Below, in pieces: positions 1 to 64,000 of a DNA stretch of 64,000 nt. The stretch spans positions 8,191,001-8,255,000 of the forward strand of contig NC_045148.1 in assembly GCF_008831285.2 (NCBI RefSeq). The letters run 5' to 3'. Every line of letters begins with the position of its first letter. Within the stretch, counting starts at the first letter, position 1. The notes below the pieces were generated by a model that did no database searches, was not told the origin of the DNA, and saw only the letters and a list, made by a program, of their open reading frames with translations. The translations under genes and the position numbers were made by a program. The DNA comes from Nymphaea colorata. Its lineage: Eukaryota > Streptophyta > Magnoliopsida > Nymphaeales > Nymphaeaceae.

Positions 1-1457
1 ATGATCTGGCTTTTACTAATTTCTCTCTTATATATATGTATGTGTGTGTGTGTTCAACTAGTCATGTTTTTCATATTTATCTTGCCTTATTTAGCTATAG
101 AAATGAACAAAAAAATGTTAAAATATATAAACTCATGAATACATCAAATGCCTGAGTTAGATTTCATACTCTTAGTTTCTTGCCTTACAAAGTTTAAGCA
201 TCGGTTTTGATGGTTATTTTTCATTCCTATAACTTCGTAAAATTTTATATGTTCGTTCGTTTAATTTATGAAACCAAATTTATATAAAAAATACTTAAAA
301 GTACTGAGAGCATATTTGAGGAGACATACGCTAAGCACATATCAAAGAACCGTCTTTTTGACTTAGTGTAGTGCCTCTCTAGTCGAGATGAGTTATCATG
401 CGCAAGCAAACCACTGTGATGTGTATAATAATTCACTTTCGCACCCAAAATACTCTTCAAAGCAAGTATTTATAGACCATGTTATCTAAGATGATGTGTG
501 GAGCGTCCAGTAGCTTTTTGAAAAGGTTTGTGAAATTTTAGAACTGGCAAGTCAGTGAAAATCATATCATCAGTTTGATTTTTGTGGGTTATTTTTCTCA
601 ACTCCAAACAATAGATCGGATGCACTAAAGTATACTTTAGAGTGTCTGGACTTCACTATATCACCTCCCCACCCAAATCCCAAAGTAGTCTCACCTTCAA
701 CAAAGTCACTTCCATCCATTTCAAACTCTGGTTGCAACAACTCGTTATGTTATATAGGGGAAACACCGATATCCAAGTTGAAATACAGTGGGGGTATCAC
801 CTAGTCACTAAGACTAGCCTTACATCACAGAGAATGAGATGAACGAAAGAAAAAAAAGAGAGTGGCCAGCTCACACAGGCTTTTCATTTTTTTATTTTAA
901 TTTTTACGTTAAGATTGTTTAATATTTTCAGTGAAAACCTGTTGAGGGATAGATCATAGACCCTCATCCATTTTATTAGCAAAAAATGGAAAGATTGTTT
1001 AATATTTACTTTGTTATATATATATAAGTATTTTTTTGAAAGCGTATGAAACCTACGGATCAAACATATGAAACTTACGGATCAGTATGAAAACCTGAAA
1101 CCTACGGATCAGTATGAATGAATCAGTGCCGTCAACAGGCCGTCAACAGAGACAGAGACAAAGGCACATTCAAGGGAAAGCAAGAAAGTCGGACCATGAG
1201 CTTTACTTATCCACTATCCTGAACAACCATTTTACTCGCTTTGTGACAGATGCTGCAGAAAGATGACTTTAGTTCGTTGATTCATACCAAACCGGTCTAT
1301 GAAAACCAGGAGGAAAAAAAAAAGAGAAGCCAACGACGATTAACACAATTAGTAGATCTCAAAATTATATCTATGTGGGGTCATATTATAGATCTAATAA
1401 ATACGCAAAATATGAGAGAAAATTTATTCCGACTAAATTGGCGATCACAACACCTCC
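1..1457. other. Intergenic, no gene seen
   Basis: AT-rich sequence with only short open frames and no recognisable protein similarity. It has a short TATA/TG run near 30-52 and a few copies of a phrase like 'gaaacctacggatca' around 1045-1115, which is a small local direct repeat. I see no RNA gene and no convincing promoter for a plus-strand gene. Confidence 0.5.
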
Positions 1458-1780
1458 TTAGTCACGCCTTGATTGAAGATTTACATTGATTATAAGAAAT
1501 TTACACCGAATCGAGAGCCTTCCCTCCCCGACTCGTTTCGTTTTGCAGAGACCAACCCAAGCCGACGGACCCACTTTCCCGAATATATTCCTCCCATCTC
1601 CGGCCTCAAAGACGCCGGCTTCCGTCCCCCGGAAAATTCCCAACCGCCGGATACCGGCGATATTTCCGGAGACAAAGGTCGAAACTGCACAACCCGAACC
1701 CAACACCCCAAGACTACGGTTTGCACAGTTACAGAGGCGAAAACCGCCTCGATCGGACCCCAAGCCGAGAAATCCGGCTC

Positions 1781-2056
1781 TTAGTTCTGTCCCCAGCAGC
1801 TGACGTACATCACCGTCCGCAGCGACTCGTCGGCCTGCCTTCGCCTCTCCTCGGCCTTTCCGTTCGCCGGGACCGAGCCCCGCTCGGAGCCAGGCGCGGA
1901 AGAGCCGAATCTAGGCGAGCCCAGGGCGCACAAGGAGGACCTAACGGACCCCAGATCCATGGACCGGACGGTGGGGTTCCATTTAAGGCCGGGATCCGCG
2001 TGGCCGTGCGACACAGCCACCCCGGCGGCCACGAATATCCTCCCCATGTAGCTCAT
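1781..2056 (-). CDS. Divergent WIP-family (DUF3774) small protein
   Basis: A 91-residue intronless protein of the plant wound/hypoxia-responsive WIP family (DUF3774). Family members are small, and several Arabidopsis ones (At4g10265, At4g10270) are induced by wounding and low oxygen; the biochemical role is not established. The start is set at the methionine of MSYMGRIFVAAGVAV, which aligns with the first residue of the other copies. The C-terminus (RRRQADESLRTVMYVSCWGQN region, about residues 72-91) matches the family signature. The middle is Gly/Ser/Arg-rich and lacks the KDQGIRFNS block of the main array. The gene is GC-rich, unlike the AT-rich cluster copies, so it is an older subfamily member. 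A TATA box lies about 120 bp upstream of the ATG. The open frame runs 25 codons further upstream, but nothing there resembles the family. Confidence 0.85.
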   Translation of the reverse strand: MSYMGRIFVAAGVAVSHGHADPGLKWNPTVRSMDLGSVRSSLCALGSPRFGSSAPGSERGSVPANGKAEERRRQADESLRTVMYVSCWGQN

Positions 2057-2174
2057 CGTGTTGAGCAAATTTCTCGGCCGGAAACCGGCGGTTCTATCAC
2101 TTCCGGTGTCTCTCTTTGAGATTCCCGGCAAGATAAGCTGGACTTGAGAGGTAAAACGAAGGCGGATAGGCGGC

Positions 2175-2236
2175 TCTTATAGACGAAACAGGTGGTGGTT
2201 TCCCGGAAACCATCTTTTGGGAAACCTGGCGGTTTG
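2175..2236 (-). promoter_or_regulatory. TATA box and TGGTTT inverted repeat for the 1.8-kb WIP gene
   Basis: On the minus strand a TATA box (CTATAAGA, 2175-2182) precedes the gene. Fourteen bases further upstream is TGGTTT-CCCGG-AAACCA (2196-2212), an inverted pair of the anaerobic-response GT-motif core. A second pair AAACC-TGGC-GGTTT follows at about 2223-2236. The same arrangement recurs in the other WIP genes of the window. Function is inferred from the motif, not shown. Confidence 0.6.
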
Positions 2237-4335
2237 GAGCGGTTGGTGGGCGCGGTTTTAGAGGATTGGGTGGTTTCTAAGGGACGTGGCTCCTTTATCT
2301 TGAGAGATCGCCGTCAGCACGAATCAGATTCCGCCACGTATAAAGAATCGGCCCCACCCTGCGGAATCCAGAGAAGTTTTAGGCTCAGGAGAACAATTTC
2401 AGGTTTGGAGTCCGAAGAAGACTTCGCTTACGTGGTCGGAGAACAGGAGACCATGTGAAAGCGGGTCCCACCATCGATGACGTGGCACTGACTCCGGACA
2501 GGTGGACGGTCCAAGCAGTTCCCGATTAACTGGGGGGGAAATTCCTAATCGGATCCAAAAGTTCGGGTCTGCAATTTTGTAATCTAGTACAGGTGAGCCG
2601 AGGTATCGGATCCGGATCGAAGGTGCACATTATCATATTTGACTGAGCAGGATAATCAAAATAACTGGATTTTGGATCTGGTCATAAAACTGAATTCAGA
2701 TTTATCATATACCTGTGTTTGTAAATTGTTCACTTAAAAATATTAAGTTCATATTTTTCTTTTTTCGATGTTTACTTAGAAGAATTTTTGAAATGTCAAC
2801 TTTTCAAAAAATTCAGGGGGGCATTGGCCCCCCCCCTAGGCCCACATTGTTCTCGACTCTCGATTCAGCTCACTTATTGAAGTAGCCCTCGCACCTGCAG
2901 ATCACGTGATTCATTGGCCTTACGTGTTTGCCAAAGGTCGAGACAATTTATCTCCTTTTTTTTTGTCTTTTTATATGCGGAGAGCTTTGCTTAAGATAGT
3001 GAACCTTAAGTTTGTTTTTCTTGGACAAGTGGCATTTATTTTCCAATTCAAGTTTTCTTGGTCCGCTGATTTCCGGATTTTACATCGTGACCTTATGTCA
3101 ATCTTTCTTCCTTGTTTGTACTTTTCTTTCCCTTACTGTTTCCGATTATATTCTTTTCTGCGTTGGATCAGAATATACTCCTTGCGTTTTACACACTTAG
3201 ATTATCATCAATCTTCCTTGGGTGTTTGATAAGGTCAGAATTGTATATTTGTAGAATTAAAATTTTCATTTTCTGTGAAATGGGAATTGTAAAGTGTTTT
3301 GAATCGACATATGCATCTTCCTTAGCTAATTCAGATCCAGATCTAAACAGGATTTGAATTCTGACCTGCATATGATTCCATAAACATATACGTGTAGTTC
3401 TTGTTTTGTTTTTCCTTTATTGGCTGCATTTGAGTTAGATCGGCAGCAACTTTTTACTGTGGTTCAGATGAATTACCGTGAAATGATTTACCTTCCCCAT
3501 CAAAGCCAAAGAGTGGGAGGAATTCATGTTCCCCATTCCCCACCACCGCCTCCTTCTCCCCATCTTCATGGAGAATAATTGGTGTGCATTCTCCTGTCCC
3601 CATTGTGATGCTGTCAGAGCTCTTTTTGGTACAGTGCAGTGCCAGATCCCACACGCCAAAAGCTTTTACTACAGCGCTCTCGTTGTTTCCGCAGGCACAG
3701 GCACGCTGGATCGTCTCTCTTTTACAGCTTCTGAAGATTACCCCAAGTTCTGAACCTTTCCACTTTTTCTGCAGAAAGCAGGCGTCACTTTTTCTGGATA
3801 AAGAAGGTTGGTTATCCTATCCATGCTTCCCAGCGCGTCATCTGGTTATCCGGATTTTGGATTTCAAAATCTGATTTTGTATGGGCTTACTTTACATTCA
3901 TCAATGTTCTTGCGAACAGTAGATTTGATAACTCTGAATTTGAGATATGTAATCATCCCCATAAGTTTATACATCATGAGGAAGGCAGAGAGCTGACTGA
4001 AGATCTATGAATATAAAAATGAAAGGATTATGTGTTATGGGTATTTCGTTCTACCACCCAATAAAATGGTATGGTTTCGATGCTCTGCCATTTCATCCTC
4101 ACGCTCATCTCCTCCCTATACCTTTGGAAGGAAAATCCTCAGCAGCCAACGGTTGAGTAACTCCCTGATTGATTTCCAGGGATCTTGAACCACTGGGATA
4201 TGTAAGTGAAGAAGGGGCTGTAACGTGTAATCCTTTATAAGGAGATCAATCATACGATATCAAGATGAGAAAATAAGAGGAAAAACAAAGCTTCTTCTGT
4301 TTCCATGGATGTAGGCTATTAACTCCGAACCACGT
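2237..4335. other. Intergenic, no gene seen
   Basis: The left edge to about 2520 is the GC-rich upstream flank of the WIP gene. Beyond it the DNA is AT-rich. A C-rich phrase at 2815-2850 is typical of decayed transposon ends. Open frames around 2906-3229 and 3526-3874 are short, overlap each other on both strands and show no recognisable domain. Confidence 0.4.
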
Positions 4336-4338
4336 TAA

Positions 4339-4582
4339 GGGTCTGTTTGATTGTCGGGTGAAATTTAACATGGTAAATTTATCATGGTAAATTTTTTTAA
4401 GAAAATTTACAAGATGAAATTTCTCATTCTTCCAATACGAGGCTCTATTTAATGCACTAGAAGAATTTAACGTGGTAAATTTAACCCTATTTAATGCATT
4501 TTAAGTTGGGCAGGTGAAATTTCACCTGCCCATACCATTTTTTTCCTCCCCTCTCATTTTACCCTGGCTATCAAATGGGGCC
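4339..4582. mobile_element. Tourist/PIF-Harbinger-type MITE
   Basis: A 244-bp non-autonomous element. The ends are inverted repeats (GGGTCTGTTTGATTG on the left; the reverse complement of the right end reads GGCCCCATTTGATAG). It is bounded by a 3-bp TAA direct repeat (4336-4338 and 4583-4585), the target-site duplication expected for Tourist/Harbinger elements. It has no coding capacity. Confidence 0.6.
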
Positions 4583-4758
4583 TAAGTTCGAGTTGTTCAT
4601 TTCTTCCTGCTTTCCTTTCATGAAATTTAACAGTTTTGTTATGTTTTAACTTGCATATTGATGCCCTCCACAGATACTTGCCACTTATGAGCCCCAGCTC
4701 CATCGTCCATCAAAGGATTTTTGAGATGGGAGATCAATTTTTTGAAAATTTCAAAATC

Positions 4759-4940
4759 TAAGATCTCAATGTTTCATATCTCTTCAGATCTTAAATCCAT
4801 GGTAGTTCGATAACCTCCTTAGCTAAATCATTAATCTGTAAATCGTGATTAAGATCTCAATGTTTCATATCTCTTCAGATCTTAAATCCATGGTAGTCTG
4901 ATAACCTCCTTAGCAAAATCATTAATCTGTAAATGGAGAT
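4759..4940. repeat. Tandem duplication, 91-bp unit x2
   Basis: The phrase beginning 'taagatctcaatgtttc' at 4759 is repeated from 4850 with only a few differences, including the 'ttaatctgtaaat' near the end of each unit. It looks like a local duplication with no coding role visible. Confidence 0.75.
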
Positions 4941-6768
4941 TCTGCTCACCGAACCACCAATTTTCCTTGTTAGATTGGGAACTTACAAACAAGTTAGAAA
5001 CTCTGCTATAATCTGTTAGTGTAGTCGACGGTGATGGGGATTGGAAAAAGGAAGACATAATGAGATAAAAGTTCCTGCATTGCACAGTTCGATTCTCATG
5101 GCGCTACATGGATGAGTCAAGGTTCAAATAACTTCACCACATGGAAACTCAAAATCTAAAAATGGATTTTTCAACACTGCTGGAAATCGTAAAAGCCGTC
5201 GACCAGGATCAAATCCATTGTTTATTAACTCAAGTTCGAGCCAAGGTGGACTCTATTTTGATGCAGAAGAAGATTCTGATCACCCGCCCAATTGCCTGTA
5301 AGTTGTCGAGTGAACAAGAGGAGAATCCCAGGGCCCAAGTGCTTGCAGAATCATGGAGTATTTCGCTCCAAAGTCCAAGCTGCGAGATGCTTAATCAACA
5401 ATTTTGTAGTCACTGAAGACGTAGAGGCATCCTAAATGGTGGTGATCCTGAACGACATTTTGGAGGGGAAAGAAAAATTCGTTAGGCAAAGATTTTAATT
5501 ATTATCAGTATGGGTTTGTATTTTAGTTGATACGGCCCCTTTCCCCAGATATTTTAATAAAATATCATTAAAAGTTTTTATCATGCAGCGCCATATGGAT
5601 TTGATCACTAACACAGCATATCATTATGTATTGGTCAATATCACTCTATTTTTATTTTTTCTGAATTTAAAAATAATCTAATTTTTTAAAAAACGGATTA
5701 ATAGAAAAAATATAAAAATATCAACCGTATTAACGATGCACCATATAAGCAAGGGGATGATACGCGTTCAGGCGTGTCTTATACGTATATTCTAAATGTA
5801 ATAAAGAATTGTACATTTATCTTATGTGATGTAGTAGGGCTTATCCTTACCGTCGAAGGCCCCGTTGATCCTAAGTTGTGTTTCTGTTGATCCCAAGTTC
5901 TATTGATCTTAAGTTGTGTCGGTGTTAGTGATTGTAGAAGTGCATGCTTCAACTAACCATTTTATTGAAGTATACCGCCCTGAAGAATCAAACTAGAAAC
6001 ATATATTTTCAAATCTCCTAACTTAATGGTTGCTGTTCTTAACACTAAAGATATGAATATGATAATAAAAAAACATGAATTGCTTTTATTATCATATTAT
6101 GGAACTGAAAATGCTGTTTTTCCTTTTTATTAACATTTTAAAAAATATTACTTCCTCTGGGGAATACGCCCCCAGCTGCCAACTTCTTATATCCAATAAA
6201 TAAATAAAGATATGCCACAAATGGCTTTCATAAAGGGATAAGAGAAATATATTTATTTGGAACGTTAAAATGAGTTGGAAACTGGATGAAGATAGACCAA
6301 CATACGGTCTATACAGGGACTCCGAAAGGAGTTCTCATACCAGAAGAACTGGGAATTCCAATTCTCCGGGGCGTCCAGTTTTCAGCACCTGTGTCCTGTT
6401 CTAATGGCAACCCAAGGAACAGCGCAGAACACACTTCGGTGTTCCCTTATCCAACATTTTGGAAGTAAGGGAACACAACTGTTTCGACCTAGCATCGCAA
6501 CCGTAACTTTTGTTGGGACTGTGCTTAAGGCTGGACATCAGGACTTGATAAGGGCTCGAAAAAAGTGTATCAAGTTCGAACTCGGGTTTCAGGTATCGAG
6601 CCGGCCAAACCCGATGGCCAGCCTAGCTGTGCCACAACTAATTGGTCCAGCCACCGCTTCCAACCTTAACATTGGACGGGTGGCCCAGGCCAGGTCAGGC
6701 TGGCTACCTGGCCCTAATTGGGTCGACTTGCACAGCTGGGTAGGGTTTGGGTCAAGGTTGCAAACAGT
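4941..6768. other. Intergenic, no gene recognised
   Basis: AT-rich DNA. An open frame of 91 codons at 5141-5416 (+) and one of 143 codons at 6404-6835 (+) exist. Neither resembles a known family, and the second runs into a transposon at its 3' end. Confidence 0.4.
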
Positions 6769-6969
6769 CAGGGGGCGGAGGGAAGGGGGGCCTAGGCCAT
6801 GGCCCCATCCCAATCAAATGAAAAAAAAAATATAGTGTAAAAATTGATTTTTTTTTTTTGCTTTTATGTATTTTTGTTGTGTGAGTTAAGTTTGGCCCTA
6901 CCCAAATTCAACCCATAAAACACAGCCTCCATTTGGCCCGCCCTTGAAGAAAATCCTGGTTTCGCCCCT
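6769..6969. mobile_element. Decayed hAT-type MITE
   Basis: It begins CAGGGGGCGGAGGG and ends with a CGCCCC-type inverted terminus (tttcgcccct), the same terminal type as the better preserved elements at 7775 and 10868. The flanks are only imperfectly duplicated (caaacagt against tacacagt), so the boundaries are approximate. Confidence 0.45.
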
Positions 6970-7774
6970 ACACAGTCACGATGAAAATGGACTGCAGGCA
7001 CGGGCTGCGGCGTGATCCAAGCTTGATTTCTTATCGAGTTTGTTCGAGCCGAGTGAGACTGGACATTTAGGTTAAAATCAAGAAATGGCGAACTATCGAA
7101 CATAAAAGTCAGTCAACTTGATAATTTCTTACAGAACAGCAAAAGGTATATTAATCTAAGAGAAATTTCTTCGCCTTCCTGACTCAAACCATCATCAAAG
7201 TCAGTCAACTTGATAAATTGGCCAAAAACTTCCATCACATAAGGAAAGCACAAGAGAATGAGTTAGAGATGGTGACATTCTGATTATGATTCGATCTGAC
7301 TGGTTCCCCCATGCTTATATGGTTCGCTGTAGAACTAATAATTAAGATGAAGGGCATAAGTTAAAAAAACATTTATACTTGGAGGGGCACCTATATATGT
7401 ATAAAAATAAATATTAAAATTTTCAGTAAAAGTTAGAGTGGGCAACTGCCCACCCTGGGCCATGCACCAAATAGTAGGCCGGTTCGCATTTCTACCAGTG
7501 ACCAGGTGTGAACATGTCTTAAAGAGTTTCGTGCACAATTTATTATTTACATTTAGCCTGGATACATAATTTAATTCATTACATATTGGTGTCCATAGGA
7601 TTTAAGGTTTTTGATATGAATCGAATCCTTGCTCCACAACTACAAATTTCTAGCTTAGCCATTGCGTTCTACCATAATAGAAAATCAAAACCCATGCATT
7701 CATCTTACTTTCTTCACCAGTGACGATTAATTTTAGGTTAAAAACCACAACCACTTGGTAGGGAGTGTCACACC

Positions 7775-7968
7775 CAGGGGCGAAGCTAAGATTTTCTTCA
7801 GGAGTGGGCCGACAGTCCAACTAGATCCGGGTAGAGCCAAATCGAATTCAAATTCAAAAGATGCATGACACAATTAAAAAAATTTATTTTTTTCAATATA
7901 AGTTTTTTTTTTTTCATTGGCCAGGGTGGGGCCATGACCTAGGCGGCTCCCCCCTCCCTCCGCCCTTG
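7775..7968. mobile_element. hAT-type MITE with 8-bp TSD
   Basis: A 194-bp element with inverted ends (CAGGGGCGAAG on the left; CTCCGCCCTTG on the right). It is flanked by a perfect 8-bp direct repeat GTCACACC (7767-7774 and 7969-7976). An 8-bp target-site duplication with a CAGGGGCGG-type terminus is characteristic of hAT elements. The interior is poly-A/T and non-coding. Confidence 0.75.
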
Positions 7969-8450
7969 GTCACACCGGCATGGTGGAACTAAAAATTTAA
8001 GTCGAAGATGAATTATAATGCAATGCTTTTCTTTAAGAGTGCCAAACACGTGGAGATCAAGTTTTCTCAATACTTATCTGATTTTCAACACTTTTACTCA
8101 AAAACCTGGCAAAGAAATTCAAATCTGACGATCAACAAGCGGTTTCAACTCCTGGATAACTTTAAACATGTTGCAATATTTTAATGGAAAATGCCCTTTG
8201 AGTGTGAATTAAATAGTGGTAGATTTCGTTTTCCCCTTCACATTCACATTCACATTTCCAAAAAATATTGCCGCTGCACTATATGCTTTGGTGCCAAACT
8301 TATGCATAAAGTGATGTAAAAGCAAATCTATGATACAAAAAATGGAAGTATAAAAGTATAAAATATTTCTCTTTCTCTTTTGTAGAGAATAATCCAACTC
8401 ATAGTCGATCACATCATGACAGGCATATTGGCATTAGTGCTTCACCTTGC

Positions 8451-8732
8451 ATGGTCCTGATCTTAGCTGTAGATGGAAAAATAACAAACGGCACTACAGA
8501 ATCCTTGCCATATGAAGAAGATGATGAATATTATTACATAGACAATAAACTATTCTCTCTGGCCCATTTGTCCCTAGGCTTGAATAATTGGTGTCACGTG
8601 AAAGAACCAGGCAATGGCACAATGGATTTCATAAGATTCGTTCGTGATCGAGATCATGATGAATTGGATCGGCGTATGCCAAAAGAAGTCTGCTCGATCT
8701 GGATCCAAGAAAGATTTCTTGTGGCGAGATAG
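8451..8732 (+). CDS. Unidentified 93-codon open frame
   Basis: I do not recognise this protein. The reading frame is acidic in its first third (EEDDEYYY), with charged stretches such as RDRDHDELDRR, and does not look like low-complexity noise. It is closed by a stop shortly upstream of the ATG. It could be an exon relic or a chance frame. There is no recognisable promoter, and the neighbours on both sides are transposon debris. Confidence 0.2.
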   Translation: MVLILAVDGKITNGTTESLPYEEDDEYYYIDNKLFSLAHLSLGLNNWCHVKEPGNGTMDFIRFVRDRDHDELDRRMPKEVCSIWIQERFLVAR

Positions 8733-9029
8733 AGATGTTGTATCACAAGTAGGAATGTGGATGATTCGGATTTCATTTGATGTCAGAGGCTGAATCCCAA
8801 TCTCATTATGAATAAGATTTTTGATTTTGGTATTGGATTTTCTTAATTTCCAAATTAATGGGGACTAATTAATCTCAAATTTGCATATCTTAATCTGATA
8901 AAGAGTAAAGATTGTGGATCTGGTTTTGTATTCTGGACTTCTCAATCCAATTTATGTTCCTAAACTTGAGGTGGAATGGATTTGTTGGGCAGAAGTCTAT
9001 GGCACATAACACAAATACCATCAAACCTA

Positions 9030-9279
9030 TGTCACCAAGATGCGGGTGCAGGTGCCGGCACGACACATCTCAAAAAATTTAGGTGCGGCGGTGCGGCAAG
9101 AATATTTATTATTATTATTAATTTACTATTATTATATATTAATAATATCAAATTTATTTAAAAAACCAAAAAATAAACTCAAATTAACGCCGTGCGGGTT
9201 GGGTGCGAATCTGGGTCACACCCGCACCCGCGTCACATCGATGCAGGTGCGTCACCAGGGTTGCCGCACCCTGGTGACA
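9030..9279. mobile_element. Inverted-repeat element flanked by TA
   Basis: A 250-bp segment with inverted ends (TGTCACCAAGATGCGGGTGC on the left; the reverse complement of the right end reads TGTCACCAGGGTGCGGCAAC). It is flanked on both sides by TA, as for Tc1/mariner-type insertions, although a dinucleotide match can be chance. The interior is AT-rich with further GC-rich palindromic pieces near both ends. The family is not identified. Confidence 0.5.
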
Positions 9280-9320
9280 TAGCATCAAACTGTAAGAGGC
9301 TCAGGGCCCTCTTGCAAACC

Positions 9321-9611
9321 AGGGCATCGGGCTGACCCGATGTCCGCAACCAGAGTTCGGGTCCTGGTCCCTATACCCGAAACCCAAGCCCGAGCCCTCC
9401 CTAGTTACAATAAAAAATAATTTTTAAATGTAAAATAAATTTTTTAAATATAAAATATATTTTTAATAATAAAATATATATTTAATAAAATAAAATAATT
9501 TTTATTTGTTGTTGGGCCGAATTGGGCCCCCGTTGGGCCCACCTAAATCGGTTTTTTTGGTTCCGGGCTTGGGCCTGATCGAGTAAAGTGGGTAGCCAGC
9601 CCGATGCCCGG
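9321..9611. mobile_element. MITE-like inverted repeat element
   Basis: The left end reads GGGCATCGGGCTG and the right end CAGCCCGATGCCC, a 13-bp perfect inverted repeat. They enclose GC-rich subterminal and AT-rich central sequence. No clear target-site duplication was found, so the superfamily is open. Confidence 0.45.
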
Positions 9612-10097
9612 GTCTACCTAATTGTGCCTTTATTATTTTTAAGTGAAAGAAATCCTCTAGAGAATATTCTGATATGCATCTATGCAATCAAGGTGGCGCT
9701 TGCAAGTATATATAAAAAGTATTTAAACGCCAATATACCTGTCATAATTGTGCTGAACTCGGGTCAATTAAGCTCGAGCCGAAGATTGGAAAACCCCGTT
9801 CACTCAAAAAGAGAGGAAGAACATCCCTAATGTTGCTTGCAGATGATGTGGGGATCTCCTTACGGCTATTTACTATTTTGAAGAAGGGTCCAGAATGCCA
9901 ACCTCTTTTAATTAGAGCTCAAAATAAAAGTTAGCCCATTGGAAGCATAAGTTGTTACCGTATGCTTACAAAATTGCTCTAATCAAACATGCGTTGACAG
10001 CCATTCCTCTTTATAAGAGTTTTGTTGACAAGATTCCCAATTCAATCATTTACAGAGTTGAGAGGTACTCACGCCAATTTTCTGTGGGGGCAGCAGT

Positions 10098-10290
10098 GAC
10101 ATGTTTATTGACGTTTTCAAACGGAACGTCGGTAAAAGCTCAACTTCAATGTCCTAAGGCAAGTGTCGGTAAAGACTACTTTCACCAATGTCTTGTCTTG
10201 TTGTTCAGGACGTTGATCAAAATTAATCTTCACCAAACATTTAAAGCGGGACGTTGGTAAAAATAGCATTTCACTGACGTCTAGCTTTCC
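10098..10290. mobile_element. Possible CACTA transposon subterminal remnant
   Basis: Repeated phrases of the type 'aacgtcggtaaaa', 'tgtcggtaaaga' and 'acgttggtaaaaa' occur at irregular spacing. Similar arrays lie near the ends of plant CACTA/En-Spm elements. Neither terminus is intact here and there is no transposase, so this is a tentative call. Confidence 0.3.
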
Positions 10291-10668
10291 TGTGCGTTAT
10301 TCAATCTGTCTTTTTTTGTAGCTCAACTTCTGGAACAGATGCTTGATCTATCTAAAAGTTTATATCTAAGTTTTAGAAAATTTTATTTGTTCTATATAAA
10401 AATTTTAAAAAATATATCGGCTCGAGTCAAAATTTAGAAACAATAATTCGATCGGTCTCATGAAAAAATTCTCATTCCGCCCCAAAATCAAGCCTTCGTA
10501 GATGCCACTCTCTCTCTCTCTCTCCCTCTCTCTCAAGTGGGTGTTCTGGGTTTCTACCAAACGACTCTTCCTCTTCTTCCGACATTCTCTCTCTCTTTCT
10601 CCTCTTATCCTGCATATAAAAGCTCATCACATCATCTTTGATCTTGCCTGGATGTGCTATGACCGAGG

Positions 10669-10834
10669 GGCAGAGGCAAGTGTGGACATTGTATGGACAA
10701 TTACCCATACAAACCAACAAAAAATGCTTGTTTTTGTATTGATACTTCAACGTAATTTTTCTCAATTTACATATTGGTGCCCTTTCAAAATTTTAAATTT
10801 TATAACTAGTGCTAGAATTTTCTAGCTCCGCCCC
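10669..10834. mobile_element. Decayed hAT-like MITE
   Basis: The right end (tagctccgcccctg) has the CAGGGGCGGAG-type terminus of the intact element 34 bp downstream. The left end (gaggggcagaggcaag) is a degraded version. Flanks match at about 6 of 8 positions. The exact boundaries are uncertain. Confidence 0.4.
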
Positions 10835-10867
10835 TGCTTGGACCAAATGGTACATCTCACATTCCAG

Positions 10868-11045
10868 CAGGGGCGGAGGGAGGGGAGGGTCCGCTCGGGC
10901 CATGGCCCGGGTGAGCCCAGGAATTTTTTTTTTTTTACATTGAAAAAATCAAAAATTTTTAGTTTGGCCCGACCGATCGCTCCTCTTGACCCGGCCCTCA
11001 AATCGTCTTGGCCCGGCCCCAGAAAAAATCCTTGCTCCGCCCCTG
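10868..11045. mobile_element. hAT-type MITE with perfect 8-bp TSD
   Basis: A 178-bp element with perfect inverted ends (CAGGGGCGGAG / CTCCGCCCCTG). It is flanked by an exact 8-bp duplication CATTCCAG (10860-10867 and 11046-11053). The short length and absence of an open frame mark it as non-autonomous. The intact duplication suggests a fairly recent insertion. Confidence 0.85.
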
Positions 11046-11598
11046 CATTCCAGTGATATGATTGCACATGCACACACCAAAAGGAAATGGAAATAAAAAC
11101 CAACTTATGATAATAAATAATCTTCTACACTTTCTATTATTTGTGACAGGACTAAAGGGAAAAGCATGAGATCAATAAATTGCATGAGCTAGCAATGATG
11201 GTTGAAAGGGTTAGAGAGCAAGATCCAATAAAAACAACCAATATTTTTACAAAAGCACACACCAGTTCTGATTTAATAGCAAAACACGCTTAAGTTTTGG
11301 TTTCTTTCATTTAACCCCTTGCCCCTTGTTTCCTACGTAGTTTAGATGGTTAAATGAAAATATTCAACATATATATATTTTTTTTACATTAAAACCTCAA
11401 AAATTTTTTGTTGACTTGCCACACATGTAACTGCCTACCTTAAAGCGCAAAACTTCCAAGTGATGGATCCTTGAACCTTAGAAATATATGACAAAGTTTT
11501 TTTTAGAAATCTTATATGACAAAGTTTCATTTTAGAAATCCCGGGTTGTGCTGACTCAAGCTCATGTCACTCCCTATTAAGCACGCTCGAGCTCAATA

Positions 11599-11613
11599 TC
11601 TCTCTCTCCCCCC

Positions 11614-11658
<45 letters not shown>
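11599..11658. repeat. (TC)n/(TA)n compound microsatellite
   Basis: A CT-rich run (from about 11599) passes directly into a TA run ending near 11657. Simple sequence only. Confidence 0.85.
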
Positions 11659-12354
11659 AGACACTATATTTGTCGAGTTCAAACAAATCAAGATTATGTA
11701 ACTCGAACTCTCATTTATAACTCAAGTTACAACTGAAGCTGCTTGAGCTCAACTTGTTTATTAAACTAGTTAGATTATATAAACAAATTTTGAATTGAGT
11801 CTAAGTTGGCTTGACTCATTATATATCCGTTGGGCTATGGCTCCTGCCAGCCCTTAAGACTTGCAACTAGGGTGAACCAAGCAGGTTATCTGTCCCTACC
11901 TTGTAGCTTGTGGTTATTTGTTTCTTTTTGTTTTGTACTAGTGCTTTTTTTCCTCTCTTCTTTGGACACGGTGATGAGTGTTTATTGAGGAGCATTTGTG
12001 ACAGAGAGATGACGGATAACTTGACATGGCCTACGTGCAACTTTTTAATGAGTTGCCAAGACAAGTCAATGTTGCTTGTATGGTTGTTGAATGATTAAAA
12101 TTTAAAATATATGTTGTTATAAGGACTATGAGTCAAATGACCCAACCCACTTCACACCACCAGGCTCGAGCTCCTAGTTTGGTCGATTCCAATGTGCCAG
12201 TTTTGGTTCCACACTTAACAACTTTTTTTAAAAAAATTATTGAAGATTTTTCAAAATATATAAGACTAAACTTTCCAAATGAGGAATTACCCATTAAAGC
12301 ACGCACATTTGTGCGTGTGGGACCCCAAGTCAGTATTGAACCTTACTCGAATAC

Positions 12355-12554
12355 CATTGTAACAACCCGACCTACTCTCCCATCCAAGCCCTTGATTTGA
12401 TGGATCCCAATCAATCTCCTAACAACTTAAGTTCCGAACCAAAAAATATTATAAATTAAGACAACCAATTACTTTAACATCTTTTATAAGTTTTTGAAAA
12501 TATTTTACAATCTTTAATAAAGGATGAGGTTTCTTAAAGTAGGGTGTTACAATG
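12355..12554. repeat. Inverted-repeat-bounded 200-bp element
   Basis: The left end CATTGTAACAACCCGACCTAC-type sequence is mirrored at the right end, whose reverse complement reads CATTGTAACACCCTAC. Termini of the form TGTAACA...TGTTACA occur both in solo LTRs and in some MITEs. No target-site duplication was seen, so the class is undecided. Confidence 0.4.
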
Positions 12555-14200
12555 AATCGTTACTAAAACTACTATAAATTCTTGTTGAAACCAATTCACC
12601 GTATGACAACGTCTCGCATTTGCCTGGCATGAATATTCCATGGCAAACACTTTGTCCAAAAAAATTCTTTTAAAAACAAACAAATCTCATGTTTTTGTTA
12701 CAATTACAAATAAAACAAGGGATTTGATGGTGTTAAATGTACCAAATATTCTCATGGTTAATTGAAAAGGCCCAAGAGCACTGCTCCTTCAAATTTGCAC
12801 TTTTTATTACTTAGTTTTGTGCTTCTAACAATTTTGAAATATTAAATATTTCTCCATTTTTTATTGTTGTGCTTCCTTTTCTTAAAAAGTTACAATTGGA
12901 TTGAAATGACAACTAAGGGGATTGTATTTTCCAATTAGTCGTAAGTCCGTAATAAATTCGAAAAGGACTAAGTTGACACCAACGGTAACTTAAGTTGACA
13001 CCAACGGTAACTTAGTGTTCAAAGTTTCTTTCCTTTGGGGGAAGTTGACACCGCTATGCTTACTGTAAACCACAACGACAACGACCACAAGATTTTCTCA
13101 AAGATCCAGCAGCAAGGGCAGCGTGCAATGTCACTTTTTTGAGTCAAAATATCGGACTGTATTTTGAACAAAAATTGAAGAAGAATTTTTTATTGCGATT
13201 TTGAAGAAAAGAAAATTAAAATAGGTTTTGTGATGGAGCTGCCGATTTAGTGAATTGGTTTAATTGATTGTCTCAGTTGAATCGATTGAAAACCAACCAA
13301 ATATTTAAAAACAGTTAACCTTCAAAGACTTTAGAAAATGCATAAAAAACAAAAGTAAATCTTAAGATAGAAAAACAATTAAAAGTTAACATGTTGGCGC
13401 TAAAGAAGATTTACATGTTCACAAATTTAAAAATTTTAATATAGACCCTTTAAATTTTTGAGAAATAAAAGATGGTTGCCTATTTATTTTTTTTCCTTAT
13501 TTTAGAAAAACCAAGAGTACAAATGAACTCCCTTTTAAACTTCCAAAATTGAAGTGGTTAAAGAGTTTGATACGCACGTATGTCTTTGACATTTGATGCT
13601 GAAGGCATATATAACTGGTCATTTTTACTGAAAAAGTTTGGTTGTCAGTTTGATTTTTATAAGCATTACTTTTCTGAATCATAAACGATACTCGATCTTT
13701 AATTGAAATTGATGAGTATCTCACTCTTCATTCAAATCTCCAAATAACGGCTAACTCTATAAACACAAAGCAGCCGCCAACTCTAGAAGAAACATGAAAG
13801 AGCTTTTGCCCCTGATGAATGTCCATATTCACCTGAAAAAGAATGGAAAGCGCTTTGCTAACTCCCCTGATGCTTGTCCAATCTTTATATTAATGCAGTA
13901 CTTTATATATCCACGAAGAATATTTTTGTCCAAAAGAAGCAAATGAGATAACGCCGGACATAATCAAGGACGCGAAAATTGCGACGGTGATTTGCTGAGA
14001 GCTTGACTTGGCGGGCGCACTGCGTGCCGTTGGCGGCCAATGTTTTCCGGCGAAATTGCCAACCAAAATAAAGCCACAAGAAAAGAAAAAGGCTAAGAAC
14101 CAGAGGACCTGAGCTTCGAAGTCAACACCAATAAGCGGGACCCACTTCGCAGACTGGGGGAAAAGGAAAAGAAAAAAAATCCTCAATAAATCATCGGAAA
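12555..14200. other. Intergenic region upstream of the VAP-like gene
   Basis: AT-rich sequence without a recognisable gene. It contains a 23-bp direct repeat of 'aagttgacaccaacggtaact' near 12970-13016. From about 13900 the composition turns GC-richer towards the promoter and 5' untranslated region of the gene at 14388. An antisense frame at 13890-14204 is open for 104 codons but shows no family match. Confidence 0.45.
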
Positions 14201-14387
14201 GCACGCGAAATTGGAAGCCCTCGGTCTCTCTCGCTCTCCCGGCGGATAGATTTTCTGTTCATCCTCTTTTCGAGGTACAGAGATAAGTCGGAAGGCCGAT
14301 CGCCGGAGGAGGTTTGGTTATCTTGCGGGGAAACCGCTTGTGGATGGGCTGAAGCCTGTCCGGGAGAGCAGCGTTGCTTTTCTCGTT

Positions 14388-15868
14388 ATGGCTATCGTCG
14401 ATCAGAAGGCTCCGACGGAAGGGAAGGGGTGGAAAATCTGCCGCATGCCGTTCTGGCAATCGGCCGCGGCATCGTCCTCCTCCTCGTCTGCTTCTTCTCA
14501 GACCGCTCTGCATCACCAGAACGGCGTCCAGGGCAGTGAGGGTTCGAACCCGCAGGGGGCGCACTCCTCCATGTCGTCCGTAGCTCGGTCGATCTTACCG
14601 ACTCGTCGCCGTCTCCGCTTTGATCCGGCAAGCAAACTTTACTTTCCATGTGAGATCGGGACTCCCTTTCCCTTGTTTGCTTTGATTTGTTGCATTTCCC
14701 GGGTGGCTTTGCTTCTGAGAGGTCTCTGACGGGTTTTCGGGTTTCTTTGGTGAAGACGAACCGGGGAAGCAGGTGAAGAGCGCGGTGAAGATTAAGAACA
14801 CGAGTAAATCTCATGTAGCGTTTAAGGTGCGTTTAGTCGAATTCGATTTTCCCAATTGGGTACCTGATCTGTATTGACTGATGTCAATTAGCGCTTCTTA
14901 CCTTGGAAATGTGGTGTTTTTTTTCTTTTTTGGGGGTGCTCGATCGGTTTAGTTCCAAACTACGGCGCCGAAGAGTTGCTTCATGCGTCCTCCTGGCGGC
15001 ATACTTGCTCCTGGCGAGAGCATCATAGCCACGGGTAAGATCTCTATCGATCGTTTCTCCCCATTTTCCCTTCAACATTTAGTGCATTCTGAGGAATTTA
15101 TCATCTGAGAACATGTTTGGAATGGTTAGTATTCAAGTTCGTCGAGCATCCGGAAAATAACGAGAAAGTGGTCGATCAGAAGACTAAGGTCAAGTTCAAA
15201 ATCATGAGTTTGAAGGTGAAAGAAGGGACGGAGTACGTGCCCGAGATGGTGAGTCTTTTTGAGTTGCTGAACATTTGATTGGTTCGTTTAGTGGTATCCT
15301 GCTTCTCTATTTGGTAGCTCAATCTTTTTACTTGTGTAGATTTGCTCTTCCATTGTTCTTATATTCCTTCGTAAGTGTTGAGAGCATGGTTGACTGAATG
15401 ATTCTTCTCTGTCTCGGTTTAGTTTGATGAACAGAAGGATCAGGTTTCCGTGGAGCAGATCCTTCGAGTCGTTTTCTTGGATCCTGAGCGTAATTCTCCT
15501 GTAAGTCGATCTAAGCTTTCATTCCTGTTTCATTTTTTCATTTCGTTTCCAGCAATGGTGAATGACAGGCTTAATTTTCCTGTTACCATCCAGCAATTAG
15601 AAAAGCTAAACCGCCAGCTAGAAGAGGCAGACGCAGAACTTGAGGCACGGAAGAAGCCTCCAGAGGATTCCGGCCCAAAACTTGTCGGGGAAGGCCTTGT
15701 CATCGATGAATGGGTAATGAACCATCGCAATTAGAAGATTTCATGTGCTTATGACATTGATTTTCTGGCATATTCCTAATTTTTTCTGTTTGACGTTTTC
15801 ATTTATAGAAAGAACGACGAGAAAGATATCTAGCACGGCAGCAGGGGGAAGTTGCTGATTCTGTGTAA
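14388..15868 (+). CDS. MAMI: VAP/MSP-domain protein, MAMI-like, seven exons
   Basis: Exons by GT-AG rules: 14388-14649, 14756-14826, 14953-15034, 15130-15248, 15423-15500, 15594-15713, 15809-15868; 792 nt and 263 residues with all phases consistent. Residues 1-62 are a Ser-rich leader containing GWKICRMPFWQS. About 63-75 is SSVARSILPTRRRL. The MSP (VAP) domain spans about 76-195 with FQTTAPKSCFMRPPGG and VVFLDP. The tail is an acidic/charged helix ending EWKERRERYLARQQG. VAP proteins bind FFAT-type motifs and sit at ER contact sites. The Pro of TTAP (residue 117) is the position equivalent to human VAPB P56. No C-terminal membrane helix is seen, unlike classic VAP27, but as I remember the Arabidopsis MAMI group (At5g54110 and relatives). 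The start at MAIVDQK matches that group; an ATG 16 codons upstream is also in frame. The paralogue within the MAMI group is uncertain. Confidence 0.88.
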
Positions 15869-16332
15869 AGTTCTCTTTTTTATATCATTGTGAGTTTTCA
15901 AGATTTGTGGTGATTTTTGCCAATACGTTCGGTTGGGTATGTACTATCTGTATCTGTTCCTGACAAACATGAAAGTAGTTCAAGCAAAATGGCACTTTAA
16001 TATGCCTTAAAAGTTTAATGCAAGATGAACCCGAGCACGTGTGTGATATTGTTTTAGTCCTGCTCTCTGCTTGTAGATAACAGGATTTTACACAATAGAA
16101 ATAAAACCGTTTTGGCTTCTTAATGGGACATATCGTTACATTCTGTCACAAAAGGTTGTGTCTTTCTTTTGTCCGTTCCTTTGTTTGAATGCATCATTTT
16201 AGTTCGGTTTCATTGTCATTCTGTCCGCTAAGATGAAGCCTGCATGCTTGAACTAATGTTGTAGTGCAAAATTCTGGTTACTTTTGGCCCTCCAAGATGG
16301 TCCGTTTCATCCACCTGTTTGCTTCACGTCAG
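15869..16332. other. 3' flank of the VAP-like gene
   Basis: Likely includes the 3' untranslated region, as it is T-rich and follows the stop directly. No further gene or exon is recognised before the tandem duplication. Confidence 0.4.
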
Positions 16333-16886
16333 AGGCTTGATTGAATACGTTAGGCTTCTACCCTTGAAGAATTGGTGTATCTGCACATTGGCATATCTAG
16401 ACTGGGGCGGTGACGGACAGTGACCTGAATGTCTAAGGAGTTTTAGTAGTTTGTAGGAAATGAAGTTCTAGTTTTTACTTCATTAAGATCTTAACTGCAA
16501 ATGCACTCTATTAGACTTCAGTTATTTGCACATGAATAGCTGTGGACTTACTTCCAAGATCGTCAAAACGGTTAAACCATTTCATTTTATTTTTAATCCA
16601 GCATTCTCTAGGCTTGATTGAATACGTTAGGCTTCTACCCTTGAAGAATTGGTGTATCTGCACATTGGCATATCTAGACTGGGGCGGTGACGGACAGTGA
16701 CCTGAATGTCTAAGGAGTTTTAGTAGTTTGTAGGAAATGAAGTTCTAGTTTTTACTTCATTAAGATCTTAACTGCAAATGCACTCTATTAGACTTCAGTT
16801 ATTTGCACATGAATAGCTGTGGACTTACTTCCAAGATCGTCAAAACGGTTAAACCATTTCATTTTATTTTTAATCCAGCATTCTCT
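16333..16886. repeat. Perfect 277-bp tandem duplication
   Basis: Two adjacent copies (16333-16609 and 16610-16886) read the same throughout by eye. They are followed by the start of a third (aggctt at 16887), which suggests slippage or unequal exchange at a short microhomology. Identity implies a very recent event or an assembly duplication. Confidence 0.9.
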
Positions 16887-18850
16887 AGGCTTTATATGGT
16901 AATGAAAGTAAAATTGTTTATGTTAAGTGGGGGTGGTAGATGTTGTTCATCATAGTCAATGTGGTAAGGCATTACGACATCTATTGGGGTTGATGTAAAT
17001 AAATGCTTAAAGTTTTTCTGAAATTTCCGGGCGACATCATCCATCTTATGAGAAATTAGATGCATCTGTTTTTGGTTTATGTAGCCCACAATGTTGTGCT
17101 AGCTAATTTTCGTAGGGAACAGGAGATTGCTAGTATCTGAGACAGATGGGTTTTATGGATGTAGAGGGAACGACTTTTGAAGCTTGTTTTTATGATGGAA
17201 ATAGCACCTCTTCCAGTCATACAAGTCTTCAAGAACTCCCATGATAGACGATTAGAAAGCAATCACTGCTAGATATCGTTATGTTTTGCTGCTTAGGTCA
17301 AGCTTTGGATGAGCTTCCATTGTATCGGGTTTTTTATGTTCTGGCCTTCCTGCTTTTGACAGAAAAGATGATTCCAAAGCACTGTTTCATTAGGCCAGCA
17401 AGTGTAAGTTTTATCTGGCGAACATGGCTCTTGTAAAATTCTAGTTTCGTCACTCAGGTTTGCGGTACAAGTACAAGACAAATGCTTGGTCTTCAAAAAA
17501 CTCCACTGGGGAAGTTGAGGCTTAATGTTGGTTTGGCCCACTAGGTATATCTTTCATCACCATGGTTGAGGTTTTGGTGAAAAAGAAAGGAGTGGGTGGC
17601 ATGCAGTCTTCTAATCTGTCTTTTCAAATAGGTCCATGATTAACTAACCAAGACTTTTCTTTTTTAAACACCATACTCGTTGATTCTAAATTTTTTAGTT
17701 TATGGTCGCATGTCAGTTGCATGGTAGATATAATGACAGACTTGGTGTGAACATTTTAAGTCAAACCCTTGACATTATACCAACAAATCAATAGCTATTT
17801 GATTGGAAGCAGGTTGGAGGATTGAGTCAGAACAACGAATCACTGCTAATTAGATGTGGTTAGATTGGTCCTCCTGTTCTCCTTGGAGGAAAATGCTGAG
17901 ATTGTTTGGAGAGGTTCACTCTGGTGTGGTGGTACTTTGTGTTCACTCATATTCCCGATGCTCTCGTGTTCAGAAAAACGAAATGACAATAGGCTCTTCT
18001 AGCCTGGCCAACGTTGTGTCTAGATTGATGATTCTCTTCCGGATCTAAAAAAGTGTTCAGGGTTGGGCTGAATCCATCTCCATCTCTGAGCATTCTGAAG
18101 AGGTGGACTGAGATCGTGATCAACTAACAGAAATTGAGAATATCCCTTTCTTATTGGCAAGTCTAGGTTTGGTGGATTTTTACCGGCTCATGTGAAGCAA
18201 TAAACTGCAAGTATTAAATTCGTTGACCTACTCCTTTATTTTACAGTGTTTGTTTCATCCTTTTTGTGTCATAGTGTCATGTATCCCATTCCTATGCTGA
18301 TCAAGTACTTGACACGCTCTCTCTCTTATTGGTACGCCTGTTGTCCAATATTTTGCTTCTAATTCTAATTGGCCTTCATATGTCCAAAGTTCCCGATCGT
18401 TCCATGGTTGAATTAATTTCCGAAGAACTCTGAATGGGAACCTGCTCCTACCACGGTCTAAATGTTGTCGGTTTTCAGTACCTTCGTGGGGATGCATCTT
18501 CTGTTGTGCTCAAATAAGTAACTTTGAGCTCCAACGGGCACATAAGAAAGGAAGAGCTCCTCAGTTCTGGAATGCCTCTAAAATCCCTTCTCCTATGAAG
18601 GTTGTTTTACTGCTAACTGTTACAGTGGATTTGGGTGCTTATTTCTTTGAAAGATTCAATCCAAACACAGCTTCTACCACCAAAAAAACTTTTTCGTAGA
18701 CAAGTCGAAACAAGTCCATCATCTACATGAGAACAAGTCGAGACAAGTCCATCATCCAGATGAGAAAATACCGAACCAGTTAAAAGAGCAAAACTTACTG
18801 ACTCTTTCAAAACTCTTTGGTTCACTTATCTCGTGCTACCCAATGAAACC
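16887..18850. other. Possible decayed non-LTR retroelement
   Basis: Fragments look like broken coding sequence. On the plus strand, about 18555-18625 can be read as PQFWNASKIPSPMKVVL, reminiscent of the C-terminal zinc-binding (zf-RVT) part of plant LINE ORF2. On the minus strand, about 16985-17050 reads MDDVARKFQKNFKHLF, like the stretch preceding the reverse transcriptase. The two clues disagree in strand and frames are full of stops, so this is only a suspicion. Confidence 0.25.
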
Positions 18851-19660
18851 GTGGAGATTTACATGGTTTCGCTTCACTTGACACTCTTGAATGATCAAAA
18901 TTCAAAGAGAATGGAACGAACTTCAAAATGACAGTTGCATGAAAATGAGAACGCTGAGTAAAAGCAGGGGCCTCTCTGCAACCACCCCCTGAACTGCCGG
19001 CAATTGAGTTTCAGTCACAATGGTGGCATATCTTTTGAGCAAATTTGGCAGAATGAATCTGGCTTCTGCAGCTAAATTCTTTTTTTTTTCTCTTCTTCCT
19101 TTCGAGACAGAGTTGACGGGTTTAGTTCCACCCATGGACATGTAGTTATGTACTCGTAGCAGCTGAGGTTCATCCTTAGGTACATGAACTGCCTGCATCA
19201 GTACTCGTGTTACTCGTTGCCAACGTCAGTTGCAGATGCACATCCTGCCCTGATGGGTTCTTTTGAGACACTTCATAGAGAACAACCTCATCCTCCTGCA
19301 TTAAGAATGGTGTATCAGGTGCTTATGAATAGAAAGCCACACCAGGCAAGGTTTTAGATGACCAAAAACCTTGAAAGAACTCTTAACTCTTCATTTCTGT
19401 GTATCTTTTTCTATTTCTAACTTGATTACACAATTTAGCAAGAAGTGAAGAAAACTCTTGTTCGTCCAGAAGGTTTCTGAAATGGGAAACTCCAACATGA
19501 ACTGATGCTCGATTCTTGTAGTAAATAAGCTGCCGGCCGTAAACATCTTTACATCTGTATCTTATGGATTAAAAATCTGCATCGATCCATGGCGCCCACC
19601 ACAGTAGCTGTATTAAATCTGCACCTATTTTGCTTTTTAGCTTACCTTATCCTGGCGGAA
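18851..19660. other. Intergenic, no gene seen
   Basis: Mixed-composition sequence. The longest frame, 91 codons antisense at 18923-19198, has no recognisable domain. Confidence 0.35.
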
Positions 19661-19662
19661 GC

Positions 19663-19904
19663 CTAGTTGGATATCTGGGAGGCGTACTCGTACATCACCC
19701 AGTCGGTCTCCGTTGATCCGTCGGCGTTCCGGCGTAAGAAGCTCATTTCCTGCTTGGAGCCTATCTTGGTGCCATCCTAGCCGTGGGCAATGGGCGTTGC
19801 CTTTGATGACATCCAAAAACCACCTGGAAAATCACGTATCGCCCCTCTGCGATACTTCTTGGTTGTCTTCAACAAGAAGAACATGGCATCTTTAAACTTG
19901 CACT
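19663..19904 (-). pseudogene. NAC-domain gene relic
   Basis: Read on the minus strand, one frame gives a stretch with AMFFLLKTTKKYRRG and PGGFWMSSKATPI, then an in-frame TAG (19777-19779). It continues in the same frame with GTKIGSKQEMSF and TETDWVMYEYAS before a second stop at 19663-19665. The order matches NAC subdomains C and D: WYFF..RDRKY..G, then GYWKATG..KPI, then GTKK.LVF, then TDWVMHEY. A splice-acceptor-like AG lies at the right edge (about 19905). N-terminal subdomains A and B were not found nearby. The internal stop and missing N-terminus argue for a dead fragment. A divergent family with a similar fold cannot be excluded. Confidence 0.5.
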
Positions 19905-19998
19905 GTGCTGCCGATCGGCGAAGGGAGACTTTTAAAGAGAGACAGGGAGCAGAGCAAATTATACTCATATATACATGTTTATTGTAGCTCATCATCAA

Positions 19999-22900
19999 GC
20001 CTACCCAAGAAATATATGAACATAAAAGTTAGGGCACATGACGCCTAGAGTTGTATAACATGTCTTATGCTGTATTTAGTAAAAGACATGCCAGGGTTAT
20101 AATTTTTAACACTTACTTTTGCCCTTTAAACGTGGATTCAATGCCTAAGATTGCGTGAAATCATGGTAGTGAAAAACTCGATTCTTATCCAGTAAGCTAA
20201 TTTGACCTGGGATTTGCAAGTTTATATTAGGTGAAAATAATCGTCTATTATGCTTTTCATTAGGGGCTAACCAATAGTAGTTAGGACTAACGCATGCATT
20301 TCACACACACTCGCACACGTACGCATGCATATAGCCTTCAGATTACACCTCCCAGGCGTGTAGCTCATTTTTTGAGTTTTTTCTCATGAGTTTAACAAGA
20401 TAGATGGATACGGAGATATGTATTCAAATATAAAAAATAAAAAACCAAATAAAATGTAATGCCTAGATGGAACTTTTAGTGACTGAAAAATATCTAACCC
20501 CATCAATTTAAAACCTTATAAAAACCACTTTATACAAGTAACGATGTTTTTTTGAACTCCACAAATTTAGACATGCTGCAATTGTTTATAAAGCTGAATT
20601 TGTGAAAAAACCGCCGCGTTAATGCAGAAAAAGAGAGGAGAGAGATAAGAGTGGGAAACATATGGAGAAAGAGATACTTTGAAAGAAAAATTCGAGTGAC
20701 AGGAAATTGTTAATTAACGAATTCTTTCTAAAGGGATTCATAACTATTATATTAATATGTCCAAGGTCCAATATTGAAATCATTGAGGTTTCCCCTGACT
20801 TTATCCGTGTCAAAAAAGAATTCGATTCATAGAAAACACTTCTTTTTATACTATTTCAGGAACACAAGGACTCGATCGTATGGATACTTGTATCTTTTTC
20901 TCTTATTTCCCTGTCCCCATTGATGCTCACGATCGATTCATTATAAATGCTCAAAATGTATCTAAACAAGTTCAGGAAAGAAGGATGGTATCAACACTAT
21001 CCTCCACAGTGAACTAAATCTCAAACCCAGGTCGATTTCAAGAAAAAATACGGCAACTAAACCAATTTAGACCACTTTTTCAACTTCCTCCGGGAAGAGT
21101 AGAACACCGCAAATCAGATTCTTAGAGAATATCCTTCAGGAAACTCAACTAGCATTTTTTATCCCTTTTACTCTGCGGAAGCAGGGTAGAATTTTGTGTG
21201 CTCAATCGTAAGCTAATTAAACATGAAAAAGACGTTCAAGCATTCAGGGAGGAAGACAAAGAATTAAATACGTGACCATTCTAATTTTATGTTTCATCTG
21301 CAAGTAATCTGAAATCAATCCCGACTCTCAGAAAACTTAAACCTCAAAATCTGCATCCTTTACAGGTTGCGAGAAAGAAACTTCAGTTATTTCTCAGTTA
21401 AATGATCAAAGAACTCAAACTACATTCCGATCTGATGCAGGAGCAGAGCATGAAAAGAAAATTTCAGTCGCAATTTGGTTTATTTATTAGTTTATTTTAT
21501 TTGGATCAATTATTGTATTGTTATGTTTTATTTATTGCTGTTTCATTTGAATCCAGAACCAGAGATCCGTTTTTACTCCATTAAAGGGCGTTTAATCCCT
21601 TTTGAGCGAATGATAAAACCATAATCGTTATTTTGCATTCTCTTCCTATTTTCCGTTCTCTTTTGCGTCTCTTCCGATTATCTTTAGATTAGTTAGATGC
21701 TGATCGTGGATTAGAGGGGAGAATCCTCTTTTCCACTGCATCACGATCGAACACCAAGACCGGAATAAATATACCAAGAAATGTATGATTCAATCGCGAA
21801 GCTGTCTGAGGTATACGACGGAGATAGGCTGTTGGTGGTAAAGATTGATTGTGGGGAGAATACTAGTGGTAGAGTTTTATGATGTGTCGATCAGTGGGGT
21901 CGAACTTGTAACGAATTGATGTCAATATAACTCGACCTCTTTCTTGTCCATCGTCTTGATATCTCAGGAAGAAGATTATTGCACTTTCTTGGTAAGAAGA
22001 AACCACTAATTCACACAAAGGGTGAAGGGCGAGAGGAGTGATGAAGGACAGAGACAGAGTGTGTAGTTGCGGCGGAGGGAGATAACTCTAAAAGGTATAA
22101 GGCATGTGAACAAAAAATAGGAACTGTGGCCTGCGATTAAGTTCTTTTGCTTTATATAACAGTACATCGAAGTTTTTGTTCTGTCAAACAAAAACACATT
22201 TTTCGGTTTGGTTTTAGGTTATTTTGAAATCAAAATGACTTAATGAGCCAAAATGATTGGAATACCCGCAATTCAGGTTTGCTAGTTTCTCTATGATGAT
22301 CATCACCATTGAGGCTGCTACATTCTTGTTTCTTCAAGAGCTCCCATCTTCTGGTATTTATTTTAGAAGAAGACTGGTCGCTTGTTCACTCCCATGAAAA
22401 CCTGAAGTATTTTCTATTTCAGTAGATTGCCCACAAAATTAAGAGGTGCTTTGGCCACCTTCTTCACCGCAGAATTAGGGAAAACCTTTCTTGGACCTTC
22501 TTGATCCACAATGAATGTTCTTACACACATTTTTATTTTCTCTTTAGTATTGCCGAAATCTTAAGAGTTCGTGAGAAAAATTCATAAGCAAAAATGAGTA
22601 TCTCTACTAATGTGGTTCATTCCTGGGAATTTTACGGTAGAAATGTTGTATGACATCCTTCATGTGATAATGAGTTGGCCTAAGTTCAGTTCTCATCAAC
22701 ATGTTTTTGTGATCCTAAGATTGAACCAACTGGTCACAAAATTCTCTCTCCATCTCTCTGTTCTTGGTGTAATCTTTCAATTGTATAAATCAATCATACA
22801 ACATTTCTGATTATGCTTTTCACATGGCCTTACAAGATATCTAGCAAAACGCTCCCTTATAATAAGCTGTGAGAATTTCAATGGGAGGTGACAGAGATTT
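19999..22900. other. Intergenic, no gene recognised
   Basis: AT-rich DNA with no frame longer than about 70 codons. I see no transposon with clear termini. Confidence 0.4.
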
Positions 22901-22927
22901 ATGGGAATTAAATAGAAAAAAATGAAA

Positions 22928-23095
22928 CTAGATTGTGAACTCTGACTCATCCCACTGAAGTACAGCAGAACCTATATCCTGCTCCCTTTTCAGCTTGTCC
23001 TTGAGGAACCAATCACATATTCTTCCTGCATTGAGCTCTTCTATGCTTGTCCCCTCTTGCTCCGCGATCACTCTTAGCAAGTTCAGAGAAGATAT
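22928..23095 (-). CDS. Candidate terminal exon of an unidentified gene
   Basis: On the minus strand a T-rich tract ending in CTCAG is followed directly by 55 codons and a stop: ISSLNLLRVIAEQEG, then IEELNAGRICDWFLKDKLK, then VLQWDESEF. The amphipathic, charged composition and good acceptor look like real coding sequence, perhaps a winged-helix-like C-terminus. I cannot name the family. No convincing upstream exon was found between 23100 and 24000, so this may be a transposed gene fragment. Confidence 0.3.
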   Translation of the reverse strand: MSSLNLLRVIAEQEGTSIEELNAGRICDWFLKDKLKREQDIGSAVLQWDESEFTI

Positions 23096-23099
23096 CTGA

Positions 23100-24270
23100 G
23101 ATAAAAAAGAAGAGAAAATATACATTATCTGAAGAAAAGAAAATCAATTTATCAGTACCATATTATAATGGTCACATGGACTCTGCTGTTGCCTTGGTGG
23201 ATCTTCTTAAAGTCTTTAAGCTGAAGGATTTCTAGAACACTATAACTACTGTAATTTGTATGTCATTTACAATTAGACCAAGGTAATAGAAAGACACTTT
23301 GGTGGGTGAGAATAATTTGAGTTCCTCCACAGATGAAACATATGGAAGACTGCAAGAACCGTATGACAGATACCACATGAAGGGCACAATAATATGTATT
23401 CCTCTTTCAAGAACTAACACCATGATCGAGACTTGTTCAATAACCAAGTCCATGGTCGAGACTTCTCATGAAAAGAATGTTGCTGGCTCTAATAGCCGTT
23501 AAATTAAGTTTTCATGAATGAACTGAAACCTAGCAACTGTAAATGAAAATAATGTCAATCTGCAGAGAGGAATAAACTCTGTTTCAAGCGCAGAGACAAT
23601 GTGTAATGAAAGAGAGAGATACTGTCAATCTGCAGAGGAACCGTTCGTGCGTGCTCAATCCAGACATCTCAACCAGTCCAGCCTCCTCCAAACTCAGGAA
23701 GCTCCTCTTCTCTCCCTTGCTTTCTGCATTCACAACAAGTCTCGTTCTCCGCTTTCTCGATCTACTCGTGGCAGCCACTAAAAAGAAACAAAGGCAAAGA
23801 AACAAGTCTCAACTCACCCACCAATTGCATACATTGCTACGGCTGTGTAATGAAAGAGAAAATAAAAAAGATTCAGTCGCAGCATCAGTACCATGACTGA
23901 AGCAGCATTTTTTTGATCTACCCTGTTTCTGAAATCCATGAGAGAGGTGTACTGCTTTGTCAAGTTGCAGTGAAGTCATTGTATTCTGTTCTGTTTCTCA
24001 GAATTCTTCAGTTTGAAACAAGAGAGCAAGAAGAGGAGGGAGGGAAGATGAAGTGGGAAGGCTTATCATCAGCCGGCCGGTGCTTAGCCTATTGTTGGTG
24101 GAGAATGTCTGCACGTGTTTTGCGACACAAGCGATTATCTGTGTGTGTGTGTAAACGTGGGCTCATCGGTGGGATCGTTGTATATGCATCTGGATTCGTT
24201 TCACGATCCAAATCTTCAAGCTTGATGAATTTAGGAACCCAATTTCAGGTTCAAGGGAGCTCACATTTTC
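23100..24270. other. Intergenic, no gene recognised
   Basis: Several short frames on both strands at 23299-23896 and 23913-24287. The 124-codon frame at 23913 starts in a region without promoter features and has no domain I know. Confidence 0.3.
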
Positions 24271-24276
24271 AATTGA

Positions 24277-24520
24277 CGGTCGTTTGATAGCTTCAAATCT
24301 GAGATTAAACTTAATTTGAGATTATTGGAAATCTCAAATCCATAGATTTTAGGTGAAACCTCCTCCCATCCGACCTCAAATCTGAGGTTTTGATCATAAT
24401 CTGAGGATTTCACAACCTCACTAGTTTCACATATAGTGTTTGTTTACATTTGTGGGTCCTACATAAAAGGGATATTAGATCAACCTCAGATTTTAAATCC
24501 GAACCTACCAAACACACTCT
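24277..24520. mobile_element. Possible MITE
   Basis: The left end (cggtcgtttgatag) is roughly inverted at the right (ctaccaaacacactct). The interior is built of short inverted repeats of 'aaatctgaggtt'. Termini with GTTTG/CAAAC are common in Tourist-like elements. The target duplication is unclear. Confidence 0.35.
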
Positions 24521-27203
24521 GAAGATAAAACTCCTACTCGTGGACTCAGGTCAGTTGATTACTTGTCATAACGTAATAAAAATTAAACATGCAATCAAAT
24601 AACTATAGTTTATAAAACACAATTACAAAATAATAATGAATAAGAAACATGTGCTAGATTAATTTATTTTTAATAAACGACTATGACTTATTTCATAATA
24701 AGAGTGGTTAATAACGTATTGCCAAGTATGCTATTAATGCCAAGCCCTGAGATCGAGTTTACCTCCTTTTAAAGGCTCAAACAATAAAATGTTGAGTTGA
24801 GACTTGGTAAATAAAATATTCATAACTTGATAAAAAAAACTCAATTTGTTTTATAATTGAAAAATAATTCTCTCATTCCGGAAGGTCCAAAAAATATGAA
24901 ATAAACAAGTTTTTCCACGACTCCACCACCCAATCAATTCTGGTCCACCTAATCCCTCTTTCATTGCCACATATCTTTCCGGCTCAGGAAAGAAGTTTTT
25001 TTTCTCCTGTCATGAATCGAATGTTTCATTTTATTAACGTAAAACCCTTTCTTTTTCAAAAATGTCTTTGTCATTTGGTCTTTCGTTATTAGATAGGAAC
25101 AAATTTGATAAATACTGATAATTCTCAGATAGAGTATTAAAACAGAAAGATTCATTAGATAATGAAGAGGTGGGGATGGGGAGAGCGGAACGCCAACTTT
25201 CTATCGTGTAAAAGGGGACACCTATATGAGTTGAAACAACTACTGTAAAAGGTAGATGAAATACTCATCCTACTCATCCAACAACAATAAGTCATTTCAA
25301 TTGTTGTTCTAAACATTTCAAAAAAGGGTCCCAAAGAGTGGAGTTTTTTTTTTTTTTAAAAAAAAATATCGCCAACATGGTGACCAGTTGGAAAGCTTTT
25401 CAATCGAATCGGTAAAAGCCAAAGTCGTAAAACTCACAACTGAATTTAATGGTTTTGGAAAAGAAAAAGACAACTGTATGCTTTGTTTAAAAAAGGAAAC
25501 AAAAAAAAAAAAAGGTTGTATCGGACATGTATCAGCCGAGACTGTTCAATTTGAAGCTATGTAATGGCACAGGTAAATCCCACAAGTAATTGCAAAGAAA
25601 ATCCAAACCTAAACAACAATCCGAGTCTGAATACATTGATCAGACACCAATTCAGGTTGAAAAGATCTCATCTAAGCCTAAGCCTGAGTCCAGTCAGGTG
25701 CCAATTAAATGAGCCAGGGCTTCAACCTAAGAAACTAAGTTCAACACTTGTGAACCCACCATGCAGTGATATACCCATCAACTCCAATGCCATGCGCCTA
25801 CCAACGCTCATCGATCAAATGCCATCAAATTTGAAAGGACAAATAGATGAGCAGCCGTGCACTGGAACTTCCAATCATGCATGTATACAAACAACTAACT
25901 ATTCAAGGAAGAACATCTTAAAAGTATCTAAAGGAATCAACTAAGATATTTACCCTCTCTCATCAAAATATCACGGGCCCTCTCCTGAAAGATTAATTAA
26001 AAAAAAATATTTGATTATGGAGAGAGGAAAATTAAAAAAGGGGAGAATGAAAACCTGGGGTCGAGATCCATGGGCGTCCATGGGAATCACCTCAGCCGAA
26101 AGAAAACAGCTGTCTTCAACAGTGTTTTTGTGCATATCAATCCGTATCGGCTCATAGATAGATAGCAATGTCGGCCCACGTCGGTGTATATTGGCCCATA
26201 AAATGTGTTCTAAAATGCACTTGAAATTTTAAATTCATTTTTTTTAAGGCCGATGATTAAGCATGGCAACGGGTACGAGTACTCGGTGGCGAATATAAGA
26301 ATTTTTTTTTATTACTGAACTATAATTTTAAAGTTTTAATGAAAGATAATAAAAATATAATTTGTTAATGTAGGTTAAACTAAATTTTTTGAAAGTTTAT
26401 AAGTAGAATTTTAATTTCCCAATAAAAATATGAGAAGAGGATATAGCCCCTCTCCATTTCTTCCATCTCTGGAAAGGAGCATCGCCAACTTTCCATTTAC
26501 CAGTCTGAAGACCAAGATCACACAAGCACCAAAAACATAAGAGTGTGTTTTAAATTCAAAATTTTATACCTAATACCCGAAGTAGATTATTAATGCTCTG
26601 CTTGTATACGAATTTTTTTTTGTGCATTAGTATCGTTAATGAAGAAAACACTCCCTCCATATAAACTAAAAAAGAGAAAATAACAAAAAGGAAAACCACT
26701 AAAGTTAGAAAACTACAAAAGAAATATCCTTTTAAATAATTTTCAAAATATGAGTTCGCCGCATATGTCTTCCATGCACCCGGAGGGGCACGTCCCTAAT
26801 ACCCCCACAAAATTACTTTAATGTTTTCATATATTTCATTGTTATACATGCATTGTCCAAAAAAATTAAAGGTATTGAATCAATGCTCCCATCAAAAAAA
26901 ATTCTGGTTCCGCCAAGTGGGGCTCCATCCTGAGTATACGAGTCAGTCAGCGTCGTCTGCCTCCTATACTTGTACCGTACTGCTAGTCGCATCAAGCGTT
27001 AACAAGAAAAGTTCCGACTGTACCTACCAATACATATAAAAAGTGAGCCAACTCTTGTTGGGCTCATGTCTCCTTTCCAGATATATCTGTATATATATAT
27101 AAAGCGTGTCCGAACAAAATCCCCTACTTTCAAGTTTACAAAGGGATAACCAAAACAGAACCATGATCCTTTCAAGATCCTCGAGACAAAGCTTTCTTCC
27201 GAG
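24521..27203. other. Intergenic, no gene recognised
   Basis: AT-rich, with poly-A/T tracts at about 25345-25370 and 25500-25514. A 126-codon frame at 25564-25944 (+) is Asn/Ser/Pro-rich and matches nothing I know. A decayed transposon-like phrase lies at 26780-26925. Confidence 0.35.
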
Positions 27204-27461
27204 CTACCTCGGCCCCCAGCATATGAGATGGTGTACCGTCTCCGCCTTCTCGGCCTCCCTCCCCCTCCTCTTCTCCTCGGTGCTCGCCCGCTTAGCGGAG
27301 TCGCCGCCGGAGAACCGCCTGGCCTGGCTGCCCTTCTTGGTGCCGGCCGGCTGAATGGACATGAAGCCGGTGGTGTCCAGTCTGGAGCCTTGGTCCTTCA
27401 TCGACTGCACCGCCCTCGTTCCCGCATTCAGATACAACCTGCTCACGTACCTCAAACTCAT
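27204..27461 (-). CDS. Divergent WIP-family (DUF3774) small protein
   Basis: An 85-residue intronless open frame. Its N-terminus (MSLRYVSRLYLNAGTRAVQSMKDQGSRL) aligns with the family's MSxMNRAVIAAG..AVQGLKDQGIRF. The C-terminus, about residues 70-85 (EAEKAETVHHLICWGPR), replaces EAEESLRKVMYLSCWGPN. The CWGP core and KDQG block are kept, but the helix before it is eroded (ETVHHL for LRKVMYL) and the last residue is Arg, not Asn. It is GC-rich, like the gene at 1.8 kb. A TATA box lies about 57 bp upstream, so the 5' leader would be very short. It could be functional and fast-evolving, or recently dead. Confidence 0.6.
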   Translation of the reverse strand: MSLRYVSRLYLNAGTRAVQSMKDQGSRLDTTGFMSIQPAGTKKGSQARRFSGGDSAKRASTEEKRRGREAEKAETVHHLICWGPR

Positions 27462-27517
27462 CTTTGGAAATCACGGGACTATTTACTTTTCAGGTGGTTG
27501 GTACAAATGGTCTCTCA

Positions 27518-27563
27518 ATTTATAGGGATGGAAGCGAAGCCGGCAACCGAGAGCTGTTGGTTT
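27518..27563 (-). promoter_or_regulatory. TATA box and single TGGTTT core for the 27.2-kb WIP-like gene
   Basis: On the minus strand TATAAAT lies at 27518-27524. A single TGGTTT core (27558-27563, plus-strand reading) is 34 bp further upstream. The paired inverted form seen in the other copies is absent. Confidence 0.4.
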
Positions 27564-29549
27564 TATTACATACTTTTAAAACATGGGCCCAAAGTCCATA
27601 ACCGGAGAAGGCAATTGTTCACACGGGAAATACCAGAGCTGCCAGTCATGCGACGCTCAAGTAACCAAAATGTCCGACTCTAGCTTCTCCGTATCGGCCA
27701 AAAGTATCGGCTTCCCTTAAGGGAATGTTTCTTAAGGGGGACGGTACCTTGGAGTAGCAGCCGATACAGGCGCAGCACGGCACATAAATCGATGAAAACA
27801 AAACAGAAAGAAAAAAAAAAAGAAAAAAAAAAGTATGTCCTCCGCTTCTGGTGCGAAAGGAACTTTTTTTTTTTTTTTTGTTAAACTAGCTCGAGTTTAA
27901 GGTTTGACACTCTTGATTGAGCCAAACATTATATAATTTGATTGGAACTCGAGTTGTGCAATATAAGAGGCGAGCTGAGTTTTAGCTGACTAAGCTCGGG
28001 CTCAACTCGACTCTTGTTCACCCCTAGTTGATAGGTGGTTAGTTTTGGTTTCTAATATGATTGAAAGGCAGAACTTTCTGTTTTAGTGGGAGCTAAAGTG
28101 TTTCAGAGCTGTGTCGATGCCTTGAAATGTATCAGTACTGGCTGCCTCACTTCAATCTTCATAATACAATACCGTAAAGCAGAGCCACGAGACCTTGCTT
28201 TTGTTCTCTGATCTCATTTGGGCCGTTTGATCTTCCCTTGGTTAATTTTGATAATTAGAGTTCTCTAAAAGTTCATATATTTTTCTCTTTTTCACTAGCT
28301 AAACTAAGATTTAAGCAAATACATGTTAGCTTATGACAAAAGCGACATGTTTTTGCTTTTAATATGGTTAACATTCTACAATTATAAAAGTTCACTTACA
28401 AAAGACTACAACGACTCGAGAAATGGATGTCTCAAAGCAGAGGACGGCAGCTGACCATAGATCTGAAGCTCATTGTCATCCCTTGACGGAGGAATCTTAC
28501 CTGCAGTTGGCCGAGTGAAAAGCTCTTGAGGTTTAATTCATACTCTTAAAATATATATATATACATAAAACAAGATAACTTGTATATTTTCAACTTAATC
28601 TCTACAACATAATATGTGAAGGTCATGAAATTGAAATCTGAAGCGGCACGAAGCTGAAAAGGCCCAGGTTCAAATCTCAGGTGTGGTTATGGGAGTCTGA
28701 AATTCACACTGGAGAATTGTTTGGTGCGAGCCTTGACGGCTGGCTAGTGCATGCCATGGCCGACAATGCAATGATATGGAAGCCTAACTTTTTCGAGCAC
28801 CATTTCTATCTTCTGCAACAAACTTTCCCCTTTTGCGCTAAGTCGGTCAGGAAAGGATGCCAAAGGAGAAACAAAACAAATAATGGAGAAAGGGAGTCGC
28901 AGTTGCCAAACGGTGGCCGCCGGAATCGTTCCAACTGTGGTCGACGTTTGACGTCTAAAACCAGCACCGCGGCTCCTCAAAAACTAGGGGTCCTACTGGA
29001 CCGGGAATATTCGGGACTTGACCCGTATTGGATCCAACCATATCATGGTTTTGCCGTTTTGGTACTGGAAAAAACGGATCCAACTAAACGAGTTGGTTTC
29101 ACTTGTCAAAAGAGCCCTGCTAATTAAGATAATGGGCTAGACTTCCATAATGGGAAAACATGGTGGCACCTTTTATTAGGTGGACAAAATGTCGTAGGAC
29201 TACATCTCTTTAATCGCCTTTTAGGCATAAAAGGCTGAATTTTGTCACGCCTGAACAGGAGACAGAATGTCATGAGATATTACGTACTCTTGGGCCGTAG
29301 GTATGTAAGATGTGAAATCTTTTTTCTATTTTTCTTGCTTACGTAAAAATCATCATTTTCCTCTCGTACCTTAGTGTTGTTTCAGAACTTAAGCTAGGGG
29401 GCATGGCTTCCCCTCAATTTTTTTTTTTTTAAATTGCACATATAATTAAAAAAAAATCATTTAGCCTATATACAAATTTTAAAAAATTATAATTTGAGTC
29501 TTGAAACTATAACTCAGTCTCCTTAATTAAAAATTGTTAGCTCTGCCAC
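27564..29549. other. Intergenic, no gene recognised
   Basis: It contains an A-rich run (27800-27833) and a T-run (27866-27880). A 148-codon frame at 28681-29127 (+) is the longest in the interval but has no recognisable domain. A B-box-like phrase (ggttcaaatct) at about 28669 has no tRNA fold around it. Confidence 0.35.
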
Positions 29550-29710
29550 AAGGGTGGAGGGAAAGGGGGGGTTCACATGGGCCCTGGCCCCACCTCAAAA
29601 TTTTACTTGTTTCATATAAAAAAAAATTGAAAAATGATATTTTGGACGGTGTCAAAATTTAAAAACTTTAATTCTGCCTTCCTCATGAAAAATTTTTGGC
29701 TTCGCTCCTG
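29550..29710. mobile_element. hAT-like MITE, decayed ends
   Basis: A 161-bp segment with weak inverted ends (aagggtggaggg / cttcgctcctg). It is flanked by an 8-bp repeat with one mismatch (tctgccac at 29542-29549 and tctaccac at 29711-29718). It appears to be an older relative of the elements at 7775 and 10868. Confidence 0.5.
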
Positions 29711-29887
29711 TCTACCACTATTCATCATGGAAAGTAAAATGGCTAAAATATGGTTATTCAAAACGTTGGAATTCTCTAGCGGCCAGTGATTGGTTAGCGA
29801 ATCAAAATCATGAGAACCAGGCACTTGTGAAATCGGATTTAGTACTCAAACCATGGTTTTGCCGGCCAAAGGACAATGGTTTACAAG

Positions 29888-29910
29888 TATATATATATAT
29901 ATATATATAC
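29888..29910. repeat. (TA)n microsatellite
   Basis: A short TA run of about 22 bp. Confidence 0.8.
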
Positions 29911-30920
29911 ACACATTTGGGCATGAAATCAAGTTCAATATGTAAAGTTTACCTTTTATTTAGGCAGCAGGTTGCTATGCCAATGAACTTGCGAGCCGAT
30001 TTTTCAATCTCTACAAGTACATATTCATAAGCAATCAAGATCAAACCTGTATAAAGTGAATGATAAGAGATCTAGTGCAATTTCAATCTCTACAATTATA
30101 CGTTGATTAAGTGCTAGGCCTGGCTCAGTCAGCCGTAGGCACCGTAGAGAGAGAAAAGGGTATTATGAGAATATTTGATAAAAAAGAGGGTTTTTTTTTT
30201 TTAAATCTTGGCTCAAGCTTAACTAAGCCGAGTTTGAAACTTGCTAAGCTTTAACAGAGCTCGGATTGGTCAAGTGGAGCTCGACGCGAGCTCAAGTTGT
30301 GGGATCTTGAGAGACAAGCCGAGCCCAAGCTGGCCCAGTTTGACTCGTCAAGATCATACTCCTGAGTTTAAAAATAAAGAAATCAATACAACAAAATTCA
30401 GAAACCTTAGGCACTTTCTGAGATTAAAGAGAAAGATTGACCCCTAAGTGCAATTTCTCAAGCATGTGGTGTGGTCCTCCTCGTTTCTTAGCGTCTCTCT
30501 TCTATAATGAAAAATGAGGACAGGCAGCCGCTGGAATTCAAAGCAAGGAGGTACGTTCACCCATCCAGCCATCAATCGATCCAAAATTATTGTCCTTTGT
30601 CACAGAAACCAAAAATGGCCTTTTTTTAATTTAATGCTACCAGTGGACTAAGTTATCCTTATCTCCATGAACAGTGTATGCATTTCATTTGAAAAGAAAA
30701 AAATCAATACATTCAACCAAGGAAATAAATTCATTTCTCTCAACTCATGATATCAACTTCCTTCAAATTTTCTTTGCATGTACATAACTAGATTCAAATT
30801 TTCTAACTGCCATTTTCTTAAGCAAAAGTGCATGTGCCCGAACCAACCTCACTGTAGCTGGTGTGTGCCAAACTAAGAAAAAACAAGACCACTTTCACTA
30901 TTTCTTTGATTGGATAATGC

Positions 30921-31006
30921 TGGTTTTCCAAAACCACTAAACCATTCAAGAGCAAAACTACATGCTGGATCGACCCCACTTCCATCTTCCCTGCAACTAT
31001 TATAAG
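30921..31006 (+). promoter_or_regulatory. Promoter of the 31.1-kb WIP gene
   Basis: TGGTTTTCCAAAACCA at 30921-30936 is an inverted pair of the TGGTTT/AAACCA core, broken only at the two central bases. Another AAACCA lies at 30940-30945. A TATA box (TATAAG) is at 31001-31006, about 117 bp before the ATG. Confidence 0.6.
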
Positions 31007-31122
31007 TATTGAATCCCCAATCCTTCTCATTCAGTATCCAAGTCCTTTTTCCCATTCAGCACCACCACCAACTCAAGCACCATCAGCTTCCTGAGAATCG
31101 GTTTGCAAAGAAAAAGATTAGA

Positions 31123-31356
31123 ATGAGTTGTATGAACAGAGCTATGATATCTGCAGGCATGGCTGTAGCTCTCGATGGGCTGCAAGATCAAGGCGCCAAG
31201 CTCAATTCCTTCATGTCAGATAAAGGCCAAAACTCGATGAGGGAGCACGTCAACTCTCCTTCTTTCCCCAAGAGAAAGGTGGGAGCAGACAGAAGCAAGC
31301 AGGCAGAGGAATCCCTACGGACGGTGATGTTCCTGAGCTGCTGGGGAACAAATTAA
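31123..31356 (+). CDS. WIP-family (DUF3774) small protein, short form
   Basis: A 77-residue intronless protein, the shortest in the window. The N-terminus is MSCMNRAMISAGMAVALDGL followed by QDQGAKLNS, aligning with RAVIAAG..AVQGLKDQGIRFNS. The Ser-rich linker is missing; instead there is a short Pro/Ser/Lys stretch. The C-terminus (RSKQAEESLRTVMFLSCWGTN) keeps the family signature, with WGTN for WGPN. The start is the methionine after KKKIR, by alignment; an upstream in-frame ATG 38 codons earlier would lie only a few bases past the TATA box. It is the leftmost member of the main array. Likely wound or low-oxygen responsive by family and promoter motif (inference). Confidence 0.88.
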   Translation: MSCMNRAMISAGMAVALDGLQDQGAKLNSFMSDKGQNSMREHVNSPSFPKRKVGADRSKQAEESLRTVMFLSCWGTN

Positions 31357-32747
31357 CAAAGAAGGGGAGAGTGCGTGAAACCGCCACTAGTGACCGCCAA
31401 ATACGAGAGTTACCATGTACTCTTGTAAATTTTGTGTACAATCTTGTGTAAATTGACAGCGAAATTTCTGCAAGGCATAGTTGTAGAGGCAACCGTTGTA
31501 GTCAGCAGGACTTAACCGGCTTTCTTTTCATTGAAAAATATGGTTAATCCATAGATTAACTTATAAGATTTGTGCTGAATAAGCATGCCATTGAGATCAT
31601 TCAAAAAAATTTAAGCTGCTCCTTTAAAAACCTCTAAAGAAAAAGATAAAAGAGAGACAGGAAGAAAGGGAAGTAAGACAATCTTATCAGAAGCCTCGAG
31701 CAGGAAGTAGTCACACCAGGATTTTTCAGAGAGTGATGATAAAATAACAATGGTGGTGCGTTTATAAAGAATGGCTACATCCTCTCATTACAAGGTAGGT
31801 CCTTCCTGCCTTGATTCGATAAGATCTATCCTTGATTACAAAATCGTTGGTTGTTCTCATCTTTAGATTTTCCTGCGTTCTCCATCCGACAGCTATCCTC
31901 GATCACCAGCTTGCGATTCTTATCAGTAATCACCAGCTTGGTATTGCTATTGTTATTCAGCTTGTGATTTATTTGATTGCTGATTTTCTCTCCAACTGCT
32001 TTCATATCAAGTTCGCTAACACTTCTCTTTACGGCACTTACAATAACAGAAAAAATGCTCTGTAACCAGCAAAAGTTGTTTCAGCCGGGATCTCACAATT
32101 GCATGCAAATTTGAATACATTGACCATATGGCAACTCATTAGAATGCTTAGAGCGCCGCATGCAACTGGTTGTTTGCACAAATTCCCCGAGTTGAAGAGT
32201 TCTTTAAGCTGAACATACCATACAATGATACAAATCTGAATCAATGGTTAAAGCCGAAAAAGTTTATTCGGAGCCAGCAGCCTTCTTGTCATAGGACTCG
32301 ATCGATTTCTTTTACCATCTTTTGAACTTCCGTGTGCATTTTGCAAGTCAGACATGCCATGACTATAGACAATAGAAAGCTGGTTTAGGTACTAATCAAT
32401 CAGAGTATGTTTTGAATAAGCTATGAAAGTTAACTTATCTAACAACTCAAAAGAGGGTGATGTCGGATGAGAGGAGATTCCCACATTTCCCCGTTGCGGT
32501 CCAGGTTTAACACAAGTCATATGGGTATTTCAGTATGGTTTTCTTACCCATGTCACCTGCCTCTTCCCAAAGTGAGCACTTCAATAAGTTTTATATCAAA
32601 AGCGATCCAAACTATCTAATTTTTACTTGATTTGTTTTGTTCCCAACTCAGTTTTCATTCTATCTTTGAGAGTTATTGTTCATTAACATATAAATTTTTT
32701 TATTTATATTACTGTTGATTTAAATGCTTTTTCATTTTAATTATATG

Positions 32748-32782
<35 letters not shown>

Positions 32783-35041
32783 CTTATGTCATATTATTGT
32801 TGTACCCATATTTTCTAAAGTTACTGTGCTCATATCGGCTTCTTCGTATACATACACAAACCCGTATCTATACACATGTGACTTAAGGGCTAACTAACAA
32901 CTTAAAAAAACTTCGCTTCTCGAGCAATGAAATTCAACTAGGTACCTAAAAAGCAAACCTGGTTACATGAGCCATGAATTTTTGTGTGCAATATGGTTAA
33001 TAACTAAAATAACCATAGTTTATACTAAAAAAACTTTTTTATAAAAATAAAAATAAAAATAAAAATAAAAGAAAAAAAAAATAAAAAGGCTATGGAAGAC
33101 ATTATTAAAATGTCATTCCCTCCTTTACTATCCTGCATGCGCACACAACTTTCTCTCCTTAAAAAGTGCTCAGGGGGCACGAACTAACTTGGTCCCACCA
33201 TCTCGTTACCACCATCTCAAATCCGCTGGCTTCCCCACGTTTGTGCACCTTGTAATTAAGTTCCAAACTAATCCAAAATGTGAATCTTTGTTCCAAACAA
33301 GAAAAAATTTAATAAGAGAACACCAAAGCTTGCATGAACTTAAAAATGATTTATGTGACTTCCTTTTCAAAGTAGTTAACGAAATCTTCAGTGAATCAAC
33401 TATTAAATGTTTGTCATCAGCATCACGAGACCAGTCCTTTTCCTTACATCAGACACTGGTACGATTGATTTGTAATTCTAAATTCATTTTATTTAGGAAG
33501 TGTCGATTAAGATAGTTGAACAGTTGCTTCAGTTTCTTCATCATAATTGGACACACAGATGCATCTTTTAATTTCCAGCAATCTGATGAGCACCACATAA
33601 AGCAGAAGCATTAATATCCAGGTCATTGGTTTCGACATGTTATTTTGAAATCAGCCTTTTGTTTCGCCGATTTCGTGGCAATGAATTCAAGTTGTTTTGA
33701 TATAAAATCATTATCTTTTATCAATCAGAAACTTTAGCCTCTCTTTTCCTTTTAGTTTGATCATAATTTAAAAAATTTGATGATGTAAAACATATCTTTT
33801 GATCAAGTTATAAAGATCATTTTATCCCCAAGTCGTCGGTGGTTTTCTTCCTTCAGGGGTTTGGGCAATTAAAGAACTTTTTTTGCTTGCAAACATAATA
33901 TATGTGTAGGTAACTCTTTGTTGGGACAATCGTGATCTCTTCCTCGACCTCTCTTTATTGGATATTATTATGTAAATATTCAATTAAAAAATACAGAGAA
34001 TATAGTTCAATGATTCTCTCTCTCTCTCTCTCTCTCCCTCTATATATATATATAGAGAGAAAGTGGGATTGGTAAATACCAGTCTGCTTAGATGACGGAC
34101 AAAAACCAAATCTATTAAAAGTAATTGTTAAAGTGTTTTTTGAGCAATCTAACCTTAATCTTAAAGAGTGATTTGAAAGATGCCAAACATGTTCTAAGCA
34201 CGTACTTGATATCGTAATCATGAAAAGAAAGGAATATTACATGCACAAGAGAAATTTGAGGTCCAAATGACGTCCCCCAAAACCAAGTTGTCTGCGCATT
34301 TTTTTTTCCCAGGAAGATACCTCACTCAAGTTGGAGCACTGTAGTGAGAAAACAAGTGATGAGCTCCGTTCTTGAGAAAGGACTTTGATATACCACACGT
34401 CGCCTCGATCATCCATGCATTCTTTTACTAGTCCATTCCCTTATACAAGACTATCCTTGTTCCGTATCTTGTTCACAATGTTCCAAGTAATGTGTTTTTC
34501 TTCCGTAGATGACAATTCATTTATTTTAAGCTGCTAATATGCCATATATAGTTACTCTATTCGTCGTCTTCTCTAGAGCGCAGGGTCACTTTTGGTCTCT
34601 ATGGGTGCGACTTCGCCGTGCTTCAATTTGTGCATTGATGACCTTTTTTTTAATGGTGCAGAAATTTAAAATGCACTAGCTACCTATCGACTTTTGTCCA
34701 TCCATTGTGCCAACCCTCTTGGGGTCCTGCATGTACAATTACTGGATGAAAAGGCACAAAGGAAGAGGAGCTCAAAAGTTATGAGAAACATCCTTTTTGA
34801 ACCTCAAAATTTTACATCAGCACAGGCGGTGAGGTGGAAAGCTGAAGAAGCAAAACTTAGGAAACAAAAGTTGGTTTTCTTGTTACTATCGGTTAAATTA
34901 ACGAAAACAGTGGAATTGTCGTAGACAGCAGATGTAACTTATCAATCACAGTGGGGAGCGAAGGAAAGAGGGAAATAAATCGTCACACATGTAGGATATG
35001 ACTTTGTAACAGAAGATTCAGAACATTATATTACTTTCCTA
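31357..35041. other. Intergenic, no gene recognised
   Basis: AT-rich, with (TA)n at 32759-32782, an AAAAT run at 33043-33080 and (TC)n/(TA)n at 34015-34054. Frames at 33189-33515 (+, 108 codons) and 33955-34221 (-) have no recognisable domain. The 34250-34300 phrase 'acaagagaaatttgaggt' has a relative at 38640, so a low-copy repeat is shared with the next gap. Confidence 0.4.
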
Positions 35042-35049
35042 CTTTAATC

Positions 35050-35252
35050 CAGTAGTAGCGGAGCTACATATAAGCTGGCACCGGCAACTGCCCACGTCAG
35101 CAAAATTTTATTTATTTATTTTCATATATTTTTACATAGATTTCTTACAATTATTTACTATGTTATGCTCCTTCAAAAATGAGAATTTTATAAATTTTTA
35201 TAAAAGTATCTCGTAGCCCAAAAAAAAAAAAAAAAGTCTAACTCCGCCACTG
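35050..35252. mobile_element. hAT-type MITE with 8-bp TSD
   Basis: A 203-bp element with inverted ends (CAGTAGTAGCGGAGCTA on the left; TAACTCCGCCACTG on the right). It is flanked by a perfect 8-bp duplication CTTTAATC (35042-35049 and 35253-35260). It has no coding capacity. It sits about 340 bp upstream of the next gene's promoter elements. Confidence 0.8.
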
Positions 35253-35592
35253 CTTTAATCTACTATTTGTGTAGTCCTGTGCCCAACTTAAGCTGCCTAC
35301 TTTGTTTTGAAACATGGGTTCTGTTATTAAACCACAACACATATAATCCGCCAGTTGTTTTGAGTATTACACATCTGCAATAAGTCGAGAATTTGGATTC
35401 CCCACCAACATTCCAAGAGAAGATTGCTATCTGTAGAGAGTGAGAGCAAGGGAAAAGACAAAAGACAACTTGGACGTAGACGTGTTCAGTGTATTTGAGA
35501 CAAGGGAAAAGAACACCAGCTAGCATCTTCATCCAACTTGCCACCAAAACCATGGGAAAGAACAGGTTAGCTAGCGTGTGGTATTACAGTAC

Positions 35593-35660
35593 GGAAACCT
35601 GGTTTTCCATGATTCCTTCCTGCTCTCTTGGGGGCCACATAGCCTCTTTATTCCTATAAG
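35593..35660 (+). promoter_or_regulatory. Promoter of the 35.8-kb WIP gene
   Basis: GGAAACC-T-GGTTTTCC (35593-35608) is an inverted repeat that pairs the AAACC and GGTTT cores in the opposite order to the other copies. The TATA box TATAAG is at 35655-35660. The preceding phrase 'gtggtattacagtacgg' resembles the modules at 42.8, 56.2 and 61.1 kb. Confidence 0.55.
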
Positions 35661-35817
35661 TATTGCTGCCTCCTGTTTTCCTTCTCACCCATTGAGAGCT
35701 CATCAGCTACACTGAACTTACAATTCAGAACTTGAACGATCTTCATTTGGAGCGGCAACGAACAAAATTTCTTCCTTTTCCCATTTATTTTGTTGAGAAA
35801 GTGGGGAGTTCGTGAAG

Positions 35818-36108
35818 ATGAGTTACATGAACAGAGCAGTGATAACGGCAGGAGTGACTGCCACAGTCCAAGGTTTGAAGGATCAAGGCATCAGGTTCAA
35901 CTCAGTGTTGAGAGTCCTCCATCAGATCGCCCGGAGGAACTATGCTTCTTCTACGCTATTGAACAGAGTATCAACGGCCACCGTTGCTTCTTCTTCTTCT
36001 TCTTCTTCTTCTTCTTTGTTGCAGAGGAAGTTGGGAGAAGAGAGGAGTAAACAAGAGGAGGAATCCCTGAGGAAAGTCATGTACTTGAGTTGCTGGGGAC
36101 CCAATTGA
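35818..36108 (+). CDS. WIP-family (DUF3774) small protein
   Basis: A 96-residue intronless protein: MSYMNRAVITAGVTATVQGL, then KDQGIRFNSVLRVLHQIARR, then a long poly-Ser linker (about residues 57-66), then RKLGEERSKQEEESLRK and the signature VMYLSCWGPN. The linker is encoded by a TTC/TCT trinucleotide run (about 35987-36015), which explains the extra length over the usual 93. The ATG is preceded by GTGAAG, and no upstream in-frame ATG fits better. The closest relative is the next plus-strand copy at 41.8 kb. The cellular role is unknown. The two ends are strongly conserved and the middle is free to vary. Confidence 0.92.
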   Translation: MSYMNRAVITAGVTATVQGLKDQGIRFNSVLRVLHQIARRNYASSTLLNRVSTATVASSSSSSSSSLLQRKLGEERSKQEEESLRKVMYLSCWGPN

Positions 36109-38055
36109 AAATGAAGAGCAGGAAGGGTCCCTGATAACATTCTGTAACATAATCTCTTGCCAATTATAATGCAACTGTCTAGCCTTCCAAAGAAATTGTT
36201 GGTTTTCTTAATTTCTTGCTCTCTAATTTCCCAATCATCATAGTAAGACGTAGGTAACCGAACAATAAACTTGAAAGTGAGCCAAACGCGTGGTATGCTT
36301 AGAAGAAAAGGAAATTCTGCGCAGGACAATTCAATGTTCTTTACAAAAGTACAGATAAATCTGCCAACAAGAAGCCCGCCCGTTAGCAAGGAGGGTCAGA
36401 ATTGAGACATCAAGCTGAAAAACTTCATGTAGCCGTACCTCAATACCATGAGCGCATCAGGGGTTCTGATAATGTCCAACCAAGCTCAGGTTTCCTATAA
36501 AAAAAAAAAGGAAAAAATTGTGTATTTTCTCTTATCCTATAATTATACAATGCCTATTTACTAGTTAAGTTATATTTGGCAGAAATATTTTCTTGGTGCA
36601 ACAATAGATTGTACAAATTGCTTCGTTTGGACGAGTAGATAGGTTGTTATAACCTTTAAAATTTCAAAAATTTCAGGTTGATAGGAGTCATGTCCTAGCT
36701 GGTATGGGACTATGGGTTGGATTTAGATTTTGAAACTTGGCATTAGCATTCGTAGTGTCGTTTATTTTTTCCAGAAAGACAAAAGTCAATTTTGAATTGT
36801 AACTGCACAACATTTAGATCATTGTGACGCTATAGAGGCTTAATTAGTTGCTCCCAAGCTGAGATTTCTTTTAGAGAAGAATGAGACCGATTCAAGGATA
36901 TTATCGACTACAAGACTTCACCCGATAAACCCATCATTGCATTTTCCCCTCCCTCTGCACCCGATGTATTATCCTTTAGCAAGCAAGATATAATACATAT
37001 ATCTCGAAGCATCAGTGCATCTTAGTCTCTAGAGCCAACTTTAACGCTATTTGGGTGAGCCGGAGAGACCCACCGCTTGAATGAAGGACGAAGCCACTAC
37101 CCAATTCCTAGTTCCCATAGAGTACAAGGCTTGTTTTTCAGTATTTTAGAGTATTGTCTTTGCCATGCTTCAATTTGTGTGCCGGTAGTTTCCTTTTTGT
37201 AACACATAAAGTTGATGTCCTGAGAATGTGAAATGTTTACTGGTCGCCCACTACCCGCTTACCTGCCCTGTGTTCATCGCACCAACTCTTCACAAGAGTA
37301 AACGTGGCTATCATGTTCTCATTTTTTGTCATGCCTTGCCCCTCTATCAGCAAAACCTAACAATTGCAGTATAGGGAAAACCATCTTCCAAAACTTCTCC
37401 TGGAACTTGCACATTTCCCATGGCGTCGACTTCATTACAGTCTGCTCCAGTTGTAATATGTTAAGCACATCTCTCGTGACATATGCTCAAGTTTGCGCGT
37501 CACCGTAACTAGCCTATCCCACTTTTAAGCATCACCAATACTAGCCTCCTTCAAATGCTGACAAGTTGAAAATAACCCTGTTTAACTTTTCACAGAGGTT
37601 CGTTTAGGAGCTATGCCCTTCTTCTCTTCTACACACCTAAAGGCATTGAATTCAATGAATATAGTTGTGGGTGTGTCGTTTTCAAACAATTAATTAGCAG
37701 CGAAAGAGTTGAACAAGGGATACCTGATCTTATAATATCTGCATGTAGGCATCCATACAGCAATGCTCAACTTAGTTAGAGTTTACATCAATTGGCCACT
37801 ACTTTTACATACCTTCTGCCCCTTTTGCACAGTTATTTTCGACATTGTGCACATACTTGTGACACTCGATTATGGGCTATCACTTAGATTTGTGTTACAA
37901 AGCCATACATGAACATGCACCAATCTTATCCGGTCATTTCGGTGAGGATATTCCTGATTATACGAGAAATTGGAACATTCAGATATGAAAATATGCTCTG
38001 GGGACAACATACCGTAAGCGGATATTAATTGAGTCGGATCATTCTTGCAAGAAAA
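36109..38055. other. Intergenic, no gene recognised
   Basis: 3' flank of the WIP gene, then AT-rich DNA. The phrase 'atgcttcaatttgtgtg' at 37166 has a relative at 34619, so again a shared low-copy repeat. No long frame and no clear transposon ends. Confidence 0.35.
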
Positions 38056-38185
38056 ATTGTGTTGGATCCTGAGATCAACTACCATTCTAGACTTGAATAG
38101 CTACAAATTTTGTTATCCGAATTGTGTTGGATCCTGAGATCAACTACCAATCTAGACTTGAACAGCTACAAATTTTGTTACCCAA
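38056..38185. repeat. Tandem duplication, 65-bp unit x2
   Basis: The unit beginning 'attgtgttggatcctgagat' (38056) is repeated from 38121 with a few substitutions. Confidence 0.8.
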
Positions 38186-39225
38186 ACAAACATTTAAGTT
38201 CACTGATATCCAGGAGTATCCAGTAATGGAGCTAATTTCTTGGATAGGGTACTTCCAATTTCCACATATGGTGGCTAACAGGTGCCTTAAAGATGGCCAG
38301 ATTTAAAAAAGAATTGGATGGCTGCTTTTACAAATTTGCTTGCAAAATCTTCGAAGCATCCAATGTGATTAACATCAACAGCATGGGACTAAATTCTTGA
38401 AATACTATTTTCTCACATCAGGCATTAGAAAGTCATTTTCATAATTTTAATGGTAGCAATTGGGTCCATATGGCTCTCTGAACAAAGAGATTAATTAATT
38501 TAAAAGATAGAATTAGGATTGAAGGCTGTTCTTTACCGATCTGATATGATGTAACTAAAAGAAATTAAATGAAGTACAAAATAATTTATGGTCATCAAAC
38601 GCCCTTGATCATATGTCACAATCATAAAAGAAGCGACTGTACAAGAGAAATTTGGGGTGCTACTGACCCACAAGGCCAAGTTGGCTTTTAGAACAGTAAG
38701 GCTGCTGCCCTGCAGAAAGCGACATTCCCAATGACGGGTTTGTTCTCCTGTGAGGAGCCAAGGAACAAGGTCATCTACACTGCATCGTACTCTACCTAGT
38801 TACGTGGTATCACCAATGAAACCACCCATAGTAACGGATGAATACTCTTTGCATTTGCATTGTTAGATAAACAGAACATATATATATATATACATATATA
38901 ACAATCAAGTTACTTGGGCAAGAGACAGAAACCAGACCTCTTGGAATTAATTATTAAAATAATTTTTTTGAAATCTAATGTTATAGAACGGTTTTTAATA
39001 GTAAAAAAATGAGCAACTTTTCTAGCATCAAAATTTTGGTAGTATAACAATCATTTAAAAAAAAAAGACTTGCAAAAAGAAAGGAAAACATGGTTTATAT
39101 TAAATTAGTATTTATAAACACATTAAAAGATTCATATTTTGTTTAAAATGTCTAATTATGTGAATATAAGAGATATGGCTTTTGTCCCTTACCCAAGTGA
39201 TCTGATACCTACCAATCACTCTTTT

Positions 39226-39288
<63 letters not shown>
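39226..39288. repeat. (TC)n/(AT)n compound microsatellite
   Basis: A CT run (about 39226-39250) is followed at once by an AT run to 39288. Confidence 0.9.
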
Positions 39289-39290
<2 letters not shown>

Positions 39291-39366
39291 TTCAGCATGT
39301 GTTACAAATAGATGGGATCTGGTGCACAAAAACAATGTATCATATAAGGATGTTAGATAAAATTAA

Positions 39367-39644
39367 GGTGGTGTTTTGATGACAAGCTAAAACATAAAAC
39401 CTGTTTTGCCCCAAAATTCTAATTAAAGAATGTTTGGATGACATTCAAAATTGATTTTGCCAAAATTCAGTTTTGGCAAAACTTGGTTTTCAGGAAGGGC
39501 CTGAAAAAACTGACTTTTGCCTCTAAACCAAATTTTCCACTTGTCATCCAAACCAATTTTACAAAACTGGTTTTTCAATCAGGTTTTCCAAAAAATTGAT
39601 TTTCACAAAACCAAGTTTTTGGTGGGTGTCATCCAAACACCCCC
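39367..39644. mobile_element. Tourist/PIF-Harbinger-type MITE
   Basis: A 278-bp element with termini GGTGTTTTGATGACA and TGTCATCCAAACACC inverted to each other. It is bounded by TAA on both sides (39364-39366 and 39645-39647). The interior is full of short 'aaaccaagttttg' inverted pieces. It has no coding capacity. Confidence 0.75.
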
Positions 39645-40019
39645 TAAATTCCTCTTTGTTTCACACACCCAACAATATGAACTACACATGGAGCCCCGTC
39701 ATCCTTGTGTGTAAATTGATGATACGCGAAGCAAAGGGGAATTCAATTACCCTCGTTTAAATACGATAGTGTTTATGAACTTCCTAAATCAGCATTTGCC
39801 AATGTCCTCGTGTCTATAATGCCACTTCCTTTATCAACCGCTTGAAATCGAAGAGGACCAAGAACATGATCAACGCTACAGAGCCAGAACAGAACGAGGA
39901 ATTTGAAGAAGGTAAGAAAAGATGTTTGGTCTTCTGCTTGTCGTTGCTAAAAAATGATCTTCGTTCCAAGTATTACTGTTACACAGGAACATGCAACTGT
40001 TTAAACACAACATACATAT

Positions 40020-40292
40020 TCAATTGGGTCCCCAACAAATCAAATACATCACTTTTCTTAGGGATTCCTCTGCCTCTTCACCCCTTTTTTCGCCCATCTT
40101 CTTCCGCAGCAAAGAAGGGGAAGAAGAGGTGATGACGGTCGATAGCTTGCTCCTCAGTTGCGTGAAAGCGGCATAATTTCTCCCGGCGTTCAGAAGGGAG
40201 ACCCTTAGATCTATGATGCCACCTTGATCTTTCAGTCCTCGGATCGTTGCAATGACGCCTGCCGCTATCACTGCTTTGGTGATGTAACGCAT
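40020..40292 (-). CDS. Divergent WIP-family (DUF3774) small protein
   Basis: A 90-residue intronless protein: MRYITKAVIAAGVIATIRGL, then KDQGGIIDLRVSLLNAGRNY, a shortened Ser-rich linker, then KRGEEAEESLRKVMYLICWGPN. It departs from the array consensus at the second Met-x-x block, the RFNS motif (replaced by GGIIDL) and the Ser before Cys (LICWGPN for LSCWGPN). The start is at the ATG aligning with the others; the frame continues 87 codons upstream across the TATA box, so the longer reading is rejected. It lies head-to-head with the 41.8-kb copy, about 1.5 kb apart, and is the only minus-strand gene among the left-hand plus-strand members. Confidence 0.85.
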   Translation of the reverse strand: MRYITKAVIAAGVIATIRGLKDQGGIIDLRVSLLNAGRNYAAFTQLRSKLSTVITSSSPSLLRKKMGEKRGEEAEESLRKVMYLICWGPN

Positions 40293-40401
40293 CTTCCTAT
40301 CTCTGGTTTCCGCAGCTAAATGAAATGAAGAAGAAAGTTGGTCTGCGCCAATCGGGCTCTTTCTGACTATTTCCTGTGAGAAAAGGAGTAAACACCCATG
40401 A

Positions 40402-40468
40402 TTTATACAGAAGATAAATCTGCGGCATCCCACGAGGACAACCGTTGCTTGTGAAGAACCTGGTTTCT
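40402..40468 (-). promoter_or_regulatory. Promoter of the 40.0-kb WIP gene
   Basis: On the minus strand a TATA box (GTATAAAT, core at 40402-40407) is about 110 bp from the ATG. AGAACC-T-GGTTTCT (40456-40468) is an inverted pair of the AACC/GGTT core in the order seen at 35.6 kb. Confidence 0.45.
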
Positions 40469-40553
40469 CTACTGCAATACCATATGCCGCAAGGCAAAAC
40501 CTTTTCTCTCCTGCGGTTTGTGACCATGTAAAAGGGAGCGGATATTCCATCAT

Positions 40554-41369
40554 GATCAGCGTCTAGAAAAGGCCCTTTGATCTTGACTTGCTCTTTGCTC
40601 TGACTGGTTTTCAACCTTTTTTCTTTTGGTCCTCGTATGTGCAGCTGGGTTCGATGATTGGTATATTACTAAACTAGGAAAGTACAGATGCACCTGCTGC
40701 AGTCCCTTTCAGGGATGCTGCGTTCTCTGGCTTTTGCTAGATGGATGATGGCAATACATATGTAATAATGTAAAGATGCCATCCATATCTTTGCCACGGT
40801 CGAACCAGAAATTCTTTATTTGCTGTTACCTGTAGCTGACAGTTCTGTACTTCGTTCCAAATGTTACCAAAGATCAGGTGGACAGCAGGTTGTAGAGATT
40901 GGAGTTCTTGTGGAAACTGAAGAACAAATCACAAACTTTGTCCACATTGTAAGGAAAGGGATATCATCTCATATGAACGTCCTATATCAGCCGACACGCC
41001 GACCCATGTCAGCCTTAATAAATAAGGTAAACTTTGAATATTCTGTTCATGATAGATTGGCCCAACTGTATGTATCTGCCCGTATGGGCCGATTCAACCT
41101 CATCACGTCCGTTTTTTGAAAGGGGTCGTCTCGGGCGCCGTTGAAAGTTCTAATAGATAAAGGATCACCAAGCAAGGTCTGTTTCTGAGAACGGACTAAC
41201 TAAGTGGCTTAGTCCCCTCAGAGAGGGCTCCGTCCGGCCGGCCACATGACGGGAGGGAGCCGCCAGGCCTAGGAGATGAGCAGGATATTAAAAATATACA
41301 TATATAAATGTAAATATAAGAGCCAACTTTGGACAATTCTGATTTGATGTATGATTTTAAACCACTCAA

Positions 41370-41371
<2 letters not shown>
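40554..41371. other. Gap between divergent WIP genes
   Basis: No gene recognised. A 99-codon frame at 40820-41119 (+) lacks any known domain. Confidence 0.35.

Positions 41372-41402
<31 letters not shown>
41372..41402. repeat. (AT)n microsatellite
   Basis: An AT run of about 30 bp, located roughly 250 bp upstream of the TATA box of the next WIP gene. Confidence 0.85.
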
Positions 41403-41405
<3 letters not shown>

Positions 41406-41477
41406 AATGGAAAACCATGCTAACATGGGCACACGCACCAGCTGCCGACTCTTGTCCGATCCCTGCTTTTGTCACCA

Positions 41478-41633
41478 AAACCATGGAAGACGAAACCAGA
41501 AGCCCTCTTCGAGGGTGTCTTATTACCACCAAAACCACGGGAAACGAAGGTCCCACCTGAGCGTGTGGTGTTACCATTATCGTATGAAATCCAGCTTTCT
41601 TGGGGATCCATGGCTTTTGCTTGCTATAAAAAT
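41478..41633 (+). promoter_or_regulatory. Promoter of the 41.8-kb WIP gene
   Basis: Three AAACCA cores (41478-41483, 41493-41498, 41532-41537) lie upstream of a TATA box (CTATAAAAAT, 41624-41633). The close inverted pair found in the other promoters is not present here. Confidence 0.5.
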
Positions 41634-41794
41634 TGATGCTCCATTCCCTTCTCGTTCCATCAGCCAAGAGTTAAATCGGCCATCTACAATCTCTCCCATA
41701 ACTCCCATCATCCCCTTTGGAGTCACCTACTTTCTTCCCTTTCCCCGCTTTCCTTTTGTCCCGTGGAACGTGAAGCAAAGGGACCTCATACAGA

Positions 41795-42076
41795 ATGAGT
41801 TACAGGAACAGAGCAGTGATAGCAGCTGGAGTGATCGCGGCAGTCCAAGGTCTGAAGGATCAGGGCATCAGATTCAACTCGGTGGTGAGATTCCTCCATC
41901 AGAATGCCAGTAAGAACTACGCTTCTTCTGCGAAATTGAAGAGAGTATCGTCGTCCACCATTGATTCCTCGTCTTCCTCTTCTCTGTTGCAGAGGAGAGT
42001 GGGAGATGAGAGGAGGAAAGAGGCAGAGGAGTCCCTAAGAAAAGTCATGTACTTGAGTTGCTGGGGACCCAATTGA
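41795..42076 (+). CDS. WIP-family (DUF3774) small protein
   Basis: A 93-residue intronless protein: MSYRNRAVIAAGVIAAVQGL, KDQGIRFNSVVRFLHQNASK, a Ser-rich linker (TIDSSSSSSLLQ, about 55-66), then RRVGDERRKEAEESLRK and VMYLSCWGPN. It is very close to the 35.8-kb copy at both ends and to the minus-strand array copies in the C-terminal half. The second methionine of the MSxMN motif is replaced by Arg. The start codon is the one shared by all family members. The TATA box lies about 165 bp upstream. Likely soluble: no signal peptide or membrane helix is visible. Confidence 0.92.
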   Translation: MSYRNRAVIAAGVIAAVQGLKDQGIRFNSVVRFLHQNASKNYASSAKLKRVSSSTIDSSSSSSLLQRRVGDERRKEAEESLRKVMYLSCWGPN

Positions 42077-42759
42077 AAGCAAATGTGAGAAGGAAGGTCC
42101 ATGTTTGCTAGAGAAATTGTATAGTCTTATAGATGGATGATAAATTGTAGTTCGAATCGGTTCTAATAAATTCTCTCATTCAGGAGGGTTAAATTTCTAT
42201 TTACCTGTTGTGTTTCTTAGTTCAGATTCCCCGTCAACATGTTTAATTTCAGCTGGTGTAGTTGGCCAATTTTGAGAGCCAAACCTCAAATTGGTAATGA
42301 AGGTATGCCATATATATATTCCCTTTTTATTCCCCGACAGTAAAAGGTAAAACGCTGCTCTAACATAGCTGCATATCAAGTATTAATAACTTGAAGTTCA
42401 CATCAAATACAACACTATACTTTAAAAGGAATATATTTTGAATTAGGGCTCCTTGAAGGCAAATATATTGGGAAAATTTTATCTGAAACATGAACCGTAG
42501 AGCTTTACTGAATTGAACAAAATTTCAGTGGGTTCTGCCTGTGCCTGGTTTTTGCTGGCAAACGGATTGCCTACCGCTTGATATTGTGCCATCGTTAGAA
42601 AATATAGTAATTGTACAAAAAGAAGAAAGTCCCACCAACATTGTACAAGTGATGAATTATAGAAAATTGCTTGTGGGGCATGGGCATAGCAAGAACAGCT
42701 CAAGATGACATTGATCCATTTTCTCATATATTATTTGATAGGACATAGGAATCTCCCTG
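42077..42759. other. Intergenic, no gene seen
   Basis: 3' flank of the WIP gene and AT-rich DNA. Confidence 0.4.
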
Positions 42760-42799
42760 TCCTTTCACCATGTTAGAAACCGCGGTAGTTGAAAGGTTT

Positions 42800-42930
42800 T
42801 GCCTTCAGCATGTGGTATTACTGTAGGGAAAACCAGGTTCTCAATAAAATACTGCTGGCTCCGAGAGGTTTTCACAAATCTTATGCAAATTGTGGATGCT
42901 AATTCTCTTAAAACCTGAAATGAAGTACTA
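42800..42930 (+). promoter_or_regulatory. Orphan WIP-type promoter module
   Basis: 'ggtattactgtagggaaaaccaggttc' is followed by a phrase ending 'aattgtggatgctaattctc'. That phrase is repeated at 43167-43210 in front of the WIP pseudogene. No open frame of the family follows directly; a purine-rich (GAAA)n tract comes instead. It looks like a duplicated promoter whose gene is gone. Confidence 0.45.
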
Positions 42931-43166
42931 CAATCAAGAAAGAAAGAAAGAAAGAAAGCAAGCAAGAAAAAGAAAAAAAGAGAACCACTTCAATTTAGAA
43001 TTCAAAAATAACCTATTAGAATACACCAAGTTTCCTTTTAATTAGTTCTGTAAGCAAGGCAGAGAGGCAGAGACAGGGAAAGAGAGCTCAAATATGATAA
43101 CATGAACGAATTGTAGCTTTAGCAGAGGGCAGGTTCTCAATTAAGTACTCCTAGCTCGGTGAGGGT

Positions 43167-43448
43167 GTCACGAATCTCCTATAAATTGTAGATGCTAATT
43201 CTCTTAAGTTCTGCAAACAAGGCAGAGAGAGAACGAAGTAGTGTTAGCAGCAGGCAAGAGTGTGGCAGTTGTTAGCTGATGGATGAAGGAACCAGATTCA
43301 ACTAAAAGAAGTTTTGTTTCTTCTCACAGGCGGCCATTGAAACATTTACTTCTTCTTTGTTGCATAGGAAGTGGGAGAAGAGCGCAGTAAAGGGGAAAAA
43401 GGAGTCGTTCAAGAAAGTCATCTTTTTGAGTTCTTGGAGACGAACTAA
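43167..43448 (+). pseudogene. WIP-family pseudogene
   Basis: A degraded copy of the family on the plus strand. At 43235-43300, 'gtagtgttagcagcaggcaag' and 'accagattcaact' match the AVIAAG and IRFNS coding stretches of intact copies. At 43345-43448, 'tttgttgcataggaagtgggagaagag', 'aagaaagtcatctttttgagttcttgg' and 'acgaactaa' match LLQRRVG, RKVMYLSCWG and the end of the gene. The start codon is lost, frames are shifted between the two halves, and the CWGP core has changed to SWRR. A TATA-like 'cctataaatt' at about 43177 and the promoter phrase are still visible. Confidence 0.75.
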
Positions 43449-44463
43449 AACAAATAGAGCACAGAAGGTTAACCACTAATGCCAATCAAGATGTATAATC
43501 TTGTAAATCATTTGACCAAAATTAGACAATAATTAGTTCAAACTCAATTCACTTCTTCTAAAGAGATCTTTCAAATTTATTTGTTCTTTCCCTTGATTTC
43601 GGATTGAGATCTTTGTAAGCATCTCTTCGCAGGACGCCAGGAGTCCATCCAAACTTTGGCTTGCCAATTAACATAATGATAATAACAATCTAAACTTTCA
43701 ATTATCCTTTTTCCAGGATGTTGATAACAAGCACACGCCAAAAAGTGTATTAAAAAGGCAATATTTGTGAAAGAAAATTAGGAAAAGTTTTTGTAGACGA
43801 GAAGCTTCTCTTTTAACATTCAAAGTCGTGCTTCACTCAATATTTCTTTTTTTTTTTTACTTTGCCTATAGTTTTCATCCTCATATTTTCTGTTTTTGCA
43901 TTAGTACGTTTTTAATTATCTTTGACCTGTTCTATAAAATACATAAAAACATTCTTTGTTCCAAATTCTCATAAAAACATTCTTTGGAATTATAAATTTG
44001 AGGTCGTTTGGTATCAAAGACTTTATCAGAATGTCCCATAAATGAATGGGGCAGGTTCACGCAACACTCCATTAGAAGTAATGTCCCATAAATCAGACTC
44101 AAGAATGGGCAGGTTCATAAATTTATCATGAATTTATTTTAAAATTAGGGCATATTTATGATAAACTTCCAAAGTGTCTCTGCTGCCAAAGGACCGAAAG
44201 TTCAGTGTTCTAATCAAATGTTTAAACACATATATCCTAGAAAAAGGTCTGAGTTAGACATGAAGGAGAAATGAGAAAGCTCAAGAGAAGAATGACAAGA
44301 GAAAAGAAAAAGGAACTCGTAAAGGCTTGATGCAAATTTGTTGCATATTTAATGTATTTTCAGCTCTTGTTTCAAACTAACAAGAATTTGTACAGGAAAA
44401 AATTTTTGCCGCAATACATGCAAACTTCTTTAGAACAACCCAAACCCTTTTAGGGGATTCTTT
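43449..44463. other. Intergenic, no gene recognised
   Basis: AT-rich, with a repeated phrase 'aatgtcccataaat' at 44033 and 44081 inside a possible MITE. The right end is the 3' flank of the next minus-strand gene. Confidence 0.35.
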
Positions 44464-44745
44464 TCAATTGGGACCCCAGCAACTCAAGTACATGACTTTC
44501 CTCAGAGACTCCTCTGCTTCTTTACTCCTCTCATCTCCCACTCTCCTCTGCAACAGAGAAGATGAAGGAGAAGAATCGGTGGTGGACGACGACACTCTCA
44601 TCAACTGCGTGGAAGAAGCATAATTCCTCCTGCCGTTCTGATGGAGGACTCTCATCACCGAGTTGAATCTGATGCCCTGATCCTTCAAACCTTGAACTGC
44701 GGCAGTCACTCCTGCTGCTATCACCGCTCTGTTCATGGAACTCAT
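44464..44745 (-). CDS. WIP-family (DUF3774) small protein
   Basis: 93 residues and intronless. Order: MSSMNRAVIAAGVTAAVQGL (1-20), KDQGIRFNS (21-29), MRVLHQNGRRNYASS (31-45), Ser-rich linker (about 52-63), LLQRRVGDERSKEAEESLRK (64-83) and VMYLSCWGPN (84-93). The start is the ATG after VVK; thirteen more in-frame codons upstream have no counterpart in other copies. It pairs with the 49.9-kb copy: both have MRV(L/I)HQNGRRN and TQLMRVSSST, so the two are a duplicate pair. This is the first of seven co-directional minus-strand genes. Confidence 0.93.
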   Translation of the reverse strand: MSSMNRAVIAAGVTAAVQGLKDQGIRFNSVMRVLHQNGRRNYASSTQLMRVSSSTTDSSPSSSLLQRRVGDERSKEAEESLRKVMYLSCWGPN

Positions 44746-44842
44746 CTTCACAACTGTTCTTCCTTCTCTTGTTCTTTCTCTCAATCGATGATGGTGGCAC
44801 TGACTGGATCGGATGAATAAAAGCCTCAGCCCAAGAAAGCAT

Positions 44843-44945
44843 ATTTATAAAAGGGATGATCATTGATCAGTGGTGGCCCCCAAAATAGAGTGGGATGGTT
44901 TGAGAAAACCACTTGTGGTATCAGACAGCTTTCTCCTGTGGTTTT
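44843..44945 (-). promoter_or_regulatory. Promoter of the 44.5-kb WIP gene
   Basis: The TATA box (TATAAAT on the minus strand) is at 44843-44849. TGGTTT-GAGA-AAACCA is at 44896-44911, 46 bp beyond it. GAAAACCAC (44904-44912) and GTGGTTTT (44938-44945) form the outer inverted repeat. Confidence 0.65.
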
Positions 44946-45065
44946 TTGCAATACCGGGGGTCGTTGGGTTGCCAACACCTGAGTACCGCTGGCATGGAGA
45001 TGTGACAAGGCATCTTGTAAAAGGAAAATAGGAAACAGCCAGAGCCAACTGCTTGTCCTATCCAC

Positions 45066-46803
45066 AACATTACAAATGAAGGAAAATTCTCATGCATGGG
45101 ACACTTGCCATTGTAGATGGAACACTTGGTGAGCTTTCATGAAATTGAATTCATAATTTACTCAATTTTTGTGATACATTCATGGAATTCGTCTATCCAA
45201 ATTTTGAAACAGATTTATGGGGCACTTGTAATAACCCCTCAGGCCGTGTTTGCTTTAAGATACATAGTGTTTGAGATCATTAGGATCATAAATTCATGAA
45301 TTTAAGGTTTCACCTTTCAGCCAACTTCAAATTCATGATTTTTTATGATTTTTTACATGTAATGTGGATTTCGGATGAATCTTTCAAATCTATCAAACAT
45401 AACCTAAAATGCAACCTTAAATTTAAGATCCAAGGCTATCAAACTCAACCTAAAGATCCCTAAGGTATTCATCCTCCATTATCGTGTACAATGGTCTTAC
45501 CAGCTCCATCATTTGTTTCCTTTCTGCTTTTAGCCGTCTATTTTCAATGGTTTAGTGAATAAAAGTGTTGAGAATTTCTTCACTTCCTCTGTTATTCGTG
45601 TCTTGTTTAGTGATTTCTTACACGAGTGGACATGAAATGCTTCCTAACTATGCGTTAACAAATCATAAAACTGTGACGAGTACTTCTAGGATTTTAAAAT
45701 AGGTGATCGATCTTAGCTTTTTCAACTCATAAAGTTCAATAAAATATACAACTTTTGTGATTATTTTCGTGTTTCATGCTTTCTAATAGTTTGTGTTCAT
45801 TGGTTTTGATCAATGGACCATGGTAACAAGCAATGTGTTCATTGATTTTTCAGAAAGCCCATGCATACTGAAATTTTGAACCGATTCGACCCAGTTAGGC
45901 CAGTGGTTCGGCCGGCCCGAGCCTGATTTTGGATCATATATGCTTACTAAGATGCCATTTGACAACGATAACACATTTTTACTATTTTATGAATCTGCCT
46001 TCGGCATAGATATTGGACATTAACAAACTATTACTGTTTCCAGCGGCCCCTAAGTTCCTACAGTTCAAGCTACAGCACGAGAGTTGCATATATATTGTTA
46101 TCTGTACAATGTGACAAGAACATGCCGATTCAGACTAATAATAGAAGCAAAAAAATTTCTTAAGCCAAGAATTTCTTGAATAGACTGAGAAAGACCAATA
46201 GTAACTAGTTAGAATTGAGCATGATGGAAAAGAAAGTAGATTTGTTAGAAGATCTTGAAGTAATTCATAATTCATATAAGCCAATTGCCCCTAGCAGTAA
46301 ATGACAGAAATAAGCTGCACGGGCATAAAAAAAATCCTTGCACATTGTGAAGCAAATGACGATCGTTCCAAGGAAGAATTTTAATTAACTGAAGGAAAAA
46401 AAAAAAAGTCAACTGCACTGCAGATCAAGTATGCTGCTAGTTGTAGTTGATTTCATGAATACATTTTTGGAAGAAACTGTGCAGACGCACTTGTGACATT
46501 GGAATTTCAAATTAAGCAAATAACATGATTTTTCTCAACCGGATGGCAACAAAAATATAATTTTCACTAGTTCATTAACTATTGCAGTAAAGATGTTACC
46601 GTGATGATAAAGCCTACAAATGCGCTTTTAATCAGTTCACAACAAATAAACCCCACCTTATATATATATATATATATCAAACAATGCTCAACTTAATATA
46701 TGTTTTAACATCAACCTATTTTTAAGAGAATAAATGTTAGATCATAAAAAAAAACTTTAAACCTCACATTTAAGTAATCTGGTTGGTACCGTTTTATCAA
46801 TTT

Positions 46804-46805
<2 letters not shown>
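45066..46805. other. Intergenic, no gene recognised
   Basis: AT-rich. The region 45236-45470 has MITE-like character (ttcaaattcatga inverted pieces) without clean ends. A (TA)n run lies at 46660-46678. Confidence 0.35.

Positions 46806-46894
<89 letters not shown>
46806..46894. repeat. Long (TA)n microsatellite
   Basis: About 88 bp of uninterrupted TA repeats, the longest in the window. Confidence 0.95.
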
Positions 46895-46897
<3 letters not shown>

Positions 46898-46969
46898 TGA
46901 ATGATCTAGTTTTTTTTTATAGTCACATAGCCATCTAATCAGGGTCATTCAATCCAATGTGATAGATGC

Positions 46970-47760
46970 AGAAAAACAATGATAAAAATGTGATGAATAT
47001 TTTTTTCATCTAGTATTAGTTCACATATTTTTCTTTATGTTTTTCTTTCAACCGTCTTTTTGCTTCAAATAGACCGCTCTGCTTAGATAGCTAGATGACT
47101 CTAAATAGCTAAATATACGAATGAATGACGACTCTAGCTATTTCGAGTCACCCAACCATCCAGTTTTCTAGCCAGGGTCGTCCATCTAAAGCAAATGAAT
47201 AGTTAAGAGAAAACCAAAGAGAAAAAGTGTAGAGTATAAATGATGAAAATATCCATCACATTTTTCTAGTTGTTTTTCTTTTAATTGACCATCATGATTG
47301 ATTAGACTCCTAAATAATTCTAAATAACTAAATATATGAATAAATGATGACTCTAGCTATTTAAAGTCACCCAACCATCCAGCCTTCTAGCTAGGCCGTC
47401 AAAGAAAACCAAAGAGAAAAAGTATAGAGTATAAATGATGAAAATATCCATCACATTTTTTTAGTTGTTTTTTTTTTAATTGACCATCATGATTGATTAG
47501 ACTCATAAATGACTCTAAATAGCTAAATATGCGAATGAATGATGACTCTAGCAATTTAAAGTCACCCAATCATCCAGCCTTCTAGGGAGGGGCCGTCCAT
47601 CTAAAGCAAATGAATAGTTAAGAGAAAAAGTATATAGTATAGATGATGAAAATATCTATCACTTTTTTCTAATTGTTTTTCTTTCAATTAACCATTATGA
47701 TTGACTTTTTTCTAATTGTTTTTCTTTTAATTGACCATTATGATTGATTAGACTCCTATT
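46970..47760. repeat. Four diverged tandem units of about 195-207 bp
   Basis: The phrases 'aaccaaagagaaaaagt', 'gatgaaaatatccatcac', 'attgaccatcatgattga' and 'agtcacccaaccatccag' recur in the same order. The 'aaaccaaag' mark falls at 47211 and 47405, and the next 'agagaaaaagtat' at 47621. The block directly follows the long TA run. Related phrases (caaccatcca, ttgaccatcca) follow the TA run at 63.3 kb. No coding potential. Confidence 0.75.
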
Positions 47761-48817
47761 AGATTTGGATTACCATTCATGTGTGTGTGTGTGTATATAT
47801 ATATATAGATTGGTATGAGCAAAATACAACTTTGTGAAATTAATTGAATGAACAATAACTTTAAGAAAATGATCATTGGAAAAGTAACTGCAACTTGTCA
47901 CAAATAGAGATCTTCCATCCAAATCAACGCGCCCCTTGAAATTCTCCTGTTTCACTAGAGAACGGAAAAGCCAGTAGAGGCCAGGGCCCATAAGCAATAA
48001 TCGACTCCCAGGTGCAAAAGCCAGTGGTTTTGAAAAAAAAAATACAGCTTTGGCGCCACGGTTTAGGTCTATGGCAATTAGACAATGAGAGGGACGTATC
48101 AATATCTTGTAATATCTTATGATCTTGTCAAATTGGTGTGGTAGTCAAGCTTATGGCCAGTGGTATTCCTTTTGATGTGTGTCTTTTGTCCATGTAATTT
48201 GGATTTTCTAGTTGAAAAGGACCGGCTGCAAAGCAGTGCATTGCACCATCGTAGTGAAGGTGGGTCAGACGATGTCGTTAGGTCCCAATAAGGAGTCCTA
48301 TTTATAAAATACGATATACGACAATAATAAGGGTCGAAAGAGACAGGAATAATGTTAATTTATGAGGCATATTTTTTAACATACTTCAAAAATTCTATGG
48401 GTTTGTTCCCAAAAAAACATAGCCAGAGTATAATGCTATTCTTAAGTTTAACAAGGTAGACATAATCACATCATGATGGTGTTCTTGAAGCATCTCCAAT
48501 CAATAGAAGAAACCCATGAATTCTAACTCATTATTGTGGCTTCAATTCTGAAGGACATCGTCTTGATGGCATTGAAGAGTGTTGAGTTGGGTTGAGGGTT
48601 GCCGTTGTTGAGGCTAATGCAGCTAGGTATTAGCCTCCGGCCCTCTCCTCCCCCTCTCAAAATACAGAAAAAGGAAGCAAAAACGAGGATATGAGTTTCA
48701 AAATTTTTCACATAAGAGCAAATGAGATATGTTTAAATAGCAATTATATAAGTTAAAAAATATATATGAGCAATTGTTAGCCTTGAATCTCAGATCCAAG
48801 ATTGGATGTAGTGGCAT
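47761..48817. other. Intergenic, no gene recognised
   Basis: Starts with (GT)n(AT)n at about 47780-47807. A 110-codon antisense frame at 47770-48102 overlaps this simple repeat and shows no domain. Confidence 0.35.
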
Positions 48818-48999
48818 AACAAATGCCTGATCTAAGATATACAGACTTTAGATATGCAAAGGATATGAAATCTACATATCTCTATTTCTTCTCTCTCTCT
48901 CTCTCTCTAACAAATGCCTGATCTAAGATCTACAGATTTTAGATATGCAAAGGATATGAAATCTACATATCTCTATTTCTTCTCTCTCTTTCTCTCTCT
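48818..48999. repeat. Tandem duplication, 91-bp unit x2, each ending in (CT)n
   Basis: 'aacaaatgcctgatctaaga' begins at 48818 and again at 48909. Both units end in a CT microsatellite, which probably mediated the duplication. Confidence 0.85.
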
Positions 49000-49032
49000 C
49001 TCTCTCTTGCACTCACACACACACATTCATTT

Positions 49033-49162
49033 TCACATATAGGCAGTTGCCCACGCTAGCCCCACAAAATTTTATTTTCTTGTTAATGAATTAGTTGTCA
49101 CATATAGGCAGTTGCCCACACCAGCCCCACAAAATTTTATTTCCTTGTTAATGAATTCGACT
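49033..49162. repeat. Tandem duplication, 65-bp unit x2
   Basis: 'tcacatataggcagttgccc' starts at 49033 and at 49098, with few differences. 'ggcaactgccca' also appears inside the hAT MITE at 35050, so these units derive from related transposon sequence. Confidence 0.8.
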
Positions 49163-49863
49163 CTTTGTGCATTGATAGCCCTCAAAATATATATGAATAT
49201 TCTTGAATTAGTGCCTCTCAACCCTAAATTTCCTAGCTCCGCTCGCACTGATGAGAGCCTAGGCAGACCTTAGAGGGGAGGGTTATCAATTCATGTACCA
49301 CAAAAGGGTCGTTCATATGGATCAACCAATCAAGAAAAAAGATAAAACTAGTTTAATGAGAGTTCGTGTACTTAATAACATATAATTGTCATAGTTTAAT
49401 ACGTACTATTCAACATAAAAACATAAGCTATATTATTTTCCTTTCTGAATGATATGATACATTACGATGTTTATATAACTCATAATGTAATATTATGCTT
49501 TGTAACTTGCCATTTATGCATGAGATCGAGTTCTAGTAAGAAATTTTTCAGTTTCAATGCATGTTTTATTGTGTGCTGTATATTTTAATTAACTTTTCTG
49601 CTGGAGACGAAGACATTGCTTAGCCTTTTAACTTGGATAAAATAGATTAACGTATCTTAGAATTGCCTGATCTTGGAGATAGCACATTATCTCCTGCAAA
49701 TGAAAGATTTAGACACGTATGACAGGAGAGATCAAAAACTGGCAACGAGGAATGATGAGAGAAAACGGCACAGATGCGAGCAATGTTTGGAATGAATTTT
49801 TAGATTTTGTTTCAAACTACAAGATTTTATACAGGTAAAATTTTGCCGCAATGCATGCAGCTT

Positions 49864-50145
49864 TCAATTGGGTCCCCAGCAACTCAAGTACATGACTTTC
49901 CTCAGAGACTCCTCTGCTTCTTTACTCCTCTCGTCTCCCACTCTTCTCTGCAACAGAGAAGAGGAAGGAGAGGAATCGATGGTGGACGACGACACTCTCA
50001 TCAATTGCGTGGAAGAAGCATAATTCCTCCTGCCATTCTGATGGATGACTCTCATCACCGAGTTGAATCTGATGCCCTGATCCTTCAAACCTTGAACCGC
50101 TGCAGCCACCCCTGCTGCTATAACCGCTCTGTTCATGTAGCTCAT
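49864..50145 (-). CDS. WIP-family (DUF3774) small protein
   Basis: 93 residues and intronless: MSYMNRAVIAAGVAAAVQGL, KDQGIRFNSVMRVIHQNGRR, NYASSTQLMRVSSSTIDSSPSSS linker, then RRVGDERSKEAEESLRKVMYLSCWGPN. It is almost identical to the 44.5-kb copy from residue 14 on, with MSYM at the N-terminus instead of MSSM. A longer reading of 49 more codons upstream has no family counterpart and is rejected. The 3' flank (about 49800-49862) shares the 'acaagatttatacagg'-type phrase found after the other minus-strand copies. Confidence 0.93.
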   Translation of the reverse strand: MSYMNRAVIAAGVAAAVQGLKDQGIRFNSVMRVIHQNGRRNYASSTQLMRVSSSTIDSSPSSSLLQRRVGDERSKEAEESLRKVMYLSCWGPN

Positions 50146-50330
50146 CTTTACAGGCTTTCTTCTTCCTTTTGCGCTTATAGTAACTAAGAAAGGCAGAGTA
50201 TGAATGGGAAAAATCGGAACAGAAATTGCTGTAAATGTGTTAGTAGGACGAGACCGCGTTCTTTCTTCTTTATCAGTGATTGTGGCTCTCAATGGATTGG
50301 ATGAATAAGAGTCTCAGCCCAATAAAGCAT

Positions 50331-50421
50331 ATTTATAAAGCGAATCGATGCTGGCCCTCAAAATATTGGATGGTTTTGCAAAACCACTGGCTCTACCAGA
50401 CACCAGTCTCCCGTGGTTTTC
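50331..50421 (-). promoter_or_regulatory. Promoter of the 49.9-kb WIP gene
   Basis: TATAAAT lies at 50331-50337. The perfect 16-bp palindrome TGGTTTTGCAAAACCA is at 50371-50386. A GTGGTTTTC block at 50413-50421 completes the outer inverted repeat with AAAACCAC. Confidence 0.7.
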
Positions 50422-50697
50422 AGCAATACCACGGTTTGCCTGTCCATCGGGCTCCTATCAAACCATTGTGGGAATGAAAAAATTTTCCCCGGCTAGGGAA
50501 GTGTTCATTTAAATGAACTTTATGAAGAGTAGTGAAATTAGGTTTAATACCAATTGTAGAACAATGTTGTGTGGCTTAGTTTTGAGAATTTTAACTTCTC
50601 TAGAACAAGCTTAATTTGCGTAAGAAGGAAGCTATCAGTCAAAAGAACTGTTAGATATATATAAACATTTCACGATTTTTCAATACTTTTAGCCTTT

Positions 50698-50955
50698 TAG
50701 GATGCTTTGGATGACACCATCATGTTTATGGAAACTTTTGTAAATTTGGTTTGAATGTTTGGATGAGAAGTGAAAAATTTTGTTTAGAAAACCACTTTTT
50801 TAACACTTATTCAAAACTCAGTTTTGTAAACTTGGTTTGAATGTTTGGATGACATGTAAAAAACTTTGTTTACAATAAAAAATTAACATTACCTGAAAAA
50901 CTTGGGAGTAAGCAAGATTTTTTGGCCCAATTTTGATGTCATCCATACACTCTTG
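50698..50955. mobile_element. Possible Tourist-like MITE
   Basis: The left phrase 'gatgctttggatgacacc' is inverted at the right ('gatgtcatccatacactc'), as in the element at 39367. 'gtttgaatgtttggatga' occurs twice inside. A target duplication is not clear. Confidence 0.45.
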
Positions 50956-51053
50956 AAATGGTGCTTTGGGGCAATGGAGAGCTTTAGATTTTCATCTTAA
51001 CACCCCCTCACTATAAAATTAGAACAGGTAGATATATATAAACATTTGAAGAT

Positions 51054-52269
51054 TTCTCAACAGTTAATATAAAACTACTCCGCGTGAAACGCTTTGTAGA
51101 TGTCGTAAGGAAAATAAATGAAGCACCACTAAATGTGGGCAACCTGGATGTGCTGACTGTCCGCATGTTGCATCTATATAAAGAAACATATGCCTAAATT
51201 GCCAATATCTTTGGTTAATGGAACAAGTATAGTTACAAAAAAAAAATAATAATAATGCGTGTAAAACACGAGAAATAAATAAGTCAATCATTTAAAACTA
51301 AAAAAAGAAAACCATTGAAAAAGCCAAAACGCAAAACACAAAAAATGTGTTTTTTCCTTATTTTTTACGTTCGTCTTATTAGTTTTTCACCCATCTTTTT
51401 TCCTCATTTTTATTTTTTTAAAACTTTCATAAGATTTACCCAATTTTATTACTTTTCCCTATTTTTTTCATTCATGCTCGCCATATTATACTCAAAAGAG
51501 ACATTGCTTTTTTTTAAACACCAAAGCGTTTTTTTTTTTACTATGATACCAAATAAAGCTGGTACGGAATTCCGCCTTGTATCAAGCTTTGGGTTGTTTA
51601 CCCGATTACATTGGCCACACGATGATAGAAGATCTATGACAAGAATTACTTGAGAATTGAAGGAATTGGTGTAATGGGAAGAGCTTGGATGGCAGATCCA
51701 CGATCTTCATTGGATTCTCATAGCCATTTCGTGCTCCAAGTCAATGAAGGCTTTTTAAGAGTTGTTTGACAGTGAGTGTCATGAATCTATATTGAAGTAT
51801 ATTCATAAAACACTATTACTAAGAATCCATAGATTTCTATGCTAATTTGTAAGGTAGATTTACGAAATATTTACAAAAATGTTGTGATTGCTAAACGACC
51901 CATTAAAGTTTTACTTGCATAAAAGTCAAGAAGAAGGTTACATGAAAGTCCAGAACAAGGTTATCTTTCTCCTGATGCTTTCAGAAAAAGGAGATGCTAG
52001 CCTATAAATTTCAATTGGAGAATAATTCCATACGTATTTGGCTTCTTTGCCAAATTAATCGCCGTTAAGTCCTTCTCTAACTTCATTGACATCCTCCCTA
52101 AAGAAATCAAATAACTTGATATGGATTGCCACATAGATTGGAGTACTATTTGAATTTTCTGCTGCGCTCGTTACATGATCAGCCACCATTTTATAGTGAG
52201 TGTAAACAACGGTAACAAATAACGAATTTTGGCAAGCAAAAAAAAAGAAAGAAATATGAAGTCGGCAAC
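51054..52269. other. Intergenic, no gene recognised
   Basis: T-rich sequence. A possible MITE at about 51758-51903 has ends gagttgtttgacag and gattgctaaacgaccc. No gene. Confidence 0.35.
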
Positions 52270-52720
52270 CAACCACTTATTAGGAACAACACAGAATAAA
52301 CTCTTCTCTCGCATTCTCAAGAGGGGGTTAGAAGCAACAAGGAAGAAGACAACGATTTACGTGGTTCAGAGCAATAATCTCCTACATCCACGGTCGCACA
52401 GATCTCTTGTATTCTCTCTCTTCTATAAACACACGGAACAGACACTCTCAAGCGGCGGCCATCCTCAAAACATAAGGATTAGGGCAAACCCGCATTTGTA
52501 CAAAATGACATATATGCCCTTACATAAAGAGAAAATTTCCCTCAAGGGCTAACGCCCCCGAACCCCCAAGCAAGGGGCGCTGCCCCCCTGCAACCTCCAG
52601 TCAACTTACCGCAAAGTTGGATCCGCGGTATTGCAAATGAGTGTCCACAAAGTTAGATCTACGGTATTGCAAATGAGTGTGCAGTATGGATCAACTTCCA
52701 TACACCAACACCACTGGGAT
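52270..52720. mobile_element. Probable LTR-retrotransposon remnant
   Basis: 'cgatttacgtggttcaga' and 'ctcctacatccacgg' match a phrase common in plant Copia-type LTRs or short LTR elements. The 'aaggggcgctgcccccctgc' stretch is also typical of retroelement ends. It includes a 36-bp direct repeat (about 52612-52683, 'cggtattgcaaatgagtgt' twice). No coding part remains. Confidence 0.4.
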
Positions 52721-53071
52721 GGGCTACCACCAAAGTCGGCAAGAATTGAGTCTGTATCATAATAAGGTAACGACAACTGTTATCAAAGGTAAGAACAATT
52801 GTCACCATAGATCATCTTACCAAACATAGTCTCCTAAAGTTAACCCCTCAACACTCCCTTTACCCAAACATGATGCTTTCCTAGATGTGGAATTGGAGGC
52901 CGATGACTTGTTTTATTGTCTGTCTAGTTTGGTTGATCTTAGAATGGGATTCATTCATTAAGCTCGTCTAGACTTCTGCTAAATTCAAATTGGATGGGCA
53001 ACAAAAAAATGCAGCTCTCTTTTGTAATAGATCTTCCGACACTTAGTCGCCCTGGTTTTGATTTCCATTTA

Positions 53072-53101
53072 CACACACTCTCTCTCTCTCTCTCTCTCTC
53101 T
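53072..53101. repeat. (CT)n microsatellite
   Basis: A short CT run. Confidence 0.8.
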
Positions 53102-53569
53102 TGCCACCATCTTATGCTCACATTTGATGGATTTTACTCTGCACATACACAAAAATCATCTAAAATACCATCTAAACTTTGCTTCTTTTTGGTTTCTTTG
53201 ATGGGCTGAATGAAGGGAAGACCCACAGAATTTTCTTGGAGGAACCTTCAAACCCGCGATCCTCTAATGAGAAAAAATCCATTTTCATCTCATGATCTAG
53301 ATGAACAGAACAATCAAAATGCGGAGAAAACGTTGAACCCTTCATAAGGTAGTAAACCTTACGGTGCATCCGATAAAGTAGCAGAAATCAAATGGTAACA
53401 GGCAGACAATAATAGGCAAAAAAATTTATGAAAAATAAAAGGAACAGGATCTGATTACTGCAAAACTTGTTGTATATGTACTTTCAGGTTTGGTTTATAC
53501 AAGATATTATACAGGAAGACTGCCATCTATGGGTTCTAAGACACCAGCCTCATTTTTTTCACATTCCTT

Positions 53570-53851
53570 TCAATTGGGTCCCCAGCAGCTCAAGTACATG
53601 ACTTTTCTTAGGGACTCCTCAGCCTCTTTACTCCTCTCGTCTCCCACCCTCCTCTGCAACAAAGAAGAGGAAGGAGAAGAATCTATGGTGGACGACGATA
53701 CTCTTTTGACTTGCGTAGAAGAAGCATAATTCCTCCTGGCGTTCTGATGGAGAACTCTGAACACTGAGTTGAATCTGATGCCCTGATCCTTCAGTCCTTG
53801 GACTGCTGCAACCATTCCTGCAGCTATCACTGCTTTGTTCATGGAACTCAT
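53570..53851 (-). CDS. WIP-family (DUF3774) small protein
   Basis: 93 residues and intronless: MSSMNKAVIAAGMVAAVQGL, KDQGIRFNSVFRVLHQNARR, NYASSTQVKRVSSST, IDSSPSSS linker, then RRVGDERSKEAEESLRKVMYLSCWGPN. The NKAV and SVFRV residues group it with the 55.3- and 60.2-kb copies. The start is the ATG after FGK; ten in-frame codons upstream are unconserved. The 3' flank holds 'tacaagatattatacagg', repeated after the other copies on this side. It is the first of the closely packed group of five. Confidence 0.93.
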   Translation of the reverse strand: MSSMNKAVIAAGMVAAVQGLKDQGIRFNSVFRVLHQNARRNYASSTQVKRVSSSTIDSSPSSSLLQRRVGDERSKEAEESLRKVMYLSCWGPN

Positions 53852-53967
53852 CTTCCCGAACCCTCTTTGTCCGTGCTTCAATAGAAGGAAGAAGGAGGTT
53901 CTGTGATAAATTGCTTGATTGGTGTTGTTCTCTTGACGGATGTGTCGAGAAGATAGGTGAGGAATTC

Positions 53968-54048
53968 ATTTATAATGGTTCTCCCCATCGATCTTGGATG
54001 GTTTTGCAAAACCAGGGACCGTGAAAACCACTCACTCCCGTGGTTTTC
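53968..54048 (-). promoter_or_regulatory. Promoter of the 53.6-kb WIP gene
   Basis: TATAAAT is at 53968-53974. The perfect palindrome TGGTTTTGCAAAACCA is at 53999-54014, 24 bp from the TATA box. A second perfect 9-bp inverted repeat GAAAACCAC (54023-54031) and GTGGTTTTC (54040-54048) has an 8-bp spacer. This is the clearest example of the composite promoter in the window. Confidence 0.75.
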
Positions 54049-55295
54049 TCCATAAGGTGGGTGGTAGAGAGGGCGGTTTTATTCCACTATGCAAGTGGGG
54101 CCGGATCCCATGCAAAAGTTTTGTTATTTTGCTTACCATGTTTGATTATATCTGAACTTCCATTGCACATATACGCATCTTATATCCCACTTTTGTCGGA
54201 CGCGGACCGAGGGTCGGACCTGCTGTGAGATTCGACCCTTAACTGCTATCAAATTCGATCTTCAAAGAAAGGTAAATTCATGACTTCACAATTCGAATCT
54301 CTTAAATTCATGGATCTTTCGTTGGCAATAAACTCACGGATCAAGATCCAATCAAGTGAAGGGGGAGATCGAACATCACGTGTGGTGGAAAAAACAAAAA
54401 AACAGAAACATTTATTACTGATGATATCATTTCTAAACATCCAAAGTAACGAAACAAAGCCCAGTGAAAAGCTCAATAGTGATTAGATGGTAGGTTGCAT
54501 GTTTGATTCGACGGCGCTTTGTAGCGCTTTGTTCTAAGCTTTTCCACTACGAACAATGGAACCCCGTTTTGTTCTATACATGACAATGGTGGAACATTGA
54601 AGGCTGAAGAGCACCAAAAACTATTATTGAAGACCAAGAAATCATAGTTGGCAAACTCGCCCACTCGAGTTAGTTCGGATTTACATTATGGTTATTTGTA
54701 TGCTTGATGGAGTAGACTCGCTGACCCAATGACCCGGTCATCATCTATCGATCTGAGTCCAACTTTCCTTGGGAAAATGCAGATGTGCTCCTTGTTTGCA
54801 TGAAATCTGCAGGTCCCAGCAGGAACCCTTCCAAGGAATAGGGACCTCAAAAAACTAATCGACGGCCTGCTTGGTTATAGAGTTTTTATTGTATATTGCT
54901 CATTAATCATGTTTGGACTCTGAACCAAGGTTGTCCAACCTTTCCCATTCATTTCATCTAGTTAGTAAATGGAGTAGATCTAACCCCAGCAGTCATTTCT
55001 TGAAAAAAAAACCAAGTCTAGATACGTTGCACAATCAGAACCAGGGAAAAAGAACATTGAGATCCGGCTCATGGTAGACCATTAACCTAGAACACATCAG
55101 AAGCAGCAATCAAATGATAGCATGCAGAAAGAAATGAGAAGAATTTCAGAAAAAATGAAAGAATGAACAAGATCTGATTGCTGCAAAACTTGATGTATAT
55201 GTATTTCCAAGTCTGGTTTCAGATTACAAGATATTATACAGGGAGGCTGCCATTAATGGCTTCGGAGACACCATTCTCCTTTTATCACGTTCCCT
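54049..55295. other. Intergenic, no gene seen
   Basis: AT-rich DNA. From about 55010 the flank 'gtctagatacgttgcac' is shared with the flanks of the other copies (60000, 62207). Confidence 0.4.
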
Positions 55296-55577
55296 TCAAT
55301 TGGGTCCCCAGCAACTCAAGTACATGACTTTTCTTAGGGACTCCTCTGACTCTTTACTCCTCTCATCTCCCACTCTGCCCTGAAACAAAGAAGAGGAAGG
55401 AGAGGAATCTATGGTGGAGGACGATACTCTCTTCAACTGCGTAGAAGAAGCATAATTCCGCCTGGCGTTCTGATGGAGAACTCTGAACACTGAGTTGAAT
55501 CTGATGCCTTGATCCTTCAGTCCTTGGACAGCTGCAATGGCTCCTGCTGCTATAACTGCTTTGTTCATGGAACTCAT
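55296..55577 (-). CDS. WIP-family (DUF3774) small protein
   Basis: 93 residues and intronless: MSSMNKAVIAAGAIAAVQGL, KDQGIRFNSVFRVLHQNARR, then NYASSTQLKRVSSST, IDSSPSSSLFQGRVGDERSKESEESLRK and VMYLSCWGPN. Two residue changes, LFQ for LLQ and SKESEE for SKEAEE, are shared only with the 60.2-kb copy. They mark these two as duplicates. The start is by alignment; 24 further in-frame codons upstream are not conserved. Confidence 0.93.
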   Translation of the reverse strand: MSSMNKAVIAAGAIAAVQGLKDQGIRFNSVFRVLHQNARRNYASSTQLKRVSSSTIDSSPSSSLFQGRVGDERSKESEESLRKVMYLSCWGPN

Positions 55578-55691
55578 CTTGTTCAACCCTCTTTGTTCGT
55601 GTTTCAAAAGGAAGGATGTTCGGTTTCCGTAAGAAATGATCAACTCCAAAGGCTGGATTCTTTGTTTGGACTTGACCGTCTTGATGCGTGC

Positions 55692-55791
55692 ATTTATAAT
55701 CGTTTCCCCAAGAGTGTTGGATGGTTTTGGGAAACCAGGGGACTATGAAAACCACAGGCCAATTATTAAGGACTTTTCCCCCATGGTTTTC
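55692..55791 (-). promoter_or_regulatory. Promoter of the 55.3-kb WIP gene
   Basis: TATAAAT is at 55692-55698. TGGTTTTGGGAAACCA (55722-55737) is 23 bp away. The outer pair is GAAAACCAC (55747-55755) and ATGGTTTTC (55783-55791). Confidence 0.7.
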
Positions 55792-56100
55792 TCCATATTG
55801 TGGGTAGTTTTTGTCCTCTATGCAAGTGGACAGTTTCAGTAAATGTAAATTATATCTGAGCATCGACTGTTTCATAATTAAATATTAACCATCTCAGATC
55901 GGAATCTATAGTCACTATCTCATGACATAAATTGCTCATGGTGTTATCAACTTAATGCCCATCTGCACTGTACAGTGTTAAGAAAGAAACAAGATTTGTA
56001 TAGAAAGAAGTGATAAGTTTCACCTACCACATTGTGCAAGGGGTGAGTGATCCAGGTTGGATGTGGGGACATAAACCATCGAAGCTTCAAGAGAGCATAG

Positions 56101-56400
56101 CCTTATAATAATGTCTGATACCACACATGCACCTGGTTGGAAGCTTCTTACCCTTTCTCTGTGCTCATAAACAAGGGGTCTGAAAAGATTTTTGCCTTCA
56201 GCCCGTGGGCACTGTGCATTACTGCAGGGAAACCAGGTTCTTTCTTGCATTACTGCAGGGAAACCAGGTTCTTTCATAAGATACTCCTAACTTTGTGGGG
56301 TTGCCACAGTTCTTTCATCCCTATACCTTCCGGGTGCTCCTTCTCTTTCCCCTTTAAAATCCGACACCAAGGAAAGAGCAATTCCTACTTGTGATTAATA
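56101..56400 (+). promoter_or_regulatory. Orphan promoter-like module with 31-bp duplication
   Basis: It contains 'attactgcagggaaaccaggttc' twice in tandem (31-bp unit from 56216 and 56247), then 'ataagatactcctaactttgtgggg' and 'cgacaccaaggaaagagcaatt'. The same module, without the inner duplication, recurs at 61.1 kb, and related pieces are at 42.8 and 35.6 kb. No gene of the family follows on the plus strand. Confidence 0.45.
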
Positions 56401-57752
56401 AAAAACACCTGCTAATAATTAACTGAAAATAATCTTTTTAAAACATTGTTGTTCTTAGATGTTATCCATGCGTTTGTCAATAATTTCTCCATAAGTGTTT
56501 CTTTGTTCAAACAAAATCAGAAAAAATCTGTAAATGAAATGCTTCACTTTGTTCGAACGTTACGTGTTCTGCCGAATTTTTCAATTCTTCATTTCCGTGA
56601 GCTGCAATTTATGCAGGTACTTTTGTTGTTTTTTTAACCAATAAAATGTGAGTAGTTTTTGTCATTTAAGCTTGTGCGCAGGCAATAAAATCAAGTCATA
56701 TGGGATCTTTTCCCTAGAGCGGAGCATTTCAAGACTGATGTCTGGATACTAACCAAGGGCCAGCCGGGAAAAAATCGAAATGAGTAAATTAAGATAATTT
56801 TTAGCTGCAAATCTGATGACAGCTCTGTTAGACCCCAATCTGATTTAGCTGCTGATATCATAAGAACCCAAACTTAACTTCAATTGAAAGTGTAATAACT
56901 TGTTGATTATTTTGTTTAAATTGATATATTGCTAATTTTATTGTTTTTGATATATGCATGAGTTGGATATTATTGTTGCTGGAAACTGCCATTTTAGCAT
57001 GCCTTCCTCAATACAATCTGCATGTAAATCGTCTTGATTTTAGACTAGGATTTTTCATTCATTAGTTTCATCTATATAACCTTGATCGGATGGGCAACGA
57101 CAGTTCTTGGATTCTCTATCATGTAATTGATCTTTTAACGCTTTGCCTCCCGTGATTTGATTTCGACTCTTATTATCTCTCTCGCTGGAAAAGCAATATC
57201 ATTTATAATATAAGGATTAAACAACACACCTACATCATAAAATTAAAAGTTTGGGTGTATTTTTGCTTTTTGATAGGCTTTTTTGGTTTTTAGAGAGGGT
57301 TGAATGAGCTTAAGGAATGGGGGTCTCAGAGGAAACCAAAAGATTGCCTGCTTGTGTTGAATATTTGCCTGTGTATTGCTCATTAATCATGTCTCAAGGA
57401 AGGTTGTACATACTTTCTCATTCATTTGTCTGATTAATAAATGGAAGAGCCCAAATTCCAACAGTCATTCTTTTAGAAAAGAAATTACCACCTTTTTAGC
57501 TTACCAATCTAGGTAAATTGTTCATGATAGACAGTTTATGAGAGTCACACATGAAAATCAACCATCAAATGGCAACAGGAAGAATTAAAAGAAAAATGAA
57601 TTTCAGAAAAATGAAAGAATGAACAACGCCTGATTACTGCAAAACTTGACGTATTTGTATTTTCATGTTTGTTTTATGATCACAAGATATTTTACAGGGA
57701 GGCTGCCATAATATGGCATCCAGGAGAACATTCTCCTGTTCTCACATTTCCT
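56401..57752. other. Intergenic, no gene seen
   Basis: AT-rich, alignable by eye with 61.3-62.4 kb (for example 'gttatccatgcgtttgtcaa', 'gatatattgctaattttattg'). It forms part of the duplicated block. Confidence 0.45.
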
Positions 57753-58028
57753 TCAATTGGGTCCCCAGCAACTCAAGTACATGACTTTTCTTAGAGACTC
57801 CTCTGCTTCTTTACTCCTCCCATCTCCTACTCCACTCTGCAACAAAGAAGAGGAATCGATGGTGGACGACGACGATACTCTCTTCAACTGCGTAGAAGAA
57901 GCACAATTCCTCCTGACGTTCTGATGGAGGACTCTCATGACCGAGTTGAATCTGATGCCTTGGTCCTTCAACCCTTGGACTGCCGCAGTCGCTCCTGCTG
58001 CTATCACTGCTCTGTTAATGGAACTCAT
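57753..58028 (-). CDS. WIP-family (DUF3774) small protein
   Basis: 91 residues and intronless: MSSINRAVIAAGATAAVQGL, KDQGIRFNSVMRVLHQNVRR, NCASSTQLKRVSSSS, a shortened linker TIDSSSLLQSGVGDGRSKEAEE, then SLRKVMYLSCWGPN. Odd residues are NCAS for NYAS and DGRSK for DERSK. HQNVRR is shared in part with the 62.5-kb copy (QQNVRR), as is the GAT(A/E)AVQ phrase, so the two are duplicates. The start is by alignment, ten codons inside the longest frame. Confidence 0.92.
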   Translation of the reverse strand: MSSINRAVIAAGATAAVQGLKDQGIRFNSVMRVLHQNVRRNCASSTQLKRVSSSSTIDSSSLLQSGVGDGRSKEAEESLRKVMYLSCWGPN

Positions 58029-58181
58029 CTTGCTGAACCCTCTTTGCTGGCTTGTCAAGGGAAGGAAGAAGAAGGTTTGGTTTATGTAAGAAATGTTCGA
58101 CTCTAAAGGTTAGACGGCTTTGTGTTGTAGTGGTGGTGTTCTGCCAACGGATGTGTGGAGAAAGAAGGTGCTGAAACGTAC

Positions 58182-58289
58182 ATTTATAATGCGTCCCTCC
58201 AATAATATTGGATGGTTTTGAGAAACAAACCAGGGGACTGTGAAAACCACCGATCCAATTCTTTAATGCATTTCGCTCCCCTGGTTTTC
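58182..58289 (-). promoter_or_regulatory. Promoter of the 57.8-kb WIP gene
   Basis: TATAAAT is at 58182-58188. The palindrome is stretched by a 4-bp insertion (TGGTTTTGAGAAACAAACCA, 58213-58232), but its TATA-proximal edge keeps the 24-bp spacing. The outer pair is GAAAACCAC (58242-58250) and CTGGTTTTC (58281-58289). Confidence 0.6.
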
Positions 58290-58517
58290 TCTAGATGGTG
58301 GGCAGCTTTTGTCTTCTCTGCAAGTGGGCTGGAGCCTGGACGTACAAATGGTTACTCGCTCCACTGTATAATGATAAGAAAGAAACAAATGGTATTCAAG
58401 AAAAATGATCCAGGTTGGATGTGGGGTCATAAATCATTACATTTGTGATATGGTAGTAATACCACATGGATGTGATTGGATCACACAGTTTTAGCATTCT
58501 TTGTCTTTATGATCTTC

Positions 58518-58519
<2 letters not shown>

Positions 58520-58554
<35 letters not shown>
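58520..58554. repeat. (TA)n microsatellite
   Basis: A TA run of about 34 bp between the duplicated gene blocks. Confidence 0.9.
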
Positions 58555-58555
<1 letters not shown>

Positions 58556-60240
58556 CATGGTGATTGTTTCATTTCCTTCTTTTATTTAACCAAGTTGATT
58601 GTTGAAATTTTTAAAGTTTTTTTTGTTTTCATATTATGGTTTTTGCTTTGTTCTTGTTTTTTTGCTTTGAACCATTTTTACTATCCCAGTGTCTTATTTA
58701 TTCCTCTACGCATCACAATTTTGTTTAATGACTATTTTTTATATGCTTTTTTTTTTTTTTCTTATGCTTGCTTTCCACCGCCTAGCCTTCTCTTTCTTAC
58801 ACCCTCTCCTCCCACTCTCCCTCCCCCTTTCCTCAATGTAACTCTTCTTTTACATTTTCACATTTACCTTTAGTTATTAGTAGTGGCTGGCAATTTACCA
58901 TGTGGTCTTGTCTTGTTTGCTGCGGTAGTGGGTTTGTGAAGAGTGCAACAACTAAATGTTTAGAGTTAGACAGCGAGTTTTGCATCAATTGGAAATATAG
59001 TGAAAAAAGATGACCACATGGCCTTTTACATTGCCTTTTACATTGGCTGCAAGATGACTTCTGCTTTTAACTATCTCTCTCTCTCACCTCCTCCTGTTCT
59101 TACTTATGTTCTTGTTCTAGTTTATGATCTTTATTTTCTTGTTCCTTTTTTCTTGGTCATTTTTTCTCTTATGTGACTTTTGTCTGCTCTCTTTGTTCTG
59201 GTTTTTGTAGATTAGTTGTTTTTATCGAATTTCCATTTTGTCCGATATATGTAATATACATATCACTACATTTTGTCTTTATAGAATTTTTATTTTTGCC
59301 GGCTATATATATCTAAATATTCACGTTGCCCTAAAAAGACTGACGCCCAAGAAATAGGGAGTCATACTTGTAACCCGAATAACTTGTTGCCATATACACC
59401 AACTCTATTTTGATTTTCCTTTTGATTGCAAAAGACACAGAAAGGGAGATCGAAGTAACATGCATACAAAGTGTTGAGGGCAGATTTTTTTCCTTAGATT
59501 TTGATGGCACCCCTCTTGAGTGGATCATAATCTGTGGATCAAAATCCTAGATTTCGGCCAACAAACACCATTTAGGAACTGATCTAGTGGGCTAGAGTTG
59601 GTGATTTTTTTTCCAAATTTAGTGTGTATCAATTATTTTATAATTAAAGTTGTGGGCATTTAGTGGTTCTGCTTTTTTCTTTTGGTGGCTTTACATGGTT
59701 TTGTTTTTTCTATTGTGCAGAAAAATTCTCGGAAAGCTTGTAAAGCATCCAGTAGGTGAGTCGTTCCCTAAGTTTCTTGTAAGGCAGGTCACTTTGCTTC
59801 CCATTTTGGTATTGATGCCCATTGAAAAAGATCCTTCTCGATAGATAATGTCAGCAGCAAATCACTAATGGTAGAGGAGTCTGCTTAAAAACCTGATGGG
59901 AGGACTCAACAATCCTCTGCCTTCATTTTGTCTAATCACGAATGACAGAGGAGTCTGGTTAAAAACCCCAACACTCATATTTTGAGGAAAAAAAAACCAA
60001 GTCTAGATGAGTTGCACAACCAGAATACGGAAAAAGCACTGAGACCATCTAGGACACATGATATAATAAACAGAAATCAAATGATAACAGGCAGAAAGAA
60101 ATGGCAAGAATTTCAGAAAAATGAAAGAATGAACAGGGTCTGATTGCTGCAAAACTTGATGTATATGTATTTTCCAAGTTTGGTTCCATATTACAAGCTA
60201 TTATACAGGGAGACACCGTTCTCATTCTATCACATTCCCT
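58555..60240. other. Intergenic, no gene seen
   Basis: T-rich DNA. Frames at 58595-58873 and 59650-59844 are low-complexity hydrophobic readings of T-rich sequence. From about 59990 the second duplicated block begins. Confidence 0.4.
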
Positions 60241-60513
60241 TCAATTGGGTCCCCAGCAACTCAAGTACATGACTTTTCTTAAAGACTCCTCTGACTCTTT
60301 ACTCCTCTCATCTCCCACTCTGCTCTGAAACAAAGAAGAGGAATCAATGGAAGACGACGATATTCTCTTCAATTGCGTAGAAGAAGCGTAATTCCTACTG
60401 GCGTTCTGATGGAGAACTCTGAACACTGAGTTGAATCTGGTGCCCTTATCCTTCAGTCCCTGGACTGCTGCAATCGCTCCTGCTGCTATCACTGCTTTGT
60501 TCATGGAACTCAT
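60241..60513 (-). CDS. WIP-family (DUF3774) small protein
   Basis: 90 residues and intronless: MSSMNKAVIAAGAIAAVQGL, KDKGTRFNSVFRVLHQNASR, NYASSTQLKRISSSS, then IDSSSLFQSRVGDERSKESEE and SLRKVMYLSCWGPN. KDKGTR replaces the otherwise near-invariant KDQGIR. LFQ and SKESEE are shared with the 55.3-kb copy. The frame is open for 82 more codons upstream, but this passes through the TATA box and promoter palindrome, so the ATG at 60513 is taken. Confidence 0.92.
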   Translation of the reverse strand: MSSMNKAVIAAGAIAAVQGLKDKGTRFNSVFRVLHQNASRNYASSTQLKRISSSSIDSSSLFQSRVGDERSKESEESLRKVMYLSCWGPN

Positions 60514-60665
60514 CTTGCTGGCCCCTCTTTGCTCCCGTTTCAAAAGGAAGGAGGTTGGGTTTCTGTACCAAATGATCGACTCCAAAGGCTGGATTGTTTG
60601 CTTGGTCTTGATCGTCTTGATCTCTGAATGGATGTATGGAGAGATCCAGTGATGCTGAAACGTGC

Positions 60666-60766
60666 ATTTATAATCGTTTCCCCAAGAGTGTTGGATGGTT
60701 TTGCGAAACCAGGGGACTATGAAAACCACGGTCCCAACTTTTCTGGACATCTCTCCCATGGTTTTC
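60666..60766 (-). promoter_or_regulatory. Promoter of the 60.2-kb WIP gene
   Basis: TATAAAT is at 60666-60672. TGGTTTTGCGAAACCA (60696-60711) follows after 23 bp. The outer pair is GAAAACCAC (60721-60729) and ATGGTTTTC (60758-60766). Confidence 0.7.
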
Positions 60767-61059
60767 TCTATCTTGTGGGTGTTTTTTGTCCTCTATGCAA
60801 GTGGACAGCTTCAGTTTATGTAAATTATATCTGAACATCGACTGCTTCATAATTAAATATTAACCATCACAGATCCGAATCTATAGTAACTCTCATTTTT
60901 TCCCATCTGCACTGTGCAGTATTAAGAAAGAAACAAGATTTGTATAGGAAGAAGTGATAAGTTCCACCTGCTACATATGTGCAAGTGGTGAGTGATCCAG
61001 GTTGGATGTGGGGACAAAAACCATAGAAGCCTCGAGGTAGCATGAGGAACATTTCCATA

Positions 61060-61320
61060 TAATAATGTCTGATAACACACGTAGACCTGGTTGAACCCGT
61101 CTTACCCTTTCTTTATACTCAGAAACAATGGGACAGAACAGTTTTTTGCCTCCAGCCTGTGGGCATTACTGCAGGGAAACCACGTTGTTCCATAAGATAC
61201 TCCTAGCTTTGTGGGGACGCCCCAGTTACTTTCGTCCCTATGCATTCCAGGTGCTCATTCTCTTTGCCCTCAAAAATCCGACACCAAGGAAAGAGCAATT
61301 AAGAAACACCTGTTCCTGCT
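61060..61320 (+). promoter_or_regulatory. Orphan promoter-like module
   Basis: It has 'attactgcagggaaaccacg', 'ataagatactcctagctttgtgggg' and 'cgacaccaaggaaagagcaatt' in the same order as at 56.1-56.4 kb. It has no downstream gene. Confidence 0.45.
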
Positions 61321-62478
61321 TCGTCAATAAAAAACAATTAACTGAAAACAGCCTTTTGAAAACATTGTTGTTCCCAGATGTTATCCATTCGTTTGTCAAG
61401 AACTTCTCTAAAGTTTTTGTTTGTTGAAACGAAACCAGAGAAGAACTCTATGATTCTCATTTTGTTCAGAAACAAGAATTTTGATTCTAAAATTTCTGCA
61501 ATTCCTGTGAATCAAACGCCCCCTACTGAACTTTCAATTTTCATTTTCATGAACTGCAAATTATGCATGTGATTTTGCTGCTCTTTTTAGCCAATAAAAT
61601 GTGAGTAATTCTCAATAAATTCAAGTCATCAGGATCTTTTCCCAAGAGCACCTCAATTCAAAATGTAAAAACAAATTTATTATTTATTAAAATTGATATA
61701 TAGCTAATTTTATTGTTTTTTATAACATGCATGAATTTGACATTACTTCTGCTAGAACCTGCCATTGTAGCATGCTATAGATCGTCTTGATGTTAAGCTA
61801 GGAATTTTTCATTCACTAATTTCGTCTATATAACTTTGATTGCATGATCAAGGACAACCCTTGGATTGTCTATCATGTAACTGAACTTTACCGATCATGC
61901 TTCTTCACCATCCTTGACTTATATCTATTTTACCATCTCTCTCTGTAAAAGCAATATCATTTATAATATATGAATTAAACTCCACACATACATCATAACA
62001 TCAAACATGTTTTGGTCTTTGATATGGTTTTTTGGTTTTTCAAGAGGGTTGACATAGATGGGCTGCTTGTGTATTGATCATTTTTGCCTGTGTACTGCTC
62101 ATTAATCACGTCTCCGAGAAGGTTGAACAAACTTTCTCATTCCATTTGTCTAACCCCAGCATCATTCTTTGAGAAAAAATACCACACTTAGCTTACAAAT
62201 CTAGATGAACTGCACGTCCAGAATCTCGAAAGAACATTGAGACCCTGCTCATGGTAGACAGTTTATGACAGTCGCACATGATAAACAACAGTCAAATGGT
62301 AACGGGCCAAGAGAAGTGAAAAGAGAATTTCAGAAAAATGAAAGAACGAACAGGGCCTGATTACAGCAAAACTTGATGTATATGTATTTTCATGTTTTGT
62401 TTCAGATCACAAGATATTTACAGGAAGGCTGCCATAATATGGCTTCCAGGACAACATTCTCCTGTTTTAGCATTTTCT
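61321..62478. other. Intergenic, no gene seen
   Basis: Copy of the 56.4-57.7 kb stretch within the duplicated block. The right end (about 62370-62460) is the 3' flank of the next gene and shares 'gcaaaacttgatgtatatgt' with the other copies. Confidence 0.45.
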
Positions 62479-62760
62479 TCAATTGGGTCCCCAGCAACTC
62501 AAGTACATCACTTTTCTTAGAGACTCCTCTGCCTCTTTACTCCTCTCATCTCCCACTCCCCTCTGCAACAAAGAAGAGGAAGGAGAGGAATCGATGGCGG
62601 ACGATGATACTCTCTTCAACTGCGTAGAAGAAGCATAATTCCTCCTGACGTTCTGTTGGAGGACTCTTATGACCGAGTTGAATCTGATGCCCTGATCCTT
62701 CAACCCCTGGACTGCCTCAGTCGCCCCTGCTGCTATCACTGCTCGGTTAACGGAACTCAT
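62479..62760 (-). CDS. WIP-family (DUF3774) small protein
   Basis: 93 residues and intronless: MSSVNRAVIAAGATEAVQGL, KDQGIRFNSVIRVLQQNVRR, NYASSTQLKRVSSSA, IDSSPSSSLLQRGVGDERSKEAEE, then SLRKVMYLSCWGPN. QQNVRR and GATEAVQ link it to the 57.8-kb copy. The start is by alignment; ten additional upstream codons (MTSEQRRFSR) resemble the MTSQQRGFSK leader of the 57.8-kb copy, which only reflects recent duplication of the 5' leader. It is the rightmost member of the array in this window. Confidence 0.92.
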   Translation of the reverse strand: MSSVNRAVIAAGATEAVQGLKDQGIRFNSVIRVLQQNVRRNYASSTQLKRVSSSAIDSSPSSSLLQRGVGDERSKEAEESLRKVMYLSCWGPN

Positions 62761-62911
62761 CCTGCTGAACCTTCTTTGCTCGCTTGTCAAGAGAAGGAAG
62801 AAGAATGTTTGGTTTCTGTAAGAAACGTTCGACTACAAGCTTAGGCGATTTGTGCTGTGGCGGTGGTGTTCTGCGAATTGAAGTGTGGAGAAGGGAGGTG
62901 CTGAAACACAC

Positions 62912-63013
62912 ATTTATAATCCGCTCCCCAATAATATTGGATGGTATTGAGAAACCGGGGGACTGTGAAACCACTGATCGAATTCTTTAATGGGCGTGGT
63001 TCCCATGGTTTTC
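62912..63013 (-). promoter_or_regulatory. Promoter of the 62.5-kb WIP gene, degenerate palindrome
   Basis: TATAAAT is at 62912-62918. The expected palindrome position (62942-62957) reads TGGTATTGAGAAACCG, with both half-sites altered. The outer pair persists as GAAACCAC (62967-62974) and ATGGTTTTC (63005-63013). Confidence 0.55.
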
Positions 63014-63321
63014 TCTAGATGGTGGGTGGTCTAGAGGGCAGCTTTTGTCCTCTCTGCAAGTGGGGTGGAGCCTGGATCTCGTCCAATCGGTTGCTCGCTG
63101 ATGCCCATCCATTGCATTAACTGTATAATGATATGACGACAAGAAGAAACAATGGTATTACAAGAAGTGAGTTGCACCTACCGCATTGGTGCAAGTGGTG
63201 AGGGATCCAGGTTGGACGTGGGGTCGTAAATCATGACATCTCTTTGCACTCTATCCGCGCAAATAAACTACGGTTTTGCTTCTGTCTGCATGCAAGACGC
63301 TCCTGCTTTCGTGGATATCAG

Positions 63322-63325
<4 letters not shown>

Positions 63326-63384
<59 letters not shown>
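63326..63384. repeat. Long (AT)n microsatellite
   Basis: About 58 bp of AT repeats. Confidence 0.95.
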
Positions 63385-63388
<4 letters not shown>

Positions 63389-64000
63389 CCAGCCATTGAA
63401 AAGAAAAATAAAGATAAAAAGGTTATGGATATTTTCATCTTTTAATATCAATTTTCATCTTTTTCATCATGTTTTCTTTTCAACCATCCATTTTATATCG
63501 AAGGAAAAGCCTAATTAGATAGTTGAGTGGTTTTGAACTTCTAGAGACACCATTCACTCAATAGGAATTAATACTACATGACAAGTTCATCGCTTTTTTC
63601 TTATTGTTCGTTTTTTGACCATCCATGACGTTAGATGAACAGGCTTGATGCCTTGATTAGATAGTTAAACAATTTTAAAAACCAGAGTCCCCATTCAATT
63701 CATATGGATATATATGTGTTTAGTTACGTTTTCCCTATAAAAGCTGATGCTCAAGAAAGTAATCGGAATAGCTTGATGCTATTTACATGAACTTTTTTTT
63801 TATTTTATTTTTTATTGCAAGAGTGGCAGAACAAAGAGAGGAGGTAACATGAATACAAAATTGTGACAGGCTTGAGTAGTATAAATAATAGTAGAGCACA
63901 ATCAATGAACTAGACGTTGAGGTGTTAAAGGCCATTAAAAGTCTAGATAAATAGAAGAAATATTTCATCGTACCGTTCAACCAAAGCCTTTACTCTTCCT
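63385..64000. other. Diverged repeat units, no gene seen
   Basis: Two weak units (about 63440-63600 and 63600-63720) share 'accatccat', 'gattagatagtt' and 'cattca' phrases with each other and with the tandem units at 46.97-47.76 kb. The rest is AT-rich. Confidence 0.4.

Follow-up and report, generated by a model that had tools for sequence, protein, structure and literature searches.

In many promoters of wound-induced protein (WIP) genes of Nymphaea colorata, the TATA box is preceded by two putative hypoxia half-sites, (C/T)GGTTT and AAACC(A/G), in facing orientation. What we observed here is the sequence of this palindrome, its statistics, its footprint, its recurrence in related promoters and its likeness to the hypoxia-responsive promoter element (HRPE), the published site of ERF-VII factors. 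We consider it probable that WIP genes possess a composite low-oxygen promoter element with this palindrome as its core, which is predicted to be bound by ERF-VII factors and to mediate induction by hypoxia.

The window, i.e. the whole stretch of DNA analysed, spans 64 kb (C11:8191001-8255000) of the 408-Mb assembly and contains 13 loci matched by the profile PF12609 (DUF3774, wound-induced protein), here named W1, W1b and W2-W12. Ten of them were submitted to a first Pfam scan and all 13 were matched in a genome-wide profile search of the assembly. The latter gave 26 matches grouped in two clusters: 17 at 8.19-8.30 Mb of C11 (the 13 of the window plus X1-X4 outside it) and nine at 33.05-33.10 Mb of C1. 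No WIP relatives were found in the prokaryote and viral collections searched. Synonymous divergence (Ks) is 0.22-0.50 among W8-W12 and 0.22-0.60 among W6-W12. In the same region, the intergenic segments 56100-57250 and 61050-62200 are 73-74% alike over 445 and 381 bp and are probably part of a tandem duplication at this end of the cluster.

A previous sequence-only reading of this DNA had listed eight inverted TGGTTT/AAACCA pairs. All eight were recovered at the positions given and precede WIP start codons, with gaps of 5, 4, 4, 4, 4, 4, 8 and 4 bases in order of position (Table 1). As it also reported, two are perfect palindromes and the last gene of a run of five, W12, carries a degenerate version. 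No further pair with a gap of up to 12 bases occurs in the 64-kb window, and simulated 64-kb sequences contained on average 0.20 (100 first-order Markov simulations, maximum 1) or 0.32 such pairs (100 third-order simulations, maximum 2). The two facing half-sites usually start 10-11 bp apart, about one turn of DNA, this distance being 12 bp in the C1-cluster locus C1f and 14 bp in W10 and in C1a, another C1 locus. Five of the 13 loci of the window are devoid of an exact pair (W1b, W3, W4, W5 and W12); in the promoters of the first four no pair was found, W3 displaying a single arm (TGGTTTTCC at 35600).

Table 1. Positions in the window of WIP loci and of promoter features discussed in the text
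Feature	Position	Strand	Remark
W1 gene	1781-2056	-	
Inverted pair TGGTTTCCCGGAAACCA, W1 promoter	2196..2212	-	gap 5
Inverted pair TGGTTTTCCAAAACCA, W2 promoter	30921..30936	+	same 16-mer upstream of C1b, on another contig
W2 gene	31123-31356	+	
Upstream HRPE-like block, W3	35546..35557	-	2 mismatches
W3 gene	35818-36108	+	
HRPE-like block, W5	41531..41542	-	2 mismatches; without palindrome
W5 gene	41795-42076	+	
W5b, broken WIP remnant	43204-43437	+	in-frame stop; between W5 and W6
W6 gene	44464-44745	-	
Inverted pair, W6 promoter	44896..44911	-	
W7 gene	49864-50145	-	
Palindrome TGGTTTTGCAAAACCA, W7 promoter	50371..50386	-	
HRPE-like GCCAGTGGTTTT, W7	50380..50391	-	1 mismatch; distal arm
W8 coding sequence, DUF3774/WIP	53570..53851	-	93 aa; Pfam PF12609
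TATA box (TATAAA), W8	53969..53974	-	24 bp from palindrome edge
Palindrome TGGTTTTGCAAAACCA, W8 promoter	53999..54014	-	
HRPE-like GTCCCTGGTTTT, W8	54008..54019	-	1 mismatch to GCCVCYGGTTTY; overlaps TATA-distal arm
Upstream HRPE-like block TCCCGTGGTTTT, W8	54036..54047	+	2 mismatches; sense AAAACCACGGGA; common to W7
W9 gene	55296-55577	-	
Inverted pair, W9 promoter	55722..55737	-	
HRPE-like TCCCCTGGTTTC, W9	55731-55742		1 mismatch
W10 gene	57753-58028	-	
Inverted pair, W10 promoter	58213..58232	-	gap 8
HRPE-like TCCCCTGGTTTG, W10	58226-58237		2 mismatches; distal arm
W11 gene	60241-60513	-	
Inverted pair, W11 promoter	60696..60711	-	
HRPE-like TCCCCTGGTTTC, W11	60705-60716		1 mismatch
W12 gene	62479-62760	-	
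Degenerate pair CGGTTTCTCAATACCA, W12 promoter	62942..62957	-	
HRPE-like TCCCCCGGTTTC, W12	62951-62962		1 mismatch; distal arm

Other modules were seen in these promoters. A second recurrent promoter-like module, approximately TGTGGTATTACTGTAGGGAAACCAGGTT, is present on the + strand at 42811, 56212, 56243 and 61159, and in W3 at 35577 and W4 at 40462; it is proximal in W3 and W4, lies about 390 bp upstream of W5b and is intergenic near W9 and W11. Perhaps these modules are promoters of lost WIP copies. The W10 promoter contains a second dyad, TCCAATATTATTGGA (58198-58212, - strand), directly TATA-ward of the palindrome, to which a looser CCAA...TTGG in W9, W11 and W12 can be likened.

Half-sites are concentrated in these promoters. 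When 300 bp were taken upstream of 14 WIP loci, W5b included, these 4,200 bases contained 38 of the 136 AAACCA/TGGTTT half-sites of the window, a 5.5-fold enrichment. All nine promoter groups possess at least one half-site, against 39% of background tiles, and the W5b remnant, which is outside the nine groups, has none in its 300 bp. Pairing exceeds this clustering: when half-site numbers were kept, positions and orientations were randomised and W6-W12 were counted as one group, facing pairs with starts 10-11 bp apart (three of seven groups) had a probability of about 1e-5, and those with starts 9-14 bp apart a probability of 1.4e-4. In a scan of all 4,096 possible six-base arms with gaps of 3-6 across the nine promoter groups, TGGTTT recurred in four groups and every other arm in at most one; in 200 draws of nine background tiles, the best arm recurred in one tile in 180 draws, in two in 18 and in three in 2.

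At the level of the genome the picture is different for the bare sequence. The pattern TGGTTTN4AAACCA occurs at 150 sites, against 138 for a control pattern read backwards, i.e. the 16-mer is not enriched over this control. The exact palindrome TGGTTTTGCAAAACCA is found at three places of the assembly: W7, W8 and a position on C12 (C12:14281168, L019), where no WIP-like open reading frame was recognised by eye in its 3 kb. This lack of general enrichment, together with the youth of W8-W12 and their common TATA spacing, would be expected if the pairs were a functionless leftover of tandem duplication, the eight cases then representing few events. We regard such an origin as very improbable. Seven gap-4 sites fall in WIP promoters, six of them in the window (W2, W6, W7, W8, W9 and W11) and one, that of C1b, among the genome-wide sites listed, as compared with about 0.005 expected by chance in 13 kb (26 promoters of 500 bp, by arithmetic from the genome-wide count). 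Moreover, deep paralogues whose flanks agree at chance level carry the pair, and conservation of the arms greatly exceeds that of the spacer and of the other columns.

This footprint is clear in the alignment of W6-W12, in which the twelve arm columns average 6.83 identical bases of seven, as compared with 4.75 for the four-base spacer and 4.75 for other columns; the TCCAA adjoining the arms averages 6.8 of 7. In BLAST comparisons of 300 bp per promoter, the W7 and W8 promoters match only at the palindrome block (21 bp) and at an upstream HRPE-like block (14 bp), both 100% identical. Between W2 and either W8 or W9 the match is limited to the palindrome (17 bp, 94%); between W2 and W7 it comprises the palindrome and a single 13-bp stretch closer to the ATG. 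The W1 pair is not tied to the others by BLAST, the sole match (12 bp, to the W9 palindrome) being just upstream of it. The 20 bp of flank around the W1 and W2 pairs have 3-9 of 20 bases in common with the flanks in W6, W7, W8 and W10. The sequence-only reading had invoked selection beyond recent duplication, and this view is borne out by the restriction of the W2 match with W8 and W9 to the palindrome, by the poorly agreeing flanks of W1 and W2 and by the presence of pairs at the C1 loci related to them. We conclude that the arrangement is real, probably selected and typical of the WIP gene family. That it would act as a DNA secondary structure (cruciform) and not through protein recognition is scarcely credible. 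Although the dyad is perfect over 16 bp in W7 and W8, complementarity of the spacer is not kept in W9, W10 and W11, and the arms recur as one particular sequence, not as stems in general; being upstream of the TATA box, the dyad is also not expected in RNA.

A constant distance between the palindrome and the TATA box had likewise been claimed. For the five genes at 53.6-62.5 kb (W8-W12) this is correct, the palindrome edge being 24, 23, 24, 23 and 23 bp from TATAA. As a rule, on the other hand, it fails: the corresponding values are 14 bp for W1, 64 bp for W2, 46 bp for W6 and 33 bp for W7, and these other four measured promoters rule out a set TATA spacing in general. A spacing of 23-24 bp is seen only in W8-W12, so that the set distance is a property of this single young tandem group (Ks 0.22-0.50).

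As an external test we used paralogues in the same genome, namely the 13 WIP loci outside the window (nine on C1 and X1-X4). A strict pair is present in two of them, C1f (TGGTTTTCCAGAAAACCA) and C1b (where it precedes a TATA-like box and is about 463 bp from the ATG), and with the relaxed form YGGTTT/AAACCR the count is 5/13, C1a (CGGTTTCTCGAAACAAACCG) and C1g/C1h (TGGTTTTTTCRAAACCG) being added. Left out of this count is C1c, whose sole pair (CGGTTTTTTTAAAACCG) is of the relaxed form and is situated far from the TATA box, some 468 bp upstream. In the remaining seven loci (C1d, C1e, C1i and X1-X4) no pair was found, X3 exhibiting what looks like a decayed one. The MSLR-type branch, which consists of five loci (W1b, C1c, C1d, C1i and X4), is devoid of strict pairs. 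The protein tree groups W1 with C1a (support 99/98) and W2 with C1g/C1h (96/92), with a long-branch warning for C1a, C1b, C1e, W2 and W4, and it leaves C1f and C1b without a resolved place. Ks is 1.11 for W1-C1a and 0.91 for W2-C1g/C1h, and ranges from 0.91 to 2.34 when W3-C1f is included. C1g and C1h (C1:33076559, L012, and C1:33082941, L013) are themselves near-identical WIP copies (Ks 0.05). We call C1f a relative of W3 because of the promoter blocks that they share. Only CACCAAAACCATGGGAA and AACCTGGTTTTCCA are common to the two promoters, i.e. the upstream HRPE-like block and the single arm of W3; C1f has the full pair, and the comparison suggests that W3 lost its second arm.

Compared with W1, both outer arm positions are changed in C1a such that self-complementarity is kept (CGGTTT/AAACCG). 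This single case, together with the almost invariant arms and neighbouring TCCAA around a variable spacer and with the very name of a wound-induced family, speaks for a different symmetric dimeric factor, for instance linked to wounding or to a hormone, that would read the dyad; the low-oxygen link would then be incidental. We find this rather improbable, since these promoters contain further copies of the half-site, together with HRPE-like blocks, at other positions.

The HRPE, bound by ERF-VII factors of the RAP2.2/RAP2.12 type, has been given as GCCVCYGGTTTY (PMC11660084, PMC10400637) and also as AAACCA(G/C)(G/C)(G/C)GC (PMC9748296). The TATA-distal arm with its flank departs from GCCVCYGGTTTY by a single mismatch in W7, W8, W9, W11, W12 and C1b, by two in W10 and C1f, and by three or four in W1, W2, W6, C1a, C1g and C1h. 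The TATA-proximal arm shows four or five mismatches in W6-W12. In W1, W2, W6 and C1a neither arm comes closer than three mismatches; in C1f, C1g, C1h and W10 the better-matching arm departs by two. An exact 12/12 HRPE match does not occur in the 64-kb window. Sites with at most one mismatch number 10 in the window (2.0 in simulations), seven of them in the WIP promoters that make up 6.6% of it; with at most two mismatches there are 62 (23.7 in simulations), 22 of which are in WIP promoters. A further HRPE-like block (one or two mismatches) lies upstream in W3, W5 and W7-W12. Most of the GC flank of the HRPE is present on the TATA-distal copy of W7-W12, and the extra copy begins 32-55 bp further upstream. 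This likeness explains why the distal flank is GC-rich, and also the ‘degenerate’ CGGTTT of W12, the distal arm of which still fits the HRPE because the motif allows CGGTTT. The earlier assignment to low-oxygen elements through a GT-motif core stands as regards the type and the TGGTTT core, and has to be amended in that the sequence is closer to the HRPE than to the GT-motif alone.

A reading that remains nearer to that assignment is that of a paired GT-motif, whose arms would be bound by R2R3-MYB (MYB2-like) or trihelix factors as in the classic anaerobic response element, the HRPE likeness being secondary. Its basis is that HRPE flanks are missing from both arms in W1, W2 and W6 and from the proximal arm throughout W6-W12. 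Published data are in line with it: AACCA is described as a MYB-bound GT-motif, MYB2 binding that of ADH1 (PMC3240646, PMC3387268), and a rice submergence study ascribes CAAAACCA and AAACCACA to R2R3-MYB (PMC8008075). We nevertheless hold it unlikely, since the distal-arm flank is HRPE-like in W7-W12 and C1b, the YGGTTT variation of W12 and C1a fits the Y position of the HRPE, and MYB2 is reported to be weakly or not induced by hypoxia (PMC3240646).

The anaerobic response element of ADH1 combines a GT-motif (TGGTTT) with a GC-motif (GCCCC), as single or dispersed motifs. WIP promoters share with it the half-site, which is the GT-motif core, and a TTGGGG/CCCCAA block, looser than the GC-motif, is enriched in them (6/9 groups). 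By eye, GGGGGCC (GGCCCCC), a possible GC-motif, stands beside the pair in W6 and the half pair in W3. WIP promoters differ from the anaerobic response element by displaying a facing pair. With the HRPE they share the single-mismatch distal arm and flank of the six promoters named above, the several HRPE-like copies per promoter and a gene family that is hypoxia-marked in other plants; they differ by a second, facing half-site, which is separated by about one helical turn and in most cases has no GC flank, and by the lack of a 12/12 match in the window.

Is the pair a general hypoxia element? We turned to a contrast set made of about 5 kb upstream of eight PCO-family loci and one globin, with first exons partly located and promoters therefore approximate. 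Five of the eight PCO-family stretches contain an HRPE with at most one mismatch, exact in L050 and L053 and with one mismatch in L052, L054 and L055; in L050 and L052 it precedes by about 500 bp a frame resembling, by eye, a PCO N-terminus. A tight facing pair (gap below 10) is found in none of the eight, and the stretch upstream of the single globin match has neither HRPE nor tight pair. HRPEs are thus present close to genes in which they are expected, unaccompanied by a tight pair, and the pair as a general hypoxia element is not supported in this genome.

An HRPE with a facing AAACC was counted at eight sites genome-wide, against one for the forward and none for the reverse control. All eight were listed for open reading frames within about 1.5 kb, and those on C10 and C6 were read further. 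On C10 (L066:81-141), an exact HRPE is included in a looser facing GGTTT/AAACC pair whose AAACCA edge is 36 bp from TATAAA; the gene has three exons with GT-AG splice sites and encodes a HIG1 domain (PF04588, 42 bits for a cut-off of 22.4). The HIG1-domain family includes hypoxia-responsive plant genes. Near the C6 site no clear gene was found. On contig C4, two copies of an insertion (L058 and L059, about 1501-1521) carry a facing pair, GCCCCTGGTTTTTCAAAAACC, that includes an exact HRPE, and the insertion frames look, by reading, reverse-transcriptase-like and zinc-knuckle-like.

In Arabidopsis, oil palm and zombi pea, WIP/wound-responsive genes are described as belonging to the core hypoxia genes or as being induced by waterlogging (PMC10448820, PMC6724125, PMC13418359), and one table in PMC9317734 lists AT4G10265 and AT4G10270 with ADH1, PCO2 and LBD41. 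In excerpts of a recent study (2026), Arabidopsis hypoxia promoters contain clustered and overlapping HRPEs on either strand, a higher density going with a faster response, from which its authors infer that HRPE arrangement matters (PMC12994171). WIP promoters similarly possess several HRPE-like sites per promoter on either strand; the difference is that the excerpts describe density, overlap and strand, and no fixed facing pair. In the literature searched, available in part, we found no description of a facing HRPE/GT-motif pair or of an ERF-VII spacing-orientation rule; the primary HRPE work (Gasch et al. 2016), outside that search, may describe arrangements. The half-site, or switch element, is already known and what would be new is its facing arrangement, short of a new kind of element. 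The pair would most likely represent a paired ERF-VII hypoxia element, that is, a new arrangement of a known element with a putative function.

According to the model that we propose from the sequence, when oxygen falls, ERF-VII factors of the RAP2.2/RAP2.12 type would escape destruction by the PCO/N-degron route and would bind the HRPE arm. A second ERF-VII or a GT-motif (MYB-type) partner could sit on the facing arm, which would be exposed on the same helical face, and this paired occupancy may result in strong or fast induction of WIP genes under hypoxia. A more demanding version, that of a dedicated hypoxia dyad on which two ERF-VII would bind cooperatively to facing HRPE half-sites about one turn apart, selected in the WIP family, looser in the HIG1-domain gene and setting a fast or switch-like induction, is possible and should be taken as tentative.

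The same plant offers an internal comparison between paired WIP promoters, pair-less WIP promoters and PCO-family genes with unpaired HRPEs. If confirmed, the palindrome would provide a natural compact element for hypoxia reporters and would add a grammar, of orientation and spacing, to the ERF-VII/HRPE code.
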